From contig JAJXWD010000004.1 of the NCBI GenBank assembly GCA_021781835.1, positions 1-64,000 of the forward strand: a DNA stretch of 64,000 nt. The letters are read 5' to 3'. Every line of letters begins with the position of its first letter. Position 1 is the stretch's first letter. The position numbers and the translations under genes were made by a program. This document shows, in pieces, positions 1 through 64,000 of this stretch. The notes below the pieces were generated by a model. The model worked only from the letters and a program-made list of their open reading frames with translations. It did no database searches and was not told where the DNA came from. Source of the DNA: Pseudomonadota bacterium (GTDB taxonomy: Bacteria > Pseudomonadota > Alphaproteobacteria > Acetobacterales > Acetobacteraceae).

Positions 1-150
1 TGAAATTATTAAAAATTTTTGCGGGGTTTGGGGAGCTTTTTCTAAAAAGCTCCCCAAGATTCCGCCCCTTTTTTGTAAAAAAGGGGCGGCCCCAAAAAAC
101 TTTTGATAATTTTTCAGGAGATTTTTTAAGAGGCTTTTAAAACAGTTTCT
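1..150 (-). repeat. Composite two-hairpin intergenic element, full copy
   Basis: Two strong palindromes lie side by side: a GGGGAGCTTTTT / AAAAAGCTCCCC hairpin (about 31-56) and a CCGCCCCTTTTTT / AAAAAAGGGGCGG hairpin (about 62-90). Beyond them is an A/T-rich tail to about 150. Read as the reverse complement, the whole stretch aligns with 29349-29500, including the tail with CTGTTTTAAAAG. It follows the end of the minus-strand regulator gene, so it could act as its terminator. The element may begin left of the window edge. Confidence 0.8.
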
Positions 151-160
151 AAGCCTGTTT

Positions 161-227
161 TAGCGATCAATTTCATTGGGTTGGCTTGTGTCTGCCGACA
201 TAATCCAAACCAATATCGATCTAAAAC
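161..227 (+). repeat. Imperfect palindrome of about 65 bp, copy 1
   Basis: The stretch starts with GCGATCAATTTCATTGGG and ends with CCAATATCGATCTAAAAC. The two halves are imperfectly complementary (GATCAATTTCATTGG against GATCGATATTGG), giving a long hairpin with a short GCCGACA-like loop. Near-identical sequence occurs inverted at 17132-17197, and a more diverged copy at 43210-43272. The right end overlaps the stop codon of the neighbouring minus-strand regulator. No transposase is adjacent; a MITE- or REP-like element is the inference. Confidence 0.75.
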
Positions 228-799
228 GAGGCCGGCGTGGCGGCGCTGACCAGCACGCAGGGCTCGGGGCCGGGGTTGCGGAACCGGTGGGGAATGTCGG
301 AGCGGAAATAATAGGCATCGCCCGGGCCGAGCTGGCGCTCCTGCATGCCGACCGTGACGATAATCGTGCCCGAGATGACGATGCCGCATTCCTCGCCCTC
401 GTGGCGGAGCATGGCATCGCCCGTATCGGCGCCGGGCTCATAGGTTTCCTTGAGCATCAGCAGCGCGCGCTCCTTCATTTTGGCGCCGATCATGCGCCAG
501 CTCATCGCCGGGTCGGAGGCGATGTCGGGCAGGCTTTCGGCCGTGAAGAACACTTCCTCGCTCGGGGAGAAATTGAGGGTGAAGAAATCCGCCATCGAGA
601 GGGGGATGCCGTCGAGGATCTTCCTGAGCGAGGAGATCGAGGGGCTGACCCGGTTTTGCTCGATGAGCGAGATGGCGCCGTTGGTGACACCCGCGCGGCG
701 GGCCAATTCACGCTGGGTCAGGCCAAAAATTTGCCGTACCAGCTTCAGGCGGGTGCCGATGTCTTCTGAAATCTCCCCGGTCTCGAAATCTTCCGCCAT
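221..799 (-). CDS. XRE-family repressor with C-terminal cupin (PuuR-like)
   Basis: The 192-residue protein has an N-terminal helix-turn-helix of the XRE type (about residues 14-68, with LTQRELARRAGVTNGAIS) and a C-terminal cupin fold (about 115-185, with GDAYYFRSDIPHRF). This is the architecture of PuuR and related regulators of polyamine or amino-acid catabolism. It is divergent from a potABCD-puuAB-like cluster across a 227-bp gap, so it most likely controls that cluster in response to putrescine or a breakdown product. The ATG at 799 gives the conserved N-terminus. The ligand is inferred from context only. Confidence 0.85.
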   Translation of the reverse strand: MAEDFETGEISEDIGTRLKLVRQIFGLTQRELARRAGVTNGAISLIEQNRVSPSISSLRKILDGIPLSMADFFTLNFSPSEEVFFTAESLPDIASDPAMSWRMIGAKMKERALLMLKETYEPGADTGDAMLRHEGEECGIVISGTIIVTVGMQERQLGPGDAYYFRSDIPHRFRNPGPEPCVLVSAATPASF

Positions 800-1026
800 G
801 GCCTCTGCTGTTGTTATGCGTTTAGGATTCTGGACGATGTTACGCGCCCTGCCTGCTCAACCGCAATGGCTATTCCCCGCAAGGCGCGAAACTTTGCCCA
901 ATTATTCTTGACGCCGACCTATAGGTTAAGCCAGACTTGAAAGGTAACAAAAACGGGGATTTGCGTGCTGTGGAACATAACGCCGCCCGATATTGACCAT
1001 CTTGCCCCCCTAAGCGGGAAGGGGGG
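800..1026. promoter_or_regulatory. Divergent control region, regulator / polyamine operon
   Basis: This 227-bp gap separates the start of the XRE-cupin gene from the ATP-binding protein gene transcribed the other way. It must hold both promoters and probably the repressor operator. The stretch is less GC-rich around 905-960, but no palindrome or canonical -35/-10 pair stands out clearly enough to place a site. Confidence 0.5.
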
Positions 1027-2124
1027 ATGATGTCCGCCTCCCAGACCGTTGCCGCCACGCGGCGCGGCGCCATCTCGCTCACGGGTGTTACCCGTATTTT
1101 CACCGGCGCGGCCCCCGCCGTCGATCATATCGATCTCGACATCCATCCTGGTGAGTTCTTCACCCTGCTCGGCCCCTCGGGCTGCGGCAAAACCACGTTG
1201 CTGCGCATGATCGCCGGGTTCGAAACCCCCGATGACGGGCGCATCCTCATCTCGGGGCGCGAAATGCAGGACGTGCCGGCCCATAAGCGGGCCGTCAACA
1301 CGGTGTTTCAGTCCTACGCGCTGTTTCCGCATCTCAATGTCGAGCAGAATATCGGCTTCGGGCTCAAGATGCAGGGCGTGAAATCGCCCGAGCGCAAGAA
1401 GCGCGTGGATGCCATCATGGAGCTCACCCAGATCGGGCAATTCGCCAAGCGCTCGGCGGCCCAGCTCTCGGGCGGCCAGCGCCAGCGCGTGGCGCTGGCG
1501 CGCGCGCTGGTCAATGAGCCCGAGGTGGTGCTGCTCGATGAGCCGCTCTCGGCGCTCGACGCCAAGCTGCGCGCCGAATTGCAGATCGAATTGCTGCGCA
1601 TGCAAAAGCGCCTCGGCATGACCTTCATCTTCGTCACCCATGACCAGCACGAGGCGCTGGTGATGTCTGACCGCATCGCGGTGATGAGCAAGGGGCGGCT
1701 CCAGCAGATCGGCCCTGTGCTCGATGTGTATGAGCGCCCGCGAAATGTTTTCGTGGCGGAGTTTCTGGGGCTGTCCAACATCTGGCCGATCACCGGCCAC
1801 GCGGGTGACAGGGCCACCACGCCGCTGGGGGCGCTGGCCATCAACGAACCCTGCCAGCCCGGCGCCCTGGCGATGATCCGGCCCGAAAAAATCTGGCTCT
1901 ATAACGACACCGCCGCCCCCAAGGACCGGCCGAACCAGTTTTTCGGCACCATCAGCGAGGCGATTTACATGGGCGCGGCCACGCAATACCGGGTGGAGCT
2001 GGCCGGCGGGCAAATGGTGCTGGCCTATGACACCAACAACCAGGCCGCCGAACGCTCCTGGCGGCCGGGCGAAAAAGTGGCGGTGGAGCTGAAACCCGAA
2101 AATATCATGCTGGTGCAGCCCTGA
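1027..2124 (+). CDS. potA: Polyamine ABC transporter ATP-binding protein (PotA-like)
   Basis: This 365-residue ATPase energises uptake of putrescine or spermidine from the cytoplasmic face of the inner membrane. Walker A is GPSGCGKTT (near residue 50), the signature motif is LSGGQRQRVALARAL (near 150), Walker B is VVLLDEPLSALD, and the switch histidine lies in VTHDQHEAL. A TOBE-like C-terminal domain follows. Two ATGs are adjacent (1027 and 1030) behind a purine-rich AAGGGGGG; the second is better spaced. It heads an operon with two permeases and a binding protein. PotA and PotG/SpuF types cannot be told apart by eye. Confidence 0.9.
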   Translation: MMSASQTVAATRRGAISLTGVTRIFTGAAPAVDHIDLDIHPGEFFTLLGPSGCGKTTLLRMIAGFETPDDGRILISGREMQDVPAHKRAVNTVFQSYALFPHLNVEQNIGFGLKMQGVKSPERKKRVDAIMELTQIGQFAKRSAAQLSGGQRQRVALARALVNEPEVVLLDEPLSALDAKLRAELQIELLRMQKRLGMTFIFVTHDQHEALVMSDRIAVMSKGRLQQIGPVLDVYERPRNVFVAEFLGLSNIWPITGHAGDRATTPLGALAINEPCQPGALAMIRPEKIWLYNDTAAPKDRPNQFFGTISEAIYMGAATQYRVELAGGQMVLAYDTNNQAAERSWRPGEKVAVELKPENIMLVQP

Positions 2125-2169
2125 GCCCGGGCGGCTCACGCGACTGGCACCGTACAAGCGGATGACGTT

Positions 2170-3084
2170 ATGAAACGCGCAAAGACCGAAGTGGAACTCG
2201 AGGCCGGCCGCCAGCGCCGGCGGCTGATGGCCAGCTCAGGGCCGGGCCTCGCCTGGATCATGCTCTTTCTGATCCTGCCCTCCGCGGTGCTGCTCGGCAT
2301 CGCCTTTTTCTCGAGCGATGATTACGGCAACCCGGTGATGCCGCTTTCCACCCAGGCCTTTGGCCAGGTGGCGGGCTATTCGCTGCTCGGTTGGGACCCT
2401 GGCAATATCCTCGTCTTCCTGCGCTCGCTCAAACAGGCGGGCATCGCCACGCTGGTCTCGGCGCTGCTCTCCTATCCGCTGGTGTTTTTCATTCTCTCTC
2501 AGCGCCCGAGCCTGCGCCCGCTGCTGCTGCTGTTCATCGTGCTGCCAAGCTGGACCAACCAGGTGGTGCGCACCTATGCCTGGCTCGAGCTGCTCGGCCC
2601 CAACGCGCCCGTTTCGTGGCTCGGCCACACTCTGGGGTTTTTGCCGCCCGATCTCGGCATGGCGCCGGGCGGTTTCGCGGTGACCACGGGGCTGGCCTAT
2701 AATTACCTGCCCTACATGATCGTGCCGCTTTACGCCTCGGCCGAGAAGCTGGACTGGACGCTGGTCGAGGCCGGACGGGATTTATATGCCTCGGGGTTGC
2801 GGCTGTTTTGGCATACGGTGTTTCCGCAAACCGTGCCGGGGCTGCTGTCGGGCATCATCTTCGTCGCCATTCCGGCATTTGGAGATTATGTGGTGCCCCA
2901 GCTGCTCGGCGGCGACAAGGCGATGATGATCGGCTCGCTGATCGCCAACCAGTTCACCGAAACGCCCGACTGGCCCTATGGCGCGGCACTCACGCTCATC
3001 ATGCTGGTGTTCACCGCCGCCGGGCTGGTGGCGTTCCGGGTCGTCTCCCAAAAGGTCGGCGGGGCCGAGGAGGCGGCGGTATGA
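2170..3084 (+). CDS. potB: Polyamine ABC transporter permease (PotB-like)
   Basis: This 304-residue inner-membrane permease has about six membrane segments. It carries the cytoplasmic EAA-type loop contacting the ATPase (around EAGRDLYASGLRLFWHTVFP, then PGLLSGIIFVAIPAFGDYVVP), typical of the PotB/PotH family. It lies 45 bp after the ATPase gene, and its stop overlaps the next permease start in an ATGA tetranucleotide, implying translational coupling. Confidence 0.9.
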   Translation: MKRAKTEVELEAGRQRRRLMASSGPGLAWIMLFLILPSAVLLGIAFFSSDDYGNPVMPLSTQAFGQVAGYSLLGWDPGNILVFLRSLKQAGIATLVSALLSYPLVFFILSQRPSLRPLLLLFIVLPSWTNQVVRTYAWLELLGPNAPVSWLGHTLGFLPPDLGMAPGGFAVTTGLAYNYLPYMIVPLYASAEKLDWTLVEAGRDLYASGLRLFWHTVFPQTVPGLLSGIIFVAIPAFGDYVVPQLLGGDKAMMIGSLIANQFTETPDWPYGAALTLIMLVFTAAGLVAFRVVSQKVGGAEEAAV

Positions 3085-3914
3085 GCATACCCGCCTCCGT
3101 CCGCTATACGCTCGCGGGCATTTCCTGGCCCGTTTACGTGCTGCTCTACACGCCGCTGGTGCTGGTGGCCTATTACTCGCTCACCCCCCACGCGGCGAGC
3201 GAGTGGCACGCCTACCAGCTGCTCTTCTCCGACAGCGCCGTGTTCACGGCCCTGCAACGCTCGCTCATTTTGGCGCTCGGCTCGGCCAGCAGCTCAACCG
3301 CGCTTGGCGTGCTGCTGGGCTACGGGCTGGCGCGCTTTCGCAACCGGCACGGCCGGGGCTGGCTTTCGCATCTGCCCGGCCTGATCATCTACACCCCCAT
3401 CATCATGCCCTCGATCGTGTTCGGCATCAGCGAGCTGATCTTTTTCAACCTGGTGCACAACGCCACCGGCCTGTTCGCCGCCGGGCTGCAAACCATGATG
3501 ATCGCCCACATCACCTTTCAGGTGCCTTATGTCGCGCTCACCGTGTTCGCGCGCCTGTCCGGGCTCGACCCCAATTTGTTCGACGCCGCCCACGACCTCT
3601 ACGCCGACGGCGTGAAAAGCTTCATCCACCTGATTTTGCCCGTGGTGCAGCCGGCCATCATCGGCGGGTTCCTGCTCGGCATCACCCTCTCGATCGACGA
3701 TTTCACCATCAGCTTCTTCACCGCCGGACCCGGCAGCGTGACCTTGCCGATCTACATCTACTCGGCCATCGCGCGCAAAGGCGTGACACCCGAGATCAAC
3801 GCCCTGGGCACGGTGATGATCGGCACGATCATCATCATGGCGCTGGGGCATTTTTTCATCACCAGCCGGCGCGAGCGCGCCGGTCACTTCGCAGCAAGGG
3901 GGAATTTAGGATGA
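3081..3914 (+). CDS. potC: Polyamine ABC transporter permease (PotC-like)
   Basis: This 277-residue second permease of the transporter has about six membrane spans and an EAA loop near FDAAHDLYADGVKSF, followed by LLGITLSIDDFTISFF, a strong PotC/PotI hallmark. The open frame extends upstream into potB, but the ATG at 3081 overlaps the potB stop (ATGA) and gives the expected N-terminus. Its own stop overlaps the next gene's ATG in the same way. Confidence 0.9.
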   Translation: MSIPASVRYTLAGISWPVYVLLYTPLVLVAYYSLTPHAASEWHAYQLLFSDSAVFTALQRSLILALGSASSSTALGVLLGYGLARFRNRHGRGWLSHLPGLIIYTPIIMPSIVFGISELIFFNLVHNATGLFAAGLQTMMIAHITFQVPYVALTVFARLSGLDPNLFDAAHDLYADGVKSFIHLILPVVQPAIIGGFLLGITLSIDDFTISFFTAGPGSVTLPIYIYSAIARKGVTPEINALGTVMIGTIIIMALGHFFITSRRERAGHFAARGNLG

Positions 3915-4984
3915 GGGTTTTACGCAATCTCGCGCTGGGCGCCGTCGCGCTCGGCCTTGGCGCCCTGTTCGGCGCACCGCACGCGGCGCAAGCCGACCAG
4001 CCAACGCTCAATTTGTTCATCTGGTCGGATTATATCGACCCGGCGCTGATCACCAAATTCGAGCAGCAATGCAAGTGCAAGGTGGTCGAGACCGACTATG
4101 AGAGCAATGCCGAGATGGAGGCCAAGCTCCGCGCCGGGGGGGATTCGCAATATGACGTGGTGGTGCCCTCGAGCTATTATGTGCCCGAGCTGCAAGACGA
4201 GGGGCTGATCCAGAAGCTCGACCACGCCAAGCTGACCAATTTCGGCAATCTCGCCAAACGGTTCCAGAACCCCACCTACGACCCCAACGACGCCTACTCG
4301 ATTCCCTATCAGTGGGGCACCACCGGCGTGGTCTACGACCCCTCGAAGATCAAGGGCACCCCGACCGGCTGGGGCCTGCTGTTCGACCCCAAGCAAAACC
4401 CCAGCTACCCGTTCCTGTTTCCCAAGGGCGAAGGGCGTGACCAGATCGGCGCCGCCTGCGCCTATCTTGGCTATGGCTTCAACTGCTCGAAGGAAAGCCA
4501 GTGGATCGCCGCGGCCAAGCTGATCGAGCAGATGAAGAAACGCCCGAATTTCGCCGGTTTCGTCGATGAGACGCCCGGCCTTGGCCAAGTGAAGAAAGGG
4601 CTGGCCGCCGTGTCGATGGCTTATAACGGCGATGTCGGCCAGTGCGTGGCGGATGGCTCCTGCGTCAAACTCAAATATTACCTGCCCAAGGAAGGGTCGG
4701 AAATCTGGGTGGACACCATGGCCATTCCCGCCCATGCGCCCCACCCCGAGCTCGGGCTCGAATTCATCAACTTCATCCTCGACGCCAGTAACGGCGCCGA
4801 TCTTTCCAACTACAACCAATATGCCAGCCCCAACGCCGCCTCGCAGAAGCAGCTCACGGGCATCATGGCCTCCGACCTCATCAATCCCTCCGAGGCGGAG
4901 CTGAAGAACCTGCAGTTCCTGGCGCCCCTGCGCGGCGCCAAATACAAGCTGTTCAACCAGATCTGGACCAGCGTGCTCCAGTAA
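3911..4984 (+). CDS. potD: Periplasmic polyamine-binding protein (PotD/PotF-like)
   Basis: This 357-residue extracytoplasmic receptor delivers putrescine or spermidine to the transporter. It has an N-terminal signal peptide of about 28 residues ending near APHAAQA and a mature start with LNLFIWSDYIDP, the typical NWSDYI-like opening of PotD/PotF. The aromatic and acidic motifs VVVPSSYYVPELQ and WGTTGVVYDP also fit. The ATG at 3911 overlaps the potC stop; the longer upstream frame runs through potC and is not used. Confidence 0.92.
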   Translation: MRVLRNLALGAVALGLGALFGAPHAAQADQPTLNLFIWSDYIDPALITKFEQQCKCKVVETDYESNAEMEAKLRAGGDSQYDVVVPSSYYVPELQDEGLIQKLDHAKLTNFGNLAKRFQNPTYDPNDAYSIPYQWGTTGVVYDPSKIKGTPTGWGLLFDPKQNPSYPFLFPKGEGRDQIGAACAYLGYGFNCSKESQWIAAAKLIEQMKKRPNFAGFVDETPGLGQVKKGLAAVSMAYNGDVGQCVADGSCVKLKYYLPKEGSEIWVDTMAIPAHAPHPELGLEFINFILDASNGADLSNYNQYASPNAASQKQLTGIMASDLINPSEAELKNLQFLAPLRGAKYKLFNQIWTSVLQ

Positions 4985-5041
4985 CCCAGGCCATGGCGGC
5001 GGGGCAGGGTGCCCCGCCGTCTCGCCCAATCTGAGGATGAC

Positions 5042-6391
5042 ATGAGTGATAAGATCGATCTGAAGGAGTGGTTCGACGAGCATCGGATCACGGAAGTCGA
5101 ATGTCTGGTGCCCGACCTCACCGGCATTCCGCGCGGCAAGATCATGCCGGCGCAGAAATTTTTCCAAGGCGGCGCGCCGCGCCTGCCCGAGGCCATTTTC
5201 ATCCAGTCCGTCACCGGCGAATATCCGGACGACCCCGAAGACACCCTGACCGACCCGGCGATCATCGACATCCAGCTGGTGCCCGATGCCTCGACCGTGC
5301 GCCTGGTGCCCTGGGCGCACGAGCCCACCGCACAGATCATCCATGACTGCCAATACGCCAACGGCACGCCGGTGCCGATGGCGCCTCGGCAGGTGCTGCG
5401 GCGCGTGCTCAAGCTGTATGAGGAAAAAGGCTGGAAGCCGGTGCTGGCGCCGGAGCTGGAATTTTATCTGGTCGCGCGCAATACCGACCCCGACTACCCG
5501 CTGGTGCCGCCCATCGGCCGCTCGGGCCGCCAGGAATCGGGGCGCCAGAGCTACTCGATCGACGCGGTCAACGAGTTCGACCCGCTCTTCGAGGAAATGT
5601 ATGATTTCTGCGATTTGCAGGAAATGGACCTCGATACGCTGATCCATGAAGAGGGCGCGGCACAGGTGGAGATCAATTTCCTCCATGGCGACCCGCTCAG
5701 CCTGGCTGACCAGGTGTTCTTGTTCAAGCGCACGGTGCGCGAGGTGGCGCTGCGCCACAATATCTACGCCACCTTCATGGCCAAGCCCATGGGCGGCGAG
5801 CCGGGCAGCGCCATGCATGTGCACCAGAGCATCGTGGACCCCCAAACCGGCGCCAATTTGTTCGCCGGCCCCGACGGCAAGGCCAGCCCGTTGTTCAAGA
5901 GCTATCTCGCGGGTCTGCAAAAATACATTCCCGCCGTGATGCCGATTTTCGGGCCGAACGTGAATTCCTACCGCCGGCTGGCCCGCTTCTCCAACGCGCC
6001 CATCAATTTGCAATGGGGCTATGACAACCGCACCTGCGGGCTGCGCGTGCCCTTTGGCGAGCCCGCCGCCATGCGCGTGGAAAACCGCGTGCCGGGCGCC
6101 GATGCCAACCCCTATCTGGCCTTCGCGGCGACGCTGGCCTGCGGGTATCTCGGCATGGTCGAGGGGCTGACGCCCACGCCCGAGCAAAAAGGCTCGGCCT
6201 ATTCGGGCGCCTATACCCTACCCCGCGAACTCAGCAAGGCGCTGGATTTGATGGACCAGAGCAAGGCCATGCGCGAGATTTTGGGCGAGAAGCTGGTCGA
6301 TGTGCTGGTGGCGGTAAAACGTATTGAATACGAAACATATCTGCGCGTCATCTCGAGCTGGGAGCGTGAGCATCTGCTGCTCAATGTTTGA
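5042..6391 (+). CDS. puuA: Glutamine-synthetase-family gamma-glutamylpolyamine synthetase
   Basis: The 449-residue protein belongs to the glutamine synthetase family, with the catalytic region around NFLHGDPLSLADQVFLFK, the ATP-site segment KPMGGEPGSAMHVHQS and RVPFGEPAAMRVENRVPGAD. It has no adenylylation loop typical of GlnA. In PuuA, glutamate is ligated to putrescine with ATP as the first step of the gamma-glutamyl route. Its place behind a polyamine transporter and before a FAD amine oxidase supports that role. The ATG at 5042 has GAGGATGA just upstream; an in-frame ATG at 5009 lacks such a site. Confidence 0.87.
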   Translation: MSDKIDLKEWFDEHRITEVECLVPDLTGIPRGKIMPAQKFFQGGAPRLPEAIFIQSVTGEYPDDPEDTLTDPAIIDIQLVPDASTVRLVPWAHEPTAQIIHDCQYANGTPVPMAPRQVLRRVLKLYEEKGWKPVLAPELEFYLVARNTDPDYPLVPPIGRSGRQESGRQSYSIDAVNEFDPLFEEMYDFCDLQEMDLDTLIHEEGAAQVEINFLHGDPLSLADQVFLFKRTVREVALRHNIYATFMAKPMGGEPGSAMHVHQSIVDPQTGANLFAGPDGKASPLFKSYLAGLQKYIPAVMPIFGPNVNSYRRLARFSNAPINLQWGYDNRTCGLRVPFGEPAAMRVENRVPGADANPYLAFAATLACGYLGMVEGLTPTPEQKGSAYSGAYTLPRELSKALDLMDQSKAMREILGEKLVDVLVAVKRIEYETYLRVISSWEREHLLLNV

Positions 6392-6401
6392 ATTGGAATC
6401 T

Positions 6402-6446
6402 GGCCCTTTTTTGGAAAAAAGGGCCAGGCCCCAAAAAACTTTTGAC
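6402..6446. repeat. Short copy of the composite hairpin element, between puuA and puuB
   Basis: A perfect 11-bp stem (GGCCCTTTTTT at 6402-6412 and AAAAAAGGGCC at 6415-6425) is followed by AGGCCCCAAAAAACTTTTGA, the flank also seen at 84-113 and 25126-25142. Only one of the two hairpins of the full element is present. It may attenuate transcription between puuA and the oxidase gene. Confidence 0.7.
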
Positions 6447-6499
6447 CTTTTCCCGGAAGTTCCGGGGGGCGGTTGAACACAGGCGCTGAGCGGGGGCTC

Positions 6500-7756
6500 A
6501 TGCTCAATAATTATTATCATGCCACCGCCAAGGTGGCGTTCGAGGCCGACCGGCTCGATGGCGGCCAGAGCGTGGATGTCGCCATCATCGGCGGCGGCAT
6601 CACCGGCGTCTCGGCGGCGCTGCATCTGGCCGAGCGGGGGGTTTCGGTCGCGCTGCTCGAAGCGCACGAGATCGGCTGGGGGGCTTCGGGGCGCAATGGC
6701 GGCCAGGCCTTGCCGGGGTTTGGCGCCTCCATGCACAAAATCCACCAGCTGGTGGGCGCCGACGCCGCCAAACAGCTCTGGGACATGTCGGTCGAGGCGG
6801 TGGATTTGCTCCACGCCCAGATCGCGCGGTTCGACATCCCCGCCGACCCGGTGCGCGGCTATCTGCACGCCGCCATCAAACCGCGCCATGTGCGCGATCT
6901 GAAGCTCGAGCAGGAGGAGCTGGCCTCCTATGGCGCGCCCGTCGGACGGCTGCTGGAGGGGGCGGAGCTGCGCGCCCGGCTCGATTCGCCGCGCTATCTG
7001 GCGGCGCTCGAGGATAACATCTCGGGCCATATCCACCCCTATAACTACACGCTGGGCCTGGCCAGGGCCGCCCAGGCGGCGGGGGCGAAGCTTTATGCGC
7101 GTGCCAAGGTCAGCCATGTCGCGCAGGGCGAGACGCTCACCCTGCGGGCGGGCGGGCACGACATCCGGGCCAAATATCTGCTGGTCGCGGGCGGGGCTTA
7201 TCTGGGCGGGCTGCTGGCGGGCATCGCGGGCTATATCATGCCGGTCGGCACCTACATCATGGCCACCGAGCCGCGCGCCGACGTGGCGGCGCTGATCCCG
7301 GGCAACGAGGCGGTGGCCGATCTCAATTTCGTGCTCGATTATTTCCGCCGCTCGCCCGATGACCGCATGCTCTTTGGCGGGCGCGTGTCCTACTCCACCC
7401 TGCCGCCGCCAAGCCTGGGCGCCGCCATGCTCAGGCGGGCCGCGCGGGTGTTTCCCCGCCTGGCCGATGCGCGGGTTGAGTATGTGTGGGGCGGCAATGT
7501 CGATATCACCGTCAACCGCGCGCCGCATTTCGGGCGGCTGGCCGCCAATATCTTGTTTGCCCACGGGTTTTCGGGCCACGGGCTGGCGCTCACCGGGTTG
7601 GCCGGCAAGCTCGCCGCCGAAGCGATTGCCGGCCAGGCCGGGCGGTTTGATGTGTTTGCCCGCATTCCCCATGCGCGCTTTCCCGGCGGGCGGGCCTTGC
7701 GCATGCCCGCGCTGCTGCTCGCCACCTCATGGTTCCGGCTGCGCGATCTGTTGTAA
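6500..7756 (+). CDS. puuB: FAD-dependent amine oxidase (PuuB-like)
   Basis: This 418-residue flavoprotein of the DAO family has the dinucleotide-binding motif VAIIGGGITGVSAALHLAE near residue 27, ASGRNGGQALPGFG after it, and the C-terminal FAD motif HGFSGHGLALTGLAGKLAA. PuuB oxidises gamma-glutamylputrescine to the aldehyde with release of ammonia and hydrogen peroxide. The ATG at 6500 gives the typical start; an in-frame start at 6473 would add nine residues. The pathway's aldehyde dehydrogenase and hydrolase are not in the window. Confidence 0.85.
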   Translation: MLNNYYHATAKVAFEADRLDGGQSVDVAIIGGGITGVSAALHLAERGVSVALLEAHEIGWGASGRNGGQALPGFGASMHKIHQLVGADAAKQLWDMSVEAVDLLHAQIARFDIPADPVRGYLHAAIKPRHVRDLKLEQEELASYGAPVGRLLEGAELRARLDSPRYLAALEDNISGHIHPYNYTLGLARAAQAAGAKLYARAKVSHVAQGETLTLRAGGHDIRAKYLLVAGGAYLGGLLAGIAGYIMPVGTYIMATEPRADVAALIPGNEAVADLNFVLDYFRRSPDDRMLFGGRVSYSTLPPPSLGAAMLRRAARVFPRLADARVEYVWGGNVDITVNRAPHFGRLAANILFAHGFSGHGLALTGLAGKLAAEAIAGQAGRFDVFARIPHARFPGGRALRMPALLLATSWFRLRDLL

Positions 7757-7830
7757 GACCAGTCAGCCCCGAGGCTGACTGGTCTGCGCGTGGGGGTGGT
7801 GGGGCGGCCACGCGCAAAATAAAAGAGGTG
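7757..7830 (-). repeat. Partial 126-bp-family unit, inverted
   Basis: The stretch begins right after the oxidase stop codon with GACCAGTCAGCCCCGAGGCT and continues through GGGGCGGCCACGCGCAAAAT. It corresponds to the reverse complement of the right-hand part of the 58997-59122 unit. The segment forming the third hairpin (ACCATCCCGCCA) is missing. It directly abuts a fuller unit. Confidence 0.75.
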
Positions 7831-7958
7831 TACCCGTCAGCCCCGAGGCTGTCGGGTATGCGCGTGGGCGTTGGTGGGGTGGCCACGGGCACACTCAAAG
7901 CGTCATACCATCCCGCCACCGGACGCGATCGAGTCAAACATTTGGCGGGATGGTATGA
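7831..7958 (-). repeat. Full but diverged 126-bp-family unit, inverted
   Basis: This unit carries all three hairpins: CCCGTCAGCC...GGCTGTCGGG, a GCGCGTGGGC / GCCACGGGC pair, and ATACCATCCCGCCA / TGGCGGGATGGTAT around a loop containing CGGACGCGATCGAGTC. It is the reverse complement of the tandem units at 58997-59248, with scattered substitutions. The remaining sequence to 8081 (including CAGGAGGTGCCTG before the stress gene) shows only a ribosome binding site. Confidence 0.8.
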
Positions 7959-8081
7959 TATGCCCTCCGGCCAGGGTATCGCGGCGCGGCAAATCCAGGG
8001 CCGGCTGGTATGAGCTTGGCAAACCGCCGGGGGGGTGCGCTATAGTCGGGGTGCCATGGCCCAGCTTACAGGAGGTGCCTG

Positions 8082-8951
8082 ATGTCGGTTCGCAAATTCC
8101 TTCTGCCGGTGAGCAGCTCGGCGTCATCGGAGGCCGCGTTGCAAACGGGGCTGATGCTGGCGCGCATGTGGAATGCCCATCTCGAGGTGCTCCATATCCG
8201 CTCGGATGCCCGCGAGATCGCGCCCTTCGCGGGCGAGGGGCTCTCGGGCGCCATGCTCGAGGATATGATGAACGCCTCCGACGCCGCCGGCGGCGCGCGC
8301 GCCAAAAGCCTGGCCGAGCAGTTTCATGCCGCCACCAAGGCCGCCTTTGTGCCCGTGGGCGAGGCCCGGCCCGGCGCCACCGAGCCCAGCGCCAGCTTCA
8401 CCGACCTGACAGGCCGCGAGGAGCAGCTCATCGCCTTCAAGGCCCGGCTGGCCGACCTGACCATCGTGCCCCACCCGCTGGCGGGCGACGATGCCGCGAC
8501 CTCGGACGCCCTGCACGCCGTGCTGTTCGATTCCGGCCGCCCGGTGATGCTGGCGCCCCTCGCCGCGCCCACCACCATCGGCAAGCGCGTGGCGGTGGCC
8601 TGGAACGGCACGGCGCGCGCGGCCTCGGCGCTGGCCTCGGCCATGCCCTTCATCCGCCAGGCCGAGGCGGTACGCGTGCTGATCTCCGATGATTATTCGC
8701 GCCCCGGCCCCAGCGGCCAGGAAGCGGCGGACTATATCGCCCATCATGGCGTGACCGCCGATGTGGCGCGCTTCGCCCCGTATAACCGCGAGGTGGGCGC
8801 CGGGCTGCTGGCCGCCGCCGCCGCCTTTGGCGCCGATATGATGACCATGGGCGCCTATTCCACCGCCTCGCGGCTGCGCCAGCTGATCGTGGGCGGCACC
8901 ACCCGCCATGTGCTGGAAAACGCCCATCTGCCGGTGCTGATGAACCGCTGA
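8082..8951 (+). CDS. Universal stress protein (UspA family)
   Basis: This 289-residue cytoplasmic protein has two Usp-like halves. The N-terminal half opens with FLLPVSSSASSEAAL. The C-terminal half ends with the nucleotide-binding pattern MGAYSTASRLRQLIVGGTTR followed by HVLENAHLPVLMNR. This long type is common in alphaproteobacteria. A strong AGGAGG lies just before the ATG at 8082. It stands alone between a repeat block and the protease gene. Ligand and stress are unknown. Confidence 0.85.
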   Translation: MSVRKFLLPVSSSASSEAALQTGLMLARMWNAHLEVLHIRSDAREIAPFAGEGLSGAMLEDMMNASDAAGGARAKSLAEQFHAATKAAFVPVGEARPGATEPSASFTDLTGREEQLIAFKARLADLTIVPHPLAGDDAATSDALHAVLFDSGRPVMLAPLAAPTTIGKRVAVAWNGTARAASALASAMPFIRQAEAVRVLISDDYSRPGPSGQEAADYIAHHGVTADVARFAPYNREVGAGLLAAAAAFGADMMTMGAYSTASRLRQLIVGGTTRHVLENAHLPVLMNR

Positions 8952-9114
8952 CCCCGCGCGCGCCGCCCGGCGGCGTCTCGGCCCGCGCCCGCCATGGGGC
9001 GTGGGAAGGTACTGAAATCGCTCCCTCCGGGGCTGGCGCCCGGGCACCTTACGGGCTCGTGAATAAATGTAATCTATTCGCCCGGCGGATTGAGGGGACG
9101 GGATGACTGTGGCA

Positions 9115-9139
9115 ATTAAGACACAGACGCGGTCTTAAT
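9115..9139. promoter_or_regulatory. Perfect 8-bp inverted repeat upstream of the HtrA gene
   Basis: ATTAAGAC (9115-9122) and GTCTTAAT (9132-9139) are perfect inverted copies separated by 9 bp, about 55 bp before the protease start. The spacing is that of a dimeric regulator site, though a hairpin in the leader RNA is equally possible. The rest of the 8952-9191 gap is GC-rich with no gene seen. Confidence 0.45.
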
Positions 9140-9191
9140 GCACGCGGACATCGCTACGACGCATAATTTATCCGCAGGAGAAGAACAGCCT

Positions 9192-10706
9192 ATGCGCACT
9201 CGCCTCACCGCCGGTACGGCGCTCTCTTTCGCGCTCATCGGCGCCACCCTCATCAACGCGCCGGCATGGGCCGACCAGCCCGCCCTCGACGCGACCCAGG
9301 CGGTGCAGCAAAGCTTCACGCCCGTGCCGGATTTTTCCAAGCTGGTGAAGCTCGTGTCGCCGACCGTGGTGTCGGTCGATGTGCATCTCAAGCTGAAGCA
9401 GACCGCGGATGATCAGGGCCCGCAGATCAACGGTCTGCCGCCGGGCTTTCCGCAAATTCCGGGCTTTCCCTTCGGCTTCGGCCAGCCCCAGCAGCCCCAG
9501 GCCGTGGAAGCCAAGGGCTCGGGCTTCATCATCAACCAGAACGGCACCATCGTCACCAACAACCATGTGGTGAAGGATGCGCGCACCATCACGGTCACGC
9601 TCTCGGATGGCCGCACCTACCCCGCCAAGGTGCTCGGCACCGACCCCAAGACCGACCTCGCCGTGCTCAAGATCGAGGTCGGCCACCCGCTGCCTTATGT
9701 CGAGCTGGGCGCTTCGTCGGATGTGGTGCCCGGCCAATGGGTGGTGGCCATGGGCAACCCGTTCGGGCTGGAAAACACGGTCACGGCGGGCATCGTCTCG
9801 GCGCTGGGGCGCGACATCGGCGATGGGCCGTATGACAAATTCATCCAGATCGACGCGCCGATCAACGAAGGCAATTCCGGCGGGCCGCTGTTCAACCAGC
9901 AGGGTCAGGTCATCGGCATCAACACCGCCATTCTCTCGCCCACGGGCGGCTCGGTCGGCATCGGCTTCGCCATTCCGTCCGACATGATCAAGCGCGTGGT
10001 CACGCAGCTCATCAGCCACGGCAAGGTGGTGCGCGGCTATCTCGGCGTGGCGGCGCAGGAGATCACCCCGCAAATGGCCGCCGCGCTCGGCCTCTCCACC
10101 GCCGAGCCGGACAAGGATGGCGCGCTGGTGGCCGCCGTCTCGGCCGGCAGCCCGGCCGACAAGGCGGGGCTCAAGCCCGGCGATGTCATCACCGCCGTCA
10201 ATGGCCTGGCGGTCACCAACCCGAGCGATCTGGCCTCCGACATCGCCAATGTCGACCCGCACGCGGCGGCCAAGATCACCTATCTGCGCAATGGCAAGAG
10301 CCAGACGATGTCGGTGACCGTGACCACCATGCCCGCCAACCCCGATGCCGGCTTCCAGCAGGGCGGACAGGGCGGGGGCAATGCCGCCACGGCCACGGCG
10401 CCGCTCGGCCTCACCCTCGCCCCGCTCGATGACAATGCCCGCAGCCAGCTCAACCTGCCCGACAATGCCACGGGCGTGGTGGTCACGGCGGTGAAGCCCA
10501 ACTCCCCCGCCGACATGGCCGGGCTGCAGCCGGGAGACCTGATCGTGGGGATCGGCAATGCCGATGTCCACTCCCCCGACGAGGCGGTGAAGGCCCTCAA
10601 GGAAGCCCAGCATAACGGCGCGGTGGCGCTGCGCATCATCCGCCAGGGCCAGGCCTTGTTCGTGGGCATAGATGTGAATGGCGGCGGCGACAACGGCAAT
10701 AATTGA
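9192..10706 (+). CDS. degP: Periplasmic HtrA/DegP-type serine protease
   Basis: This 504-residue protease and chaperone acts on misfolded envelope proteins. A signal peptide of about 30 residues ends near APAWA. The trypsin-like domain carries the triad His in TNNHVVKD, Asp in TDLAVLKI and Ser in GNSGGPLFN. Two PDZ domains follow (one after GYLGVAAQEI, the second around TAVKPNSPADMAGLQPGDL). The ATG at 9192 follows CAGGAGAAG and gives the signal peptide; a start at 9138 would put extra polar residues in front. DegP, DegQ and MucD types are not separable here. Confidence 0.92.
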   Translation: MRTRLTAGTALSFALIGATLINAPAWADQPALDATQAVQQSFTPVPDFSKLVKLVSPTVVSVDVHLKLKQTADDQGPQINGLPPGFPQIPGFPFGFGQPQQPQAVEAKGSGFIINQNGTIVTNNHVVKDARTITVTLSDGRTYPAKVLGTDPKTDLAVLKIEVGHPLPYVELGASSDVVPGQWVVAMGNPFGLENTVTAGIVSALGRDIGDGPYDKFIQIDAPINEGNSGGPLFNQQGQVIGINTAILSPTGGSVGIGFAIPSDMIKRVVTQLISHGKVVRGYLGVAAQEITPQMAAALGLSTAEPDKDGALVAAVSAGSPADKAGLKPGDVITAVNGLAVTNPSDLASDIANVDPHAAAKITYLRNGKSQTMSVTVTTMPANPDAGFQQGGQGGGNAATATAPLGLTLAPLDDNARSQLNLPDNATGVVVTAVKPNSPADMAGLQPGDLIVGIGNADVHSPDEAVKALKEAQHNGAVALRIIRQGQALFVGIDVNGGGDNGNN

Positions 10707-10759
10707 GCGCCGGGCGGGGGCCGGCACACACTGGCCCCCGCTCCATGGCCTTTAAAACC

Positions 10760-10786
10760 GGGGCGGCGCTTGTGCCGCCCTTTTTA
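10760..10786 (+). terminator. Rho-independent terminator after the HtrA gene
   Basis: A GGGCGGC / GCCGCCC stem (10761-10767 and 10774-10780) with a 6-nt loop is followed by TTTTTATTT. It lies 55 bp past the protease stop and touches the stop codon of the convergent membrane-protein gene. Confidence 0.75.
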
Positions 10787-11743
10787 TTTGTCCTTGCCGG
10801 CGCCCCGGGCATGGACCCAGAATTCATGACCGACATAGCAAAGCCCGCCGAGCGTGGCGGGGGTGAGGAAATACATCACCCGAAACAGCAAAATCGTGCC
10901 CAGCGCATCGGCCGGGGAGAGGTAATCGGACAGGCCGAGCAGCAGCACCGAGTCAAACACCCCCACCCCGCCCGGAATGCCCGAAAACAGGCCCGAGACA
11001 AACGCCGCCAGATAGAGCCCCAGAAGATGCGGGTAGGAGAGATCGCACGGCGGCAGCACCGAGTAGAGAATGGCCCCCGAGGTGGCGATATCGGACACGG
11101 CCAGCAAGATCTGGCTGGAGGCCGTGCGCGTGCCGGGCAGCGCCAGGCGCTTGCCGAACAGATTGACGCTCTCCCAGCGCGTGGCGCCAAACACGTAAAA
11201 GGCCGACAGGCCCAGCAGCGCCACGCCCAGCCCGCGCAGCAGCAGCGGCGCGGTATCGCCGCCCAGGGGCGCGGCGGCGGGGTCGAGCGCCAGCATGACC
11301 CCAAACAGCGTGATCAGCCCGGCGGTGAAGCTGGTGCCTGAAATGGCCACGATACGCCCGATGCCCGAGGCCGGCACGCCCCATTGGGCATAAAGCCGGA
11401 ACCGTATCGCCGCCGCCGAGAGCGCCGGCGCGCCCAAAACATGGCTGAGCGAATAGGCGCAAAACGAGGCCAGCCCCACCCGCAACAGCCCCAGGCGGGG
11501 AAAATCCTCCACCCGCCGCGCGAAGCTGATGCCCGGCAGGTCATAGGCGCTCATGAGCGCCATGGAGAGCCCGAGCAGCAGCACGGCATGGATGATATGG
11601 GCGCGCGGCGTGTTGCCGAGCGCGGCGATGACATCGCCGACGCCGATTTTCTTGAGCGCGCCGTGCAGCCCCACAATCACCCCCCCCAGCACCAGCACGC
11701 CAAGCAAGGGCGGCAGGATTTTGAGGAGTTTCTGGCGGGTCAT
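10784..11743 (-). CDS. Lysylphosphatidylglycerol synthase transmembrane-region protein (flippase-like)
   Basis: The 319-residue integral membrane protein has about eight hydrophobic segments and the features of the LPG_synthase_TM / YbhN / UPF0104 family (for example FSGIPGGVGVFDSVLLLGL near the C-terminus). It corresponds to the N-terminal flippase half of MprF but lacks the aminoacyl-transferase half. The ATG at 11743 is chosen; the upstream frame overlaps lysK. It lies 7 bp after lysK, so the two are probably co-transcribed. Whether it moves an aminoacylated lipid is not known. Confidence 0.8.
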   Translation of the reverse strand: MTRQKLLKILPPLLGVLVLGGVIVGLHGALKKIGVGDVIAALGNTPRAHIIHAVLLLGLSMALMSAYDLPGISFARRVEDFPRLGLLRVGLASFCAYSLSHVLGAPALSAAAIRFRLYAQWGVPASGIGRIVAISGTSFTAGLITLFGVMLALDPAAAPLGGDTAPLLLRGLGVALLGLSAFYVFGATRWESVNLFGKRLALPGTRTASSQILLAVSDIATSGAILYSVLPPCDLSYPHLLGLYLAAFVSGLFSGIPGGVGVFDSVLLLGLSDYLSPADALGTILLFRVMYFLTPATLGGLCYVGHEFWVHARGAGKDK

Positions 11744-11750
11744 GGGCGCT

Positions 11751-13334
11751 TCAGGCCGCCGGCCCCCACCGCTTGAGCGTGTCCTCGACCAGGGCGATGG
11801 TGCGCTCAACGCCGTAAAGCGCGATGAAACCGCCAAAGCGCGGCCCCTCGGTGGTGCCGAGCAGCACCTGATAGAGACAATCGAACCAGGCCTTGAGCGG
11901 CGCGAACGGGTGGCGCTTGCCGATGGCATAGACCAGGTTTTGCAGCCTCTCGGCCGGCGTCTCGCCCGGATATTGCGCCTGCTCGCCGGCCTTCAGGCTC
12001 TCGGCCAGGTCGCGCAGCGCGCCCTGCTCCACCTCGCTCGGCGCGCGGTGCTGCTTATTGGGCGCCACGAAATCACGGTTATAGGCGACCGCGTGATGCA
12101 CGAGCTGAGCCAGAAACGGATAGGTCTCGGCGTTGGCCTCGGGCGCATAGGCGCGGATGAAGCCCCAGAGCATGTCCGGGCTGTCGGCGTTGATGACGGA
12201 GGCCAGGTTGAGCAGCATGGTGAAGCCGATGGGCGAGCCGGCATGCTCGGCCAGCACCCCGCCATGAATGTGCCAGGCCGGGTTGTCATGGGGCTTCTCG
12301 GCCGCGGGCAAAGCCTGGACGCTGGTGATGTAATCATCCGTCGCGCGCGGGATGACATCGAAAAACAGCCGCTTGGCGCGCTGGGGGGCATGGTACATGA
12401 ACTGCGCCAGGCTCTCCTTGGGCGCATAGGTCAGCCATTGCTCGATCGAGAGGCCATTGCCCTTCGACTTCGAAATCTTCTGGCCCTTGTCGTCGAGGAA
12501 CAGCTCATAGGTGAGGGTGACCGGCGGCTCCTTGCCCAGCGCGCGCACGATGGCCGAGGAGAGCTTGACCGAATCGATGAGATCCTTGCCCGACATCTCG
12601 TAATCGACATCGAGCGCGTACCAGCGCATGGCCCAGTCGGCCTTCCATTGCAGCTTGGCCGAGCCGCCGGTGACGGCGGTTTCGAACTTGGTGCCGGCTT
12701 CCGGGTCGGTCCAGAACACGGTGCCGTGATCGACATCGACCTGGTCGATGGGCACCTGCATCACCACGCCGGTGCGCGGGTGGATGGGCAGGATGGGCGA
12801 ATAGGTGGCCTTGCGCTCGGCCCCCAGCGTGGGAAGGATGATCCGCACGATTTCGTCATGGTGGCGCAGCACATGGAGCAGCGCGGCATCGAACCGGCCA
12901 GACGCATAATAATCGGTGGCCGAGGCGAACTCGAACTCAAACCCGAAGGCACGCAGGAACTCCTGCAGCATGTTGTTGTTGTGGGCGCCAAAGCTCTCAA
13001 ACTTGCCGAACGGGTCGGGGATGCGGGTGAGCGGCTTGCCCAGATGCTGGCGCAGCATGTCCTTGTTGGGCACGTTGTCGGGCACTTTGCGCAGGCCGTC
13101 CATGTCGTCCGAGAAGGCGAGCAGGCGCGACGGCAGGCCCGTGAGGTCGGTGAAGGCCTTGCGCACCCAGCTGGTGCGGGCCACCTCGCCGAACGTGCCG
13201 ATATGGGGCAGGCCCGACGGGCCATAGCCGGTCTCGAACAGCGCCTCGGTCTTGCCTTTCTCTTTCAGCCGCGCGGCAATGCGTTCAGCTTCACGGAAAG
13301 GCCAGGACTGGGATTGCACAATGTTTTCGCTCAT
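11751..13334 (-). CDS. lysK: Class I lysyl-tRNA synthetase
   Basis: This 527-residue enzyme charges tRNA-Lys. It is the class I, archaeal-type enzyme common in alphaproteobacteria, not the class II LysS. The HIGH-like motif lies in GPSGLPHIGTFGE and the KMSKS-like loop in KISKSKGNGLS; an N-terminal Rossmann domain and a helical anticodon-binding C-terminus fit the family. The ATG at 13334 (MSENIVQSQSW) is preferred to a longer frame starting 29 codons upstream. It is divergent from the helicase gene across about 120 bp. Confidence 0.93.
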   Translation of the reverse strand: MSENIVQSQSWPFREAERIAARLKEKGKTEALFETGYGPSGLPHIGTFGEVARTSWVRKAFTDLTGLPSRLLAFSDDMDGLRKVPDNVPNKDMLRQHLGKPLTRIPDPFGKFESFGAHNNNMLQEFLRAFGFEFEFASATDYYASGRFDAALLHVLRHHDEIVRIILPTLGAERKATYSPILPIHPRTGVVMQVPIDQVDVDHGTVFWTDPEAGTKFETAVTGGSAKLQWKADWAMRWYALDVDYEMSGKDLIDSVKLSSAIVRALGKEPPVTLTYELFLDDKGQKISKSKGNGLSIEQWLTYAPKESLAQFMYHAPQRAKRLFFDVIPRATDDYITSVQALPAAEKPHDNPAWHIHGGVLAEHAGSPIGFTMLLNLASVINADSPDMLWGFIRAYAPEANAETYPFLAQLVHHAVAYNRDFVAPNKQHRAPSEVEQGALRDLAESLKAGEQAQYPGETPAERLQNLVYAIGKRHPFAPLKAWFDCLYQVLLGTTEGPRFGGFIALYGVERTIALVEDTLKRWGPAA

Positions 13335-13453
13335 GATGGGCCATGCCCTAGCGCCGCTTTTGCCCCTTCGCAACTGGGCCCTGCAATAACTCTGGCGCTG
13401 TGGCCAACACGCCAGAGACAAACCGTGAACACCTCCCTATAAGAGCCAGCAGA

Positions 13454-16165
13454 ATGACGATGAGCGCGCCGCAAATTTCTTTGGTGGCCGGCCACGGCCG
13501 CGCCGTGCTGCTGGGGGCGGATGGCGTGGTGGCGCCAGTACGCGCGGGCGCGGTGGCACGCCAGCTGGGCGCGGCGCGGGCCCTGGCCGTGCATGCCCCG
13601 GCGACGTTGCGGCGGCTGGGCAACCCGGCCATCGAGCTGCTCGACCTGCTTGAGCTGTTCGCCTTCGTTTATCCGGCCCAAAGTCTGGCCCCCACGCCCG
13701 CCGGGCTGGCGCGGTTTCTTGAGCTGCCCGCGCCCGAGAGCCTGGAGTCAGCCGCGCTGGCCCTGCCCGAAATGGCCGTGCTGCTGCTCGCGCGCCTCGC
13801 CGCCGCCAAGGACACGCCCCAGAACCGCGACGCCGCGGGCCTGGCCGCGCGCATGGGCGCGCAGGGCTGGGGCTGGGCGCCTTTTGTGCTGCACGCGCTC
13901 GGCCAGCCCGCCGCGCGGGCGGACGGCATGGCGCTCCGGCTGTGGAAACGCCTGCCCAAATGGGAAGACGAAGCCCCGCGCCCACCGCCCTCCGCCTATC
14001 CCGTCACCTCGGCCGAGGCCCGCACCCGCCTGGCCGAGCTGCTGGGCGAGGGGGCCGAGCAGCGCCCCGCCCAGGGCGATTTCTGCTCCGCCGTGACCGA
14101 GGCCTTCGCGCCGCGCGCCATCGAGGGCCAGCCCAACGTGGTGCTGGCCGAGGCCGGCACCGGCACCGGCAAAACCATGGGCTATCTGGCGCCCGCCTCG
14201 CTCTGGGCCGCGCGCAACAGGGGCGCGGTCTGGATCTCGACCTATACCCGCCATCTCCAGCGCCAGATCGAGCAGGAGGCGGCGCGCCTGCCCAAGGGCA
14301 CCCAGGTGGCGCTGCGCAAGGGGCGGGAGAATTATCTCTGCCTGCTGAATTATGAGGACGCGCTGGCGGCGGAGCGCAACACCGTGCCGCTGGGGCTGGT
14401 TGCCCGCTGGGCGCCGGCCAGCGCGGATGGCGATTTGTTCGGCGGCGACCTGCCCGGCTGGTTCGCCGAACTGTTCGGCGGCGCGCTGCTGGCCCAGATC
14501 GCCGACCGGCGGGGCGAGTGCATCCACGCCGCCTGCCCGCATTTTTCCACCTGTGTCATCGAGCATGTGGTGCGCAACGCCCGCGCCGCCGACCTCGTCA
14601 TCGCCAACCATGCGCTGGTCATGGCCCAGGCGGTGTGGGGCGGACTCGATGATGATTACGTGCCCACGCGCTATGTGTTCGACGAGGGGCACCATATTTT
14701 CGACGCCGCCGATTCCGCCTTCTCGGTCGAGCTGTCGGGCACCGCCATGAACGAACTGCGGCGCTGGCTGCTGGGCGCCGAGGGCACGCGCTCGCGCGCC
14801 AAGGGGTTGACCCGGCGGATCGAGGACATAGCGGCGGGTGATGACGTGGTGGCCCGCCAGCTCGCCCAGATCATCGAGGCGGCCAAATCCCTGCCCGCGC
14901 CAATGTTTGGCATGCGCCTGGACCCCGAGCTGGCGCCCGACAAAAACCCGGCCGAGGCCTGGCTGCGCGCGCTGCGCGCCCAGGCCCGCGCGCGCGCCAA
15001 GGAGGCCGAGCTGAACGGCGCCTCGGGGTTCGAAACCGACCTCCACCCGCTCGACCCCGAGAGCCTGCCGCTGGCGCGCAAGCTCTCTCTGGCGTTCGAG
15101 GCGCTCACCCAGCCGCTCGGCGCCCTGCGCGCGCATCTGGCCGAGCGGCTGGAGCTGGAGGCCGAGCTGGAGGAAAGCCTGCGCAGCCGCATGGAGGCGC
15201 TGATCCGCGGCCTCCAGCGCCGGGCCATCGACCCGCTCCGCTCCTGGCGGCGGATTTTGGAGGGGCTGGAAACCAAGGCCGCCCCCGGCGAGCGCCCCGC
15301 GCGCGTGGAGTTTTTGCGCCTGGAGCGCGAGGCGGGCACGGACCGCGACATCGCCCTGTTCTCGCACATGCTCGACCCTACCGAGGCCTTCACCCAATCC
15401 ATCGCGCTGCCCGCGCACGGGCTGCTCATCACCTCGGCCACGCTGCGCGACGGCACGGATGTGGAGGAGGCCTGGGAAACCGCCGAGGCCCGCACGGGCG
15501 CCAGCCATCTGGCCGCGCCCGCCATCCGCGCGGCGTTCGAGAGCCCGTTTGACTATGCCGAGGCCACCCGCATCGTGCTGGTCTCGGATGTCAACACCCA
15601 GGAAATCGGCCAGCTCGCCGGGGCGTATGAGGCGCTGTTCCGGGCTTCGGGCGGCGGCGGGCTCGGGCTGTTCACCGCCATTTCGCGCCTGCGCGCGGTG
15701 CAGGCGCGCATCGCGCCCCGGCTCGAGGAACATGGCATCCCGCTTTACGCCCAGCATGTGGATGCCATGGACAATGCCACATTGATCGATATTTTCCGCG
15801 CCGAGGAACATTCCTGCCTGCTGGGCACGGATGCCATGCGCGACGGGGTGGATATTCCCGGCAACGCGCTCCGTCTGGTGGTGTTTGAGCGCACACCCTG
15901 GCCGCGCCCCGATATTTTGCACCGCACCCGGCGCATCCACCTCTCCCACGGCAACCCGCGCGATTATGACGACGCCATCGTGCGCCTGCGCCTGCGCCAG
16001 GCTTTCGGGCGGCTCATCCGCCGCGCTTCCGACCGCGGGGTGTTCGTGCTGCTCGACCCGCGCGTGCCAAGCCGCCTGTTTTCCGCCTTCCCCGAAAATT
16101 GCCGGATCATCCGTTCCAGCCTCGCCGAAGCTGTCAGCGGTATTAAAAATTTTTTGGCCGGCTGA
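13454..16165 (+). CDS. DinG/XPD-like superfamily 2 DNA helicase
   Basis: This 903-residue ATP-dependent DNA helicase has Walker A AEAGTGTGKT (about residue 235), the DEAH-box variant DEGHHIFD, and motif VI near QAFGRLIRR. Cysteines for an iron-sulphur cluster appear in CLLNYEDAL and CIHAACPHFSTC, the DinG/XPD arrangement. About 190 N-terminal residues precede the helicase core; their function is unknown. The ATG at 13454 is chosen, with another two codons on. Such helicases unwind forks or R-loops during repair. Confidence 0.87.
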   Translation: MTMSAPQISLVAGHGRAVLLGADGVVAPVRAGAVARQLGAARALAVHAPATLRRLGNPAIELLDLLELFAFVYPAQSLAPTPAGLARFLELPAPESLESAALALPEMAVLLLARLAAAKDTPQNRDAAGLAARMGAQGWGWAPFVLHALGQPAARADGMALRLWKRLPKWEDEAPRPPPSAYPVTSAEARTRLAELLGEGAEQRPAQGDFCSAVTEAFAPRAIEGQPNVVLAEAGTGTGKTMGYLAPASLWAARNRGAVWISTYTRHLQRQIEQEAARLPKGTQVALRKGRENYLCLLNYEDALAAERNTVPLGLVARWAPASADGDLFGGDLPGWFAELFGGALLAQIADRRGECIHAACPHFSTCVIEHVVRNARAADLVIANHALVMAQAVWGGLDDDYVPTRYVFDEGHHIFDAADSAFSVELSGTAMNELRRWLLGAEGTRSRAKGLTRRIEDIAAGDDVVARQLAQIIEAAKSLPAPMFGMRLDPELAPDKNPAEAWLRALRAQARARAKEAELNGASGFETDLHPLDPESLPLARKLSLAFEALTQPLGALRAHLAERLELEAELEESLRSRMEALIRGLQRRAIDPLRSWRRILEGLETKAAPGERPARVEFLRLEREAGTDRDIALFSHMLDPTEAFTQSIALPAHGLLITSATLRDGTDVEEAWETAEARTGASHLAAPAIRAAFESPFDYAEATRIVLVSDVNTQEIGQLAGAYEALFRASGGGGLGLFTAISRLRAVQARIAPRLEEHGIPLYAQHVDAMDNATLIDIFRAEEHSCLLGTDAMRDGVDIPGNALRLVVFERTPWPRPDILHRTRRIHLSHGNPRDYDDAIVRLRLRQAFGRLIRRASDRGVFVLLDPRVPSRLFSAFPENCRIIRSSLAEAVSGIKNFLAG

Positions 16166-16288
16166 CCCGAACCGCGCCCACCCGCCAGATTTGGGCGGCA
16201 GCGGCATGACAAATGCCGCGACGCGCTATGCGCGGCGGGCGGGCGGCGTTAAGCTTGAGCAACGATTCCCGGTCTCAGGAGGACCAAA
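16166..16288. other. Short intergenic gap with GC-rich hairpin
   Basis: The gap contains AATGCCGCGACGCGC followed by TATGCGCGGCGGG, an imperfect GC-rich hairpin near 16210-16240 with no T-run. A TCAGGAGGACC ribosome site then precedes the next gene. It may be a weak terminator for the helicase gene; nothing else is seen. Confidence 0.4.
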
Positions 16289-17065
16289 ATGTGGAAGAAG
16301 CTCGGCATTGGCGTTGTTGTGTTGCTGCTGCTCATCGCGGGCGGGGCCTATTATCTGTTCTCCAATCTTGACGGGCTGATCAAACAGGCGATCGAGACCT
16401 ACGGCTCGGCGGCCACGGGGGCGCCCGTGGGGGTGGGGAGCGTCAAACTCTCGCTGCAAAACGGCGCGGGCGCCATCAATGGCCTCTCCATCGGCAATCC
16501 GGCCGGATTTTCGAGCCCCGAGGCCATGTCCGCCGGGCAGATCGCGGTCACGGTCGATACGTCCTCGATCGCCGGTTCCGGGCCGATCATCATTGATCAG
16601 GTCAGTGTCGCGGGGCCCCATGTCACCTATGAGCTGCCGGGGCTTGGCAAAGCCTCCAATCTTCAGACGATCGAGCAAAACGTCAACGCCTATGCCGCCT
16701 CGATGAGCGGCGGCCAGGCCAGCCAGGGCAGCGCCAAGCCGGCGCGCAAGGAAATCATCCGCAACCTCGACATCACGGGGGGCGAGGTTTCGCTCGCCTC
16801 GTCGCTGCTGGGCGGCAAGAGCGTGACGGTGCCGCTGCCGCCCATCCACCTCACCAATGTCGGCGGCGCGGGCGGCGCCAGCCCGGCGGTCATCATTCAG
16901 CAGGCGCTGGGGACGGTGGTTGCCAAGGCCAGCACGGTCGGCGCCTCGGCGCTCAGCTCCTCGCTCGGCACGCTCTCGGGCGCGGCGGGCAACGCGGCGG
17001 GCGCGGCCAAGGGCGCGGTGGGCGGCGCGGCCGGCAGTGTCGGCAGCATGCTCAAGGGGTTCTGA
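16289..17065 (+). CDS. AsmA-like periplasmic protein with N-terminal anchor
   Basis: The 258-residue protein starts with one hydrophobic helix (IGVVVLLLLIAGGAYYLF), then a beta-rich domain resembling AsmA or DUF748 proteins (VGVGSVKLSLQNGAGAINGLSIGNP). The last 60 residues are almost entirely Ala, Gly and Ser with helical heptad-like spacing. It is probably tethered in the inner membrane facing the periplasm. AsmA-like proteins take part in phospholipid or outer-membrane maintenance, but no function can be assigned here. A TCAGGAGGACC site sits just before the ATG. Confidence 0.7.
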   Translation: MWKKLGIGVVVLLLLIAGGAYYLFSNLDGLIKQAIETYGSAATGAPVGVGSVKLSLQNGAGAINGLSIGNPAGFSSPEAMSAGQIAVTVDTSSIAGSGPIIIDQVSVAGPHVTYELPGLGKASNLQTIEQNVNAYAASMSGGQASQGSAKPARKEIIRNLDITGGEVSLASSLLGGKSVTVPLPPIHLTNVGGAGGASPAVIIQQALGTVVAKASTVGASALSSSLGTLSGAAGNAAGAAKGAVGGAAGSVGSMLKGF

Positions 17066-17131
17066 GCGAACCGGCCCGCCGGCCTCATGGCTGGCGGGCT
17101 GAGAGCGGGATGCGGTAGACGCCCCCGCCCC

Positions 17132-17197
17132 TAGATCAATATTGGTTTAGATTGAGTCGGCAGACGTAAGCTAAACCAATGAAATTGATCGCTAATA
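17132..17197 (-). repeat. Imperfect palindrome of about 65 bp, copy 2
   Basis: The sequence from TAGATCAATATTGGTTTAGA to CCAATGAAATTGATCGCTAA is the reverse complement of 161-227 with only a handful of changes. Its halves pair into one long imperfect hairpin. It lies in a 341-bp gene-free stretch between the AsmA-like gene and the aminotransferase fusion. Confidence 0.8.
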
Positions 17198-17198
17198 C

Positions 17199-17239
17199 GC
17201 GGTCATGATGCCGCCTCAACAGGCCGGACACATGACCGC
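17199..17239. other. Perfect 9-bp inverted repeat
   Basis: GCGGTCATG (17199-17207) and CATGACCGC (17231-17239) are perfect inverted copies around 23 bp, directly after the 65-bp palindrome. It could be a hairpin or a binding site. No gene is seen here. Confidence 0.4.
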
Positions 17240-17324
17240 ATTCGAGCCTATCACATATCCCGCTTCAACCCCTTGAACCCCAAGGGCCGTCCACACATGG
17301 TATAAGTTGGCGCGTCAGCCGCTC

Positions 17325-17375
17325 TTGGGGCGCTTTTTGAAAAAAGCGCCCCAAACCCCGCAAAAACCTTTAATC
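17325..17375. repeat. Partial composite element (second hairpin only)
   Basis: GGGGCGCTTTTT and AAAAAGCGCCCC form a 12-bp stem, followed by AAACCCCGCAAAAACCTTTA, the flank that ends the full copies at 1-150 and 29349-29500. It lies 30 bp past the stop of the minus-strand fusion gene and probably serves as its terminator. Confidence 0.75.
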
Positions 17376-17406
17376 CTGGTACGTGCTTGGGGGGCAGCCA
17401 GGCGCC

Positions 17407-19716
17407 TCACAGCGCGCGCAGCACCGTCTCCAGCGCATCCACCAATATCAGCGCATGTTCGCGCGCAAAGGGCAGGGGCGGGCGGATTTTGAGCACATTG
17501 CCCTCCGGCCCCTCGGTGCCGATCAGCACCTGTCTCGCCCGCAGCCCATTGGCAATCCGCTTGGCCAAGGCCCCATCGGGCGCGCCGTCGCGGGTAATCT
17601 CCACCCCCACCATCAGCCCCGCCCCCCGCACATCGCCAATCGCATCATGGCGCAGCCCCTTGATCTCGGCGCGCAGCAAATCGCCGGTCACCCGGGCATT
17701 TTCCGCCAATCCCCGCTCCCGCAGCTCGTTCAGCGTCGCCATCGCCGCCGCGGCTGAAACGGGATTGCCCCCAAAGGTCGAGAAAAACTCGATCTTGCCC
17801 AAAAACGCCTCCAGCAGCGCCGGTTTCGCCACCACCGCCCCCACCGGAAATCCATTGGCCATCGGCTTGCCCAGCGTAACGAGATCCGGCACCACACCAT
17901 GGCGCTCAAAGCCCCAAAACGCCTCGCCCATGCGCCCAAAACCAGACTGCACCTCATCGCCCACCACCAGCCCGCCGGCTTGGCGCACCTTCTCGGCAAT
18001 GCGGGCAAAATACCCGCCCGGCACGTCCAAAATCCCGTTCGAGACAAAGGCCGAATCCACCAGCAGCATGGCGACGCCGAATTTGCGCCCCTCCAGCGTC
18101 TCAATCGCCCGCTCCACATCCTGGGCATAGGCCAGGGCGGCATCAGCCCCGCCAAACCGCCCGCGATACGTATCAGGCGCCTCCAGCTCCTGCACAAAGC
18201 TCATGCGCGGCTGGGCCTGGGCGCCATAATAAGGCGAGAGCGCCGCCACCAGCTCGGTCACGCCATGATAGGCGTTTTTCATCACAATCGCGCCGCGCTT
18301 GCCCGTCACCGCGCGGGCAATGCGGTAGGCGGCGTCATTGGCCTCCGAGCCGGAATTGACAAACAAGACGGCATCGAGCCCACCCGGCATGGTGGCGGTA
18401 ATCGCCTCGGCATAGGCCACCACCCCCTCGTGCAGATAGCGGGTGTTCGCGCACAGCGTCGCCATCTGCGCGCCCACCGCCTCGGCCACGCGCCTGTTGC
18501 CATGCCCCACGCTGGGCACGTTGTTATAGGCGTCCAAATAGCGCGTGCCGTCGGGGGCATATAAAAACACCCCCTCGCCGCGCACAAAATGCACCGGGTC
18601 GTTATAAGAAAGCTCCAGCCCCCGGCCCAGCACATGGTAGCGGCGCGCGCGCAGGGCGGCGCTGTCGCTGCGCGCGGGGCTGGCGCTGGCCGCGCGAAAT
18701 TTCGCCACCACCGCATCGCGCCCGGCGGTCAGATACGCCTCGATGGCCGGGGCCGAAAGCGCGCTCAACCCCCCAAGCTTGGCCGCGCCCTCCGGGTCGT
18801 GCTGGCAGCGCCAGGCATGAATGGTGGCCGAGAGCGCATGGCGGGCGATGATGCACTCAAACAGCGCCTCCGCCTCGCCCGCCCGCAGGGGCAAAACCCC
18901 CTCATACCCCGCCACCACCTCGGCGGCATAATCGAGCGCGCCCAGCCCCTCGCCCACCGTCTCGGCGGCGGTCACGGCAATGTCGAACACACGCGGCCCA
19001 TGAATCATGTCGCCAAAATCGAGCAGCCCGGTCACGTTGCGCTCGGCCTCGTCCACAATCATGTTGCCGGGGTGCAAATCATTATGCACCAGCTGGTGCG
19101 GCAGCCGGCCAATCTGGGGCAGATAATTCAAAAACCGGTCGAGCACCGCCTCCACCAGCACCCGCGTCTCCGCATCCTCTATCAGCGCGCCAAAGGGGCG
19201 CATCTCGGCAATGCGCCGCAAATCCCACACAATGCGCTGGCCGGCGGCGGGGTGGAAAAAATTCTCCAGCGCCCGGTTTAGCCGCGCCAGCGTCGCCCCG
19301 GCCTGGCGCAGCAGCTCCGGGCCCGGCTCCACCCCATCCATCACCTTGCCCGGCTGAAAATCGAGCGCGCGCACCATATGCGCGGTGCCCTGCTCATCCT
19401 CCACCCAGCCATGGGCCGCGCCCTCGGCGGTGCGGCGCACGCGCGGCACGGGCAGCCGCGGGTCCATCCGGGCAATATGCTCCAGCGCCTCCAGCTGCAG
19501 CTCAACCGTGCGCGGGTCCTCGGCCGGGCCCAAAATCTTCAGGATCACCCCAGCGCCCAGCGCGGTCTTGATGCGGAAATTCTGGTCTCGCTCGCCATAA
19601 AGCGGGCGCGCCTCGCCGCTCACCCCAAACAGGGCGCGGGCAAACCCCTCGGCCTGTTCGGGCGCAAAGGCCGGTGGGCTGGTTTTCAGGGCAACAAGAC
19701 GCAAAGACTGGGTCAC
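17407..19716 (-). CDS. Fused APH-type kinase and class III aminotransferase/phospho-lyase
   Basis: This two-domain protein has about 769 residues. The N-terminal third is an aminoglycoside-phosphotransferase-fold kinase with the catalytic motif VHNDLHPGNMIVD and the metal-binding DFGDMIHG. The rest is a class III PLP enzyme with GDEVQSGFGRMGEAFWGFE and the PLP lysine in LVTLGKPMANGFPVG. It resembles a fusion of hydroxylysine kinase (HYKK) with the ETNPPL/PHYKPL phospho-lyases: phosphorylate an amino-alcohol, then eliminate phosphate and ammonia. The substrate is unknown. A GTG at 19716 behind GGAAGG is chosen; the longer frame overlaps the divergent glycosyltransferase. Confidence 0.82.
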   Translation of the reverse strand: MTQSLRLVALKTSPPAFAPEQAEGFARALFGVSGEARPLYGERDQNFRIKTALGAGVILKILGPAEDPRTVELQLEALEHIARMDPRLPVPRVRRTAEGAAHGWVEDEQGTAHMVRALDFQPGKVMDGVEPGPELLRQAGATLARLNRALENFFHPAAGQRIVWDLRRIAEMRPFGALIEDAETRVLVEAVLDRFLNYLPQIGRLPHQLVHNDLHPGNMIVDEAERNVTGLLDFGDMIHGPRVFDIAVTAAETVGEGLGALDYAAEVVAGYEGVLPLRAGEAEALFECIIARHALSATIHAWRCQHDPEGAAKLGGLSALSAPAIEAYLTAGRDAVVAKFRAASASPARSDSAALRARRYHVLGRGLELSYNDPVHFVRGEGVFLYAPDGTRYLDAYNNVPSVGHGNRRVAEAVGAQMATLCANTRYLHEGVVAYAEAITATMPGGLDAVLFVNSGSEANDAAYRIARAVTGKRGAIVMKNAYHGVTELVAALSPYYGAQAQPRMSFVQELEAPDTYRGRFGGADAALAYAQDVERAIETLEGRKFGVAMLLVDSAFVSNGILDVPGGYFARIAEKVRQAGGLVVGDEVQSGFGRMGEAFWGFERHGVVPDLVTLGKPMANGFPVGAVVAKPALLEAFLGKIEFFSTFGGNPVSAAAAMATLNELRERGLAENARVTGDLLRAEIKGLRHDAIGDVRGAGLMVGVEITRDGAPDGALAKRIANGLRARQVLIGTEGPEGNVLKIRPPLPFAREHALILVDALETVLRAL

Positions 19717-19888
19717 TTCAACACCTTCCGGACTTTTGGCGGCCGCATGTTGCGCCGCCCCCCGCCCGCGCACAAGACAGTGCAACACACACCGCGCCAA
19801 ACCCGGCCGCGTGTTGATCCCAAACCCCGCCCCGCCTAGTTTGCCCGCGCACCCCCTCGGGGGCCAACCACCAGCCGGGCGCGCCTGC

Positions 19889-21124
19889 ATGAAAATCCTG
19901 TTTGCCTTCGAAAATCCGCTGCCCAACACGCAAGCCGACGCCGAGGTCTTCGCCACCACCGCGCGCTATCTCTCCCGCCATGCCGAGACCTCCTGGCTGC
20001 ACACGCCGCTGGCCCGGGGCACGGCGCTGGGCGCGCTCTGGCAGGCGCTGGGCGTGCCGGTCATCCGCGCCTGGGCACCGCTCTCGCCGCCCGCGCTGCG
20101 GCATTTTTTCTGCGGCCTCACCCTGCCGCTGCGCTCCGCCTTCAAACAGGCCGATTTCATCTACACCCGCAATCTCTGGGTCTCGGGTCTGGCCCTCCTG
20201 TTCGGCCAGCGCGTGGTGTTCGACCATTACCGCCCCTGGCCGGACCAGATCCCCCCCCTCCAGCCTTATCTCTTCACGCTGTTTGGCCATAAGCGCTTCA
20301 TCGGCGCCATCTGCCATTCGGCCTATACGCGCCAAAAATACATCGAGCTGGGCGTCCCGCCCGAAAAACTCACCTGCGTCCATAACGGCTTCGAGCCCGA
20401 GCGCTTCCAGTCCCCCATCGGGCTGGCCGAGGCCAAGGCCCATATTGGCCTCGCCCCCACGGCCAAAACGGTGGTCTACACAGGCCGCATCAACCACAAA
20501 AAAGGCCTGGAGCTGGTGCTGCAGGCCGCCCGCCTCTGCCCCGAGCTCACCTTCCTGCTGGTCGGCTCCGAAGGCGATGGCCCGATCGAGCGCGAAGCCG
20601 CCACGCTCGCCAATGTCCGCGTCATTCCCTGGCAGACCGACGCCACCCTGCCCGCCTATATCTTCGCGGCCGACGTGCTGCTCATCCCGCCCTCCGCCGC
20701 GCCGCTGGCCAAATTCGGCTCCACCGTGCTGCCGCTCAAGCTGTTTTTCTATCTGGGCTCGACCCGCCCCATCCTGGCCGGCCAAACGCCCGACATCGCC
20801 GAGGTGCTGACCGCGGGCGAAACCGCCCATCTCGTCCCCCCCGATTCCCTGCCCGAGCTGGTCGCCGGCCTCAAACGCCTGACCACCGATGCCCCCTACG
20901 CCGCCCATCTCTCAGCCGGCGCCGCGCGCCACGCCAAGGGCTACACCTGGGAAGGGCGGGCAGGCAAAATCGCCGCCGCCATCGCGGCTTGGCGCGCCGC
21001 CCCCCCGCCCACGCCCGAACCGTGGGACAACGCCAAATGGCGGCGCTTTGGCCAGCAATCGCGCCGCTGGCTCAAACACCTGCTCACCACCCGCTCGGTC
21101 ATCCTGCCCCCCGGCGCGCTCTGA
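19889..21124 (+). CDS. GT4-family glycosyltransferase
   Basis: This 411-residue protein is a GT-B glycosyltransferase. The N-terminal domain (MKILFAFENPLPNTQADAEV) is followed by the GT4 core with VVYTGRINHKKGLELVL and FLLVGSEGDGPIEREA. A conserved acidic site near AADVLLIPPSAAPLAKFGS binds the nucleotide sugar. It probably adds a sugar to a surface polysaccharide or lipid. The ATG at 19889 is chosen. It sits at the edge of a lower-GC remnant region with a broken methyltransferase, suggesting a formerly larger cluster. Confidence 0.8.
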   Translation: MKILFAFENPLPNTQADAEVFATTARYLSRHAETSWLHTPLARGTALGALWQALGVPVIRAWAPLSPPALRHFFCGLTLPLRSAFKQADFIYTRNLWVSGLALLFGQRVVFDHYRPWPDQIPPLQPYLFTLFGHKRFIGAICHSAYTRQKYIELGVPPEKLTCVHNGFEPERFQSPIGLAEAKAHIGLAPTAKTVVYTGRINHKKGLELVLQAARLCPELTFLLVGSEGDGPIEREAATLANVRVIPWQTDATLPAYIFAADVLLIPPSAAPLAKFGSTVLPLKLFFYLGSTRPILAGQTPDIAEVLTAGETAHLVPPDSLPELVAGLKRLTTDAPYAAHLSAGAARHAKGYTWEGRAGKIAAAIAAWRAAPPPTPEPWDNAKWRRFGQQSRRWLKHLLTTRSVILPPGAL

Positions 21125-21151
21125 AATCCCCCAGCATAAGGTGCACCCGTT

Positions 21152-21355
21152 TTGCGGGCTACCGTTGCATTTTATCGCAACATCGGCCTCACCGAGCCCC
21201 ATGCTTCAGGCTCTGACAAGTGGCGGCGCATCCGTTACGAAGACACGGCGGCCTTGGGGGCATCGCTCCGGGATATGAGAGACTGGCCGCCCCCGCCGAA
21301 GCCGAAAAAATTGGCACAGCTCTGGAAAGCTTACAAAGATATCGTAATAATTTAG
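21152..21355 (+). pseudogene. Possible C-terminal remnant of an unknown gene
   Basis: A 67-codon frame without an ATG (a TTG would be the start) ends with charged, lysine-rich residues (PPKPKKLAQLWKAYKDIVII). The composition is protein-like and lower in GC than the surroundings. It may be the tail of a gene from the same polysaccharide segment, cut at its 5' side. No family is recognised. The rest of the gap to 21461 is A/T-rich with no further frame. Confidence 0.3.
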
Positions 21356-21457
21356 ACACGTTAACATTAAGCAAGGCCAGGGCGGTCATATTGTGCAGTC
21401 TTATTTTATGGTGAGTGGAATTAACATGAAATACACTTTAACGATATCGTAATAATT
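21338..21457 (+). repeat. 15-bp direct repeat flanking an A/T-rich spacer
   Basis: GATATCGTAATAATT occurs at 21338-21352 and again at 21443-21457, 105 bp apart, in otherwise unrelated sequence. The first copy covers the end of the upstream remnant frame; the second ends a few bases before the methyltransferase start. It could mark a past recombination or insertion event. Confidence 0.6.
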
Positions 21458-21461
21458 CCCG

Positions 21462-21893
21462 ATGTTAGACAAACCTTGTCTTGAATCCGACTTAACCGTT
21501 TCCACATGTATTGTTTGCAAATCCGTGGCGAAGGAGGCCTTCCTTCGGCAAGAATATCAGATCGCCCAATGCTGTGAATGCGGGTATTTATTCGTCACCC
21601 CTCGCCCCCCGCTTGATAAGATCATCGCTCATTATGCGCAGTCTTATCGGGGCGCAACGGCCGATTTCTACCCCAAGGCCGGTGATCGCCGTTGGCGTGG
21701 TTTCTGGCGGAGTCTGTTGTTTATTCCCTATATTACGGGAAAGAAGGTGCTTGATCTCGGTTGCGGCGGCGGCTTCATGGTAGAAGCGTTCGCCAGATTC
21801 GCGCGTGAAGCCGTTGGTGTCGATCTGTCTGAAAATTCCATTGCCTATGCACAAAAGAGGTGGCCGAAATACCGCTTCTTTGCCGAGGGTCTA
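21462..21893 (+). pseudogene. Truncated SAM-dependent methyltransferase
   Basis: About 144 codons of a class I methyltransferase remain. There is an N-terminal zinc-ribbon-like pair of CxxC motifs (CIVCKS and CCECGYLF), then the SAM-binding motif VLDLGCGGGFMVEAF and the acidic residue in AVGVDLSENSI. This is the form found in polysaccharide and sugar-modification clusters. The frame is broken at the left end of the IS element. No continuation is found to the right of the IS, so the C-terminal half was deleted. GC content is clearly lower than in the neighbours. Confidence 0.75.
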
Positions 21894-23148
21894 GCAGGCC
21901 GCTGCACAACCCACCTATTGTAGATAGATTTTCTTTTTCGGGCGGTTCTGGCGGGCGCGAGGTATGTCTCTCCTGTTGCCTGTTCTGGGCCTGCCCGCTG
22001 CATTACGCGGGCTGTTGGCTGAGTAGTTTTGGCAGTCTGACGAGGTTGTAGGCTGCGGTGAAGAAGCTGAAGATGGCGGCTGATTTGGTAAGGCCCTTGA
22101 CTTTGAACTTGGTCAGCCCGGCGCTGGCCTTGGCCCATCCGAAGACCTCCTCGAGGCGTTTTCGGCATCGCTGGCTTATCTCATAGCCGGGATGGCGCAG
22201 CGTGCGGTTGTCGATGGCGGTTTTGCGGCGTTTGCCGGTTTTGGAGATGGTGCCATTGACGGCGATATGCGGCGTCACCTTGCGCGCCCGCAATTCACCC
22301 ACGAAGTCAGCAACATCGTAAGCCTTGTCGGCACCTAGCGTGATGCGCCGGGCTGAAGGGCGGCGGTCGAGCATGGCCAGCGCGGCCTTGCGCTCGGCCG
22401 TGCCGGTAGCGTGGGTGAGCGTGCTGTCCACCACTAATCCATTACGCTTCTCCATCAGCACATGCGCCATGTAGCACAGCCACGAGGACTGGCCGTGGCC
22501 CTTGCGATACAGCCGCGCGTCCGGGTCGGTGGTTGAGGCATGCGTCTCGTTGCTGCGCGTCTCGCCACGGAAATTGCGCTCGGCATTGCGCCCCAAAGGC
22601 GGTGCGGGCGGCGCGCCGCCTTCATCCTTGGGCACAAAACTCTTCATGCTCGCCCAGGCGTCGATCAGCGTGTCATCCACCGAGAAATGCTCAGACGACA
22701 GCAGCCGCTTCACCCGCGGCAGCGCCAGCAATCCAGCCAGAAAGGCGCGCGCCACATCAGCCTGCAACAGCCGGTCCCGGTTATGGGTGAAGCCCGTCGC
22801 GTGCCACACGGAGGCATCCATCGAAAGCCCAACAAACCAGCGGAACAGCAGGTTATAGTTGATCTGCTCCATCCGCATCCGCTCCGAGCGCACAGAGTAC
22901 AGCGCCTGCAACAACGTCGCCCGCAGCAGCATCTCAGGCGGGATCGAAGGACGGCACGTGGCAGAATAAAGCGCCGAGAAACTGCCGCTCAACCCCGCCG
23001 GAACCTCATCCGCGGGGACGCGCTCCTCAAGACGCACAAAACTGAAAAGCTCGTCCCCAAAACCAGACCGGCCACGCATACCAACTCCATTCAGGAGAAT
23101 GGAATCAGTCAAACCAGGGAAAAGTGAGCGTTTTGCAGCGGCCTGCTA
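21892..23148. mobile_element. IS5-like insertion sequence
   Basis: The element is bounded by perfect inverted repeats: GCAGGCCGCTGCA at 21894-21906 and TGCAGCGGCCTGC at 23134-23146, each with an outer TA (giving 15 bp, TAGCAGGCCGCTGCA). The outer TA on both sides may be a target duplication of 2 bp or part of the ends. The span of about 1.25 kb contains one complete transposase gene on the minus strand. It interrupts the methyltransferase gene. Confidence 0.88.
22003..23079 (-). CDS. IS5-family transposase
   Basis: This 358-residue DDE transposase has an N-terminal DUF772-like domain (SATCRPSIPPEMLLRATLLQ) and a DDE core starting at FSVDDTLIDAW. TLGADKAYDVADFV supplies the second acidic residue, and RCRKRLEEVFGWAK the final glutamate with the IS5-style YREK-like region. 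The frame is intact, so the element could be active. The ATG at 23079 with TGGAG upstream is preferred; a TTG at 23112 would add 11 residues. Confidence 0.9.
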   Translation of the reverse strand: MRGRSGFGDELFSFVRLEERVPADEVPAGLSGSFSALYSATCRPSIPPEMLLRATLLQALYSVRSERMRMEQINYNLLFRWFVGLSMDASVWHATGFTHNRDRLLQADVARAFLAGLLALPRVKRLLSSEHFSVDDTLIDAWASMKSFVPKDEGGAPPAPPLGRNAERNFRGETRSNETHASTTDPDARLYRKGHGQSSWLCYMAHVLMEKRNGLVVDSTLTHATGTAERKAALAMLDRRPSARRITLGADKAYDVADFVGELRARKVTPHIAVNGTISKTGKRRKTAIDNRTLRHPGYEISQRCRKRLEEVFGWAKASAGLTKFKVKGLTKSAAIFSFFTAAYNLVRLPKLLSQQPA

Positions 23149-23171
23149 AACACATATGGCGCTGATTGAAC

Positions 23172-23209
23172 AAAAAAACCGCCAGTCTTCCCTCAAAGAC
23201 TGGCGGTTC
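23172..23209 (-). terminator. ald: Terminator of the alanine dehydrogenase gene
   Basis: On the minus strand an 11-bp stem (CCGCCAGTCTT and AAGACTGGCGG, 23179-23189 against 23196-23206) ends in seven T residues (plus-strand A-run 23172-23178). It lies 41 bp beyond the ald stop codon and just right of the IS element. Confidence 0.9.
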
Positions 23210-23249
23210 AAGGTGCCCGGCACGGAGGTGCCGGGTCGCACGGCAAAAT

Positions 23250-24368
23250 TTACGCGGCGAGCGCGCGGTCCGAGGCCAGGAGCGGCAGGTTGAGCGCGGC
23301 GGCCACGGCGGGGTGGGTGATCTGGCCGGCCGCGACGTTGAGGCCGTTGCGCAGGTGGGCGTCTTCGGCCAGGGCCTGTTTCCAGCCCTTGTTGGCCAGC
23401 GCGACGATGTAGGGCAGCGTGGCGTTGGTGAGGGCGAAGGTGGAGGTGCGCGCGACGCCGCCTGGCATGTTGGCCACGCAATAATGGGTCACGCCATCGA
23501 CCACATAGACCGGGTCGGTGTGGGTGGTGGCGTGGGAGGTCTCGGTGCAGCCGCCCTGGTCGATGGCGACATCGACGATGACCGAGCCGGGGCGCATGGT
23601 TTTGAGCATGCTCCGCGTGACCAGCTTGGGCGCCGAGGCGCCGGGGATGAGCACGGTGCCGACCACCAGATCGGCGCCGCCCACCAGCTTGGCCACCGTG
23701 GCCTGGGTGGAGAAGGCGGTTTTCACGCGGGTGCCGAAATTGGCGATGATGCGGCGCAGCACGTCGGGCGAGCGGTCGACGACCGTGACATCGGCGCCGA
23801 GGCCCACCGCCATGAGCGTGGCGTTGGTGCCGGCCACGCCGCCGCCCAGAATGACCACGTTGGCGGGCGGCACGCCGGCGACGCCGCCCAGCAGCATGCC
23901 GGGGCCGCCATAGGCGTTTTCAAGATATTGCGCGCCGACCTGGATGGACATGCGGCCCGCGACCTCGGACATGGGCTGGAGCAGGGGCAGCGTGCCGGCG
24001 GGGCTGGTGACGGTCTCGTAGGCGATGCAGGTGGCGCCGGAGGCGATGAGGTCGCTGGTTTGGGCGGGGTCTGGGGCCAGGTGCAGATAGGTGAACAGGA
24101 GCTGGTTGGCGCGCAGCTTTTTGCGCTCGACCGCCTGGGGCTCCTTGACCTTCACGATCATGTCCGCGCTGGCCCAGATCTCATCGGCGCTGTCGGCGAT
24201 GTGGGCGCCGGCGGCGGCGAAATCCTCGTTGGTGATGCCGATATTCTTGCCGGCGTCACGCTCGATGGTTACGCTGTGGCCGTGGGCGGCCAGCTCGTGC
24301 ACCAGGCTGGGCACCATGCCGACGCGGTCTTCATGGTCCTTGATCTCTTTGGGTACACCGATACGCAT
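23250..24368 (-). CDS. ald: Alanine dehydrogenase
   Basis: This 372-residue NAD-dependent enzyme interconverts L-alanine and pyruvate plus ammonia. The start [20 protein letters not shown] contains the pyruvate-binding arginine and family signature. Catalytic His and Lys lie around MIVKVKEPQ and FTYLHLAPD. The Rossmann motif is [13 protein letters not shown]. Length is standard. It has its own terminator and a divergent Lrp-type regulator gene, the usual arrangement for alanine-induced ald. Confidence 0.95.
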
Positions 24369-24529
24369 TGCTTTGTCCCTTCGCGGTTCGAGAGGAGCTT
24401 GGCTCCGAATTATATGCGAAGGATATGGGAGAGTGTGAAAGATTTGCTGCCTATTTAGGGGCGAAAACCCCTTATATGCACTGCAATATGGATTGTTATG
24501 CCAAAAATATTCGCATAAAATTCGACGCC
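24369..24529. promoter_or_regulatory. ald / Lrp-regulator divergent control region
   Basis: This 161-bp A/T-richer gap separates the ald start from the regulator start. It contains several short A/T tracts (CCTTATATGC, GCCAAAAATATTCGCATAAA) of the kind wrapped by Lrp/AsnC proteins. No exact operator is proposed. Confidence 0.5.
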
Positions 24530-24988
24530 ATGAAACTCGATGAAACCGACCGCAAGATTTTGATGGCGTTGCAGGAGGATGGGCGGCTGACCAATGCCGA
24601 GCTGGCGGAGCGGGTGCATTTGTCGCCCTCGGCCTGTTTGCGGCGGCTGCATTTGCTGTTGGGGACGGATCTGGTGGCCGGCACGCATCTGGTGCTGGAC
24701 CAGAAGATCGCCGGGTTTCGGGGCACGGCTTATGTGTTCATCACGCTCGATGGCCAGGACCGGGCGCAGCTTGATGCGTTCGAGGCGCGGGTGAAGCTGA
24801 TTCCGCAGGTGCAGGAATGTTATTTGCTGGCGGGGCAGGCGGATTATTTGCTGCGGGTGGTGTACCGGGATTCGGAGGATTTGGAGCGGCTGCATTCGGA
24901 GGTGCTGACCAAGCTGCCGGGGATCAGGCGGGTGCAGTCGACCATGACGCTGCGGACGGTGAAGCGGACCACGGCGCTGCCGGTGTGA
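24530..24988 (+). CDS. Lrp/AsnC-family regulator of ald
   Basis: The 152-residue protein has an N-terminal winged helix (LDETDRKILMALQEDGRLTNAELAERV... read in pieces, with LSPSACLRRL as the recognition helix) and a C-terminal RAM/ACT-like amino-acid-binding domain (AYVFITLDGQDRAQLDAFE). It is divergent from ald and is most likely its alanine-responsive activator. The ATG at 24530 matches the family start; the frame is open for 54 more codons upstream but those have no Lrp features. Confidence 0.88.
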   Translation: MKLDETDRKILMALQEDGRLTNAELAERVHLSPSACLRRLHLLLGTDLVAGTHLVLDQKIAGFRGTAYVFITLDGQDRAQLDAFEARVKLIPQVQECYLLAGQADYLLRVVYRDSEDLERLHSEVLTKLPGIRRVQSTMTLRTVKRTTALPV

Positions 24989-24993
24989 GGGGA

Positions 24994-25140
24994 TAAAAGT
25001 TTTTGGGGGTGTGGCCCCTTTTTTCAAAAAGGGGCCACGTCTGCCCATGAAAAAGCCCCCCATTTCTGGGGGGCTTTTTCATGGGAAAAAGAAAGAGGCG
25101 ACCCTTTTTTGAAAAAAAGGGTCACGCCCCAAAAAACTTT
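24994..25140. repeat. Three consecutive hairpins between convergent genes
   Basis: Two single-hairpin copies of the composite element flank a separate perfect palindrome. The first is GTGGCCCCTTTTTT / AAAAAGGGGCCAC at about 25008-25039, the third GACCCTTTTTT / AAAAAAAGGGTC at about 25099-25123, both with the typical AAAAGTTTTTTGGGG-type flanks facing opposite ways. The middle one has 18-bp perfect arms (25044-25061 and 25068-25085, CCCATGAAAAAGCCCCCC). The set probably terminates both the Lrp gene and ilvH. Confidence 0.8.
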
Positions 25141-25146
25141 TGATCC

Positions 25147-25656
25147 TTACCCGATCGTCTTGGCGCCGCGGGCGATGGCGGCGACGCCGGTGCGCGAGAC
25201 CTCGGCCAGGCCGAGCGGGCGCATCAGGTCGAGGAAGGCATCGAGCTTGTCGGTCGCGCCGGTCAGCTCGAAGGTGAAGCTCTCGGTCGTCGCGTCGATC
25301 ACGCGGGCACGGAAGGCATCCGCCAGACGCAGCGCCTCGGCCCGCTTCTCCCCCGTGCCCAGAACCTTGATCAGCGCCAGCTCACGCGACAGATGCGGGC
25401 CTTCGGTGAGGTCGAGCACCTTGTAGACCGGCACCAGACGGTCGAGCTGGGCCTTGATCTGCTCGATCACCATCTCGGTGCCCTGGGTGACCACGGTGAT
25501 GCGCGATTTGGAGCCGTCACGCTCGACGGGGGCCACGGTCAGGCTGTCAATGTTATAGCCGCGGCCGGAAAACAGGCCGATGACGCGGGCCAGAACGCCG
25601 GCCTCGTTCTCGACCAGAACGGAGATGGTGGCGCTGCGCAGGGTATTGTCTTGCAT
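25147..25656 (-). CDS. ilvH: Acetolactate synthase regulatory subunit
   Basis: This 169-residue small subunit of acetohydroxyacid synthase confers valine feedback control. An N-terminal ACT domain shows ISVLVENEAGVLARVIGLFS and GYNIDSLTVAPVE; the C-terminal domain begins near LVPVYKVLDLTE. Its ATG overlaps the stop of the large-subunit gene by one base (TGATG), so translation is coupled. Confidence 0.95.
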   Translation of the reverse strand: MQDNTLRSATISVLVENEAGVLARVIGLFSGRGYNIDSLTVAPVERDGSKSRITVVTQGTEMVIEQIKAQLDRLVPVYKVLDLTEGPHLSRELALIKVLGTGEKRAEALRLADAFRARVIDATTESFTFELTGATDKLDAFLDLMRPLGLAEVSRTGVAAIARGAKTIG

Positions 25657-27449
25657 CAGACGAGGGCCTTTCCGGCGCTGGTGACGGTGGGCTGGCCGGC
25701 GGCCTCGTGCTCGGGGCCGAGCAGCATCTGGTTGTGGGCGGCGCCAGACGGGATCATCGGGAAGACGTTTTCTTTTTCATCGACGCAAATATCGGCGATG
25801 ACCGGCTTGTCGGTGGCCAGCATCTCATGGATCACGCGGTCGAGGTCATCGGCCGTTTCGGCGCGCAGCCCGACGCCATGGAAGCTCTCGGCCAGCTTGA
25901 CGAAATCGGGCAGGGCCTCGGAGTAGGAGTTGGAATAGCGCGAGCCGTGCAGAAGCTCCTGCCACTGGCGCACCATGCCCATGTAATGGTTGTTGAGGAT
26001 GAACACCTTCACCGGCAGGCGGTACTGGGCGAGCGTGCTCATTTCCTGAATGTTCATCAGGATGGAGGCCTCGCCCGCGATGTCGATGACCAGGGCGTCG
26101 GGGTGGGCCACCTGCACGCCCATGGCGGCCGGCAGGCCGTAGCCCATGGTGCCCAGGCCGCCAGAGGTCATCCAGCGGTTGGGTTTTTCAAACTTGAAAT
26201 ACTGGGCCGCCCACATCTGATGCTGGCCGACCTCGGTGGTGACGTAGGTCTCGCGCCCGCGCGTGGCCTTGTAGAGCTGCTCGATGGCGTATTGCGGCTT
26301 GATGACGCTGCCCGGATCGCGCGGCTGGGTGTAGCGGAGCGACTGCTTGGCGCGCCAGATCTCGATTTGTGCCCACCATTGGGCCAGCGCCTCCTTGTCC
26401 TGCGGCGTGGGGTCGGCCTTCCAGGCCTCGATCAGGGCTTTCAGGGCGTTGCAGGCATCGGCCACGATGGCGAGGTCGACCGCCACGGATTTGTTGATGT
26501 TGGCGGGGTCGATGTCGATGTGGATTTTTTTCGAGCCGGGGGAGAAGGCGTTCAGCCGGCCGGTCACGCGGTCATCGAAACGGGCGCCGATGTTGAGCAT
26601 GACATCCGCGCCATGCATGGTCAGGTTGGCCTCGAACGTGCCGTGCATGCCCAGCATGCCGAGGAATTGCGGGTCTGAGGCCGGGAAGGTGCCAAGGCCC
26701 ATGAGCGTGTTGGTGCAGGGCATGCCGGTGAGGCGCACGAACTCGGTGAGCAGGCGCGAGGCCTCGGGGCCGGCATTGACGATGCCGCCGCCCGCATAGA
26801 CCACCGGCTGCCGGGCACGCTTGAGCAGCGCCACCGCCTCCTTGATCTTGGCGGTGTCGGGCTCGGTGCGGGGGCGGTAGGAGCGGTGCACCTTGGCCGT
26901 GGGCTCGTGATAGGGAGCCGGGTTGATCAGGATGTCCTTGGGCAGGTCGATGACCACGGGGCCGGGACGGCCGGTGCGCGCGACGTGGAACGCCTCGTGA
27001 ACCACGCCCACCAGATCGGCGGATTTCTTGACCAGATAATTGTGCTTGGTGGCCTGGCGGGTGATGCCGGTGGTGTCGGCTTCCTGGAAGGCGTCGTTGC
27101 CGATGAGATGGGTGGGCACCTGGCCGGTGAGGCAGACCAGGGGGATGCTGTCCATCAAGGCATCGACCAGGCCGGTGACGGCATTGGTGGCGCCGGGGCC
27201 AGACGTGACCAGCACGCAGCCGACCTTGCCGGTGGAGCGGGCGTAACCTTCCGCGGCATGCACCGCCGCCTGCTCATGGCGCACCAGAATGTGGCGGATC
27301 TCGTTTTGCTGGAAAATGGCATCGTAGATCGGCAGCACGGCGCCGCCGGGATAGCCGAAAATGACGTCGACGCCCTGGGCCTTGAGAGCGCGCAGGACCG
27401 CCTCGGCGCCTGAGTTCATTTGTTCCGTAGCCGGGATGGTGCCGTCCAT
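25656..27449 (-). CDS. ilvB: Acetolactate synthase catalytic subunit
   Basis: This 597-residue ThDP enzyme makes acetolactate or acetohydroxybutyrate for branched-chain amino acid synthesis. The N-terminal domain has IFGYPGGAVLPIYD and the catalytic glutamate in RHEQAAVHAAEGYA. A central FAD-binding region follows. The C-terminal ThDP motif reads AGEASILMNIQE, with Glu where the family's GDG motif has Asp, as I recall from other alphaproteobacteria. The ATG at 27449 is chosen; the frame is open to 27509. It forms an operon with ilvH. Confidence 0.94.
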   Translation of the reverse strand: MDGTIPATEQMNSGAEAVLRALKAQGVDVIFGYPGGAVLPIYDAIFQQNEIRHILVRHEQAAVHAAEGYARSTGKVGCVLVTSGPGATNAVTGLVDALMDSIPLVCLTGQVPTHLIGNDAFQEADTTGITRQATKHNYLVKKSADLVGVVHEAFHVARTGRPGPVVIDLPKDILINPAPYHEPTAKVHRSYRPRTEPDTAKIKEAVALLKRARQPVVYAGGGIVNAGPEASRLLTEFVRLTGMPCTNTLMGLGTFPASDPQFLGMLGMHGTFEANLTMHGADVMLNIGARFDDRVTGRLNAFSPGSKKIHIDIDPANINKSVAVDLAIVADACNALKALIEAWKADPTPQDKEALAQWWAQIEIWRAKQSLRYTQPRDPGSVIKPQYAIEQLYKATRGRETYVTTEVGQHQMWAAQYFKFEKPNRWMTSGGLGTMGYGLPAAMGVQVAHPDALVIDIAGEASILMNIQEMSTLAQYRLPVKVFILNNHYMGMVRQWQELLHGSRYSNSYSEALPDFVKLAESFHGVGLRAETADDLDRVIHEMLATDKPVIADICVDEKENVFPMIPSGAAHNQMLLGPEHEAAGQPTVTSAGKALV

Positions 27450-27505
27450 AGTCGTACCCTGAAAGATTTTTGGTCTGTAGCGATTAGCGGGTGCGGGGGC
27501 GGAGG

Positions 27506-28474
27506 TCAACCGGCTTGATTTATGAAGTTAGTCAAATTGGCGATAAAACTTTCCGAAAGTTGCTCTGTTGAGGTGATTCTTGAATGAATTATTTGCATGT
27601 CTGCGCTGCTGACCAGTTTCTGATGGCGGAACCAGGTGGCTTGGCGCTTGGTGTAGCGGCTGGTGGCGGCGATGGCGCGGGCGCGGGCTTCCGGCAGGGT
27701 GATCTCGCCCTGGAGATGGGCGGCGAGCTCGGGCACGCCGTGGGCGCGCATGAGGGGCAGGCTGGGGTCGGGGGAGTGGGCGAGCAGGGCGCGGACTTCA
27801 TCGAGCGCGCCGAGGGCCAGCATGGTGTCGAACCGGTGGGCGATGGCGTCTTTGAGCGCCTCGCGCGGCGGGTCGAGCAGGATCAGGCGGGGGGTGAAGC
27901 CCTGGAGGCCGGTGGTGGGGCGGGATTGCCAGTGGGCGAGCCCCTGGCCGGTGGAGCGCAGCACCTCGTAGGCGCGGGCGATGCGCTGGCTGTCTTGCGG
28001 TTTGAGGCGGGCGGCGGTTGGGGGGTCGAGCTTGGCGTGCAGGGCCTCGGGGCCGAGCGCGGCCAGCAGGGCGCGGGCTTCGCGGCGGGCCTCCTCGGTG
28101 GGGGCGGGGATGTCGTTCAGCCCGTGGATGAGGGCGGAGAAATAAAGCCCCGTGCCGCCGCAGATGATGGGGAAGGCGGCGGCGTTCAGCTCGGAGAGCG
28201 CGGCTTCGCGCCACCAGGCGGCGCTGGTGGGCGAGGTGATAGCGCGCACGCCATAGAGCCGGTGGGGGGCTTGGGATTCGTCCTCGGGCGAGGGGCGGGC
28301 GGTGAGGACGCGCAGCGCCGCGTAGCACTGCATGGCATCGGCGTTGATGATGGTGCCGCCGAGGCGCGTTGCCAGCGCCAGGGCCAGCGCCGACTTGCCG
28401 CTGGCGGTGGGGCCCGCGATGAGGGCGAGCGGGCGTTGCGGGATGGCGCGGTCTGGCCTATCGGGTGCGGTCAT
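27506..28474 (-). CDS. miaA: tRNA dimethylallyltransferase
   Basis: This 322-residue enzyme transfers a dimethylallyl group to A37 of tRNAs reading UNN codons. The P-loop is IAGPTASGKSALALALA, followed by IINADAMQCY and later the substrate motif CGGTGLYFSALI. Length fits the family. Its ATG (28474-28472) overlaps the divergent serB ATG by two bases in a CATG. It ends 56 bp before the ilvB start, on the same strand. Confidence 0.93.
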   Translation of the reverse strand: MTAPDRPDRAIPQRPLALIAGPTASGKSALALALATRLGGTIINADAMQCYAALRVLTARPSPEDESQAPHRLYGVRAITSPTSAAWWREAALSELNAAAFPIICGGTGLYFSALIHGLNDIPAPTEEARREARALLAALGPEALHAKLDPPTAARLKPQDSQRIARAYEVLRSTGQGLAHWQSRPTTGLQGFTPRLILLDPPREALKDAIAHRFDTMLALGALDEVRALLAHSPDPSLPLMRAHGVPELAAHLQGEITLPEARARAIAATSRYTKRQATWFRHQKLVSSADMQIIHSRITSTEQLSESFIANLTNFINQAG

Positions 28475-29348
28475 GTCTTATATCGTCACTTTGGTGGCCA
28501 ACCGGCAAGCGGGGCCGCTCTCTCTTCAAGATGTCCGGCGCGCGCAGGGCGTGTGCGGCGTGAACACCGAAATCACCTGGCTCTCGGCGGGCGAGGCGGC
28601 GGAATTTCTGGCGCCCCATTTGCCCGAGCGCGCAACGCTGGCGGTGGCGCTGGCGCACAAGGCGGTGGATCCGTTTTTCACCAGGCCGCGCGGCCGGCGC
28701 AAGGCCGTGCTGGTGGCGGACATGGACAGCACCATCGTGACCGCCGAGACGCTGGACGAGCTGGCGGGGTTTGCCGGGCTCAAGGATAAGATCGCCGAGA
28801 TCACGCGCCGGGCTATGAACGGGGAGCTGGATTTCAAGGCCGCGCTGCGTGAGCGCGTGGCCATGCTCAAGGGGCTCCCGCTGGACGCGCTGGAGAAGAC
28901 CTGGGCGGACATTGAGTTTTGCGAGGATGCCCAGACGCTGGTGCGCACCATGAAGGGTTTTGGCGCCACCACGGCGCTGGTCTCGGGCGGGTTCACGTTT
29001 TTCACCGGCCGGGTGGCCGAGGCGGTGGGGTTTGACATTCACCGCTCCAACCAGCTGCTCGATGACGGCGCGGCGCTGACCGGCGAGGTGGCGGAGCCGA
29101 TTTTGGACAAGGACAGCAAGCTCGCCGCGCTGACCGAATTCGCCGCCACGCGGGGCGTGGCGCTCTCGGCCACGCTGGCGGTGGGCGATGGCGCCAATGA
29201 TTTGCCGATGCTCAAAGCCGCCGGGCTGGGCGTTGCGTATCATGCCAAGCCGGTGGTGGCCGCCGAGGTGACCAACCGCGTGGAACACAGCACCCACCGG
29301 GCGCTGTTGTTCGCGCAGGGCTACCGGGCCGAGACGTTTGTTTCGTAA
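28473..29348 (+). CDS. serB: Phosphoserine phosphatase
   Basis: This 291-residue HAD-family phosphatase releases serine from phosphoserine, the last step of serine synthesis. Motif I is VADMDSTIVTAE, motif II is TALVSGGFTFF, and the acidic motif is VGDGANDLPML. About 75 N-terminal residues precede the HAD domain, as in other alphaproteobacterial SerB. The ATG at 28473 shares bases with the miaA start codon on the other strand. Confidence 0.93.
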   Translation: MSYIVTLVANRQAGPLSLQDVRRAQGVCGVNTEITWLSAGEAAEFLAPHLPERATLAVALAHKAVDPFFTRPRGRRKAVLVADMDSTIVTAETLDELAGFAGLKDKIAEITRRAMNGELDFKAALRERVAMLKGLPLDALEKTWADIEFCEDAQTLVRTMKGFGATTALVSGGFTFFTGRVAEAVGFDIHRSNQLLDDGAALTGEVAEPILDKDSKLAALTEFAATRGVALSATLAVGDGANDLPMLKAAGLGVAYHAKPVVAAEVTNRVEHSTHRALLFAQGYRAETFVS

Positions 29349-29500
29349 GGGACTGTTTTAAAAGTCTCTTAAAAAATCGCCTGAAAACTTATCAAAAGTT
29401 TTTTGGGGCCGCCCCTTTTTTTCAAAAAAGGGGCGGAGTCTTGGGGTGCTTTTTATAAAAAGCCCCCCAAACCCCGCAAAAATTTTTAATTATTTCAAGT
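29349..29500 (+). repeat. Composite two-hairpin intergenic element, full copy
   Basis: The element begins right after the serB stop: ACTGTTTTAAAAGTCTCTTA, an AAAAGTTTTTTGGGG block, a CCGCCCCTTTTTTT / AAAAAAGGGGCGG hairpin, then GGGGTGCTTTTT / AAAAAGCCCCCC and the AAACCCCGCAAAAATTTTTA tail. It is nearly the reverse complement of 1-150 over its full length. It lies between serB and cydD and could terminate serB. Confidence 0.85.
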
Positions 29501-29615
29501 TGTTGCAGGGGGTGGCGGTTGAAATGACCTCCAAGTCAGGCTGTTGCGTACCGGGGCAGGGGTTTTCCGGCCCGGCCCCGATGCTTTAAGGCTGCACCGC
29601 ATTCGGGAGATTGAC

Positions 29616-31367
29616 ATGGGGCAGGATTCCGCCGCCAAGGCACCGCGTATCGATCCGCGCTTGATGCGCGAGGGCAAGCGCACCCGGGGGGCGCTGAAGC
29701 TCTCGGTTGTGCTGGGCATGGTGGCGGGGTGGCTGATCATTGCCCAGGCGGTGCTGCTGGCCCATGTGGTGAACGGGGTGATTTTCGCCCATCAGCGCCT
29801 GGCCGATGTGAGCGGGTTCTTGGCGGGGCTGGCCGGGCTGTTTGTGCTGCGCGCTTTGCTGGCCTGGGCGGCCGAGCTGGCGGCGTTTCGGGCCAGCCGG
29901 GAAATCCGGGCCGCGTTGCGCCATGATCTGCTGGCCCATATGTTCGCGCGCGGGCCGGTGGAGATGGCGGGCGATGCCAGCGCCGACCTCGCCGCCACGC
30001 TGACCGATGGGATTGAGGCGCTGGAGCCTTATTTTTCGCGCTATGTGCCGCAAATGGCGCTGTGCGTGGCCGTGCCGCTGGCGATTTTGGCGCTGGTGGT
30101 GCCGCTGGACTGGATCAGCGGCGTGATTTTGCTGGTCGCGGGGCCGCTGATTCCGTTTTTCATGGTGCTGGTGGGGTACCGGGCCGAGGCGATCAACCAG
30201 CGCCAATGGCAGAAGCTGCTGCGGATGAGCACGCAGTTTCTCGACATGCTCCAGGGGCTGACGACGCTGAAACTGTTTGGCCGGGCGCGCGATGAGGTGG
30301 CGCTCATCGCCAGGCTCTCGGACGAGTACCGGCGCGTGACCATGGAAGGCCTGCGGGTGGCGTTTTTGACCTCCGCCGTGCTGGAGTTTTTCGCCACCCT
30401 CGCCATTGCCCTGGTGGCCGTGCAGTTTGGCGCCCGGCTGATCCATGGCCATATCACCTTCTACCCGGCCTTTCTGGTGCTGCTGCTGGCGCCGGAGTTT
30501 TTTGTGCCGCTGCGCGGGCTCTCGCTGCATTACCATGCGCGCATGACCGCCATTGCCGCGGCCAAGCGGATTTATGAGCTGCTCGATGCGCCGCTCCCCC
30601 CCCGGGGCGCCGGCGTGCTGGCGCCGGTGGCGCGGGTGGAGATTGCCTGCGAGGGGGTGGGCTTTGCCTATGAGGGCGGGCCAGCGGTGCTGGACGGGCT
30701 GGAGGTGCGCTTTGGCGCCACCGGCATGACCGCGATTTTGGGCGAGAGCGGCGCGGGCAAGACCACGCTGATCAAGCTGCTACTGGGCTTCATGCCCCCG
30801 CGCGCGGGGCGGATTATGGTGAATGGCCAGGATCTGGCCGGGATCGCCCCGGAATCCTGGTGGGGGTGGGTGGCGTATGTGCCGCAATCGCCCCGGCTGC
30901 TGCATGGCGCGGTGGCGGATAATTTGCGCCTGGGCGCGCCAGACGCCACCGATGACGCGCTGTGGGCGGCGCTGAAAATGGCGCGGGCGGAGGCGTTTGT
31001 GCGCGCCTTGCCCGGCGGGCTGGCGTGCGCCGTGGGTGAGGGGGGATCGTCGCTCTCGGGCGGGCAGGTGCAGCGTATCGCGCTGGCCAGGGCTTATTTG
31101 AAAAACCCGCGCGTGCTGGTGCTGGATGAGGCGACCAACAGCCTGGACGGCGAAAGCGAGGCGCTGGTGCTCGACGCGCTGGCCGAGATGGCGGCGAGCC
31201 GGGCGGTGATTATTGTGGCTCACCGGCTGAAAGTGGCCGAGCGGGCGGCGCGCGTGCTGGTGCTGGACCAGGGGCGGGTGGCGCAGGATGGCACGGCGGC
31301 CGCGCTAAAGGACGAGCCGGGCATGTACCGGACGCTTTGCCAGGCTTACGGGGAGATGGTGGCATGA
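29616..31367 (+). CDS. cydD: Thiol reductant ABC exporter subunit CydD
   Basis: This 583-residue half-transporter has an N-terminal six-helix membrane domain and a C-terminal ATPase. Walker A is LGESGAGKTTLIKLLLG, the signature SLSGGQVQRIALARAY, and Walker B VLVLDEATNSLD. CydDC exports cysteine and glutathione to the periplasm and is needed to assemble cytochrome bd. The ATG at 29616 follows GGGAGA; an earlier in-frame start exists at 29544. It overlaps cydC by ATGA and precedes cydAB. Confidence 0.92.
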   Translation: MGQDSAAKAPRIDPRLMREGKRTRGALKLSVVLGMVAGWLIIAQAVLLAHVVNGVIFAHQRLADVSGFLAGLAGLFVLRALLAWAAELAAFRASREIRAALRHDLLAHMFARGPVEMAGDASADLAATLTDGIEALEPYFSRYVPQMALCVAVPLAILALVVPLDWISGVILLVAGPLIPFFMVLVGYRAEAINQRQWQKLLRMSTQFLDMLQGLTTLKLFGRARDEVALIARLSDEYRRVTMEGLRVAFLTSAVLEFFATLAIALVAVQFGARLIHGHITFYPAFLVLLLAPEFFVPLRGLSLHYHARMTAIAAAKRIYELLDAPLPPRGAGVLAPVARVEIACEGVGFAYEGGPAVLDGLEVRFGATGMTAILGESGAGKTTLIKLLLGFMPPRAGRIMVNGQDLAGIAPESWWGWVAYVPQSPRLLHGAVADNLRLGAPDATDDALWAALKMARAEAFVRALPGGLACAVGEGGSSLSGGQVQRIALARAYLKNPRVLVLDEATNSLDGESEALVLDALAEMAASRAVIIVAHRLKVAERAARVLVLDQGRVAQDGTAAALKDEPGMYRTLCQAYGEMVA

Positions 31368-33037
31368 ACGAGATGCGGCGCCTGGTGCGGTTGTTTGGCC
31401 CGCAACGGGGCTGGATGCTCTCTGGCCTCGCCATTGCCTGTGTGACGGTGATGGCGAATTTCTGGCTGATGACGCTCTCGGGCTGGTTTCTGGCCTCGAC
31501 CGGGATTGTCGGCCTCTCGAGCTTCGCGGTGCAGAACCAGTTCAATTTTTTCACCCCCGCCGCCTCGGTGCGGTTTTTCGCCACGCTGCGCGTGGGCGCG
31601 CGCTATGGCGAGCGGCTGGTGACGCATGAGGCGACCTTCAGGCTGCTGGCCACGCTCCGGGCATGGTTTTTTGGCCGGCTGGTGCCGCTGGCCCCGGCCG
31701 GGCTGCGGGACCAGCGCACGGGCGATCTGCTGGCGCGGCTCTCGGGCGATATCGACACGCTCAACCTGTTTTACCTGCGCGTTTATGTGCCGGCGCTGGC
31801 GGCGGGCATCACGGTGGGGCTGATGACGCTGTTTTTCGCCTGGTTTTCGGGCTGGGCGGCGCTGTGGCTGTTTGTGGGGCTGGTGCTGAACGGCGTGGCC
31901 GTGCCGGTGCTGACCGCGCGGCTGGGGTACAAGGCCGGCGCGGAGGTGACGCGCACCATGGCCGCGCTGCGCACCCATTATGTGGAGGCCGCGCAAAGCC
32001 TGCCCGAACTGCTGACCTATGGCGCGGCGCCGGGCGCGCTGGCCGAGGCGGCGGCGCTGAACGGGCGCTTGCAGGCGGCGCAGGGGCGCATGGCGGGCTA
32101 TGCGGGGCTCTCGCTCGCGGCTTCGGGGTTGGCTACCAATTTCACGCTGCTGGCGGTGCTGGTGGCCGGAATTAAGGCCGTGACCGGGGGCGGGCTGAAC
32201 CCGGCCGATCTGGCGCTGCTGGCGCTGGGGGCGGTGGCGGCCTTTGAGGCTGTGGCGCCGCTGCCCCAGGCCTTTGCGCAATATGGGCAGATAAAGGCGG
32301 CGGCCAGGCGGGTGTTTGAGGTGGCCGATCTGCCGGTGCCGGTGGCCGCGCCCGCCGTGGCCGCGCCGCGCCCGGAGCGGTTTGATCTGGCGCTGGACGG
32401 GGTTTCGCTGCGCTATGGCCCAGACCGGCCCTGGGCGCTTGAGGATGTGACGCTGCGCGTGGCGGAGGGGCGGCGGATTGGCGTGACCGGCCCGACCGGG
32501 GCGGGCAAGAGCACGCTGATCAATCTGCTGCTGCGCTTTTATGAGTATCAGGCGGGCAGCGCGCGCCTGGGCGGGCGGGAGCTGCGCGATTTCACGCCCG
32601 AGCAGATGGCCAGGCTGGTGACCGTGGTCTCGCAGCGCGGGCATTTGTTTCATGCCACCATCCGCGACAATTTGCTGCTGGCGCGGGGCGATGCTGATGA
32701 GGCGGCGCTGATGAACGCGCTGGAGGTGGCGCAGCTGGCGGGGTTTGTGCGCGGGCTGCCCGAGGGGCTCGATACCGTGGTGGGCGAGGCGGGGATTGCG
32801 CTCTCGGGCGGGCAGGGGCGGCGGATCGCCCTGGCCCGCGCGGTGCTGCGCCCCACGCCCTGGCTGATTTTGGACGAGCCGACCGAGGGGCTGGATGCCG
32901 GCACCGAGGCGGCGTTTTTGCGCGACCTCGCCCCCGTGCTGGCGGGGCGGACGGTGCTGCTGATTACCCACCGCCCGGCCCCGCTGGCGCTGGTGGATGA
33001 GGTGTGGCGGCTGGAAAACGGACGGCTGAACCCCTGA
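31364..33037 (+). CDS. cydC: Thiol reductant ABC exporter subunit CydC
   Basis: This 557-residue partner half-transporter has six predicted membrane helices, then an ATPase with Walker A GPTGAGKSTLINLLL, the signature ALSGGQGRRIALARA and Walker B LILDEPTEGLD. The early motif WMLSGLAIACVTVMANFWLM with LSGWFLAST is typical of CydC. Its ATG overlaps the cydD stop. The gap after it contains the control region of cydAB. Confidence 0.92.
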   Translation: MNEMRRLVRLFGPQRGWMLSGLAIACVTVMANFWLMTLSGWFLASTGIVGLSSFAVQNQFNFFTPAASVRFFATLRVGARYGERLVTHEATFRLLATLRAWFFGRLVPLAPAGLRDQRTGDLLARLSGDIDTLNLFYLRVYVPALAAGITVGLMTLFFAWFSGWAALWLFVGLVLNGVAVPVLTARLGYKAGAEVTRTMAALRTHYVEAAQSLPELLTYGAAPGALAEAAALNGRLQAAQGRMAGYAGLSLAASGLATNFTLLAVLVAGIKAVTGGGLNPADLALLALGAVAAFEAVAPLPQAFAQYGQIKAAARRVFEVADLPVPVAAPAVAAPRPERFDLALDGVSLRYGPDRPWALEDVTLRVAEGRRIGVTGPTGAGKSTLINLLLRFYEYQAGSARLGGRELRDFTPEQMARLVTVVSQRGHLFHATIRDNLLLARGDADEAALMNALEVAQLAGFVRGLPEGLDTVVGEAGIALSGGQGRRIALARAVLRPTPWLILDEPTEGLDAGTEAAFLRDLAPVLAGRTVLLITHRPAPLALVDEVWRLENGRLNP

Positions 33038-33073
33038 GCCGCGCGGGCGGGCCTTGATGGCCATGCGGGTTTT

Positions 33074-33087
33074 TTGATCTAGATCAA
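33074..33087. promoter_or_regulatory. FNR/Anr/FixK-type box, perfect
   Basis: TTGATCTAGATCAA matches the FNR consensus TTGAT-N4-ATCAA exactly and is a perfect palindrome. It lies 403 bp before cydA, just after the cydC stop. Oxygen-responsive control of cydAB by such a regulator is well known in proteobacteria. Confidence 0.75.
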
Positions 33088-33271
33088 GGGCCAATTCTTA
33101 CAATGTGGTAAGAAATCGGAAACCTCTGGCGGCCGGCTGGCTGCCTGGGGCGTGCGTGAGCATGGAGGTGGCATGGGGTAGACCGCTGTGGGCACCGGGG
33201 GTTTAGGTTTGTTTCGTAACATTTTAGGTTTGTGTTGCGGAAAAACAACAAAAAATTCCCTGCTCCGGCTT

Positions 33272-33285
33272 ATGATCTGGATCAA
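33272..33285. promoter_or_regulatory. FNR/Anr/FixK-type box, one mismatch
   Basis: ATGATCTGGATCAA has one mismatch from the TTGAT-N4-ATCAA consensus. It is 204 bp before the cydA start and 198 bp from the perfect box. The remaining 33286-33489 stretch includes a GGCTTTCGC / GCGAAGCC hairpin near 33360 and no gene. Confidence 0.6.
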
Positions 33286-33489
33286 TTCCAGGGGGGTTTG
33301 AATCGCCTATACGCGGCTGCGTATGGGTGAGTGTCGCGCAGGTTTTTTGGCTGTCGATGAGGCTTTCGCGCGTGGCGAAGCCGCGCGGCGGCCGAAAAAT
33401 ACCGGCAACACGGCGAAAAAATGGTTTGAGAGATCCTCCCGGCGGGAGTTTGCCGGGCAGGGTGATTATTCACAAACGGAGCATATGGA

Positions 33490-35115
33490 ATGCCGTTAAT
33501 CGATCCAAGTGTCGTAGATCTGTCGCGAGCGCAATTCGCGCTCACGGCGCTTTATCACTTCCTTTTCGTGCCTCTGACCTTGGGCATGACCTTTCTGCTG
33601 GCGGCGATGGAAACCGTCTATGTCATCACCGGCAAGGAAATTTACAAGGAGATGACCCATTTCTGGGCCAAGCTCTTTGGCATCAACTTCGCCATCGGCG
33701 TGGCCACGGGCCTGACCATGGAGTTCGAGTTCGGCACCAACTGGTCGATGTACTCGCATTTCGTGGGCGACGTGTTCGGCACCCCGCTCGCCATCGAGGG
33801 GTTGATGGCCTTCTTCATGGAATCCACCTTCATCGGCCTGATGTTCTTCGGCTGGAACCGGCTCTCGAAGCCCGGGCATCTGGCCGTGACCTATCTGACC
33901 GCGCTGGGCTCGAACCTCTCGGCGCTGTGGATCCTGATCGCCAATGGCTTCATGCAGAACCCGCAGGGCGCGGCTTTCGACCCCGTGACCATGCGCATGC
34001 AGTTCAACTCGTTTCTGAATCTGGTGTTTGCGCCCGACGCCCAGGCGAAATTCGTGCATACCTCGATCGCCGGGTTCGTCGCCGGCGCGCTGTTTGTGAT
34101 GGGCGTGTCGTCCTTCTACATTCTGCGCGGCGTGCACAAGGAGTTCGCGGCCCGCTCGTTCCGTATGGCGGCGCTGTTTGGCATCGTCTCCTCGATGGCC
34201 GTGGTGACGCTGGGCGACGCGCTCGGGCGCCTGGATTATCTGGTGCAGCCGACCAAGATCGCCGCGATCGAAGGGCTGTGGCAGGACAGCAACGCCAACA
34301 GCTCGGCCGCCGCCGCGCCCTGGCTGCTGTTTGCCCTGCCCAATGACGATGCCCAGACCAATGTCGCGGAAATCGGCATTCCTTATGTGCTGACCCCGCT
34401 GATCACCCACTCGGAAAACACGGTTATTCCGGGGTTGCTCACGCTTGAGCAGCAGGCCGGGCCGCGCATCGATAGCGGGATCATCGCCATCAATGCCTTG
34501 CAGCAATATGGGCAGACGCATGACGCGGCCGCGCTCGCCACGTTCGAGCAGCATGAGCAGGATATGGGCTATGGCTTCCTGGCGCAGGAATTCGCCCCCA
34601 ACCAGGACCTGACCCAGATTACCCCGGCCAACCACGATGCCATCATCGCGCAGACCGAGAAGGCGACTATCCCAAATGTGTTCGTGACCTTCTGGGCCTT
34701 CCGCATCATGATGTATCTGGGCTTCTACTTCGTGGTGCTGTTCGCGTTCGCGGCCTATTACTCGCTGCGCAACGAGCTGGAGACGCACCCGCTGGTGCTC
34801 AAGGCGGCGCTGTTCTCGATCCCGCTGCCCATTCTCGCCTGCGAGTTTGGCTGGATCACCGCCGAGGCCGGGCGTCAGCCTTGGTCTGTCTATGGCTGGC
34901 TGCCGACCTTCCAGGCCGCCTCGAGCCATCCGGTGGGGTATATGGTCTTCTCGCTGGTCGGGTTCGCGCTGCTCTACTCGTGCTTCATCGCCGCTGAACT
35001 CTACCTGATGTTCAAGTTCGGCCGCCTGGGCCCGCAGCACCATGACGAGCACGATGTTGGCGGGGCCGCCGCGCCGATGTTCGCCACCGGCGCCGCCGAT
35101 AAAGCCTGGCAGTAA
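33490..35115 (+). CDS. cydA: Cytochrome bd ubiquinol oxidase subunit I
   Basis: This 541-residue membrane subunit carries hemes b558, b595 and d and oxidises quinol. By position, His23 (in LTALYHFLF) corresponds to E. coli His19; Glu103 and Glu111 (in AIEGLMAFFMESTF) correspond to Glu99 and Glu107. The axial methionine region is FWAFRIMMYLG. The length suggests the long Q-loop form, but this was not measured by alignment. It is first in a cydA-cydB-small protein operon behind two FNR-type boxes. Confidence 0.95.
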   Translation: MPLIDPSVVDLSRAQFALTALYHFLFVPLTLGMTFLLAAMETVYVITGKEIYKEMTHFWAKLFGINFAIGVATGLTMEFEFGTNWSMYSHFVGDVFGTPLAIEGLMAFFMESTFIGLMFFGWNRLSKPGHLAVTYLTALGSNLSALWILIANGFMQNPQGAAFDPVTMRMQFNSFLNLVFAPDAQAKFVHTSIAGFVAGALFVMGVSSFYILRGVHKEFAARSFRMAALFGIVSSMAVVTLGDALGRLDYLVQPTKIAAIEGLWQDSNANSSAAAAPWLLFALPNDDAQTNVAEIGIPYVLTPLITHSENTVIPGLLTLEQQAGPRIDSGIIAINALQQYGQTHDAAALATFEQHEQDMGYGFLAQEFAPNQDLTQITPANHDAIIAQTEKATIPNVFVTFWAFRIMMYLGFYFVVLFAFAAYYSLRNELETHPLVLKAALFSIPLPILACEFGWITAEAGRQPWSVYGWLPTFQAASSHPVGYMVFSLVGFALLYSCFIAAELYLMFKFGRLGPQHHDEHDVGGAAAPMFATGAADKAWQ

Positions 35116-35134
35116 GCCCTAGGAGTTCTGAAAC

Positions 35135-36271
35135 ATGGAAATGTATGTTGTTTTGAAAGTCATCTGGGCCGTGCTGCTGGGCGTGCTGCTCTCGGGCCTC
35201 GGCACGATGGTGGGCATGGACATGGGCGTGGGCACGCTGCTGCGCTTTGTCGGCAAAAATGACGGCGAGCGCCGCGTGGCGCTCAACATCATCGGCCCGC
35301 ACTGGGACGGTAACCAGGTGTGGTTCATTTTGGGCGGCGGCGCGATTTTCGCCGCTTTCCCCACCTTGTACGCCACCTCCTTCTCGGTGTTTTACGTGGT
35401 CATGATCCTGCTGCTGTTCAGCATGATCATGCGCCCCGTGGCGTTCGAGTACCGCTCGAAGGCCGGCAGCACCTGGCGCGCCACCTGGGACTGGGCCTTT
35501 CTGATCTCGGGCGCGGTGCCCATGATTGTGTACGGCGCCGCGTTTGGTAACGTGCTCGAGGGGGTGGGCTTCCATTTCAGCTGGACCGGGCAGTATTTTC
35601 AGGATGAGTCGTTCCTGGGCTATCTGCTCAACCCCTTCGCGGTGATGTGCGGCGTGGTTTCGCTCTGCCTGTCCATCGCCCAGGGCGGCACCATGCTGAT
35701 GCTGCGCGGCGAGGAGCCGATTTTTGGCCGCGCCCGCGTGGCCGCCATGGGCGGCGCCCTGGTGGCCGCCGTGCTGTTCGCGGTGGGCGGCGTGTGGGTG
35801 GCCCACATGAACGGCTTCGTGTTCACGGCGCCTGTCGACCCCAACATGCCCGCCACCCCGCTCGCCGGCCAGACCGTCGGTCTGGCGCCCGGCGCATGGC
35901 TGAATAATTTCCACGCCTATCCGCTGCTGTGGGCGCTGCCCGCCATCGGGTTCGTGGGGATGCTCGGCAATGCCCTGTTCAACGCCGCGCGCGTGCCGGT
36001 GGTGGCCTGGTGGTGCGGCGCGCTGGCTTGGATCGGCGCCATCTTCACCACGGGCGCGGCGATGTTCCCGTTCCTGATGCCCTCCTCGTCGGACCCGAAT
36101 GTGAGCCTGACCGTGTGGAACGCCACCGGCTCTGAGTATAATCTCGGCTGGATGCTGGTCTTCGCCCTGGTCTTCACGCCGATCATCATCGCCTACACCT
36201 CTTGGTGCTTTTATGTGATGCGCGGCAAGGTGAAGGTCTCGGATGTCGCCAATGACAGCCATAGCTACTGA
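35135..36271 (+). CDS. cydB: Cytochrome bd ubiquinol oxidase subunit II
   Basis: This 378-residue membrane partner of CydA has the characteristic N-terminal region GMDMGVGTLLRFVG and IGPHWDGNQVWFILGGGAIF, then RPVAFEYRSK. About eight membrane helices are visible, matching E. coli CydB (379 residues). It starts 19 bp after cydA with AGGAGTTCTGAAAC upstream. Confidence 0.95.
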   Translation: MEMYVVLKVIWAVLLGVLLSGLGTMVGMDMGVGTLLRFVGKNDGERRVALNIIGPHWDGNQVWFILGGGAIFAAFPTLYATSFSVFYVVMILLLFSMIMRPVAFEYRSKAGSTWRATWDWAFLISGAVPMIVYGAAFGNVLEGVGFHFSWTGQYFQDESFLGYLLNPFAVMCGVVSLCLSIAQGGTMLMLRGEEPIFGRARVAAMGGALVAAVLFAVGGVWVAHMNGFVFTAPVDPNMPATPLAGQTVGLAPGAWLNNFHAYPLLWALPAIGFVGMLGNALFNAARVPVVAWWCGALAWIGAIFTTGAAMFPFLMPSSSDPNVSLTVWNATGSEYNLGWMLVFALVFTPIIIAYTSWCFYVMRGKVKVSDVANDSHSY

Positions 36272-36283
36272 GGAGCTTTGATT

Positions 36284-36475
36284 ATGGGTAAGTTTTTCAA
36301 ACTCTTGGGGCTGGCGGTGGTGGTTGCGCTGGCCATCGCGCTCGCGGTGATCGCGGGGGATTACGGGCCTTGGTACTTTGCCTGGCTGGTCGGCACGACG
36401 ATGATCGTGCTCATCGCCGTGGCCGGTGCCGTGCTGTACGACACGCAGGAACCCAACTCGAATGGTAAGGTGTAA
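36284..36475 (+). CDS. cydX: CydX-like subunit with an extra N-terminal membrane helix
   Basis: The 63-residue protein has two predicted membrane helices. The second contains GPWYFAWLVGTTMIVLIAVA, which matches the MWYFAWILG opening of CydX, the small stabilising subunit of cytochrome bd. In E. coli CydX that motif is the N-terminus; here a hydrophobic stretch (LLGLAVVVALAIALAVIAG) precedes it. It starts 12 bp after cydB with GAGGAGC upstream. The ATG at 36284 is preferred over the TTG at 36278. Confidence 0.8.
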   Translation: MGKFFKLLGLAVVVALAIALAVIAGDYGPWYFAWLVGTTMIVLIAVAGAVLYDTQEPNSNGKV

Positions 36476-36477
36476 CC

Positions 36478-36579
36478 ATGCTCGGTGATCTCGAAGGCCT
36501 GATCTTCTTTGTCCCCTTCGTTTATCTGGGGCTGATGGTGGTGGCCTATGCCCTCACCCGCGAGAAATTCAACCCCTGA
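36478..36579 (+). CDS. 33-residue single-helix membrane protein of the cyd operon
   Basis: A 34-codon frame begins 2 bp after the CydX-like stop, with TAAGGTG upstream. It encodes an acidic start (MLGDLEG), one hydrophobic helix (LIFFVPFVYLGLMVVAYAL) and a charged tail (TREKFNP). A perfect terminator follows 21 bp later, so it is the last gene of the operon. It does not resemble E. coli CydH or CydX by eye. It may be another accessory subunit. Confidence 0.6.
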   Translation: MLGDLEGLIFFVPFVYLGLMVVAYALTREKFNP

Positions 36580-36600
36580 GCTGAACGGGGCTTGATGATG

Positions 36601-36635
36601 ACCCGCGGCGGAGCGATCCGCCGCGGGTTTTTTTG
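36601..36635 (+). terminator. Terminator of the cydAB operon
   Basis: A 12-bp perfect stem (ACCCGCGGCGGA and TCCGCCGCGGGT) with a 4-nt loop is followed by seven T residues. It lies 21 bp past the last small gene. Confidence 0.92.
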
Positions 36636-36695
36636 CGCCCGTTTGTGCGAAGGCGCGCCGGACGGTAAGGTGGCCGGCGCGCGGGAGGGGGTGAA

Positions 36696-37568
36696 ATGGT
36701 TGAGCGGATTGTGGCGGTGCTGTTTCCGCTCTTTGCGGTGGTGGCGCTGGGCTATGTGGTGGGGCGCAAGACCCGCCCCGATTTTACCGCCGCCAACCGG
36801 TTGAATGTGGAAATCTTCACACCCGCTTTGGTGTTTTCGGCATTGTGCGGCAAGGATGTGCAGGTGATGAGCTATGTGCCGCTGGCCATCGGCACGCTGG
36901 TGGTGGTGGCGGGCTCGGGGCTTGGCGCCTACGGGCTGGCCAGACTGCTGCGCATGGACCCGAAAACGCTGATTCCGCCGGTGATGTTTAATAATTGCGG
37001 CAATCTGGGCCTGCCGGTGGCGGTGCTGGCTTTTGGGCAGCATGCGCTGGCGGCGGGGGTGATTACCTTCGCGGTCAGTAATTTCTTGCAGTTCTCGTTT
37101 GGCATCTGGCTGCTCGACCATAAGGCGAGCCTGCGCTCGGTGTGGCGGGTGCCGAGCGTGATGGCCACCATCGCCGGATTGTTTTTCGCCATCAGCGGCA
37201 TCGCCGTGTGGCCGCCGCTGCTTTACGCGGTGACAATGCTGGGCAATGTGGCGATTCCGCTGATGCTGATGGCTTTGGGCGTGCGGCTGGCGCTCTCGCA
37301 CCCGCGCGCCATTGCCTATGGCGTGCTGGGCGCCGTGGCGCGGCCCGTGCTGGGCATGGCCGCCGCGGCCGCGGCGATCTGGCTGCTGCCGCTGCCCCAT
37401 GAGCAAAAGGGGCTGCTGCTGGTGTTTGGCGCCCTGCCGCCGGCGGTGCTGAATTATATTTTCGCCGAGCGCTATAACCAGGAGCCGGACAAGGTGGCTT
37501 CGATGGTACTGATCGGCAATCTGGCGGCCTTGGTGTTTTTGCCGATCGCGCTGGGGTGGGCTTTGTGA
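36696..37568 (+). CDS. AEC-family (auxin efflux carrier) permease
   Basis: This 290-residue inner-membrane protein has about ten hydrophobic segments and the AEC family pattern (opening VERIVAVLFPLFAVVALGYV, then NNCGNLGLPVAVLAFG and PLMLMALGVRLA). Members export or import small carboxylates such as malate or malonate. The substrate is unknown. It stands alone, with a terminator before it and a strong hairpin after it. Confidence 0.85.
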   Translation: MVERIVAVLFPLFAVVALGYVVGRKTRPDFTAANRLNVEIFTPALVFSALCGKDVQVMSYVPLAIGTLVVVAGSGLGAYGLARLLRMDPKTLIPPVMFNNCGNLGLPVAVLAFGQHALAAGVITFAVSNFLQFSFGIWLLDHKASLRSVWRVPSVMATIAGLFFAISGIAVWPPLLYAVTMLGNVAIPLMLMALGVRLALSHPRAIAYGVLGAVARPVLGMAAAAAAIWLLPLPHEQKGLLLVFGALPPAVLNYIFAERYNQEPDKVASMVLIGNLAALVFLPIALGWAL

Positions 37569-37576
37569 GGGGGATT

Positions 37577-37614
37577 GGGGCGTGGGGGCGTTTTGAAAAA
37601 CGCCCCCACGCCCC
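37577..37614. terminator. Bidirectional hairpin between convergent genes
   Basis: Perfect arms GGGGCGTGGGGGCGTTTT (37577-37594) and its complement (37597-37614) surround two bases. The CCGAAAACTTTTAAG that follows resembles the flank of the composite intergenic element. It can terminate both the permease gene and the acyl-CoA ligase gene. Confidence 0.75.
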
Positions 37615-37623
37615 CGAAAACTT

Positions 37624-39258
37624 TTAAGACTCTGACGGCGTGGCCAGCTTGCGCAATATGTGCTTCTGGATTTTGCCGGTGGAGGTTTTGGGCAGGTCGC
37701 CGAAGATGTATTTCTTGGGGATTTTGAAGCCGGCCAGATGTTCGCGGCAAAAGGCGGTGAGTTCGGCGTCTGTCGCGCTCATGCCATCTTTAAGGGTGAT
37801 GACGGCAAGCGGCACCTCGCCCCATTTTTCATCCGGCGAGGCGACCACGGCGGCCTCGCGCACGGCGGGGTGGCGGTAGAGCACGTCTTCGACTTCCAGC
37901 GAGGAAATATTTTCGCCGCCTGAGATGATGATGTCCTTCGAGCGGTCCTTGATCTCGACATAGCCATCGGGGTGGAGCACGCCGAGATCGCCGGTGAGGA
38001 ACCAGCCGTTTTTGAAAGATTCGGCCGTGGCCTGGGGGTTTTTGAGATAGCCCTTCATGATGACATTGCCCTTGAAGGCGAGTTCTCCGAGGGTCTGGCC
38101 GTCTTTGGGGACCTCGTGGCCGCTGGGGTCGAGGATGGTGAGGTCTTCTTGCGTGGCGCCGGGCACGCCTTGGCGCGCCATGAGCTTGGCGCGGGTGGTG
38201 ATATCGAGCGCGGGCCAGTTGGGCTGGATTTCGCAATTGGCCGAGGGGCCATACACCTCGGTGAGGCCATAGACGTGGTGAACGCGAAAGCCCAGGCGCT
38301 CGGTGCCCTCGATGATGGCGCTGGGCGGGGCGGCGCCCGCCGTGGCGACCAGCACGCGGTGCGGCAACTGGCGGCGCACGCCCTCGGGCGCGTTGATGAG
38401 CATGCCCAGCACGATGGGCGCGCCGCACATATGGGTGACGTTGTGGCGCTCGATGAGGTCGAAGATGGCGGCGGCCTCGACCTTGCGCAGGCAGACATGC
38501 GTGCCGCCCACCGCCGTGACCGCCCAGGTGAGGGTCCAGCCGGAGCAATGGAACATCGGCAGAGTCCAGAGATATTGGGACCGCACCGTGAGGCCCATGG
38601 TGAGCGCGATGCCGAGCGCGCCCAGATAGGCGCCGCGATGCGAATAGACCACGCCCTTGGGGTTGCCAGTGGTGCCCGAGGTGTAATTGACCGCGATGGC
38701 CTGCCATTCATCGGCCGGCAGCGACCAGGCGGCCGGGGCGTGGGGGGCGATCCAGTCTTCATATTCGGGGGCGCCGAGGGTGAGGCCGGCGGGGGCGGCT
38801 TCGTCGGCGATTTCGACCACGGGCAGGTCGTGCGTGAGCGCGGCCAGGGCGGATTTGGCCTTGGGGGCCCATTCGCGGTCCACCAGCAGGAGCTTGGCTT
38901 CGGAATGTTCGAGGATGAAGGCGATGGCCGCGCTGTCGAGCAGGGTGTTGATCATGCACAGCACGGCCCCCGCCAGCGGCACGGCGTAATGGGCCTCGAG
39001 CGCGACGGGGCCGTTGGGCGAGAGCACGGCCACGCATTCGCCGGGCTTGACGCCAGCGGCCACCACGGCGCTGGCGAATTTGCGCACGCGCTGGGCGAAC
39101 TGGGCATAATTATAGGCGCGGTCATGGTGGGTGACGGCGATTTTTTCGGGGAACACGCGCGCGGCGCGGCGGAGGAAGGAGAGCGGCGAGAGCGGCACAT
39201 AATTGGCCGGGTTCTGGTCGAGGTCGGTCTCGAAGATGGAGGGGGGCTGATCGGTCAT
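37624..39258 (-). CDS. AMP-forming acyl-CoA synthetase
   Basis: This 544-residue ligase activates a carboxylic acid through an acyl-adenylate to the CoA thioester. The phosphate-binding motif is YTSGTTGNPKGVVYSHRG, A5-type GLTEVYGPS, A7 WFLTGDLGVLHPDGYVEI, and the C-terminal catalytic lysine lies in KTSTGKIQKHILRKL. The opening (LSPLSFLRRAARVFPEKIAV) resembles the AlkK/DmdB medium-chain branch. The real substrate is unknown; an aromatic or fatty acid is possible given the nearby catabolic operon. Confidence 0.85.
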   Translation of the reverse strand: MTDQPPSIFETDLDQNPANYVPLSPLSFLRRAARVFPEKIAVTHHDRAYNYAQFAQRVRKFASAVVAAGVKPGECVAVLSPNGPVALEAHYAVPLAGAVLCMINTLLDSAAIAFILEHSEAKLLLVDREWAPKAKSALAALTHDLPVVEIADEAAPAGLTLGAPEYEDWIAPHAPAAWSLPADEWQAIAVNYTSGTTGNPKGVVYSHRGAYLGALGIALTMGLTVRSQYLWTLPMFHCSGWTLTWAVTAVGGTHVCLRKVEAAAIFDLIERHNVTHMCGAPIVLGMLINAPEGVRRQLPHRVLVATAGAAPPSAIIEGTERLGFRVHHVYGLTEVYGPSANCEIQPNWPALDITTRAKLMARQGVPGATQEDLTILDPSGHEVPKDGQTLGELAFKGNVIMKGYLKNPQATAESFKNGWFLTGDLGVLHPDGYVEIKDRSKDIIISGGENISSLEVEDVLYRHPAVREAAVVASPDEKWGEVPLAVITLKDGMSATDAELTAFCREHLAGFKIPKKYIFGDLPKTSTGKIQKHILRKLATPSES

Positions 39259-39417
39259 GGGCGCGACTCCTGCTTATGCAGTTGCTTATCATGCGGTTGC
39301 TTATGCGGTTACCCGCGCGGCGCGGTTGCCAAAACGCGTGTTGGCGCCACGCTTGTTTGTGGTTTTGCTGTAGTCATTATCGGCCGCCCGGGCAACGGCC
39401 GGGCAGGGTTTGGGCAG
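39259..39417. other. Gap between the acyl-CoA ligase start and the SphA-family terminator
   Basis: The stretch holds the presumed promoter of the minus-strand ligase gene. A short TTATGCAGTTGCTTATC-like direct repeat (TGC[A/G]GTTGCTTAT twice, 39274-39306) is visible. No gene is seen. Confidence 0.4.
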
Positions 39418-39453
39418 AAAAATGGCCGCCCCCCAGATGGGGGAGGCGGCCTT
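39418..39453 (-). terminator. Terminator of the SphA-family gene
   Basis: On the minus strand GGCCGCCTCCCCC and GGGGGGCGGCC pair (one bulged base), then ATTTTTCTG follows. It lies about 31 bp past the outer-membrane protein stop codon. Confidence 0.8.
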
Positions 39454-39483
39454 TGGAGGTGATCGCGGGAGCGATTGGAAGAT

Positions 39484-40413
39484 TTAGAACTTGGTCAGCA
39501 GGCGGATGTCGAAGAAGTCGCCGGCGACCTGGTTCTGGGTGACGAGGGCGTGGTTCCACTCGGCCAGGACGTTGACGGTGCCGAGCTGGTAGGAGACCAG
39601 CGGGCCCATGCCGAAATCATGGACTTCGTTGTGGACGTTGACGCCGTTCATGGTGTCGGTGGTGAACTGGTCCTGCTGCTCGGCGCCGACGCCAAAGCCC
39701 CAATTGCCCGTGGTGTACATGGCGGTGTAGTCGGCCGAGAATTCATCGCCCGAGTGCCAGGAGATGCCGCTATATTTGTCATCGGTCACGGGGAAGCTGA
39801 CGTTGAAGCCGGCGCTCAGGTTCCAGGGGCCGTTGAGGTAGCTGAAGCCGAGGTCGGGCTGCACGGCGAAGAAACCCATGGCGGACGGCAGGCCGCCATT
39901 GCTCATCTTGCCTTCGGCGATGTCCTTGAAGGAGTTGGTGCCGGTGGGCAGGTAGAACTCAAGCCCGGTCTTGACGAACAAATTATTGGGCAGCGCCCAG
40001 GACAGGATGCCCGGCACGACCACGGCGTTGAACAGGCCCAGATTGCCGGGGCCGGTGGTGTGGCTCAGGCCGTTGGACTGGGTATAGTCGAACGGCAGGG
40101 CGATGGCGGCGGCGTAATCGGCGCCCAGGACCTTGATGCCCGGAACCCACAGCACGACGGGGACTTCGACCAGGGCGGTCAGCTGGCTGTTGGCGACTTT
40201 TTTGCCATTGGCGCCGTAATAGGAATAGTCGGTCCAGTAATTATTGAGCACGCCATACACGCCGGGCGGCGGCAGGGCGCCGGCGGCCAGACCTTCATTC
40301 ACGCCGCGCAGATACGGATCCCACAGGCGCTCGGCCTTGGCGGACTGGACGCCCATGGCGGCGACCATCGAGAGCGCCACGGCGCCGGTGAGAAGTTTCG
40401 TTTTGATAGACAT
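39484..40413 (-). CDS. SphA / phenol meta-pathway outer-membrane protein
   Basis: This 309-residue protein has a signal peptide ending near MGVQSAKA and then alternating beta-strand sequence ending in Phe (DIRLLTKF), as in outer-membrane beta-barrels. It fits the family annotated as phenol MetA-degradation or SphA proteins (COG4313-like), found beside meta-cleavage genes and thought to admit aromatic substrates. The ATG at 40413 gives the signal peptide. It is separate from, and upstream of, the meta-cleavage operon. Confidence 0.75.
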   Translation of the reverse strand: MSIKTKLLTGAVALSMVAAMGVQSAKAERLWDPYLRGVNEGLAAGALPPPGVYGVLNNYWTDYSYYGANGKKVANSQLTALVEVPVVLWVPGIKVLGADYAAAIALPFDYTQSNGLSHTTGPGNLGLFNAVVVPGILSWALPNNLFVKTGLEFYLPTGTNSFKDIAEGKMSNGGLPSAMGFFAVQPDLGFSYLNGPWNLSAGFNVSFPVTDDKYSGISWHSGDEFSADYTAMYTTGNWGFGVGAEQQDQFTTDTMNGVNVHNEVHDFGMGPLVSYQLGTVNVLAEWNHALVTQNQVAGDFFDIRLLTKF

Positions 40414-40878
40414 TACGGTTAGTCTCCCTAATTTGTTCTGGTCAGCGGCACCGCCATATCGCCGCGAGATCTGTGTCATTATGGAGCATGACGCTCTTGC
40501 AATGATCGTTCTCGCGCCGTTTGGCGTTACCGGGGGTGCCGTCCCGGTTGCGGCCATGGCACGCTGTTTTTGGTGAAGAGCCGGTTCTGTGCCTGTTCAA
40601 TTCACGAAAAACGCTGGTGTGCCATGGATTTTTTTGTAGTCTTGAATTTTCCTCGTGTTTGATTTGGTTTGTATTGTCGGAGTATAATCGGGGTCTGGCG
40701 ATGGAGCGTCAAGCCTTTGTCATCACCGTTGGGCATGTGGGCGAAGCTGCCGGGGGGGCGTGACTTTTGTGCAACAGTTATGAGCGAGAGACATGACAAA
40801 AACGTTGCGAAATTGTCACGTTATAATGGCGCGTGGTATATCGCGCAGTATATACGGTGAGAGTTGCGAGGATATGGC
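40414..40878. promoter_or_regulatory. A/T-rich control region between the GntR gene and the SphA-family gene
   Basis: This 465-bp gene-free stretch precedes the outer-membrane protein gene on the minus strand. It is lower in GC than its surroundings. GTATAT (40836-40841) and ATATAC (40850-40855) form an inverted repeat near the regulator's stop. Short frames here have no coding features. Confidence 0.45.
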
Positions 40879-41592
40879 TCAGCTCTTTGAGGGAAAGAGC
40901 TTGGCCATGACGGTGAGGGTGCGCTCGATATGCTCGCCGACGAGCTTGCAGGCGAGATCGGCATCGCGGGCGAGGGCGGCATCGAAGATGGCTTTGTGTT
41001 CGGCGTGAACGTCACGCGAGATGACGCGGTTGACGAGCGAGAGGCGGCGGTAGCGTTCGGACTGCTGGAATAAAATACCGTATAGGTGATTGAGCCAGCG
41101 CGAGGGGCAGGCGCTGATGAGGGCGAGGTGGAATTCGCGGTTGCGCTCCTCGAATTCATCCTGCTGGGCCTCGGGGCCGGTGACGAGCTTGGCCTCGATT
41201 TTGGACAGGCGGTGATAGGCGGCGACCACGCGGCCTTCCCAGGCATCGTCGCCATGGCCGATGGAGGAGCGCAGGGCCTCTTTTTCGATGAACACGCGCG
41301 TGCGGGTGAGGTCGGCGAAATCCTCGACCGAGACGGAGGCGACGCGGAAGCCCTTTTGCTCCTCGGAGGTGACCAGCGCCTCGCCGACCAGGCGGGTCAG
41401 GGCCTCACGCAAGGTGGAGGCGCCAAAGCCGTAGCGGGCGCGCAACATCTCGAAGCGGAGCTTGGTCTCGGGCGCCAGGACGCCGGTGAGGATTTCGTGG
41501 CGGATGGTGCCGTGCGCGGCCTCGACCAGGCTGCGGGCCTTGGCGGGGCTGTGCGCGGCGCGGGCGGAGGTGGGCGCCGAGATGTTGTTCAT
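40879..41592 (-). CDS. GntR-family (FCD) transcriptional regulator
   Basis: This 237-residue regulator has an N-terminal winged helix (AHGTIRHEILTGVLAPETKL, then YGFGASTLREALTRL) and a C-terminal all-helical FCD ligand domain with metal-binding-type histidines (FHLALISACPSRWL; ISRDVHAEHKAIFDA). It is divergent from the meta-cleavage operon across 243 bp and is most likely its effector-responsive repressor or activator. Known dmp and xyl operons use NtrC- or AraC-type activators, so this is a different control scheme. Confidence 0.87.
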   Translation of the reverse strand: MNNISAPTSARAAHSPAKARSLVEAAHGTIRHEILTGVLAPETKLRFEMLRARYGFGASTLREALTRLVGEALVTSEEQKGFRVASVSVEDFADLTRTRVFIEKEALRSSIGHGDDAWEGRVVAAYHRLSKIEAKLVTGPEAQQDEFEERNREFHLALISACPSRWLNHLYGILFQQSERYRRLSLVNRVISRDVHAEHKAIFDAALARDADLACKLVGEHIERTLTVMAKLFPSKS

Positions 41593-41675
41593 GGTCGTCT
41601 CCAGATGCCCCGCGGCGAAATCGGGGGCCTGATGAAAATGGGCGAACGCGCGAAAAAAAACAAGTTTATTGATGA

Positions 41676-41740
41676 ATTTCGAGGACCTGAACAGGTGGGG
41701 ATCAGATTAAATTTTCCGATATTGCCAAAAATCTCGAAAT
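41676..41740. promoter_or_regulatory. Spaced inverted repeat upstream of the meta-cleavage promoter
   Basis: ATTTCGAG (41676-41683) and CTCGAAAT (41733-41740) are perfect inverted copies about 49 bp apart; the second ends 5 bp before the -35 hexamer. They could be paired operator half-sites for the divergent GntR protein. Function is inferred. Confidence 0.4.
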
Positions 41741-41745
41741 TATTA

Positions 41746-41776
41746 TTGACACTTCGCGTCCGATGGCCGATAGGCT
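41746..41776 (+). promoter_or_regulatory. Candidate sigma-70 promoter of the meta-cleavage operon
   Basis: TTGACA (41746-41751) is followed by TAGGCT (41771-41776) after 19 bp, or GATAGG (41769-41774) after 17 bp. The perfect -35 in an A/T-rich stretch about 60 bp before the first good ribosome site makes this the best promoter candidate. Confidence 0.55.
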
Positions 41777-41835
41777 AGGCTTCGATAAAACGATGCCGGG
41801 AGCGTCAGGCTTGCCGGCCCATAAGGAGGAACAGC

Positions 41836-41931
41836 ATGGATCTCTCCCAGGATTCGCAGCGGCGCCGCGATGGGGCGGGGGGTGTGTTGTGCTTTCGGAC
41901 GGGCCGGGGGGAAGGCCTCGATGACTTATAA
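41836..41931 (+). CDS. 31-residue leader-like frame overlapping the ferredoxin start
   Basis: An ATG behind a consensus AAGGAGGA opens a 31-codon frame (MDLSQDSQRRRDGAGG...) ending at a TAA within the ferredoxin gene (overlap of 11 bp, different frame). It has the best ribosome site in the region, so it is probably translated. It may couple translation into the ferredoxin gene or be the relic of a lost first gene. No family is recognised. Confidence 0.4.
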   Translation: MDLSQDSQRRRDGAGGVLCFRTGRGEGLDDL

Positions 41932-42271
41932 AATCACCGTCGAAGGTGCCGGCGAGGCCACATGCTATGAAGACGAGCGCGCCCTGGTGGCCATGGAGCG
42001 TGCTCAGGGGTTTGGCCGTTTGAGGGGGTTGGCGCGCAAGTTACCCGTGGGGTGCCGGCGCGGCGGCTGCGGCATATGCCGGGTTTTGGTGCTGGAGGGG
42101 GATTACCGCTCCGATCCGATGAGCCGGTCTTGTGTCTCGGCGGAGGATGAGGCGAGAGGGCTTGTGCTCTCCTGCGCCATCTATCCGCTTAGTGACCTAA
42201 CGGTGCGGCTGGAGACGCCGTGCCTCAACAAGCCGGGGATACTACCGGCTGCTCAAACGTCAGGAGAATGA
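41921..42271 (+). CDS. dmpQ: 2Fe-2S ferredoxin of the XylT/DmpQ type
   Basis: This 116-residue plant-type ferredoxin has cysteines in CRRGGCGIC (C-x4-C-x2-C) and a distal LSC. In the dmp and xyl pathways this protein reduces the oxidised iron of catechol 2,3-dioxygenase to reactivate it. It lies 1 bp before the dioxygenase gene. The ATG at 41921 has GGAAGG upstream; the frame is open 17 codons further without a better start. Confidence 0.85.
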   Translation: MTYKITVEGAGEATCYEDERALVAMERAQGFGRLRGLARKLPVGCRRGGCGICRVLVLEGDYRSDPMSRSCVSAEDEARGLVLSCAIYPLSDLTVRLETPCLNKPGILPAAQTSGE

Positions 42272-42272
42272 A

Positions 42273-43193
42273 ATGGCTCTTACCGGAGTTTTGCGTCCAG
42301 GGTTTGCCCAGCTGCGCGTGCTGGATATGGAAAAAGCGCTCGAACATTACACCAAGCGCATGGGGCTTTATGAGGTGACCACCGGCCATGATGGCCGCGT
42401 GTACCTCAAATGCGGCGATGAGTTCGACCATCACAGTCTGGTGCTGCGCCAATGCGACCAGGCGGGCATTGACATGTTCGCGTTCAAGGTGGCCTCGGAT
42501 GCCGATCTCGATGCGTTTGAGGCGCGCATTGCCGATTATGGCTTCGCGGTTGACCATGTGGCCGCCGGCGAGCAACCGGGGATGGGGCGCCGCATTGGCT
42601 GGACCATTGCCTCGGGGCACCGCATCGAGCTTTATGCCCATGCCGATCTCTCGGACCCCAAGCCGATGATCCATAACCCCGATGTGTGGGATCTGGAGCC
42701 GCACGGCATGGCCGCGCGCCGCATGGACCATTGCCTGCTCTATGGCCAAGATATCGAGAAAAACCTCGATTTCTTCACGAAAGTTCTCGACTTCAAGTGC
42801 GCCGAGCGGGTGGATATGCCCGACGGGCTGCTGGCCATTTGGCTGACCTGCTCGACCAAGGCCCATGACATCGCGTTTGTGAAATACCCCGAGCCCGCCA
42901 AGCTGCACCATGTGGCGTTTGAGCTGAAGGACTGGCACGCGGTGGGCCATGCGGGCGATATCATCACGCGCTACAACATCTCGGTTGATGTCGGGCCGAC
43001 GCGCCACGGCATTACGCGGGGCGAAACGATTTATTTCTTCGACCCGTCCGGCAACCGCGACGAGGTGTTTGCCGGCGGCTATACCTACTACCCCGACAAT
43101 CCGACCCGCACCTGGGACGAGACGCAGGTGGGCAAGGGAATTTTTTATTACGAGCGGAAGCTGAACGACGCCTTTTTGTCGGTGGTGAGCTGA
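42273..43193 (+). CDS. dmpB: Catechol 2,3-dioxygenase
   Basis: This 306-residue extradiol dioxygenase opens catechol to 2-hydroxymuconic semialdehyde. Two vicinal-oxygen-chelate domains are present. The iron ligands appear as His153 (MDHCLLYG), His213 (KLHHVAFEL) and Glu264 (GNRDEVF), matching XylE positions within one residue. The signature is KLHHVAFELKDW plus YFFDPSGNRDEVF. It is second in the meta-cleavage operon. The XylE/DmpB/NahH subtype is not resolved. Confidence 0.95.
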   Translation: MALTGVLRPGFAQLRVLDMEKALEHYTKRMGLYEVTTGHDGRVYLKCGDEFDHHSLVLRQCDQAGIDMFAFKVASDADLDAFEARIADYGFAVDHVAAGEQPGMGRRIGWTIASGHRIELYAHADLSDPKPMIHNPDVWDLEPHGMAARRMDHCLLYGQDIEKNLDFFTKVLDFKCAERVDMPDGLLAIWLTCSTKAHDIAFVKYPEPAKLHHVAFELKDWHAVGHAGDIITRYNISVDVGPTRHGITRGETIYFFDPSGNRDEVFAGGYTYYPDNPTRTWDETQVGKGIFYYERKLNDAFLSVVS

Positions 43194-43209
43194 CGATTGT
43201 TTTGTTTGC

Positions 43210-43272
43210 GCGATCAATTTCAGAGGTTTGGCTCGAGGCTGCCGTCTCACGCTGAACCGGTATTGATCTAAC
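43210..43272 (+). repeat. Imperfect palindrome of about 65 bp, copy 3 (diverged)
   Basis: GCGATCAATTTCAGAGGTTT to CCGGTATTGATCTAAC follows the same plan as 161-227, with GCTGCCGTC at the tip and complementary GATCAAT / ATTGATC ends. Several substitutions separate it from copies 1 and 2. It sits inside the meta-cleavage operon, between the dioxygenase and the GlcG-like gene. Confidence 0.65.
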
Positions 43273-43291
43273 GATTGAGGACCAAAAAGCC

Positions 43292-43720
43292 ATGAGTTTG
43301 ACCCGCCCCGTATCGTTCATCACCCATGAGGCGGCCGCCAAGGCGGTGGCCGCCGCGCTGGAGGCCGCCAGGGCGCGCCATGTCGCGGTGGTGGCGGCGG
43401 TGGTCGATGGGGGCGGGCATCTCGTGGCCTTGGCGCGTGGAGACGGGGCGTTCATCGCCTCGATCGAGATCGCGCGCGACAAGGCTTATACGGCCGCCGT
43501 GTTTGGCGCGCCGACGGATGGGCTGGCCGAGGCGCTGCGCCATAGCCAGGTGCTGCTCGATGGCATCGCCAGCCGCCCCCATGTGGTGCTGTTCGGCGGT
43601 GGGCTGCCGGTGCGCCATGAGGGGCTGGTGATTGGGGGCATTGGGGTCTCGGGCGGGTCTGAGGAAGATGACCGTGTGTGCGCCACGGCCGGGCTGAGGG
43701 CGATTGGGATTGGTCCGTGA
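43292..43720 (+). CDS. GlcG/HbpS-family protein
   Basis: This 142-residue protein is of the HbpS/GlcG (DUF336) family: ITHEAAAKAVAAALEAAR, VAAVVDGGGHLVALARGDG, ARDKAYTAAVFG and IGGIGVSGGSEEDD. Members bind heme or cobalamin-related ligands or act in corrinoid metabolism. Similar genes sit in other aromatic meta-cleavage clusters with no settled function. It follows the 65-bp repeat. Confidence 0.8.
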   Translation: MSLTRPVSFITHEAAAKAVAAALEAARARHVAVVAAVVDGGGHLVALARGDGAFIASIEIARDKAYTAAVFGAPTDGLAEALRHSQVLLDGIASRPHVVLFGGGLPVRHEGLVIGGIGVSGGSEEDDRVCATAGLRAIGIGP

Positions 43721-43816
43721 GGCCTGGGCGCCCGCCGCACCCGCATGACGTAACCAGTTTGGCGCCGGGGGCATGTTTGCCAGGCCCCGCGCCTGTCGGA
43801 TTTTGAGGAGCTCATC

Positions 43817-45328
43817 ATGAATGTTCAAACGCACCCGCGCCGGCCATTGACGGAAAGCGCCGCCCGCCGCGACGCCGCCCATTTCATCAATGGCGAGTTT
43901 GTCTATAAGAGCGCCAGCGGCAAGGGTTATGACAATATCTGCCCGTTTGACGGCTCGCGCATCGGCTTTGTGCCCGAGGCCGGGCGCGAGGAGGTGGATG
44001 CCGCCGTGCAGGCCGCGCGCGCGGCGCTGGAGGGCCCGTGGGGGCAGATGAGCGTGGTGGAACGCACCAGGCTGCTCGCCGAGGTGGCCGCCGAGATCAA
44101 CCGCCGGTTCGATGATTTTCTGGAAGCCGAGTGCCTGGATACCGGCAAGCCGATGAGCCTGGCCGCGCATATCGACATTCCGCGCGGGGCCGCCAATTTC
44201 ACGATGTTTACCGATGTGGCCAAGACCATCGCCACCGAGACCTTTCCGATGCCGACGCCCGATGGCGCGGGCGCGCTGAATTACGGGCTGCGCCGCCCGC
44301 GCGGCGTGATCGCGGTGATTTCGCCTTGGAATCTGCCGCTGCTGCTGATGACCTGGAAAGTGGGCCCGGGCCTGGCGCTGGGCAATACGGTGGTGGTGAA
44401 ACCCTCGGAATCGACCCCGCTGACCGCCACGCTGCTGGGCGAGGTGATGAACAAGGTGGGCGTGCCCAAGGGCGTTTATAACGTGGTGCACGGGTTTGGC
44501 GGCAATTCGGCCGGGCAGTTTTTGACCGAGCATAAGGGCGTGAACGGCGTGACCTTCACGGGCTCCACCAAATCTGGCGAGCAGATCATGCTGGCGGCGG
44601 CGCATGGCATCCGCCCCGTGTCGCTGGAGCTGGGCGGCAAGAACCCCGGCATTGTGTTTGCCGATTGCGATATGGACAAGGCCATTGAGGGCACCATGCG
44701 CTCGGTCTTTGCCAATTGCGGCCAGGTTTGCCTGGGCACCGAGCGGGTTTATGTGCAGCGGCCGGTGTTTGATGAGTTCGTGGCGCGGCTGAAGGCGGGC
44801 GCCGAGGGGCTGAAGCTGGGCCGGCCGGAAGACCCGGCGACCGGCATGGGGCCGCTCATTCATGAAGTGCACCGCAAGAAGGTGCTCTCTTATTACGCCA
44901 AGGCGGTTGAGGGCGGCGCGACGGTGGTGACCGGCGGCGGCGTGCCCGAGATGCCGGCCGAGCTGGCTGGCGGCTCTTGGGTGCAGCCGACGATTTGGAC
45001 CGGGCTGCCCGATGACCATGCGGTGGTGACGGAGGAGATTTTTGGCCCGTGCTGCCATATCCGCCCGTTCGATACCGAGGAGGAGGTTATTCATCTCGCC
45101 AACAACACGCCTTATGGCCTGGCGGCGGCGGTGTGGACCGAAAATCTCTCGCGCGCGCACCGCGTGGCCGCCAAGCTCGAGGTGGGGATTTGCTGGATCA
45201 ATAGCTGGTTTCTGCGTGATCTGCGCACGGCCTTTGGCGGCGCCAAGGCTTCGGGCATTGGCCGCGAGGGCGGGGTGCACTCGCTGGAGTTCTACACCGA
45301 AATCACCAATGTGTGCGTCAAGCTGTAA
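43817..45328 (+). CDS. dmpC: 2-Hydroxymuconic semialdehyde dehydrogenase
   Basis: This 503-residue NAD-dependent aldehyde dehydrogenase converts 2-hydroxymuconic semialdehyde to 4-oxalocrotonate. The NAD region is VISPWNLPLLLMTWKVGPGL, the catalytic Glu lies in ELGGKNPGIVF and the catalytic Cys in NCGQVCLGTERV. It closes with SGIGREGGVHSLEFYTE. Close to XylG/DmpC in length and motifs. Preceded by a 96-bp gap with TTGAGGAGC before the ATG. Confidence 0.94.
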   Translation: MNVQTHPRRPLTESAARRDAAHFINGEFVYKSASGKGYDNICPFDGSRIGFVPEAGREEVDAAVQAARAALEGPWGQMSVVERTRLLAEVAAEINRRFDDFLEAECLDTGKPMSLAAHIDIPRGAANFTMFTDVAKTIATETFPMPTPDGAGALNYGLRRPRGVIAVISPWNLPLLLMTWKVGPGLALGNTVVVKPSESTPLTATLLGEVMNKVGVPKGVYNVVHGFGGNSAGQFLTEHKGVNGVTFTGSTKSGEQIMLAAAHGIRPVSLELGGKNPGIVFADCDMDKAIEGTMRSVFANCGQVCLGTERVYVQRPVFDEFVARLKAGAEGLKLGRPEDPATGMGPLIHEVHRKKVLSYYAKAVEGGATVVTGGGVPEMPAELAGGSWVQPTIWTGLPDDHAVVTEEIFGPCCHIRPFDTEEEVIHLANNTPYGLAAAVWTENLSRAHRVAAKLEVGICWINSWFLRDLRTAFGGAKASGIGREGGVHSLEFYTEITNVCVKL

Positions 45329-45335
45329 GGGTTGA

Positions 45336-46136
45336 ATGATGAGCCAGAGTTCGAAAGAGGCGATTTTACAGGCGGCCGACGCGCTTTATGAGGCGGCGCG
45401 GACAGGGGTTCCGGCGGCGCCGATCCGCGATTTGCTGGCGCCTGGCGATGTTGAGGGCGCCTATGCGGTGCAGGCGATCAATACCGAGCGGGCGCTGAGC
45501 GCGGGCCGGCGTTTGGTGGGGCGCAAGATTGGGTTGACCTCGGTGGCGGTGCAGAAGCAGCTGGGCGTGGACCAGCCCGATTACGGCATGCTGTTTGCCG
45601 ACATGGCGCGCGGCGATGCCGAGGAGGTGGCGCTCTCGGATGTGTTGCAGCCGAAAGTGGAGGCGGAGATTGCCTTTGTGCTTGGGCGCGACTTGAACTC
45701 CGAGCATCTGACGGTGGCGGATTTGTTCCGCGCGATTGAGTATGCCGTGCCGGCGGTGGAGATTGTTGGCTCAAGGGTTGCCAAATGGGACATCCGCATT
45801 ACCGACACGATTGCCGATAATGCCTCGTCTGGCCTTTATGTTTTGGGATCTCGCCCGGTGCGTCTGGGGGATTTTGATCCGCGTTTGTGCGGCATGGTGA
45901 TGGAGAAGGCGGGCGAGCCGGTTTCGGTTGGCGCGGGGGCGGCTTGTTTGGGCTCGCCGCTGAATGCCGCGCTGTGGCTGGCGAAAATGATGGCGCGCGT
46001 GGGTAAGCCGCTTGCCGCGGGCGATACGATCCTCTCCGGCGCGCTGGGGCCCATGGTGGCGGTGGCGCCGGGGGATGTGTTTGATGTGCGCATAGACGGG
46101 CTTGGCGCCGTGCGCGCGGTGTTTGCAAAGGAATAA
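45336..46136 (+). CDS. dmpE: 2-Hydroxypenta-2,4-dienoate hydratase
   Basis: This 266-residue member of the fumarylacetoacetase-like hydratase/decarboxylase family adds water to 2-hydroxypentadienoate, giving 4-hydroxy-2-oxovalerate. The motifs [20 protein letters not shown] and [15 protein letters not shown] fit DmpE/MhpD rather than DmpH. Metal-binding acids are in VEAEI. It starts 7 bp after the dehydrogenase; adjacent ATGs at 45336 and 45339 are both possible. Confidence 0.9.
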
Positions 46137-46138
46137 TC

Positions 46139-47080
46139 ATGGCCAAAATCAAAGCCGCCATCATCGGGTCTGGCAATATCGGCACCGATCTGATGATCAA
46201 GATCATGCGCAACTCGAAGACTCTCGAGATGGGCGCGATGGTCGGCATCGACCCTAATTCGGACGGTCTGGCGCGCGCGGCGCGGCTGGGCGTGGCGGTG
46301 ACGCATGAGGGGATCGAGGGGCTGCGCAAGCTGCCCAATTACCAAGACATCAAGGTGGTGTTCGATGCCACCTCGGCCGGCGCGCATGTGAAGAACAATG
46401 CGATCTTGCAGGCGGATGGCAAGAAGGTGATCGATTTGACCCCCGCCGCCATTGGCCCGTTCACCATTCCGGCCATCAATGGCGATGCCAACATCGATGA
46501 GCCGAACGTGAACATGGTGACGTGCGGCGGGCAGGCGACCATTCCGATGGTCTATGCCGTGAAGCGCGCGGTGGAGCGGGTGGTGTATGGCGAAATCGTC
46601 GCCTCCATCTCGTCCAAATCCGCCGGCCCCGGCACGCGCGCCAACATCGATGAGTTCACCGAAACCACGTCGCACGCGATTGAAAAACTCGGCGGCGCGG
46701 AGCGGGGCAAGGCGGTAATCATTCTCAACCCCGCCGAGCCGCCCTTGATCATGCGCGACACCGTGTTCGTGCTGAGCCAAGGCGGCACGCGCGAGGCGAT
46801 CGAGGCTTCCATTCTCGATATGGAGAAGACCGTTCAGCATTATGTGCCGGGCTACCGGCTGAAGCAGAAGGTGCAGTTCGAGGTGATTGGCGATAACGCG
46901 CCGGTGCGGATTCCGGGCGTTGGCTATTCGACCGGTCTCAAAACGACCATTCTGCTCGAAGTTGAAGGTGCCGCGCATTATCTGCCCGCTTATGCCGGCA
47001 ATCTCGACATCATGACCTCGGCCGCGCTGAAGACGGCAGACAGCTGGGCCGCGCGCGAACTTATGAAGGAGGCCGCATAA
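46139..47080 (+). CDS. dmpF: Acetaldehyde dehydrogenase (acylating)
   Basis: This 313-residue enzyme turns acetaldehyde, NAD and CoA into acetyl-CoA. It has the Rossmann start [16 protein letters not shown] and the catalytic cysteine in [16 protein letters not shown]. It works in a channelling complex with the aldolase encoded directly after it (the next ATG follows its stop with no gap). Confidence 0.95.
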
Positions 47081-48115
47081 ATGGCCCGCCCCAACCCGAA
47101 CAAGCTTTATGTGCAAGATGTCACGCTGCGTGACGGCATGCACTCGATCCGCCACCAATATTCGCTCGACACCGTGCAGGCGATTGCCCGCGCCCTCGAT
47201 GCCGCCAAGGTGGATGCCATCGAGATCACCCATGGCGACGGGCTGACCGGCTCGACCTTTAATTATGGCTTTGGCGCGCATGACGATGCCGAGTGGATTG
47301 CCGCGGTGGCCGATGTGTGCACGCACGCGGTGCCGACGATTTTGCTGCTGCCCGGCATTGGCACGGTGCATGATCTCAAGATCGCCTATCAGGCCGGGGC
47401 GCGCTCGGTGCGTGTGGCGACCCATTGCACGGAGGCCGATGTTTCCCGGCAGCATATCGAGGCCGCGCGCGGGCTTGGCATGGACACGGTGGGGTTTTTG
47501 ATGATGGCGCACATGGCGCCGGTGGAAAAGCTTGTTGAGCAGGCCAGGCTGATGGAAAGCTATGGCGCGGAATGCGTTTATGTGACCGACAGCGCCGGGG
47601 CACTGCTGCCTGAGCAATATGGCGAGCGTGTTGCGGCGGTACGCGCGGCGCTGCGCCCCGAGACGGAAATTGGTGTGCATACGCACCATAACCTGACGCT
47701 GGGGGTTGCCAACGCGGTGGCGGGCATTAAGGCGGGCGCGGTGCGCGTGGATGCGAGCTTGGCCGGCATGGGCGCGGGGGCGGGCAATGCGCCGCTCGAA
47801 GCCTTGATTGCCGTGCTTGACCGCTATGGCATCGAGACCGGCTGTGAGCTGTTCACGCTGATGGATGCGGCGGATGATCTGGTGCGGCCCTTGCAGGACC
47901 GGCCGGTGCGCGTGGACCGGGAGAGCCTCTCGCTCGGGTATGCGGGGGTGTATTCGTCCTTCCTGCGTCATGCCGAGAACGCCGCCAAGACTTATGGCGT
48001 GGACACGCGCGATATTCTGGCCGAGCTTGGGCGGCGGCGCATGGTCGGTGGGCAGGAGGACATGATCATCGATGTCGCCTTGGATATTTTGAAACAGCGT
48101 GGAGAAGCGGCATGA
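47081..48115 (+). CDS. dmpG: 4-Hydroxy-2-oxovalerate aldolase
   Basis: This 344-residue TIM-barrel aldolase (HMG-CoA-lyase-like) cleaves 4-hydroxy-2-oxovalerate to pyruvate and acetaldehyde. It has the opening [17 protein letters not shown] with metal Asp and catalytic Arg/His, the barrel motif [10 protein letters not shown], and [15 protein letters not shown] with the metal-binding histidines. It is paired with DmpF. It overlaps the following gene by ATGA. Confidence 0.95.
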
Positions 48116-48885
48116 GCGCCAATCTCTCGACCCTGGCGGCGATGCTCGATGACGCCGCCAGGACCGCCACCGAGGCGACGCAGCTGATCGAGACGCATCC
48201 TGATCTGACCATCGAGGATGCCTATGCCATCCAGCTGCTCAATGTGCAGCGCCGCTGGGCGCGCGGTGAGCGCCGGGTGGGTTACAAGATGGGCCTGACC
48301 TCGCGCGCCAAGATGCAGCAGGTCGGGGTTTCGGAGGTGATCTGGGGCCGGTTGACGGATGCCATGCGGCTCGAGGATGGCGGCGTGCTGTCCTTGGGCA
48401 AATATGTGCATGCGCGTGTCGAGCCGGAGATCGCCTATATCATCGGCAAACCGCTCTCGGGCGAGGTGTCGGCGGCGGAGGCGCTGCGGGCGGTTGAGGC
48501 GGTGGCGCCGGCGCTTGAAATCATTGACAGCCGCTACAAGAATTTCAAATTCTCGCTGCCGGATGTGATCGCCGATAACAGCTCGTCATCGGGGTTTTAT
48601 GTCGGGTCTTATGCGAGGCCCGATACGGATGTCGGCAATCTCGGCATTGTGCTGGAGGTTAATGGCCGGCCGGTGCAGATTGGCTCGACGGCCGCCATTT
48701 TGGGCAACCCCGTGCGCTCGCTGGTGCAGGCGGCGCGGCTGGTGGGGCGCGCGGGCGAGTGCCTGATGCCGGGGGACATTGTGCTGGCGGGCGGCGCCAC
48801 GGCGGCGCACCCGCTGAGCGTGGGCGAGCACATCAAGTGCATGTTCCAGAAACTGGGCGATGTATCCTTTAGCGTTGGGAAATAG
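48112..48885 (+). CDS. dmpH: 4-Oxalocrotonate decarboxylase
   Basis: This 257-residue hydratase/decarboxylase-family enzyme removes CO2 from 2-oxo-3-hexenedioate. [34 protein letters not shown] and [20 protein letters not shown] follow the DmpH/XylI pattern. DmpH and the hydratase DmpE are paralogues and form a complex in Pseudomonas. The start overlaps the dmpG stop. Confidence 0.92.
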
Positions 48886-48887
48886 CC

Positions 48888-49088
48888 ATGCCGATCGTCA
48901 ATGTCACCATGATCGAGGGGCGCTCGTTTGAGCTGAAGCAAAAGCTGATCCGGGCGATGACCGATGCCATTGTGGAGAGCATCAACGCGCCGCGCGATTC
49001 CATTCGCATCATCCTCAATGAAGTGCCGCCCTGGCACTTCGCCGCTGGGGGTGAGGTGAAGGGCAAGCCGCCGGAGGCGGGGGAATGA
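48888..49088 (+). CDS. dmpI: 4-Oxalocrotonate tautomerase
   Basis: This 66-residue tautomerase has the catalytic N-terminal proline exposed after Met removal (MPIVNVTMIEGRS) and the conserved arginines in SIRIILNEV plus the aromatic at PPWHFAAGG. It isomerises 4-oxalocrotonate to its keto form. It starts 2 bp after dmpH and overlaps dmpD by ATGA. Confidence 0.93.
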   Translation: MPIVNVTMIEGRSFELKQKLIRAMTDAIVESINAPRDSIRIILNEVPPWHFAAGGEVKGKPPEAGE

Positions 49089-49903
49089 ACCCGGAGCTGG
49101 GCAGGACCATCGTCGCCAATGGGATTGAGACGAATTACCATGATGTGGGCGAGGGGCTGCCCGCCTTGTTCATTCATGGCTCTGGGCCTGGGGTTTCGGC
49201 CTGGGCCAACTGGCGGCTGAATATCGGGCCGGTTGCCGAGAAGCTGCGGGTGATCGCGCCCGATATGGTGGGGTTTGGCTTTACCGAGCGGCCCGCGGGC
49301 GTGCGCTACGGCAAGGCGCTGTGGGTCGCGCACCTCAAAGGGCTGCTCGACGCGCTGGGGCTGGAAAAGGTCGATCTGGTCGGCAATTCGTTTGGCGGCG
49401 GGTTGGCGGTGGCGTTTGCCATTCAGTACCCCGCGCGCGTGCGGCGGATGGTGCTGATGGGCTCGGTGGGGGTGAGCTTTCCCATCACCAAGGGGCTCGA
49501 TGATGTGTGGGGGTATCAGCCCTCGTTCGAGACCATGCGCGGGCTGCTCGATATTTTTGCCTATGACCGCGGGCTGGTGAATGATGAGCTGGCCCAGCTG
49601 CGCTACCAGGCGAGCATCCGCCCTGGGTTTCAGGAGAGTTTTTCGGCCATGTTTCCGGCGCCGCGCCAGCGCTGGGTGGATGAGCTGGCCTCGAGCGAGG
49701 ACGAAATTGCCAAGCTGCCGCACAAGGCGCTGGTTGTGCATGGCCGCGAGGACAAGGTGATACCGCGCGCGGCGAGCCTGCGGCTGTTTGAGCTGCTCAA
49801 CGATGCCGAGCTGCATATATTTGGCCGCTGCGGGCATTGGACGCAGATTGAGCATGCCGCGCGGTTTAACATGCTGGTGCGGGATTTCTTCACCGCGCCC
49901 TGA
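49085..49903 (+). CDS. dmpD: 2-Hydroxymuconic semialdehyde hydrolase
   Basis: This 272-residue alpha/beta hydrolase cleaves the ring-fission product directly to 2-hydroxypentadienoate, releasing formate. It provides the branch for methylated catechols. The oxyanion loop is FIHGSGPGVSAWANW, the nucleophile Ser lies in VGNSFGGGLAVA, Asp in VHGREDKVIP and His in GRCGHWTQIEHA. It is the last gene of the operon; a hairpin follows. Confidence 0.93.
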   Translation: MNPELGRTIVANGIETNYHDVGEGLPALFIHGSGPGVSAWANWRLNIGPVAEKLRVIAPDMVGFGFTERPAGVRYGKALWVAHLKGLLDALGLEKVDLVGNSFGGGLAVAFAIQYPARVRRMVLMGSVGVSFPITKGLDDVWGYQPSFETMRGLLDIFAYDRGLVNDELAQLRYQASIRPGFQESFSAMFPAPRQRWVDELASSEDEIAKLPHKALVVHGREDKVIPRAASLRLFELLNDAELHIFGRCGHWTQIEHAARFNMLVRDFFTAP

Positions 49904-49913
49904 TTAACACTTT

Positions 49914-49975
49914 GAAAATGATCAAAAGTTTTTGGGGGTGTGGGGGCTTTTTACAAAAAGCCCCCACGGTCTTTT
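49914..49975. repeat. Short composite element after the meta-cleavage operon
   Basis: AATGATCAAAAGTTTTTGGG precedes a hairpin with arms GTGGGGGCTTTTT and AAAAAGCCCCCAC (about 49938-49968). The flank is the same as in the other composite copies. It follows dmpD by 10 bp and probably terminates the operon. Confidence 0.75.
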
Positions 49976-50011
49976 GCGCGGTGCGCCGAATGGGCGTAAA
50001 GCGGCGCCTTG

Positions 50012-51190
50012 ATGGTGGAGTTTGACAAGGTTTGGGGCGCCGAACTGGCGCGGCTGCGTGAGGCGGGGCGCTTGCGGGGGTTGCGCGATGTGGTGCGTTT
50101 GCCCGGCGGGCGCATTGCCGTGGCCGGGCGCGCGCCGGTGCTGGATTTTTCCTCCAATGATTATCTGGGGCTCAGCCACCACCCGGCGCTGATTGAGCGG
50201 GCTTGCGCCTATGCGCGTGAATTTGGCGCGGGCAGCGGGGCCTCGCGGTTGGTGAGCGGGAATTTGGCGCCCTTTGCCGCGGTTGAGGCCAGGCTGGCGG
50301 CGGGCAAGGGCACGGAGGCGGCCTTGGTGTTTGTCTCTGGTGTGCAGGCCAATGCCACGCTGCTGCCCGCGCTGCTCGATGCCAGGGTGCTGGGCGCCGA
50401 GCCGCTGGTTTATGCCGACAAGCTCAACCATGCCAGCCTGATCCATGGCTGCCTGGCGGCCGGGGTGAGGCAGATCCGGTACCGGCATAATGATCTGGGG
50501 CATCTGGCCGCGCTGCTGGCGCGCGACGAGGGGCTGGACCGGCCGAAATTCATCGTCACCGAGAGCGTGTTCAGCATGGATGGCGATTGCACCGATATGG
50601 CGGCGATCGCGGCGCTGGCCGAGCGGTACGGGGCGTTTTTATATGTGGATGAGGCCCATGCCACCGGCGTGCTGGGCGAGGGCGGGTTTGGCTTGGCCAA
50701 GGGGCTGCGCAACGGCCTGATCATGGGCACGTTCAGCAAGGGGTTGGGCGGGTTTGGCGCCTATGCGGCGGGCTCCTTGGCGCTGCGCGATTATCTGATC
50801 AATCGCTGCGGGGGGATTATTTATGCCACCGCCCTGCCGCCCGCCGTGCTGGGCGCGATGGCGGCGGCGCTGGAGCTGATTCCCGGGCTTGGGGCCGAGC
50901 GGGCGCATGTGGCGGCGCTGGGGGCGTTGCTGCGCGCGCGGCTGAAGGCGGCCGGGCTGGAGACGGGCGCGTCGCGGACGCAGATTGTGCCGGTGATTTT
51001 GGGCGCGGAGCGGCGCACGCTGGACGTGGCCGCGGCGCTGGAGGCGGAGGGGTTTCTGGCCGTCGCCATCCGCCCGCCGACCGTGCCCGCCGGCACCAGC
51101 CGGTTGCGCATTACCCTCTCGGCCGCGCACACGCGCGGTGATGTGGAGCGGCTGGCGGAGGCGGTGATCAGGTTGAGCGGGGCGCCATGA
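50012..51190 (+). CDS. bioF: 8-Amino-7-oxononanoate synthase
   Basis: This 392-residue PLP enzyme condenses pimeloyl-ACP (or CoA) with alanine in biotin synthesis. It has LDFSSNDYLGLSHHPALIE, GSGASRLVSGNLAPFAAVE, the cofactor aspartate in LYVDEAHATGVLGE, and the Schiff-base lysine in GTFSKGLGGFGAYAAGS. The closely related KBL (glycine C-acetyltransferase) is excluded mainly by the bioH- and bioC-like neighbours. Its stop overlaps the next ATG. Confidence 0.9.
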   Translation: MVEFDKVWGAELARLREAGRLRGLRDVVRLPGGRIAVAGRAPVLDFSSNDYLGLSHHPALIERACAYAREFGAGSGASRLVSGNLAPFAAVEARLAAGKGTEAALVFVSGVQANATLLPALLDARVLGAEPLVYADKLNHASLIHGCLAAGVRQIRYRHNDLGHLAALLARDEGLDRPKFIVTESVFSMDGDCTDMAAIAALAERYGAFLYVDEAHATGVLGEGGFGLAKGLRNGLIMGTFSKGLGGFGAYAAGSLALRDYLINRCGGIIYATALPPAVLGAMAAALELIPGLGAERAHVAALGALLRARLKAAGLETGASRTQIVPVILGAERRTLDVAAALEAEGFLAVAIRPPTVPAGTSRLRITLSAAHTRGDVERLAEAVIRLSGAP

Positions 51191-51798
51191 GGCCGGTTTA
51201 TGTGCTGGTGCATGGCTGGGGATTCGGGGCCGCGTTTTGGGCGCCGATGGCGGCGCGCTTGGCCCCTGAGGACGTGCTGTGCTGGGATTTGGGGTTTTTT
51301 GGCGCGCCCAGCCAGCCACCCATACCGCCCGGGCGGTTCGTGGTCGCGGTGGGGCATTCGCTGGGGGCGCTGTGGCTGATGCATGAGCGCCCCTTTGCCT
51401 GGGACAGGCTGGTGGCCATTAACGGGTTTGGCTGTTTTGCCGCGCGGCCGGGGTTTGAGGCGGGCGTGGCGCCGCGCGTGCTGGCGCGCATGCGGGCGCG
51501 GCTGGCCACGCACCCGCGCGAGGTGCTGGCGGGGTTTTACGGCCAGATCGGGTATGGCGGCGAAGGGGCGGCGGCGCCCGATGTGGCGCGGCTGGCGTGG
51601 GGGCTGGCGGCACTGGCCGGGTGGGATGCGCGGCCGCGCCAAGCTGATTTGGCGCTGTGCGGGGCGGCTGACCCGCTGCTGACGCGGGCGATGAGCGAGG
51701 CTTGTTTTGCGCGGATTACCTGGCATGAGGGCGGGCATTTACTGCCCCTGGAAGATCCGGACTGGTGCGCCGCGAATTTGAAGGCCTTGGCGCCGTGA
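51187..51798 (+). CDS. Pimeloyl-ACP methyl ester esterase (BioH/BioG-like)
   Basis: This 203-residue alpha/beta hydrolase has VLVHGWGFGAAFWAPM, the nucleophile motif VGHSLGALWLM, the Asp in CGAADPL and the His in HEGGHLLPLEDP. Position between bioF and bioC indicates the esterase that ends the BioC cycle by releasing pimeloyl-ACP. It is shorter than E. coli BioH (256 residues), so it could belong to BioG, BioV or another class. It overlaps both neighbours. Confidence 0.8.
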   Translation: MRPVYVLVHGWGFGAAFWAPMAARLAPEDVLCWDLGFFGAPSQPPIPPGRFVVAVGHSLGALWLMHERPFAWDRLVAINGFGCFAARPGFEAGVAPRVLARMRARLATHPREVLAGFYGQIGYGGEGAAAPDVARLAWGLAALAGWDARPRQADLALCGAADPLLTRAMSEACFARITWHEGGHLLPLEDPDWCAANLKALAP

Positions 51799-52523
51799 AC
51801 GCGGTGGCCGGACGGTTTGGCGCCCAGGCCGGGCGGTATGACGATGTGGCCCGCGTGCAGCGCGTGGTGGCCGAGCGGCTGGCGGCGCGGGTGGCGTTTA
51901 CGCCGGCGCGGGTGCTCGAGGTGGGGTGCGGCACGGGGTATCTGGGCGCGCTTTTGGCCCAACGCCTGCCCGGCGCGGCGCTGGTGCTCACCGACATCGC
52001 CCCCCCCATGCTGGCCCAGGCGCGGGCCCGGCTGGGCGCGCGGGCGCGCTATGCGGTGATGGATGGCGAGGCGCCAGATGCGGGGCTGGGGCAGTTTGAT
52101 CTGATCATCTCCAGCCTGGCGTTTCAATGGTTTGGCGATCTGCCCGGCGCGATCGGGCGGTTGCGGGCGATGCTGGCGCCAAACGGGCAGCTTTTGTTCG
52201 CCACGCTGGGGGCGGGCAGTTTTGGCGCCTGGGCGGCAGCACATGCGGCGCTGGGGCTGCCATGCGGGCTGCATGACTACCCCTCGGCGGCGGGGTTTGC
52301 CTGGCCGCCGGGGGGGGCGGGCGAGATCGAGGCGGAGATGGTGGCCGATGAGCTGCCCGATGGCTGGGCGTTTGCGCGCGACCTTAAGCGTTTGGGCGCC
52401 GGGCAGCCGCGCGCGGGCTACAAGCCGCTCTCGCCGCGCGCGCTCAAGGCGGTGATGGCGCGTTTTGAAGGCGGGTTGCGGGCGGAGTACCAGGTGCTGT
52501 TTGGGCGCGTGCGGGCGGGCTGA
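51795..52523 (+). CDS. bioC: Malonyl-ACP O-methyltransferase (BioC)
   Basis: This 242-residue SAM-dependent methyltransferase caps malonyl-ACP as a methyl ester so fatty acid synthesis can build pimelate. VLEVGCGTGYLGALLAQ is motif I and ALVLTDIAPPMLAQAR motif II; the C-terminus follows BioC style. The GTG at 51795 overlaps the esterase stop (GTGA) and is preferred to an earlier start inside that gene. Confidence 0.87.
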   Translation: MNAVAGRFGAQAGRYDDVARVQRVVAERLAARVAFTPARVLEVGCGTGYLGALLAQRLPGAALVLTDIAPPMLAQARARLGARARYAVMDGEAPDAGLGQFDLIISSLAFQWFGDLPGAIGRLRAMLAPNGQLLFATLGAGSFGAWAAAHAALGLPCGLHDYPSAAGFAWPPGGAGEIEAEMVADELPDGWAFARDLKRLGAGQPRAGYKPLSPRALKAVMARFEGGLRAEYQVLFGRVRAG

Positions 52524-52589
52524 TCTGGCGGAACGGCGCGGGACGTGGTTTTATGGCGGTGCGTCAAAAACAACAAGGAGGCGCGCAGC

Positions 52590-53327
52590 ATGAGCGGAAT
52601 CGCCGTGATCACGGGCGGTGGCACGGGCATTGGCCGGGCCGTGGCGTTGAAGCTGGCGGCACAAGGCTGGCGGGTGATGCTGGCCGGGCGGCGCGCGGAC
52701 GTGCTCGCCGAGACCGCCGGGCTGCACCCCAACCTCGCCCCGTTCACGGCCGATGTGACGGTGGAAACCGAGGTGGAGGCGCTGTTTTCAGAGACCCTGC
52801 GGCGCTTTGGGCGGGTGGATCTGCTGTTCAACAATGCCGGGAATTTTCCCAAGGCCATGCCGGTGGCGGAGATGCCGGCCGAAAGCTTTCGCGCCGCGCT
52901 GGAGGTGAACGTGACCGGCATGTTTCTGGCCGCGCGGGCGGCCTTTCGGGCGATGGCGGGGCAGGATCCCAGAGGCGGGCGGATCATCAATAACGGCTCG
53001 GTCTCGGCGCAGGTGCCACGGCCCCATGCGTTGGCTTACACGGTCTCGAAACATGCGGTCACGGGGCTGACCAAGGCGCTCGCGCTCGAGGGGCGGGCGC
53101 ATGACATTGCGTGCGGGCAGATCGACATTGGCAATGCGGCGACCGATTTGGCCGCCGGGTTTGCCGCCGGGGTGCGCCAGGCCGATGGGCGGATGGCGCC
53201 CGAACCGATGATGGACAGTGAGCATGCGGCCAGCGCGGTGGCGCATATGGCCAGCCTGCCGCTGGAGGCCAATGTCGCCTTCATGACCGTGATGGCGACC
53301 AAAATGCCCCTGGTCGGGCGCGGGTGA
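52590..53327 (+). CDS. Short-chain dehydrogenase/reductase
   Basis: This 245-residue SDR has TGGGTGIGRAVALKLA (cofactor), NNAGNFPKAMPVA, the catalytic Ser in INNGSVSAQ and YTVSKHAVTG carrying the Tyr and Lys. The substrate is unknown. The ATG at 52590 is behind AAGGAG. The next gene, hydroxypyruvate-isomerase-like, begins 11 bp after its stop, suggesting an oxo-acid or sugar-acid pathway. Confidence 0.85.
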   Translation: MSGIAVITGGGTGIGRAVALKLAAQGWRVMLAGRRADVLAETAGLHPNLAPFTADVTVETEVEALFSETLRRFGRVDLLFNNAGNFPKAMPVAEMPAESFRAALEVNVTGMFLAARAAFRAMAGQDPRGGRIINNGSVSAQVPRPHALAYTVSKHAVTGLTKALALEGRAHDIACGQIDIGNAATDLAAGFAAGVRQADGRMAPEPMMDSEHAASAVAHMASLPLEANVAFMTVMATKMPLVGRG

Positions 53328-53338
53328 GGGAGGCGGGC

Positions 53339-54118
53339 ATGCTTAGATTCTCGGCCAATATCAGCACGCTGTTTACCGATATGCCGTTTGCCGCCCGCCC
53401 CGATGCGGCGGCGCGCGCGGGGTTTTTGGCGATCGAGGCGCAGTTTCCCCATGCCGAGATGAGCGCCGGGGCCTTTGGCCAGGCCGCGCGCGATGCCGGG
53501 GTGGAGGTGGTGCTGATTAATTTGCCCGCCGGTGAGTTTGGCCAGGGCGAGCGGGGGCTGGCCTGCCTGCCCGGGCGGCGCGAGGAGTTTTTGGCCGGCG
53601 TGCTGCGCGGCGGCGATTATGCCGCTGAGATTGGCTGCCCACGCGTGAACTGCCTGGTGGGCAATGTGCCCGACGGCAGCGCGCCCGAGGCCTGCTGGGA
53701 AACAATGGTGGAGAGCCTGCGCCTGGCCGCCGCCGCGCTGGCGGCGCGCGGGGTGACGCTGCTGATAGAGCCGCTGAACCGGCGGGATAATCCGCGCTTC
53801 ATTCTGGGCGGCTATGCCGAGGCGGATGCGCTGCTGACGGAGGTGGGCGCGCCCAACATGGCGCTGCAATATGATTTTTATCACGCCGCCGCCGCCGGGG
53901 AGGATGTGCTCTCGGGGCTGGAGCGGCGGATCGAGCGTATCGGCCATGTCCAGTTTTCGGATTTTCCGGGGCGGGGCGCGCCGGGCTCGGGGTGGCTGGA
54001 TTTTCCGCGCCTGTTCAGGGCGGTGGCGCATCTGCCCTATGAGGGCTGGGTGGGCGCGGAGTATTTTGACCCCGCGCCCGCGGGCTTTGCGTGGCGGCGC
54101 GATTATGGCGCCGACTGA
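53339..54118 (+). CDS. Hydroxypyruvate-isomerase-like TIM-barrel protein
   Basis: This 259-residue protein is of the xylose-isomerase-like TIM-barrel family, resembling Hyi: RFSANISTLFTDMPFAAR, LLIEPLNRRDNPRFIL with the metal-binding Glu, LQYDFYHAA, and HVQFSDFPGRGAPGSG. Hyi interconverts hydroxypyruvate and tartronate semialdehyde. The ATG at 53339 has GGGAGG upstream; a GTG at 53324 overlapping the SDR stop is the alternative. The 3' end overlaps the next convergent gene by 16 bp. Confidence 0.82.
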   Translation: MLRFSANISTLFTDMPFAARPDAAARAGFLAIEAQFPHAEMSAGAFGQAARDAGVEVVLINLPAGEFGQGERGLACLPGRREEFLAGVLRGGDYAAEIGCPRVNCLVGNVPDGSAPEACWETMVESLRLAAAALAARGVTLLIEPLNRRDNPRFILGGYAEADALLTEVGAPNMALQYDFYHAAAAGEDVLSGLERRIERIGHVQFSDFPGRGAPGSGWLDFPRLFRAVAHLPYEGWVGAEYFDPAPAGFAWRRDYGAD

Positions 54119-54489
54119 ACCGCCAGGCTGGTTTTGCCGCTCGCGGGGTCGAGCAGCAGCACGGTTTGGCCTGTGGCGCTGGTGGTGAGGATGGCCAGCC
54201 CCGCGCCGGCGGGGGCGATGCTCTCGATTTGCGTGCCCTTGGGCAGGGTGAACGGCTGGGCGGGCGCCGTGGCCATGGCGGGGGGCGCGGGAATGGCCAC
54301 GGGGCCGGGCGGCGGGGGCGCGAAGCCCTGGGCGTTTTGTACCGTGGAGGGCGCGAGAAACTTGGTGTAAAGCCGGTGAATGATTGTACCCACGACCACG
54401 GTGGTGCCGATGACGATGAGCACCCCCATGATGCCGACCAGCGCCTTCAACCCCCGTAAATTCTGTGGCTGATTCCCTGTCTCACTCAT
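54103..54489 (-). CDS. Small single-helix membrane protein of unknown function
   Basis: The 128-residue protein has one hydrophobic helix (LVGIMGVLIVIGTTVVVGTI, residues about 17-36), a proline- and alanine-rich linker, and a short C-terminal beta-rich domain (ILTTSATGQTVLLLDPASGK). Similar small genes precede rluD in many alphaproteobacteria, possibly the DUF6476 family, though I could not check this. It overlaps the hydroxypyruvate isomerase end and the rluD start. Confidence 0.7.
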   Translation of the reverse strand: MSETGNQPQNLRGLKALVGIMGVLIVIGTTVVVGTIIHRLYTKFLAPSTVQNAQGFAPPPPGPVAIPAPPAMATAPAQPFTLPKGTQIESIAPAGAGLAILTTSATGQTVLLLDPASGKTSLAVQSAP

Positions 54490-55454
54490 CCGACCTCTCC
54501 TTTGCCGCCGAACCCGCCGATGCCGGGCAGCGGCTTGATGCGTTTTTGGCGGGCAAGGCCGCCACGCTCTCGCGCTCGCGGCTGAAAGCCCTGATCCTGG
54601 AGGGACGGGTTAGCCGAAATGGCGCGCCGACCCAAGAGCCCGCCGAGAGCGTGGTGGCGGGGGCGGTGTATGAGATAGAGCTGCCCGCCCCCGTGCCGGC
54701 CCTGCCGCGGGGGCAAGAGATCGGGCTTGATATATTGTACGAGGACGAGGCGCTGATCGTCATCAACAAACCCGCCGGCATGGTGGTGCACCCCGCGCCC
54801 GGCAACCCCGACGGCACGCTGGTGAACGCGCTGATCAGCCATTGCGGGGCCAGCCTGACCGGCATTGGCGGCGAGACACGCCCCGGGATCGTGCACCGGC
54901 TGGACAAGGACACATCGGGCGTGATGGTGGCGGCCAAGACCGAGCTGGCGCTGACCCGGCTCTCAAGCCTGTTTGCCGGGCGCGAGGGGCTGGAGCGCGC
55001 CTACCGCGCGCTTTGCTGGGGGCTGCCCACCCCCGCGGCCGGCGAGGTGACCGGCGATATCGGCCGTGACCCCAGAGAGCGCAAGCGCATGGCGGTGGTT
55101 GCGCGCAATGGCAAATACGCGCTCACCCATTACCGGGTTTTGCAAGGGTTCGGGCTCGGCGCGGCCATGATTTCCTGCCGGCTCGCCACCGGGCGCACGC
55201 ACCAGATCCGGGTGCATATGGCCCATATCGGCCACCCTTTGGTCGGCGATCCGGTGTATTTGCGGCGCAAGCCCGGGGCTGCGAAATTTGTGCCAGAGCC
55301 GGCGCGCGGTCTGCTGCTCGATTTTCCGCGCCAGGCCCTGCATGCCGAGACGCTGGGCTTCATACACCCCATGACCAATGAGGTTTTGCGCTTTGAAGCC
55401 CCGCCGCCGGGGGATTTCATGGCGCTGCTGGATGCATTGCTCGCATGCGCATGA
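54465..55454 (+). CDS. rluD: Ribosomal large subunit pseudouridine synthase RluD
   Basis: This 329-residue enzyme makes pseudouridines in helix 69 of 23S rRNA. An N-terminal S4 domain (GQRLDAFLAGKAATLSRSRL) precedes the catalytic domain with the aspartate in GIVHRLDKDTSGVMV and the downstream RTHQIRVHMAHIGHPLVGD. The frame begins with a GTG at 54465, overlapping the divergent small membrane gene by 25 bp; no later ATG fits the S4 domain. Confidence 0.92.
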   Translation: MADSLSHSSDLSFAAEPADAGQRLDAFLAGKAATLSRSRLKALILEGRVSRNGAPTQEPAESVVAGAVYEIELPAPVPALPRGQEIGLDILYEDEALIVINKPAGMVVHPAPGNPDGTLVNALISHCGASLTGIGGETRPGIVHRLDKDTSGVMVAAKTELALTRLSSLFAGREGLERAYRALCWGLPTPAAGEVTGDIGRDPRERKRMAVVARNGKYALTHYRVLQGFGLGAAMISCRLATGRTHQIRVHMAHIGHPLVGDPVYLRRKPGAAKFVPEPARGLLLDFPRQALHAETLGFIHPMTNEVLRFEAPPPGDFMALLDALLACA

Positions 55455-55457
55455 AAC

Positions 55458-55479
55458 AGGACTTGTTAAGTCCTTTTTG
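55458..55479 (+). terminator. Weak terminator after rluD
   Basis: AGGACTT and AAGTCCT (55458-55464 and 55468-55474) pair over a 3-nt loop, followed by four T residues. The stem is only 7 bp, so termination may be partial. Confidence 0.5.
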
Positions 55480-55659
55480 TTGACTGGGGCAGTATTTCGT
55501 TCCTAAGCTCCGACTCAGCACCGTGGACCGGGGCGAATGACCCGCCGGGCCGCGAGGCTGGCGGGGTGAGTTTGGCCCAGGCCACGGCAAGACCGTGCGG
55601 GAGGGCGGCGCCAGGGGGTGGCGCCCGGTGGCGCGGGAGATGAAAGGAGTATCCGTTTC
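55480..55659 (+). promoter_or_regulatory. rpoH promoter candidate and structured leader
   Basis: TTGACT (55480-55485) and TAAGCT (55504-55509) with 18 bp between them form the best promoter candidate. The leader of about 145 nt is extremely GC-rich, with CACGG / CCGTG (about 55583-55597) and GGCGCCA / TGGCGCC (55607-55613 and 55619-55625) hairpins close to the AAAGGAG ribosome site. Heat-controlled translation of rpoH by leader structure is known in other bacteria; here it is only a possibility. Confidence 0.4.
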
Positions 55660-56553
55660 ATGGCCTCCACGATGGCATTACTGGCGTCCGACTCGGGGCT
55701 GGCGAAATATATGCAGGAAATTCGCCGCTACCCGATGCTCGCCCATGAAGAGGAAGAAAAACTGGCCCGCGCCTGGCGCGACCATGGCGACCAGGAGGCC
55801 GCGCACCGGCTGGTGAATTCGCATTTGCGGCTGGTGGCCAAGATCGCCATGGGGTACCGGGGCTATGGGTTGCCGGTGGCCGAGCTGATCGCCGAAGGCA
55901 ATGTCGGCATGATGCAGGCGGTCAAACGCTTTGACCCCGACCGTGGCTTCCGGCTCTCGACCTATGCGATGTGGTGGATCCGCGCCGCCATTCAGGAATA
56001 CATCCTGCATTCCTGGTCGCTGGTGAAAATGGGCACCACGGCGGCACAGAAAAAACTGTTTTTCAACCTGCGCCGGCTCAAGGGCCAGATGCAGGCGATT
56101 GAAGACGGCGATCTGGCCCCTGAGCAGGTGAGCAGGATCGCGCATCTGCTCGATGTGGGCGAGACCGATGTGGTGCAGATGAACCGCCGGCTGAGCGGCG
56201 CCGATTCGAGCCTGAACGCGCCGATCAAGCTCGATGGCGAGGGCGAGTGGCAGGACTGGCTGGTGGATGACGCCGACAGCCAGGAAACCGAGATGGCCGA
56301 GCGCGAGGAACTTACGGGGCGGCGGGCGCTGCTGGCCGGGGCTTTGAAGACGCTGACCGAGCGCGAGCGCCATATTTTGACCGAGCGGCGGCTGAAGGAT
56401 GAGCCGACCACGCTCGAGGATCTCTCGAAGGGCTATAACATCTCGCGCGAGCGTGTGCGCCAGATCGAGGTGCGGGCGTTTGAGAAGCTGCAAAAGGCGA
56501 TGAAGACGCAAGTGGCCGAGCGGCGGCGCGGCGCGCCGGCGGTGACCGCCTGA
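55660..56553 (+). CDS. rpoH: RNA polymerase heat-shock sigma factor RpoH
   Basis: This 297-residue sigma-32 directs transcription of heat-shock genes. Region 2 is visible as VNSHLRLVAKIAMGYRGYGL and FDPDRGFRLSTYAMWWIRA, the RpoH box as QKKLFFNLRRLK, and region 4 as TLEDLSKGYNISRERVRQIE. The ATG at 55660 sits behind AAAGGAG; the frame is open 14 codons upstream. It is followed by a bidirectional terminator. Confidence 0.95.
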   Translation: MASTMALLASDSGLAKYMQEIRRYPMLAHEEEEKLARAWRDHGDQEAAHRLVNSHLRLVAKIAMGYRGYGLPVAELIAEGNVGMMQAVKRFDPDRGFRLSTYAMWWIRAAIQEYILHSWSLVKMGTTAAQKKLFFNLRRLKGQMQAIEDGDLAPEQVSRIAHLLDVGETDVVQMNRRLSGADSSLNAPIKLDGEGEWQDWLVDDADSQETEMAEREELTGRRALLAGALKTLTERERHILTERRLKDEPTTLEDLSKGYNISRERVRQIEVRAFEKLQKAMKTQVAERRRGAPAVTA

Positions 56554-56557
56554 GACG

Positions 56558-56594
56558 AAAAAAGCCTGCCCCCGGAAGGGCAGGCTTTTTTTTT
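56558..56594. terminator. Bidirectional terminator, rpoH and dksA
   Basis: AAAAAAGCCTGCCC and GGGCAGGCTTTTTT pair over a 6-nt loop with an A-run left and T-run right, so it works for both convergent genes. It abuts the dksA stop codon. Confidence 0.9.
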
Positions 56595-57010
56595 CAATCG
56601 TCGCGGTGGACTTTTTCCATGCGCTCGTGGCGCTCCTGCGCCTCGATCGAGAGGGTGGCGATGGGGCGGGCTTCGAGGCGCTTGAGGCCGATGGGCTCGC
56701 CGGTTTCCTCGCAAAACCCGTAGGAACCGTTCTCGATGCGCTGCAAGGCCTGGTCGATCTTGCCGATCAGCTTGCGGGCGCGGTCACGGGTGCGAAGCTC
56801 GAGCGCGCGGTCGGTCTCGACGCTGGCGCGGTCGGTGATGTCGGGCTCCAATATTCCGCCTTCGCCCAGCGAGGCCAGCGTGCCGTTGGCCTCTTTCACA
56901 AGGTCGGCGCGCCAGCGCAGCAGCTTCTGGCGGAAATATTCGGTCTGCATCGGGTTCATGAACTCTTCGTCGTCCGATGGCCGGTAGTCGGGTGGCAAAG
57001 AAATCAACAT
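56594..57010 (-). CDS. dksA: DksA-type transcription factor (single-cysteine form)
   Basis: This 138-residue RNA-polymerase-binding protein works with ppGpp. It has the N-terminal helix region FRQKLLRWRADLV, the coiled coil with the conserved DRA-type tip (DITDRASVETDRALELR) and a zinc-finger-like end YGFCEETGEPIGLKRL then ARPIATLSIEAQERHE. Only one of the four canonical zinc cysteines remains; the others are Thr, Ser and Ala. This cysteine-poor form is common in alphaproteobacteria. The ATG at 57010 fits. Confidence 0.92.
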   Translation of the reverse strand: MLISLPPDYRPSDDEEFMNPMQTEYFRQKLLRWRADLVKEANGTLASLGEGGILEPDITDRASVETDRALELRTRDRARKLIGKIDQALQRIENGSYGFCEETGEPIGLKRLEARPIATLSIEAQERHERMEKVHRDD

Positions 57011-57291
57011 GCCGTCCGTTCCTTAACACTCTGAATCTGCCGGGGGCGAGGCGGGCTCGGCCGGCGGTTGAGCGGGCTTATAGCGATGCACCCCCGGCTC
57101 GCCAAGATGCCTGTGAGCGGTGAGTGGGTTGCAAAAGCGCGACGGGCGGGCGCGGCGGCCAAGAAACCCCCTGGCGGCGGCGCGGCGGGCGTGGCAAGTA
57201 CGGCCGAGAGGAGGTGTTTTTCCGGCCGCCCCGCGCAAGACCACGGAGAAACACGATTAAAGCCATAGATACGCCGCAAAGCCCTGACTTG

Positions 57292-58074
57292 ATGACTTCC
57301 ATGAACGCAGAGACCCGTTTTTTGACCCAGTCAGACCAGGAGCCGGCCGCGCCGGTTGTCTCGGTGGTGGTGCCCGTGCATGATGAAGGGCCGAATTTGA
57401 CCCCGCTGATCGAGGCGATCAGCGCCGCGCTGGGCGGCATCGCGCATGAGATTGTTTATGTCGATGACGGCAGCACGGATGACACACAGAAAATTCTGGC
57501 CGGGCTGGCCGCTAAATTGCCGACCCTGGTGCGCGTGCGCCACCGCAAGGCGTGCGGGCAGAGCGGGGCGGTGATTACCGGCGTGAAAACCGCGCGCGGG
57601 CGCTATGTGGCCACGCTGGACGGCGATGGCCAGAACGACCCGGCCGATATTCCGGCCATGCTGGAGGCCATGCGCGCGGCCGAGGCCGAGGCGGCGGGGC
57701 CGGTGCTGATCGCGGGGCACCGCGTGCACCGCCAGGATAGCCAGGCCAAGCGCTGGGGCTCGAAAATAGCCAACCGGGTGCGGGCTTATCTGCTCCAGGA
57801 CGCCACCCCGGATACCGGCTGCGGGCTGAAGCTGTTTCGCCGGCAGGCGTTTTTGGAGCTGCCGCATTTCGATCATATCCACCGGTTTCTGCCCGCCTTG
57901 TTCATACGCGCGGGGGGGCGGGTGGTTTCGGTGCCGGTGCGCCACCATGCGCGCGCGCATGGCGCCTCGCATTACAATAACTGGCAGCGGCTCAAGGTCG
58001 GGATTGTCGATTTGTTCGGGGTGGCGTGGTTGCAGCGGCGCTGGAAGGTGCCGCAGATCGAGACGCTGGAATGA
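57292..58074 (+). CDS. GT2-family glycosyltransferase (polyprenyl-phosphate type)
   Basis: This 260-residue GT-A enzyme resembles dolichyl- or undecaprenyl-phosphate sugar transferases: VVVPVHDEGPNLTPLI, YVDDGSTDDTQ, the metal site in TLDGDGQNDPADI and GCGLKLFRRQAFLELP. It lacks C-terminal membrane helices. It probably loads a sugar on a lipid carrier for envelope glycan modification. The ATG at 57292 is chosen; another at 57301 is possible. It overlaps the next gene by ATGA. Confidence 0.83.
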   Translation: MTSMNAETRFLTQSDQEPAAPVVSVVVPVHDEGPNLTPLIEAISAALGGIAHEIVYVDDGSTDDTQKILAGLAAKLPTLVRVRHRKACGQSGAVITGVKTARGRYVATLDGDGQNDPADIPAMLEAMRAAEAEAAGPVLIAGHRVHRQDSQAKRWGSKIANRVRAYLLQDATPDTGCGLKLFRRQAFLELPHFDHIHRFLPALFIRAGGRVVSVPVRHHARAHGASHYNNWQRLKVGIVDLFGVAWLQRRWKVPQIETLE

Positions 58075-58748
58075 GCCAGACCCTGCCCCGCGAGACCAGC
58101 CAGATCTCGGTGGTTGCCAAGGCCGTGAAGCCGGCCATGATGGCCGCCGCGCTGATGGCCGTGGCCGCCGCCCTGCCATGGCTTGGCCATGGCGCCGCCC
58201 TGGCCGAAATGAACAGCCTGCTGAGCACGGGCGGGCCGCGCGGGGAGGCGATGTTTCTCGGCCTCTCGACCTTGTTGGTCGCGTTTGGGCTGCCGCGCCA
58301 GATTCCGGCTTTTGCCGCGGGCTTCGCCTTTGGGCCGCTTTATGGCGTGGCGCTGGCGCTGCTGGCCCAGGTGGCCGCCTGTGGGCTGGATTTTTTGTGG
58401 GCGCGGGCCGTGGGGCGGGAATTTTGCCAGCGCAAATTCGGCGCCCGGCTGGCCTGGCTGGAGCGCACGCTGGCGCGCTCGCCGTTTATGACCGTGCTGT
58501 CTTTGCGGCTGATGCCGGTGGGCAATAATCTGCTGCTCAACTTGGCCGGGGGCGTGACCAATGTGCGCGCGCTGCCGTTTATCGCGGCGTCGAGCGTTGG
58601 GTTTATTCCCCAGACGGTGGTGTTCGCCCTGCTTGGCCAGGGCAGCCTGCCCAGCCATGGCCCGGCCCTGTGGGTGGGGGCGCTGATGTTTGTGCTGGCG
58701 GCGGGTTTGGGCGTGGCCGTATGGCGCCGCAGCCGCCCCGCCCCCTGA
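58071..58748 (+). CDS. VTT-domain (TVP38/TMEM64, DedA-like) membrane protein
   Basis: The 225-residue inner-membrane protein has about five hydrophobic segments and the VTT signature (AFAAGFAFGPLYGVALALLAQ, then RLMPVGNNLLLNLAGGVTNV). Related proteins scramble or transport lipids or lipid carriers. The coupled start with the polyprenyl-phosphate glycosyltransferase suggests a shared role with a lipid-linked sugar, which is inference. Confidence 0.8.
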   Translation: MSQTLPRETSQISVVAKAVKPAMMAAALMAVAAALPWLGHGAALAEMNSLLSTGGPRGEAMFLGLSTLLVAFGLPRQIPAFAAGFAFGPLYGVALALLAQVAACGLDFLWARAVGREFCQRKFGARLAWLERTLARSPFMTVLSLRLMPVGNNLLLNLAGGVTNVRALPFIAASSVGFIPQTVVFALLGQGSLPSHGPALWVGALMFVLAAGLGVAVWRRSRPAP

Positions 58749-58749
58749 G

Positions 58750-58995
58750 ATAACCAAAAGTTTTTTGGGGCCGCCTGCTCGGGGCGCTTGAACCCGTGGC
58801 GCTCTCCTCCTGCTCGGATCGCTTGAACCAGTGGCGCTCCCCTCGCAGGTTTACAAAAAAGGGGCGGAGTTTTGGGGCGCTTTTTATAAAACTGAGCCGC
58901 GCGCGCCATTGGTTCGAGCGTGCGGCGAAGCGCCAAACTCCGCAAAAATATTTAATAATTTCAATTTTTGTGGGGGAGGCTGTTTAAAACAGTCT
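58750..58995 (+). repeat. Composite element interrupted by nested 35-bp repeats
   Basis: The flanks match the full element (AAAAGTTTTTTGGGGCCGCC at 58757-58775; AAAAAAGGGGCGGAGTTTTG; GGGGCGCTTTTTATAAAA; the CCGCAAAAATATTTAATAAT tail). Where the first hairpin should continue there are two tandem 35-bp units (58774-58808 and 58809-58843, 31 of 35 bases equal). In the second hairpin an inverted related piece (about 58892-58928, sharing CGCTYGAACCARTGGCGC) is inserted. A GTTTAAAACAGTCTCTTA tail ends the stretch. Confidence 0.75.
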
Positions 58996-58996
58996 C

Positions 58997-59122
58997 TTAT
59001 ACCATCCCGCCAAATGTTTGATTCTTCGCGTCCGGTGGCGGGATGGTATAAATCTTTGATTTTGCGCGTGGCCGCCCCACCAACCCCACGCGCGCACCAG
59101 TCAGCCTTAAGGCTGACCGGTA
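58997..59122 (+). repeat. 126-bp three-hairpin unit, first tandem copy
   Basis: Hairpin 1 has 16-bp perfect arms TTATACCATCCCGCCA and TGGCGGGATGGTATAA around a loop with TTCTTCGCGTCC. Hairpin 2 pairs GCGCGTGG with CCCACGCGC around CCGCCCCACCAA. Hairpin 3 is CAGTCAGCCTTAAGGCTGAC. No frame of note runs through. It lies just downstream of hpnE. Confidence 0.85.
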
Positions 59123-59248
59123 TTATACCATCCCGCCAAATGTTTGCTTCTTCGCGTCCGGTGGCGGGATGGTATAAGTCTTTGATTTTGCGCATGGCCG
59201 CCCCACCAACCCCACGCGCGCACCAGTCAGCCTCAGGGCTGACGGGTA
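59123..59248 (+). repeat. 126-bp three-hairpin unit, second tandem copy
   Basis: It repeats the 58997-59122 unit with about six substitutions, all outside the 16-bp arms of hairpin 1. It ends 13 bp before the hpnE stop codon. It may terminate hpnE or process its message. Confidence 0.85.
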
Positions 59249-59261
59249 TTACAATTCACCC

Positions 59262-60488
59262 TTACACCCGGCGCGGCTGGTTTGGCTCGGGGGTATCGTC
59301 GGTCGGGCGGATGAGCGCCATGGCGGCGGCGTTGCCTGAGCGGATGGCGCCTTCGATGGTGGCGGGCAGGCCGGTATCGGTCCAGTCTCCGGCCAGCACC
59401 ACGTTGGGGTTGGTGGTGCGGGTGCCGGGGCGGCGGGTGATTTGCGCGGGGCTGGTGACCATGGTGGCGCGCTTTTCCCACAGCACGCGGTAGAGCGGCA
59501 GCTCGGGGGACAGGGAAAAAGCCTTGGCCAGCTCCGCCCAGACGCGCTGGGCGATGACGTCGGTGTCGATTTCGAGGTAGCGGTTGGCGGCCGAGATGGT
59601 GACCGAGACGATGCCGTTGCGCACGAACACCCATTCGGCCAGCCCGCCGATCAGGCCCCAAAATCCGGCCTCGCCCGGATCCATGCTGTATTTGAAATGC
59701 AGATTGCAGATGCTCTCGAACTCGGTGGGCACGGTGAGGCCGGGCAGCAGCTCGGCCGCCACCCAGGGCGGCACCGCCAGCACCGTGGCCTGGCCTGGGG
59801 TCAGCTCGGTGACGCGCTCGCCCAGGCGGATTTCGGCGCCGCGCGCGCGCAGCCATTCGAGGGCGGGGTCGATGAAGGTTTCGGAGAGGCCAAGGCGCGC
59901 CCAGCGCGGCAGCGAGGCATAGCCGCCGCGCTCCAGCGTCTCGGAGAGCACGGTTTTGAGCGGCTGGGCGGCGGCCTTCTCGGGCATGGTGTTGAGCGCG
60001 GCGATGGCCAGCGGCTTGAGCAGCTTGTGGTAGAGCGGGCCATTGACCGTGCCGCCCAGCGCCGAGGCGATGTTTTCGGCCTTGCCGGCCGAGCGCAGCT
60101 TGAGCAGGGCCTTGTAATGCATGAGCCCGGTGCCGGGCACGCGCCGGGAGCGGAAGAACACCCACCATGGAAAGCTGCCCTGGTTGAGCCGGAGCGTCCA
60201 GTTTTCGCCGTTTTCGATGTTACAGAAGGGAAAGATCGGCTCGTTGGGGCCGATGAGGGAGCGGCGCGCGCCGATGCGGTGGAGATAGGAGAGGGTGGAG
60301 ATGTTGCCCGATAAAATCAGGTGGTTGCCATTGTCGATCCGGCAGTCGAGATGTTTGTCGAAGTAAGAGCGGGCGCGGCCGCCGGCGAAATTGGCGGACT
60401 CGAACACCACCACATGGTGGCCCAGTTCAGTCAGCTGACACGCGGCGGCGAGGCCGGACAAGCCGGCACCAATGACATGAACGCTCAT
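59262..60488 (-). CDS. hpnE: Hydroxysqualene dehydroxylase HpnE
   Basis: This 408-residue FAD-dependent enzyme completes squalene formation from presqualene diphosphate via hydroxysqualene, with HpnC and HpnD. The N-terminal FAD motif is VIGAGLSGLAAACQLTELG followed by VVFESANFAGGRARS; the C-terminal FAD motif is VVLAGDWTDTGLPATIEGA. The ATG at 60488 fits the FAD motif start. It is the last gene of the hpnABCDE order. Confidence 0.93.
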   Translation of the reverse strand: MSVHVIGAGLSGLAAACQLTELGHHVVVFESANFAGGRARSYFDKHLDCRIDNGNHLILSGNISTLSYLHRIGARRSLIGPNEPIFPFCNIENGENWTLRLNQGSFPWWVFFRSRRVPGTGLMHYKALLKLRSAGKAENIASALGGTVNGPLYHKLLKPLAIAALNTMPEKAAAQPLKTVLSETLERGGYASLPRWARLGLSETFIDPALEWLRARGAEIRLGERVTELTPGQATVLAVPPWVAAELLPGLTVPTEFESICNLHFKYSMDPGEAGFWGLIGGLAEWVFVRNGIVSVTISAANRYLEIDTDVIAQRVWAELAKAFSLSPELPLYRVLWEKRATMVTSPAQITRRPGTRTTNPNVVLAGDWTDTGLPATIEGAIRSGNAAAMALIRPTDDTPEPNQPRRV

Positions 60489-60503
60489 GCTGTCTCTCAA
60501 ATC

Positions 60504-61349
60504 TCAAAGCGGCAGAAGAAAACGCAATAATAAGACAAACTTGCGCCATCTAGGCAAGCGAATACGACCTTTCGCATACGCAAAATTGCGATGCTGTAAA
60601 GTCTTGAGCAGGGGATGGTAACTTTCGGCCATCAATCTGGCCGGGCGCATGGCTGGTTGATTACAATCCTGCATTGCGGAAAGGGCGCGGGTGAAGTACC
60701 CCTCGGCGATCATGGCGATTTCGGAACAAGCCTTGGGCAAGGCCGGGGAATCGAGTGCCGCCTGGGGTTGCAGGGGGACGTGGTGGCGGGCCAGAATTTC
60801 ACGCGGGAGGTAGAGCCGGCCGCGGGCGGCGTCTTCGGGAACGTCGCGTAAAATGTTTGTGATCTGCAACGCCCGGCCGAGGAAATAGGCCACTTCGCGG
60901 GCTTTGGCCGAGGCATCGCCGAACACCGGCACGGAGAGGCGGCCGACGGCGGAGGCCACGCGGTCGCAATAGAGGTCGAATTCGGCGAGGCTGGGGGCGA
61001 TGATGGGGGCGCCGGCATCCATCTCCATGCCGTCGATAACGGCGATGAAATCCTCCTCATGGACGCCAAACACATGCACCACCGAGGCCAGGGCGCGGGT
61101 GATCGGGCCGTCGGTCTCGCCGGCGGCGTAGAGGCGGCGGATGCGCCGGCGCCAGGCTTCCAGCGCGGTCTGTTTGGTGGCGAAGTCGCGGCCTTCCTCG
61201 TCGGCGATGTCATCGACCACCCGGCAGAAGGCGTAGATGGCATACATGCCGTGGCGCCGCGCGGGGGGCAGGCTTTTCATGCCCAGGTAAAAAGAGCTGC
61301 CCGAGGCTTTGGTGAGGGCGGTGACGAAGGCGGCGTCTGCGGGGGTCAT
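60504..61349 (-). CDS. hpnD: Presqualene diphosphate synthase HpnD
   Basis: This 281-residue squalene/phytoene-synthase-family enzyme joins two farnesyl diphosphates to presqualene diphosphate. It has the first aspartate-rich motif VVDDIADEE and the second around FLGRALQITNILRDVPEDAA. The ATG at 61349 overlaps the hpnC stop (ATGA); the longer frame runs back through hpnC and is not used. Confidence 0.93.
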   Translation of the reverse strand: MTPADAAFVTALTKASGSSFYLGMKSLPPARRHGMYAIYAFCRVVDDIADEEGRDFATKQTALEAWRRRIRRLYAAGETDGPITRALASVVHVFGVHEEDFIAVIDGMEMDAGAPIIAPSLAEFDLYCDRVASAVGRLSVPVFGDASAKAREVAYFLGRALQITNILRDVPEDAARGRLYLPREILARHHVPLQPQAALDSPALPKACSEIAMIAEGYFTRALSAMQDCNQPAMRPARLMAESYHPLLKTLQHRNFAYAKGRIRLPRWRKFVLLLRFLLPL

Positions 61350-62221
61350 GGCAGGTATTTCAGTGCGCTCAAGGCGGCGGTGAGAAAGTCGAGCTTGGAG
61401 AGCTTGACGCGGGTGGCCAGCGGGTCGCGGTGGCGGAGCTTGGCGGTGAGCTTGCGGGCCAGCGCCACGATGATGGCGGCCTCCAGCCGCATGCGGCGGT
61501 TTTTGATCTGGCCCGGCAGGGTGGCGGCCAGGGTGTTCCAGGCCTCGACCTCGGCGAGCATGAGGCCGAACACCGCACGGAGCGAGGGGGTGGTGGCGGG
61601 ACGGGCGAGATCGTCGGTGCGCTGGGCCTCGCCGGCCAGCCAGTCCTGGGGGATGTAGCAGCGGTCGAGGTCGCGCAGGTCCTTGGCGCAGTCTTGCAGG
61701 TGGTTGAGCACCTGGAGGGAGGCGCAGAGCGCGTCGGAGGCGGGCCAGGTGGCGTGGGATTCGCCGTGCAGATCGAGCAGGAAGCGCCCGACGGGGGCGG
61801 CGGAGTAGCGGCAATATTCGGCCAGCTCCGCCCAGCTGGCGTAGCGGGTTTTGGTGGCGTCGCGCTTGAAGGCGATGAGCAGCTCGCGGGCGTGAATGTC
61901 GGGGACGCCGGTTTGGTCGAGGGAGGCGCGCAGGCGTTTGGCGGAGGGGGCGCCGTTGCGGGTGCCGCCCATCAGCGCGCGCTCCATCTGGTCCAGCCGG
62001 GAGAGTTTCTCGGCCGGGGAGAGGGTGGGGCTGTCGGCGATGTCGTCGGCGTTGCGGGCGAAGGCGTAATAGGCGTGGACATGGGCGCGGAGCGGCTTGG
62101 CGATGAGCGCCGAGCCGACGGGGAAATTCTCATCCCCCCGGTCCTTGCCCGACCAGGCCTCGATGGAGGCCGGGCGGGGCTTGGGCGCGCGCGGCGGGCG
62201 CTGATTGTCGTTGGCGATCAT
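61346..62221 (-). CDS. hpnC: Hydroxysqualene synthase HpnC
   Basis: This 291-residue squalene/phytoene-synthase family member turns presqualene diphosphate into hydroxysqualene. The opening FPVGSALIAKPLRAHVHAYY, then FARNADDIADS and later LQVLNHLQDCAKDLRDLDR, place it as the HpnC paralogue of HpnD. The ATG at 62221 overlaps the hpnB stop. The frame upstream of this start belongs to hpnB in another phase. Confidence 0.93.
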   Translation of the reverse strand: MIANDNQRPPRAPKPRPASIEAWSGKDRGDENFPVGSALIAKPLRAHVHAYYAFARNADDIADSPTLSPAEKLSRLDQMERALMGGTRNGAPSAKRLRASLDQTGVPDIHARELLIAFKRDATKTRYASWAELAEYCRYSAAPVGRFLLDLHGESHATWPASDALCASLQVLNHLQDCAKDLRDLDRCYIPQDWLAGEAQRTDDLARPATTPSLRAVFGLMLAEVEAWNTLAATLPGQIKNRRMRLEAAIIVALARKLTAKLRHRDPLATRVKLSKLDFLTAALSALKYLP

Positions 62222-63324
62222 CCGATGTCGGCTCCGTAGGCGCGGGATTTCCATTTGGCGCCCTGGCCCCGCGCGTGGCTGACCGCCGAGCCGATGGTGG
62301 CCGCCATGTAGAACAGCGCCACCAAAGGCAAGGTGAGCGCCAGCGCCCAGGGCTGGCGATAGCGGCGCAGCGTGGGCAGAAAGGAGGCCGTGCTCATGCA
62401 CCAGGTGGCCAGCCCCAGCCAGAAGCCGGGGCGGGCCGGGTGCAGGGTGAGCACGTAAAGCGGCGCCACCAGCCAGACCAGCGCCAGCCCGAGGATGGTG
62501 CCGGCCAGCAGGGGCCAGGAATAATTGAGCTGGGTGAAGGCGGTGCGCGCGATCATGGCCCAGATGTCGCGCATATGGGGGTAGGGGCGGATGGAGGTGG
62601 CGAGGCCGGAATGGCCGAGATAGAGGGGGCCGTGGGGTTTGACCGCCTTGGCCAGGGTGCAATCATCGATGAGCGCGCCGCGTATGGCCCCGATGCCGCC
62701 GATGGCCTCGAGCGCCGTGCGGCGGATGAGCACCGTGCCGCCCGCGGCACCCGCGGTTTTGCTGGCGGGGTCGTTCACCTTGGCGAAGGGGTAGAGCATC
62801 TGGAAGAAATAGACGAAGGCGGGGATGAGCAGGCGCTCGGGCCAGGAGGCGCAATTGAGCCGGACCATTTCGGAGACCATTGCGGCGCGCGGGGCCTCGA
62901 GGCGCGAAACCAGGGTGGCGAGGTGGCGCGGGTCGTGGGTGATGTCGGCGTCGGTGAACAAGATGAGCGGCGCGGTGCTGGCCGCCACGCCCTGCGAGAG
63001 CGCCCAGAGCTTGCCAGACCAGCCGGCCGGGCGGGGCAGGCCGGTGAGGATGGTGAGGCGCGGATCGGTGCCGGCCTTGGCGGCTGTGCCGTCGGTGGAA
63101 TTGTCATCGACCAGGATGACGCGGAACGGGCCGGGATAGGTCTGCGCCAGCAGCGAGGCGATGACCGGGGCGATGGTCCCGGCCTCGTCGCGCGCGGGCA
63201 CGATGATGTCGACCGGGGGGGCGTTGAGCGGCGCGGCGGGGTGGAGCTCGGGGGTGGAGCGCCAGAATTGCCCGTGCAGGAAAAACAGATACAGCCAGAC
63301 GAGGAAGGCGAGCAGGGCGATCAT
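62218..63324 (-). CDS. hpnB: Hopanoid-associated glycosyltransferase HpnB
   Basis: This 368-residue GT2 enzyme has an N-terminal membrane helix (MIALLAFLVWLYLFFL), the motif VDIIVPARDEAGTIAPV, the acidic VILVDDNSTDGTA, FTDADITHDP and C-terminal membrane helices. The family co-occurs with hopanoid genes; its exact step is not settled. The ATG at 63324 overlaps the hpnA stop by ATGA. Confidence 0.9.
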   Translation of the reverse strand: MIALLAFLVWLYLFFLHGQFWRSTPELHPAAPLNAPPVDIIVPARDEAGTIAPVIASLLAQTYPGPFRVILVDDNSTDGTAAKAGTDPRLTILTGLPRPAGWSGKLWALSQGVAASTAPLILFTDADITHDPRHLATLVSRLEAPRAAMVSEMVRLNCASWPERLLIPAFVYFFQMLYPFAKVNDPASKTAGAAGGTVLIRRTALEAIGGIGAIRGALIDDCTLAKAVKPHGPLYLGHSGLATSIRPYPHMRDIWAMIARTAFTQLNYSWPLLAGTILGLALVWLVAPLYVLTLHPARPGFWLGLATWCMSTASFLPTLRRYRQPWALALTLPLVALFYMAATIGSAVSHARGQGAKWKSRAYGADIG

Positions 63325-64000
63325 GACAAGCGCCCGCTGGCGCGGAACCAAGCCAGCGCGTCGCGCACGGCGAGCCGGGCGGGACGGGGCGCGTAGCCCA
63401 GCTCGGCCTGGGCCCTGGCCGAGGAGAAGAACATGGTTTTTTTGGCCATGCGCAGAATGTCGGGGGTCATGAGCGGGGTTTTGCCGGTGCGCTCGGCCAG
63501 ACGCTCCATGGCCCAGGCGATGGGCATGAGCGGCGCGATGGGCAGGCGCAGGCGCGGGGCCGGGCGGCCGGTTTCCTGGGCGATGAGGGCGAGCAGGTCG
63601 CGCAGCATGAGGTTTTCGCCGCCCAATATGTAAGGCTGGCCGGCGCGGCCTTTTTCGAGCGCGAGGAGATGGCCGGCGGCGACATCGTCGACATGCGCGA
63701 TGTTGATGCCGGTATCGACATAGGCCGGCATGGCGCCGCGCGCGGCGTCGAGCACCATCTGGCCGGTGGGGGTGGGTTTGACATCGCCCGGGCCGACGGG
63801 GGTGGAGGGGTTGACGATGACGATGTCTTGCGTGGCGGCGAGCGCGCGCACCGCCTGCTCGGCCTCGAATTTCGACTGTTTATAGACCCCGACATGGTGG
63901 GCGGGCAGGATCTGGGTGGTCTCATCGGCCGGGGTGCCGTCGGGGGTGAGGCCAAGCGCGGCCACCGAGCTGGTATAGACCGAGCGCTCGACGCCCTGGC
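63321..64000 (-). CDS. hpnA: Hopanoid-associated sugar epimerase HpnA (partial, 5' end outside window)
   Basis: About 226 C-terminal residues of an extended SDR are present. The frame continues past the window edge, and the sequence near the edge reads GVERSVYTSSVAALGL, the SDR active-site Ser region. YKQSKFEAEQAV holds the catalytic Tyr and Lys, and VNPSTPVGPGDVKPTPTG is typical of HpnA. The missing part should hold the Rossmann GxxGxxG start. The function in hopanoid side-chain chemistry is presumed from family context. Confidence 0.9.
   Translation of the reverse strand, partial: QGVERSVYTSSVAALGLTPDGTPADETTQILPAHHVGVYKQSKFEAEQAVRALAATQDIVIVNPSTPVGPGDVKPTPTGQMVLDAARGAMPAYVDTGINIAHVDDVAAGHLLALEKGRAGQPYILGGENLMLRDLLALIAQETGRPAPRLRLPIAPLMPIAWAMERLAERTGKTPLMTPDILRMAKKTMFFSSARAQAELGYAPRPARLAVRDALAWFRASGRLS

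What the first reader, a model, noticed from the sequence alone, without database searches (positions are those of the whole stretch)
58997..59248. Exact tandem 126-bp three-hairpin repeat
Two units of exactly 126 bp differ at only about six positions, and each folds into three hairpins, one with 16-bp perfect arms. An inverted, diverged pair lies 51 kb away at 7757-7958. Conservation is greatest in the arms, which suggests selection on RNA or DNA structure. I do not recognise the family. It could be a BIME/REP-like element, a structured RNA module or an unclassified MITE.
Basis: partly seen in the sequence, partly recalled or inferred. Interest (0 to 1): 0.72.

Follow-up and report, generated by a model that had tools for sequence, protein, structure and literature searches.

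The report
Three-hairpin mobile repeat beside stop codons
The tandem repeat is two copies of a small gene-less jumping DNA element with three hairpins, found in dozens of copies in this acid-loving bacterium and in scattered other bacteria, often landing exactly in a gene's stop codon without breaking the gene.

Summary
The repeat is real: two 123-bp elements at 59000-59122 and 59126-59248, each flanked by TTA, 95% identical, each with three hairpins. The genome is an Acidocella (Acetobacteraceae) with some 40-50 copies or pieces.

The evidence fits a non-autonomous mobile element (MITE-like), not a RAYT-dependent REP, and gives no support for an RNA gene. Its ends are TACC...GGTA and it makes a 3-bp TNA target duplication. 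Flanks are identical in 33 of 39 copies in Acidocella STC_51, 32 of 39 in other genera and 13 of 20 here (each above shuffles). Eleven of 11 inspected relatives lack the insert at the window's second locus; in the closest, the insertion point is the upstream gene's stop codon.

The design is unusual. The middle hairpin, which was also my search key, is nearly constant across genera. Both terminal hairpins change between species but stay paired (110 double-changed cells, shuffles 35). Elements often sit exactly at stop codons, hairpin C next to the stop: 19/30 in other genera, 10/18 here, but only 5/32 in the STC_51 burst (not significant).

The mobilising transposase was not found. Mismatches show no G-U bias, so selection looks DNA-level. 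Ten searches of an open-access library found no description.

The parts
58997..58999 (.). TTA, left copy of the target duplication of unit 1
   Evidence: TTA/TTA flanks; sequence
59000..59122 (+). Element copy 1 (TACC...GGTA, 123 bp)
59000..59048 (+). Hairpin A of copy 1 (terminal; species-specific arms)
59049..59063 (+). Linker of copy 1 (T-rich on this strand)
59064..59093 (+). Hairpin B of copy 1: core conserved across genera (8-bp arms, 14-nt loop)
59095..59122 (+). Hairpin C of copy 1 (other terminal hairpin)
59123..59125 (.). TTA shared by the two copies
59126..59248 (+). Element copy 2; its nearest relative among 20 own full copies is copy 1 (95%), next best 89%; both carry GCACC at the start of hairpin C
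59249..59251 (.). TTA, right flank of copy 2
7754..7756 (+). TAA stop codon of ORF 6473-7756; the insertion point (TGA in the closest relative)
7757..8010 (-). Inserted composite block absent from 11 of 11 inspected relatives; ends GGTA followed by TGA
7831..7955 (-). Full A-B-C unit inside the composite block
7757..7824 (-). Extra partial B-C unit abutting the stop codon

Best explanation
The repeat is two tandem copies of a non-autonomous DNA transposable element (MITE-like), which I call the three-hairpin TNA element. It inserts at TNA trinucleotides and duplicates them. Its ends are two different hairpins, A and C, whose outer tips TACC/GGTA and adjoining arms act as species-specific terminal inverted repeats. 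The inner hairpin B is a nearly invariant core. SHOWN: boundaries, target duplication, recent amplification in relatives, an insert-free site, compensatory changes, rarity inside long frames. INFERRED: mobilisation in trans by a DDE-type transposase not found here, inferred from the duplication. INFERRED: arm changes are kept symmetric because each hairpin must stay palindromic in DNA, either because a protein reads both arms or because quasi-palindrome repair copies one arm onto the other. INFERRED: because TAA and TGA are TNA, insertion into a stop codon restores it, so such insertions are harmless and are kept as the 3' end of the gene. The window's tandem pair most likely arose by local tandem duplication of one inserted copy, since the two units share a private change.
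For: Copies: 51 BLAST pieces in the own genome, the last five of them opposite-strand echoes. In STC_51 all 40 scored candidates are 94-100% identical over 112-124 bp. Target duplications: 33/39 in STC_51 (shuffle mean 14.9, 0/20000); 32/39 in other genera (mean 11.9, 0/20000); 13/20 own (mean 7.6, 22/20000). Insert-free site: 11 of 11 inspected relatives lack the block at 7757-8010. In G007 (89% identical over the gene query) the stop TGA runs straight into the sequence that follows GGTA-TGA in the window. Hairpins beside the core: arm score >=12 upstream in 65/120 and downstream in 56/120 loci, against 4/425 control windows. Covariation: 94.3% of cells paired, 19 of 33 pairs with double changes, score 0.345 against 0.113 (0/500). 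Ends alike within a species: 5.8 of 8 against 4.3 shuffled (13 species; 4/20000). Insertions avoid long frames: 4/34 against 272/312. Stop codon is the target: 19/30 other genera, 10/18 own, 5/32 STC_51, against 19/181, 13/120, 41/456 TNA sites nearby and outside long frames; C hairpin at the stop in 27/34. Annotated example: Rhodovastum plasmid NZ_OW485602.1.
Against: No autonomous partner was found: 15 of the 25 transposase loci fetched were examined for a TNA-TACC...GGTA-TNA frame and none had it; genes between close copies looked ordinary, judged by eye. IS1031-group elements share the TNA duplication (passage of PMC12016507), but the one end sequence quoted there (GAACCTGT...) and the one I saw in Elioraea (TGAGACC...) are not TACC. 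Six of 39 STC_51 copies, seven of 39 in other genera and seven of 20 own copies lack identical flanks. Of four solo hairpin A copies in STC_51 with both flanks clear (L075-L078), one has equal triplets. A conserved middle with divergent ends is the reverse of an ordinary MITE. In STC_51 the stop-codon excess is not significant (P 0.17). 'Stop codon' was scored on open frames of at least 100 codons, not on gene calls, and one counted own case (copy 2 of the window, 133 codons) is probably a spurious frame because the neighbouring ORF ends at 59262.
Confidence: 0.78

Rival explanations
1. A REP/BIME-type element: hairpin modules mobilised by a RAYT tyrosine transposase, arranged as mosaics after genes.
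For: Palindromic modules that keep pairing while sequence changes, mosaics (A-B-C-B-C, A-B-A, solo A, solo C), position after genes. The RAYT paper describes the same compensation in REPs (passages of PMC2817692).
Against: PF01797 found in only 5 of 38 Acidocella genomes and not in STC_51. None of the five RAYT-like loci has a B-like core in the stretch fetched (3.3 kb each), and their few ATACC sites do not look like the element. A correlated 3-nt duplication is not expected: known IS200/IS605 members lack terminal inverted repeats and larger target duplications (passage of PMC2817692).
Confidence: 0.1
2. A structured non-coding RNA or 3' UTR module under RNA-level selection (terminator, ribosome-stalling or mRNA-stabilising), spread by duplication.
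For: Strong covariation, fold z -7.5, 3'-end location with hairpin C at the stop codon in 27/34. Between tandem genes the element is mostly antisense to the genes: 9:2, 7:3 and 14:3 (rough gene calls).
Against: G-T mismatches do not exceed A-C (29 and 36 own; 12 and 18 across species), so the A-to-C strand shows no wobble tolerance. No Rfam hit at gathering. A permissive scan of one STC_51 copy gave 12 weak matches, best Thr_leader (24.6 bits, gathering 55) and Rhizobiales-2 (21.4, gathering 40), all below their curated scores. No canonical terminator was found at the window pair. RNA function alone does not make target duplications.
Confidence: 0.08
3. Tandem insertion rather than tandem duplication explains the window pair: the second element jumped into the TTA duplication of the first.
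For: The two copies share one TTA, as expected if TNA is the target. In Elioraea an IS with a TGA duplication sits in the TGA next to another element.
Against: The two copies are each other's nearest relatives (95% against at most 91% to any other of 20 own full copies) and share GCACC at the start of hairpin C, not seen in the other own copies printed.
Confidence: 0.25

Closest known systems
MITEs of IS5/IS1031-type or PIF/Harbinger-type transposases
   Same: Short, non-coding, inverted-repeat ends, 3-bp TNA target duplication (IS1031 group: passage of PMC12016507; PIF/Harbinger recalled)
   Different: Ends begin TACC, unlike the two IS1031-type ends seen here; each end is itself a full hairpin; the middle, not the ends, is the conserved part; no partner IS found
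REP/BIME elements with RAYTs (PMC2817692, passages; PMC3733652, one passage and start of abstract)
   Same: Palindromic modules, mosaic arrays, compensatory arm changes, high copy, near gene 3' ends; E. coli REPs within 15 nt of stop codons affect translation (PMC12306157, passages)
   Different: 3-bp target duplication, no RAYT found in STC_51, three-part fixed order, zero distance to the stop codon in many copies. CGTC repeats are reported missing from Acetobacteraceae (passage of PMC3733652)
Rhizobial ABC/RIME mosaic elements and ERIC (recalled, not fetched)
   Same: Intergenic multi-palindrome repeats of about 100-130 bp (recalled)
   Different: Sequences not compared here; ERIC's similar length (recalled, 126-127 bp) is not evidence of kinship
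Rfam Rhizobiales-2 RNA (RF01723)
   Same: Weak full-length alignment to one STC_51 copy, 21.4 bits
   Different: Far below the gathering score of 40; one of 12 weak matches in that scan. The scan of eight other loci was too large to show so weak a match, so it does not test recurrence

Membership tests
MITE | Short non-coding element in many interspersed copies | tested here: met
   123 bp; 51 pieces own, five of them opposite-strand echoes; at least 40 in STC_51
MITE | Target-site duplication | tested here: met
   TNA, 33/39, 32/39, 13/20
MITE | Terminal inverted repeats | tested here: met
   TACC or TGCC tips plus 5.8 of 8 next positions within species, shuffled 4.3; weak in Elioraea YS (3/8) and Neoroseomonas (2/8)
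MITE | Shares ends with an autonomous element | tested here: inconclusive
   None in 15 of 25 transposase loci examined; only three transposase families sought, in 3, 5 and 38 genomes
IS1031 group derivative | 3-bp TNA duplication | tested here: met
   group property from PMC12016507 (passage)
IS1031 group derivative | Ends matching those of the group | tested here: not met
   Ends TACC; compared with GAACCTGT and TGAGACCTGTG only
REP/BIME with RAYT | Cognate RAYT gene in the genome | tested here: not met
   PF01797 not found in STC_51 (93% complete), present in 5 of 38 genus genomes, none beside the element
REP/BIME with RAYT | Palindromic units in mosaics outside genes | tested here: met
Catalogued RNA family (Rfam 15) | Match at gathering score | tested here: not met
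   0 matches in the window
ERIC / rhizobial ABC-RIME | Sequence homology | not tested
   No reference sequences at hand

The most novel reading that the evidence does not exclude
A distinct class of bacterial transposon in which the enzyme reads hairpin shape at the ends plus a fixed core hairpin rather than conserved end sequence. It inserts preferentially and in one orientation into stop codons, so that it lands without damage and becomes the 3' end of the host gene.
Probability: 0.2. Interest if true: 0.82.

Novelty: new variant of a known kind. Interest (0 to 1): 0.62.

Why it matters
The element reverses the usual MITE pattern: constant middle, changing but always palindromic ends. Its target, TNA, includes two stop codons, which gives a simple way for a transposon to land safely in compact genomes. 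Near-identical copies point to recent amplification in at least two lineages (Acidocella STC_51, Elioraea Yellowstone). The mobilising enzyme, the role of the core and the stop-codon bias are therefore open to direct test. It also shows that strong base-pair covariation can arise in what looks like a DNA element, a warning for RNA discovery screens.

Tried and rejected
RNA family: Rfam at gathering and permissive; rejected. RAYT: PF01797 in 38 genus genomes and a pattern look at five loci; rejected as partner. Autonomous IS: end patterns in three Acidocella genomes and Elioraea, both lists cut; DDE_Tnp_1 in three genomes and DDE_Tnp_1_2 in five; a frame search in 15 of the 25 transposase loci (13 DDE, 2 RAYT-like); ORFs near close copies, judged by eye. 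Nothing with matching ends. A 1-kb pair of ends in Elioraea (L248) proved to be two separate elements with an ordinary-looking gene between. A transposase remnant (67-codon frame) lies close to a solo hairpin A in STC_51 (L287), and the own L284 transposase (best match IS4 family, 110.7 bits, just under the cut-off of 115) lies near a copy; neither has the ends, so both are taken as neighbours.

Class-wide covariance search: 5 of 385 genomes, only the own one strong; per genome only 9 candidates were scored, so this is insensitive. The core pattern was used instead. Plasmids: one record. Phages: none. Literature: (open-access library only), with passages read in PMC3733652, PMC2680597, PMC10969869, PMC12016507, PMC12306157 and PMC2817692; the rest was seen as search listings. 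No description of this element was seen. PMC12306157 counts 1,369 REPs in the alphaproteobacterium Lichenicola cladoniae without giving their sequence in the passages I saw, so overlap with that catalogue is possible.

Rows dropped before counts. In one search, loci with upstream hairpin score under 8, downstream under 6, or no clear tip (58 of 120 kept; 39 of those outside Acidocella). In one search five loci were left out by hand and one (L186) was not relocated. In one search the wobble count used the best 37 of 58 rows, one place counted twice. In one search, 34 of 39 STC_51 insertions had enough flank, 32 of 39 STC_51, 18 of 20 own and 30 of 34 others. The first look at stop codons used a looser control (43/672, 25/338, 40/406); one search is the stricter one. 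The neighbour-gene baseline is small and noisy (14, 25 and 25 points; divergent 12, 2 and 7); in the own genome it has about as few divergent pairs as the elements do, so avoidance of divergent (promoter) regions is only suggestive. Neighbours were undetermined for 10 of 39 STC_51, 2 of 20 own and 4 of 34 other elements.

Full report
OBSERVATION. The two 126-bp periods are as described: 58997-59122 and 59123-59248, 95% identical, 16-nt perfect arms. Copy 1 folds into three hairpins far better than shuffles on either strand. The natural element is 123 bp, TACC...GGTA, with TTA before, between and after the two copies. The second locus (7757-7958 in the finding) is on the minus strand: a full unit at 7831-7955 plus an extra B-C part.

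WHERE IT OCCURS. The window lies in a 2.9-Mb Acidocella genome. BLAST gives 51 pieces in the own genome, the last five of them opposite-strand echoes, with 40 of 84 candidates scored. A covariance model finds 58 matches in 40 own loci, including opposite-strand echoes of the palindromes and one place fetched twice. Among 61 genomes, 24 have a match, all in the genus; of the relatives, only G002 (Acidocella sp. STC_51) lists many full-length copies, and G011 one. In STC_51 all 40 scored candidates are 94-100% identical to one copy. They lie in Acidocella, Elioraea, Neoroseomonas, Plastoroseomonas, Roseomonas, Rubritepida and Rhodopila, in several unnamed MAGs, and also in Hyphomicrobium, Hyphomicrobiaceae, Devosia and Rhodobacteraceae MAGs. 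With one mismatch it is found in 53 of 397 Acetobacteraceae genomes (25 of 102 genera), the reversed control in one listed genome, and in 2 of 385 genomes drawn over the class, one of them the own genome. So it is patchy.

ANATOMY. The flanks of the core were not part of that pattern, yet they show the same plan. Inverted repeats scoring at least 12 occur upstream in 65 of 120 loci and downstream in 56 of 120, against 4 of 425 control windows. An alignment of 25 elements chosen from several genera gives 94.3% paired cells and 19 of 33 pairs with changes on both sides. It has 110 doubly changed cells (shuffles 35) and a covariation score of 0.345 (shuffles 0.113, slid partners at most 0.081). 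The middle stem varies at essentially one pair, C-G or T-A. That near-constancy of B is partly ascertained by the query pattern. In 20 own copies, collected by BLAST of the whole unit, B is still among the most conserved parts. The outer arms of A and C resemble each other within a species more than between species (5.8 against 4.3 of 8; 13 species; 4 of 20000 shuffles), as transposon ends should. Elioraea YS (3/8) and Neoroseomonas (2/8) are exceptions.

IT TRANSPOSES. In STC_51, 33 of 39 copies have identical flanking triplets; the left triplet is TNA in 39 of 39, the right in 38 (shuffle mean of identical pairs 14.9, none of 20000 as high). In other genera it is 32 of 39, with TNA on each side in 35 (mean 11.9), in the own genome 13 of 20 (mean 7.6; 22 of 20000). 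At the window's second locus 11 of 11 inspected relatives lack the insert. In the closest by this gene, G007, the stop TGA is followed directly by the sequence that in the window follows ...GGTA-TGA; the window's left copy of the triplet now reads TAA. The inserted block is therefore 7757-8010. G007 also has no core match at up to one mismatch.

WHERE IT LANDS. Of 34 STC_51 insertions with enough flank, 4 interrupt a long open frame, against 272 of 312 control points. The TNA triplet is the stop codon of an open frame of at least 100 codons in 19 of 30 other-genus insertions, 10 of 18 own and 5 of 32 STC_51. The control is TNA sites nearby and outside long frames: 19 of 181, 13 of 120, 41 of 456; Fisher P 1e-9, 5e-5 and 0.17. 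In 27 of 34 such cases hairpin C is the end at the stop (P 0.0008). In Elioraea YS it is 7 of 10, all on the C side (control 3 of 15, P 0.018; these overlap the other-genus set), although those copies are 98% identical and so recent; age alone does not explain the difference from STC_51. One annotated example agrees: on the Rhodovastum plasmid the element ends GGCA-TCA, and TCA is the reverse of the annotated stop of the minus-strand CDS beginning at 1588 of the locus; the left flank is also TCA. In the window, locus 2 abuts the TAA of ORF 6473-7756. For the main pair, the stop call rests on a 133-codon frame that is probably spurious, since the neighbouring ORF ends at 59262. By rough neighbour calls, elements lie between convergent genes 37 times, tandem 38, divergent 2 (18/11/0 STC_51, 7/10/1 own, 12/17/1 others; 16 undetermined), and in tandem settings run against the genes 30 of 38 times. 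These calls and their baseline are rough, and in the own genome the baseline too has few divergent pairs (2 of 25).

RNA OR DNA. If the A-to-C strand worked as RNA, G-U mismatches should outnumber A-C. They do not: 29 and 36 in the best 37 own rows (one place counted twice), 12 and 18 across 25 sequences. By hairpin the own counts are 15 and 11 (A), 8 and 9 (B), 6 and 16 (C). The excess in C would fit pairing on the other strand, but is small. Rfam is silent at gathering. Selection, or arm-copying repair, therefore seems to act on DNA.

THE TANDEM PAIR. Copies 1 and 2 are each other's nearest relatives among 20 own full copies and share GCACC where the other own copies printed have ATACC or other variants. 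Tandem duplication of one insert is likelier than two insertions, though a second insertion into the first copy's TTA is possible.

WHAT IS MISSING. The mobilising enzyme. RAYTs occur in 5 of 38 genus genomes and not in STC_51. DDE_Tnp_1 and DDE_Tnp_1_2 searches gave few loci; 15 of 25 transposase loci were examined for matching ends and none had them. TNA duplication is a stated property of the IS1031 group of IS5 (passage of PMC12016507), but the ends seen for that group differ. An apparently intact IS with TGA duplication in Elioraea sits in the TGA right beside an element, which shows shared target taste, not kinship; that it is of the IS1031 group is my reading of its ends and duplication.

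VERDICT. A mobile, non-autonomous, three-hairpin element of a MITE-like kind with a REP-like look. Known in kind, unusual in build: constant core, exchangeable palindromic ends, stop-codon landing. I found no prior description in the searches listed under Tried and rejected; that library lacks most subscription journals, and ISfinder was not available.

Noticed in passing
L282:1180-2478 (Elioraea Yellowstone): A DDE transposase (DDE_Tnp_1) element with an 18-bp perfect end TGAGACCTGTGCGCGGGA sits in the TGA directly beside a three-hairpin element.
   Followed up: partly
L249-L254, L256-L261, L267 (Elioraea Yellowstone): A second subfamily with core loop CCCTTGAGCCCC in place of CCCACCAGCCCC, a different hairpin A (TGCCGGCCGGGC) and nearly the same hairpin C.
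   Followed up: partly
L005, L006, L027 flanks (own genome): Another palindromic repeat, like AGAGCGGGTGCGTCATAACGCATCCCGCTCT with TGAAATTGATCGTTAAAATATAAC, recurs next to several copies.
   Followed up: no
58770-58860: A short imperfect direct repeat (GCTCGGGGCGCTTGAACCCGTGGCGCTC-like) just upstream of the pair.
   Followed up: no
22042-22509: A DDE_Tnp_1 transposase match (380-codon frame, minus strand) in the window, without TACC/TNA ends.
   Followed up: partly
L030/L043, L094, L160: Core hairpin B alone in tandem arrays of about 40-45 bp in the own genome and Acidocella RAIPG19.
   Followed up: no
core B, minus strand (59064-59093): The conserved loop reads GGTTGGTGGGGCGG and might form a two-layer G-quadruplex.
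   Followed up: no
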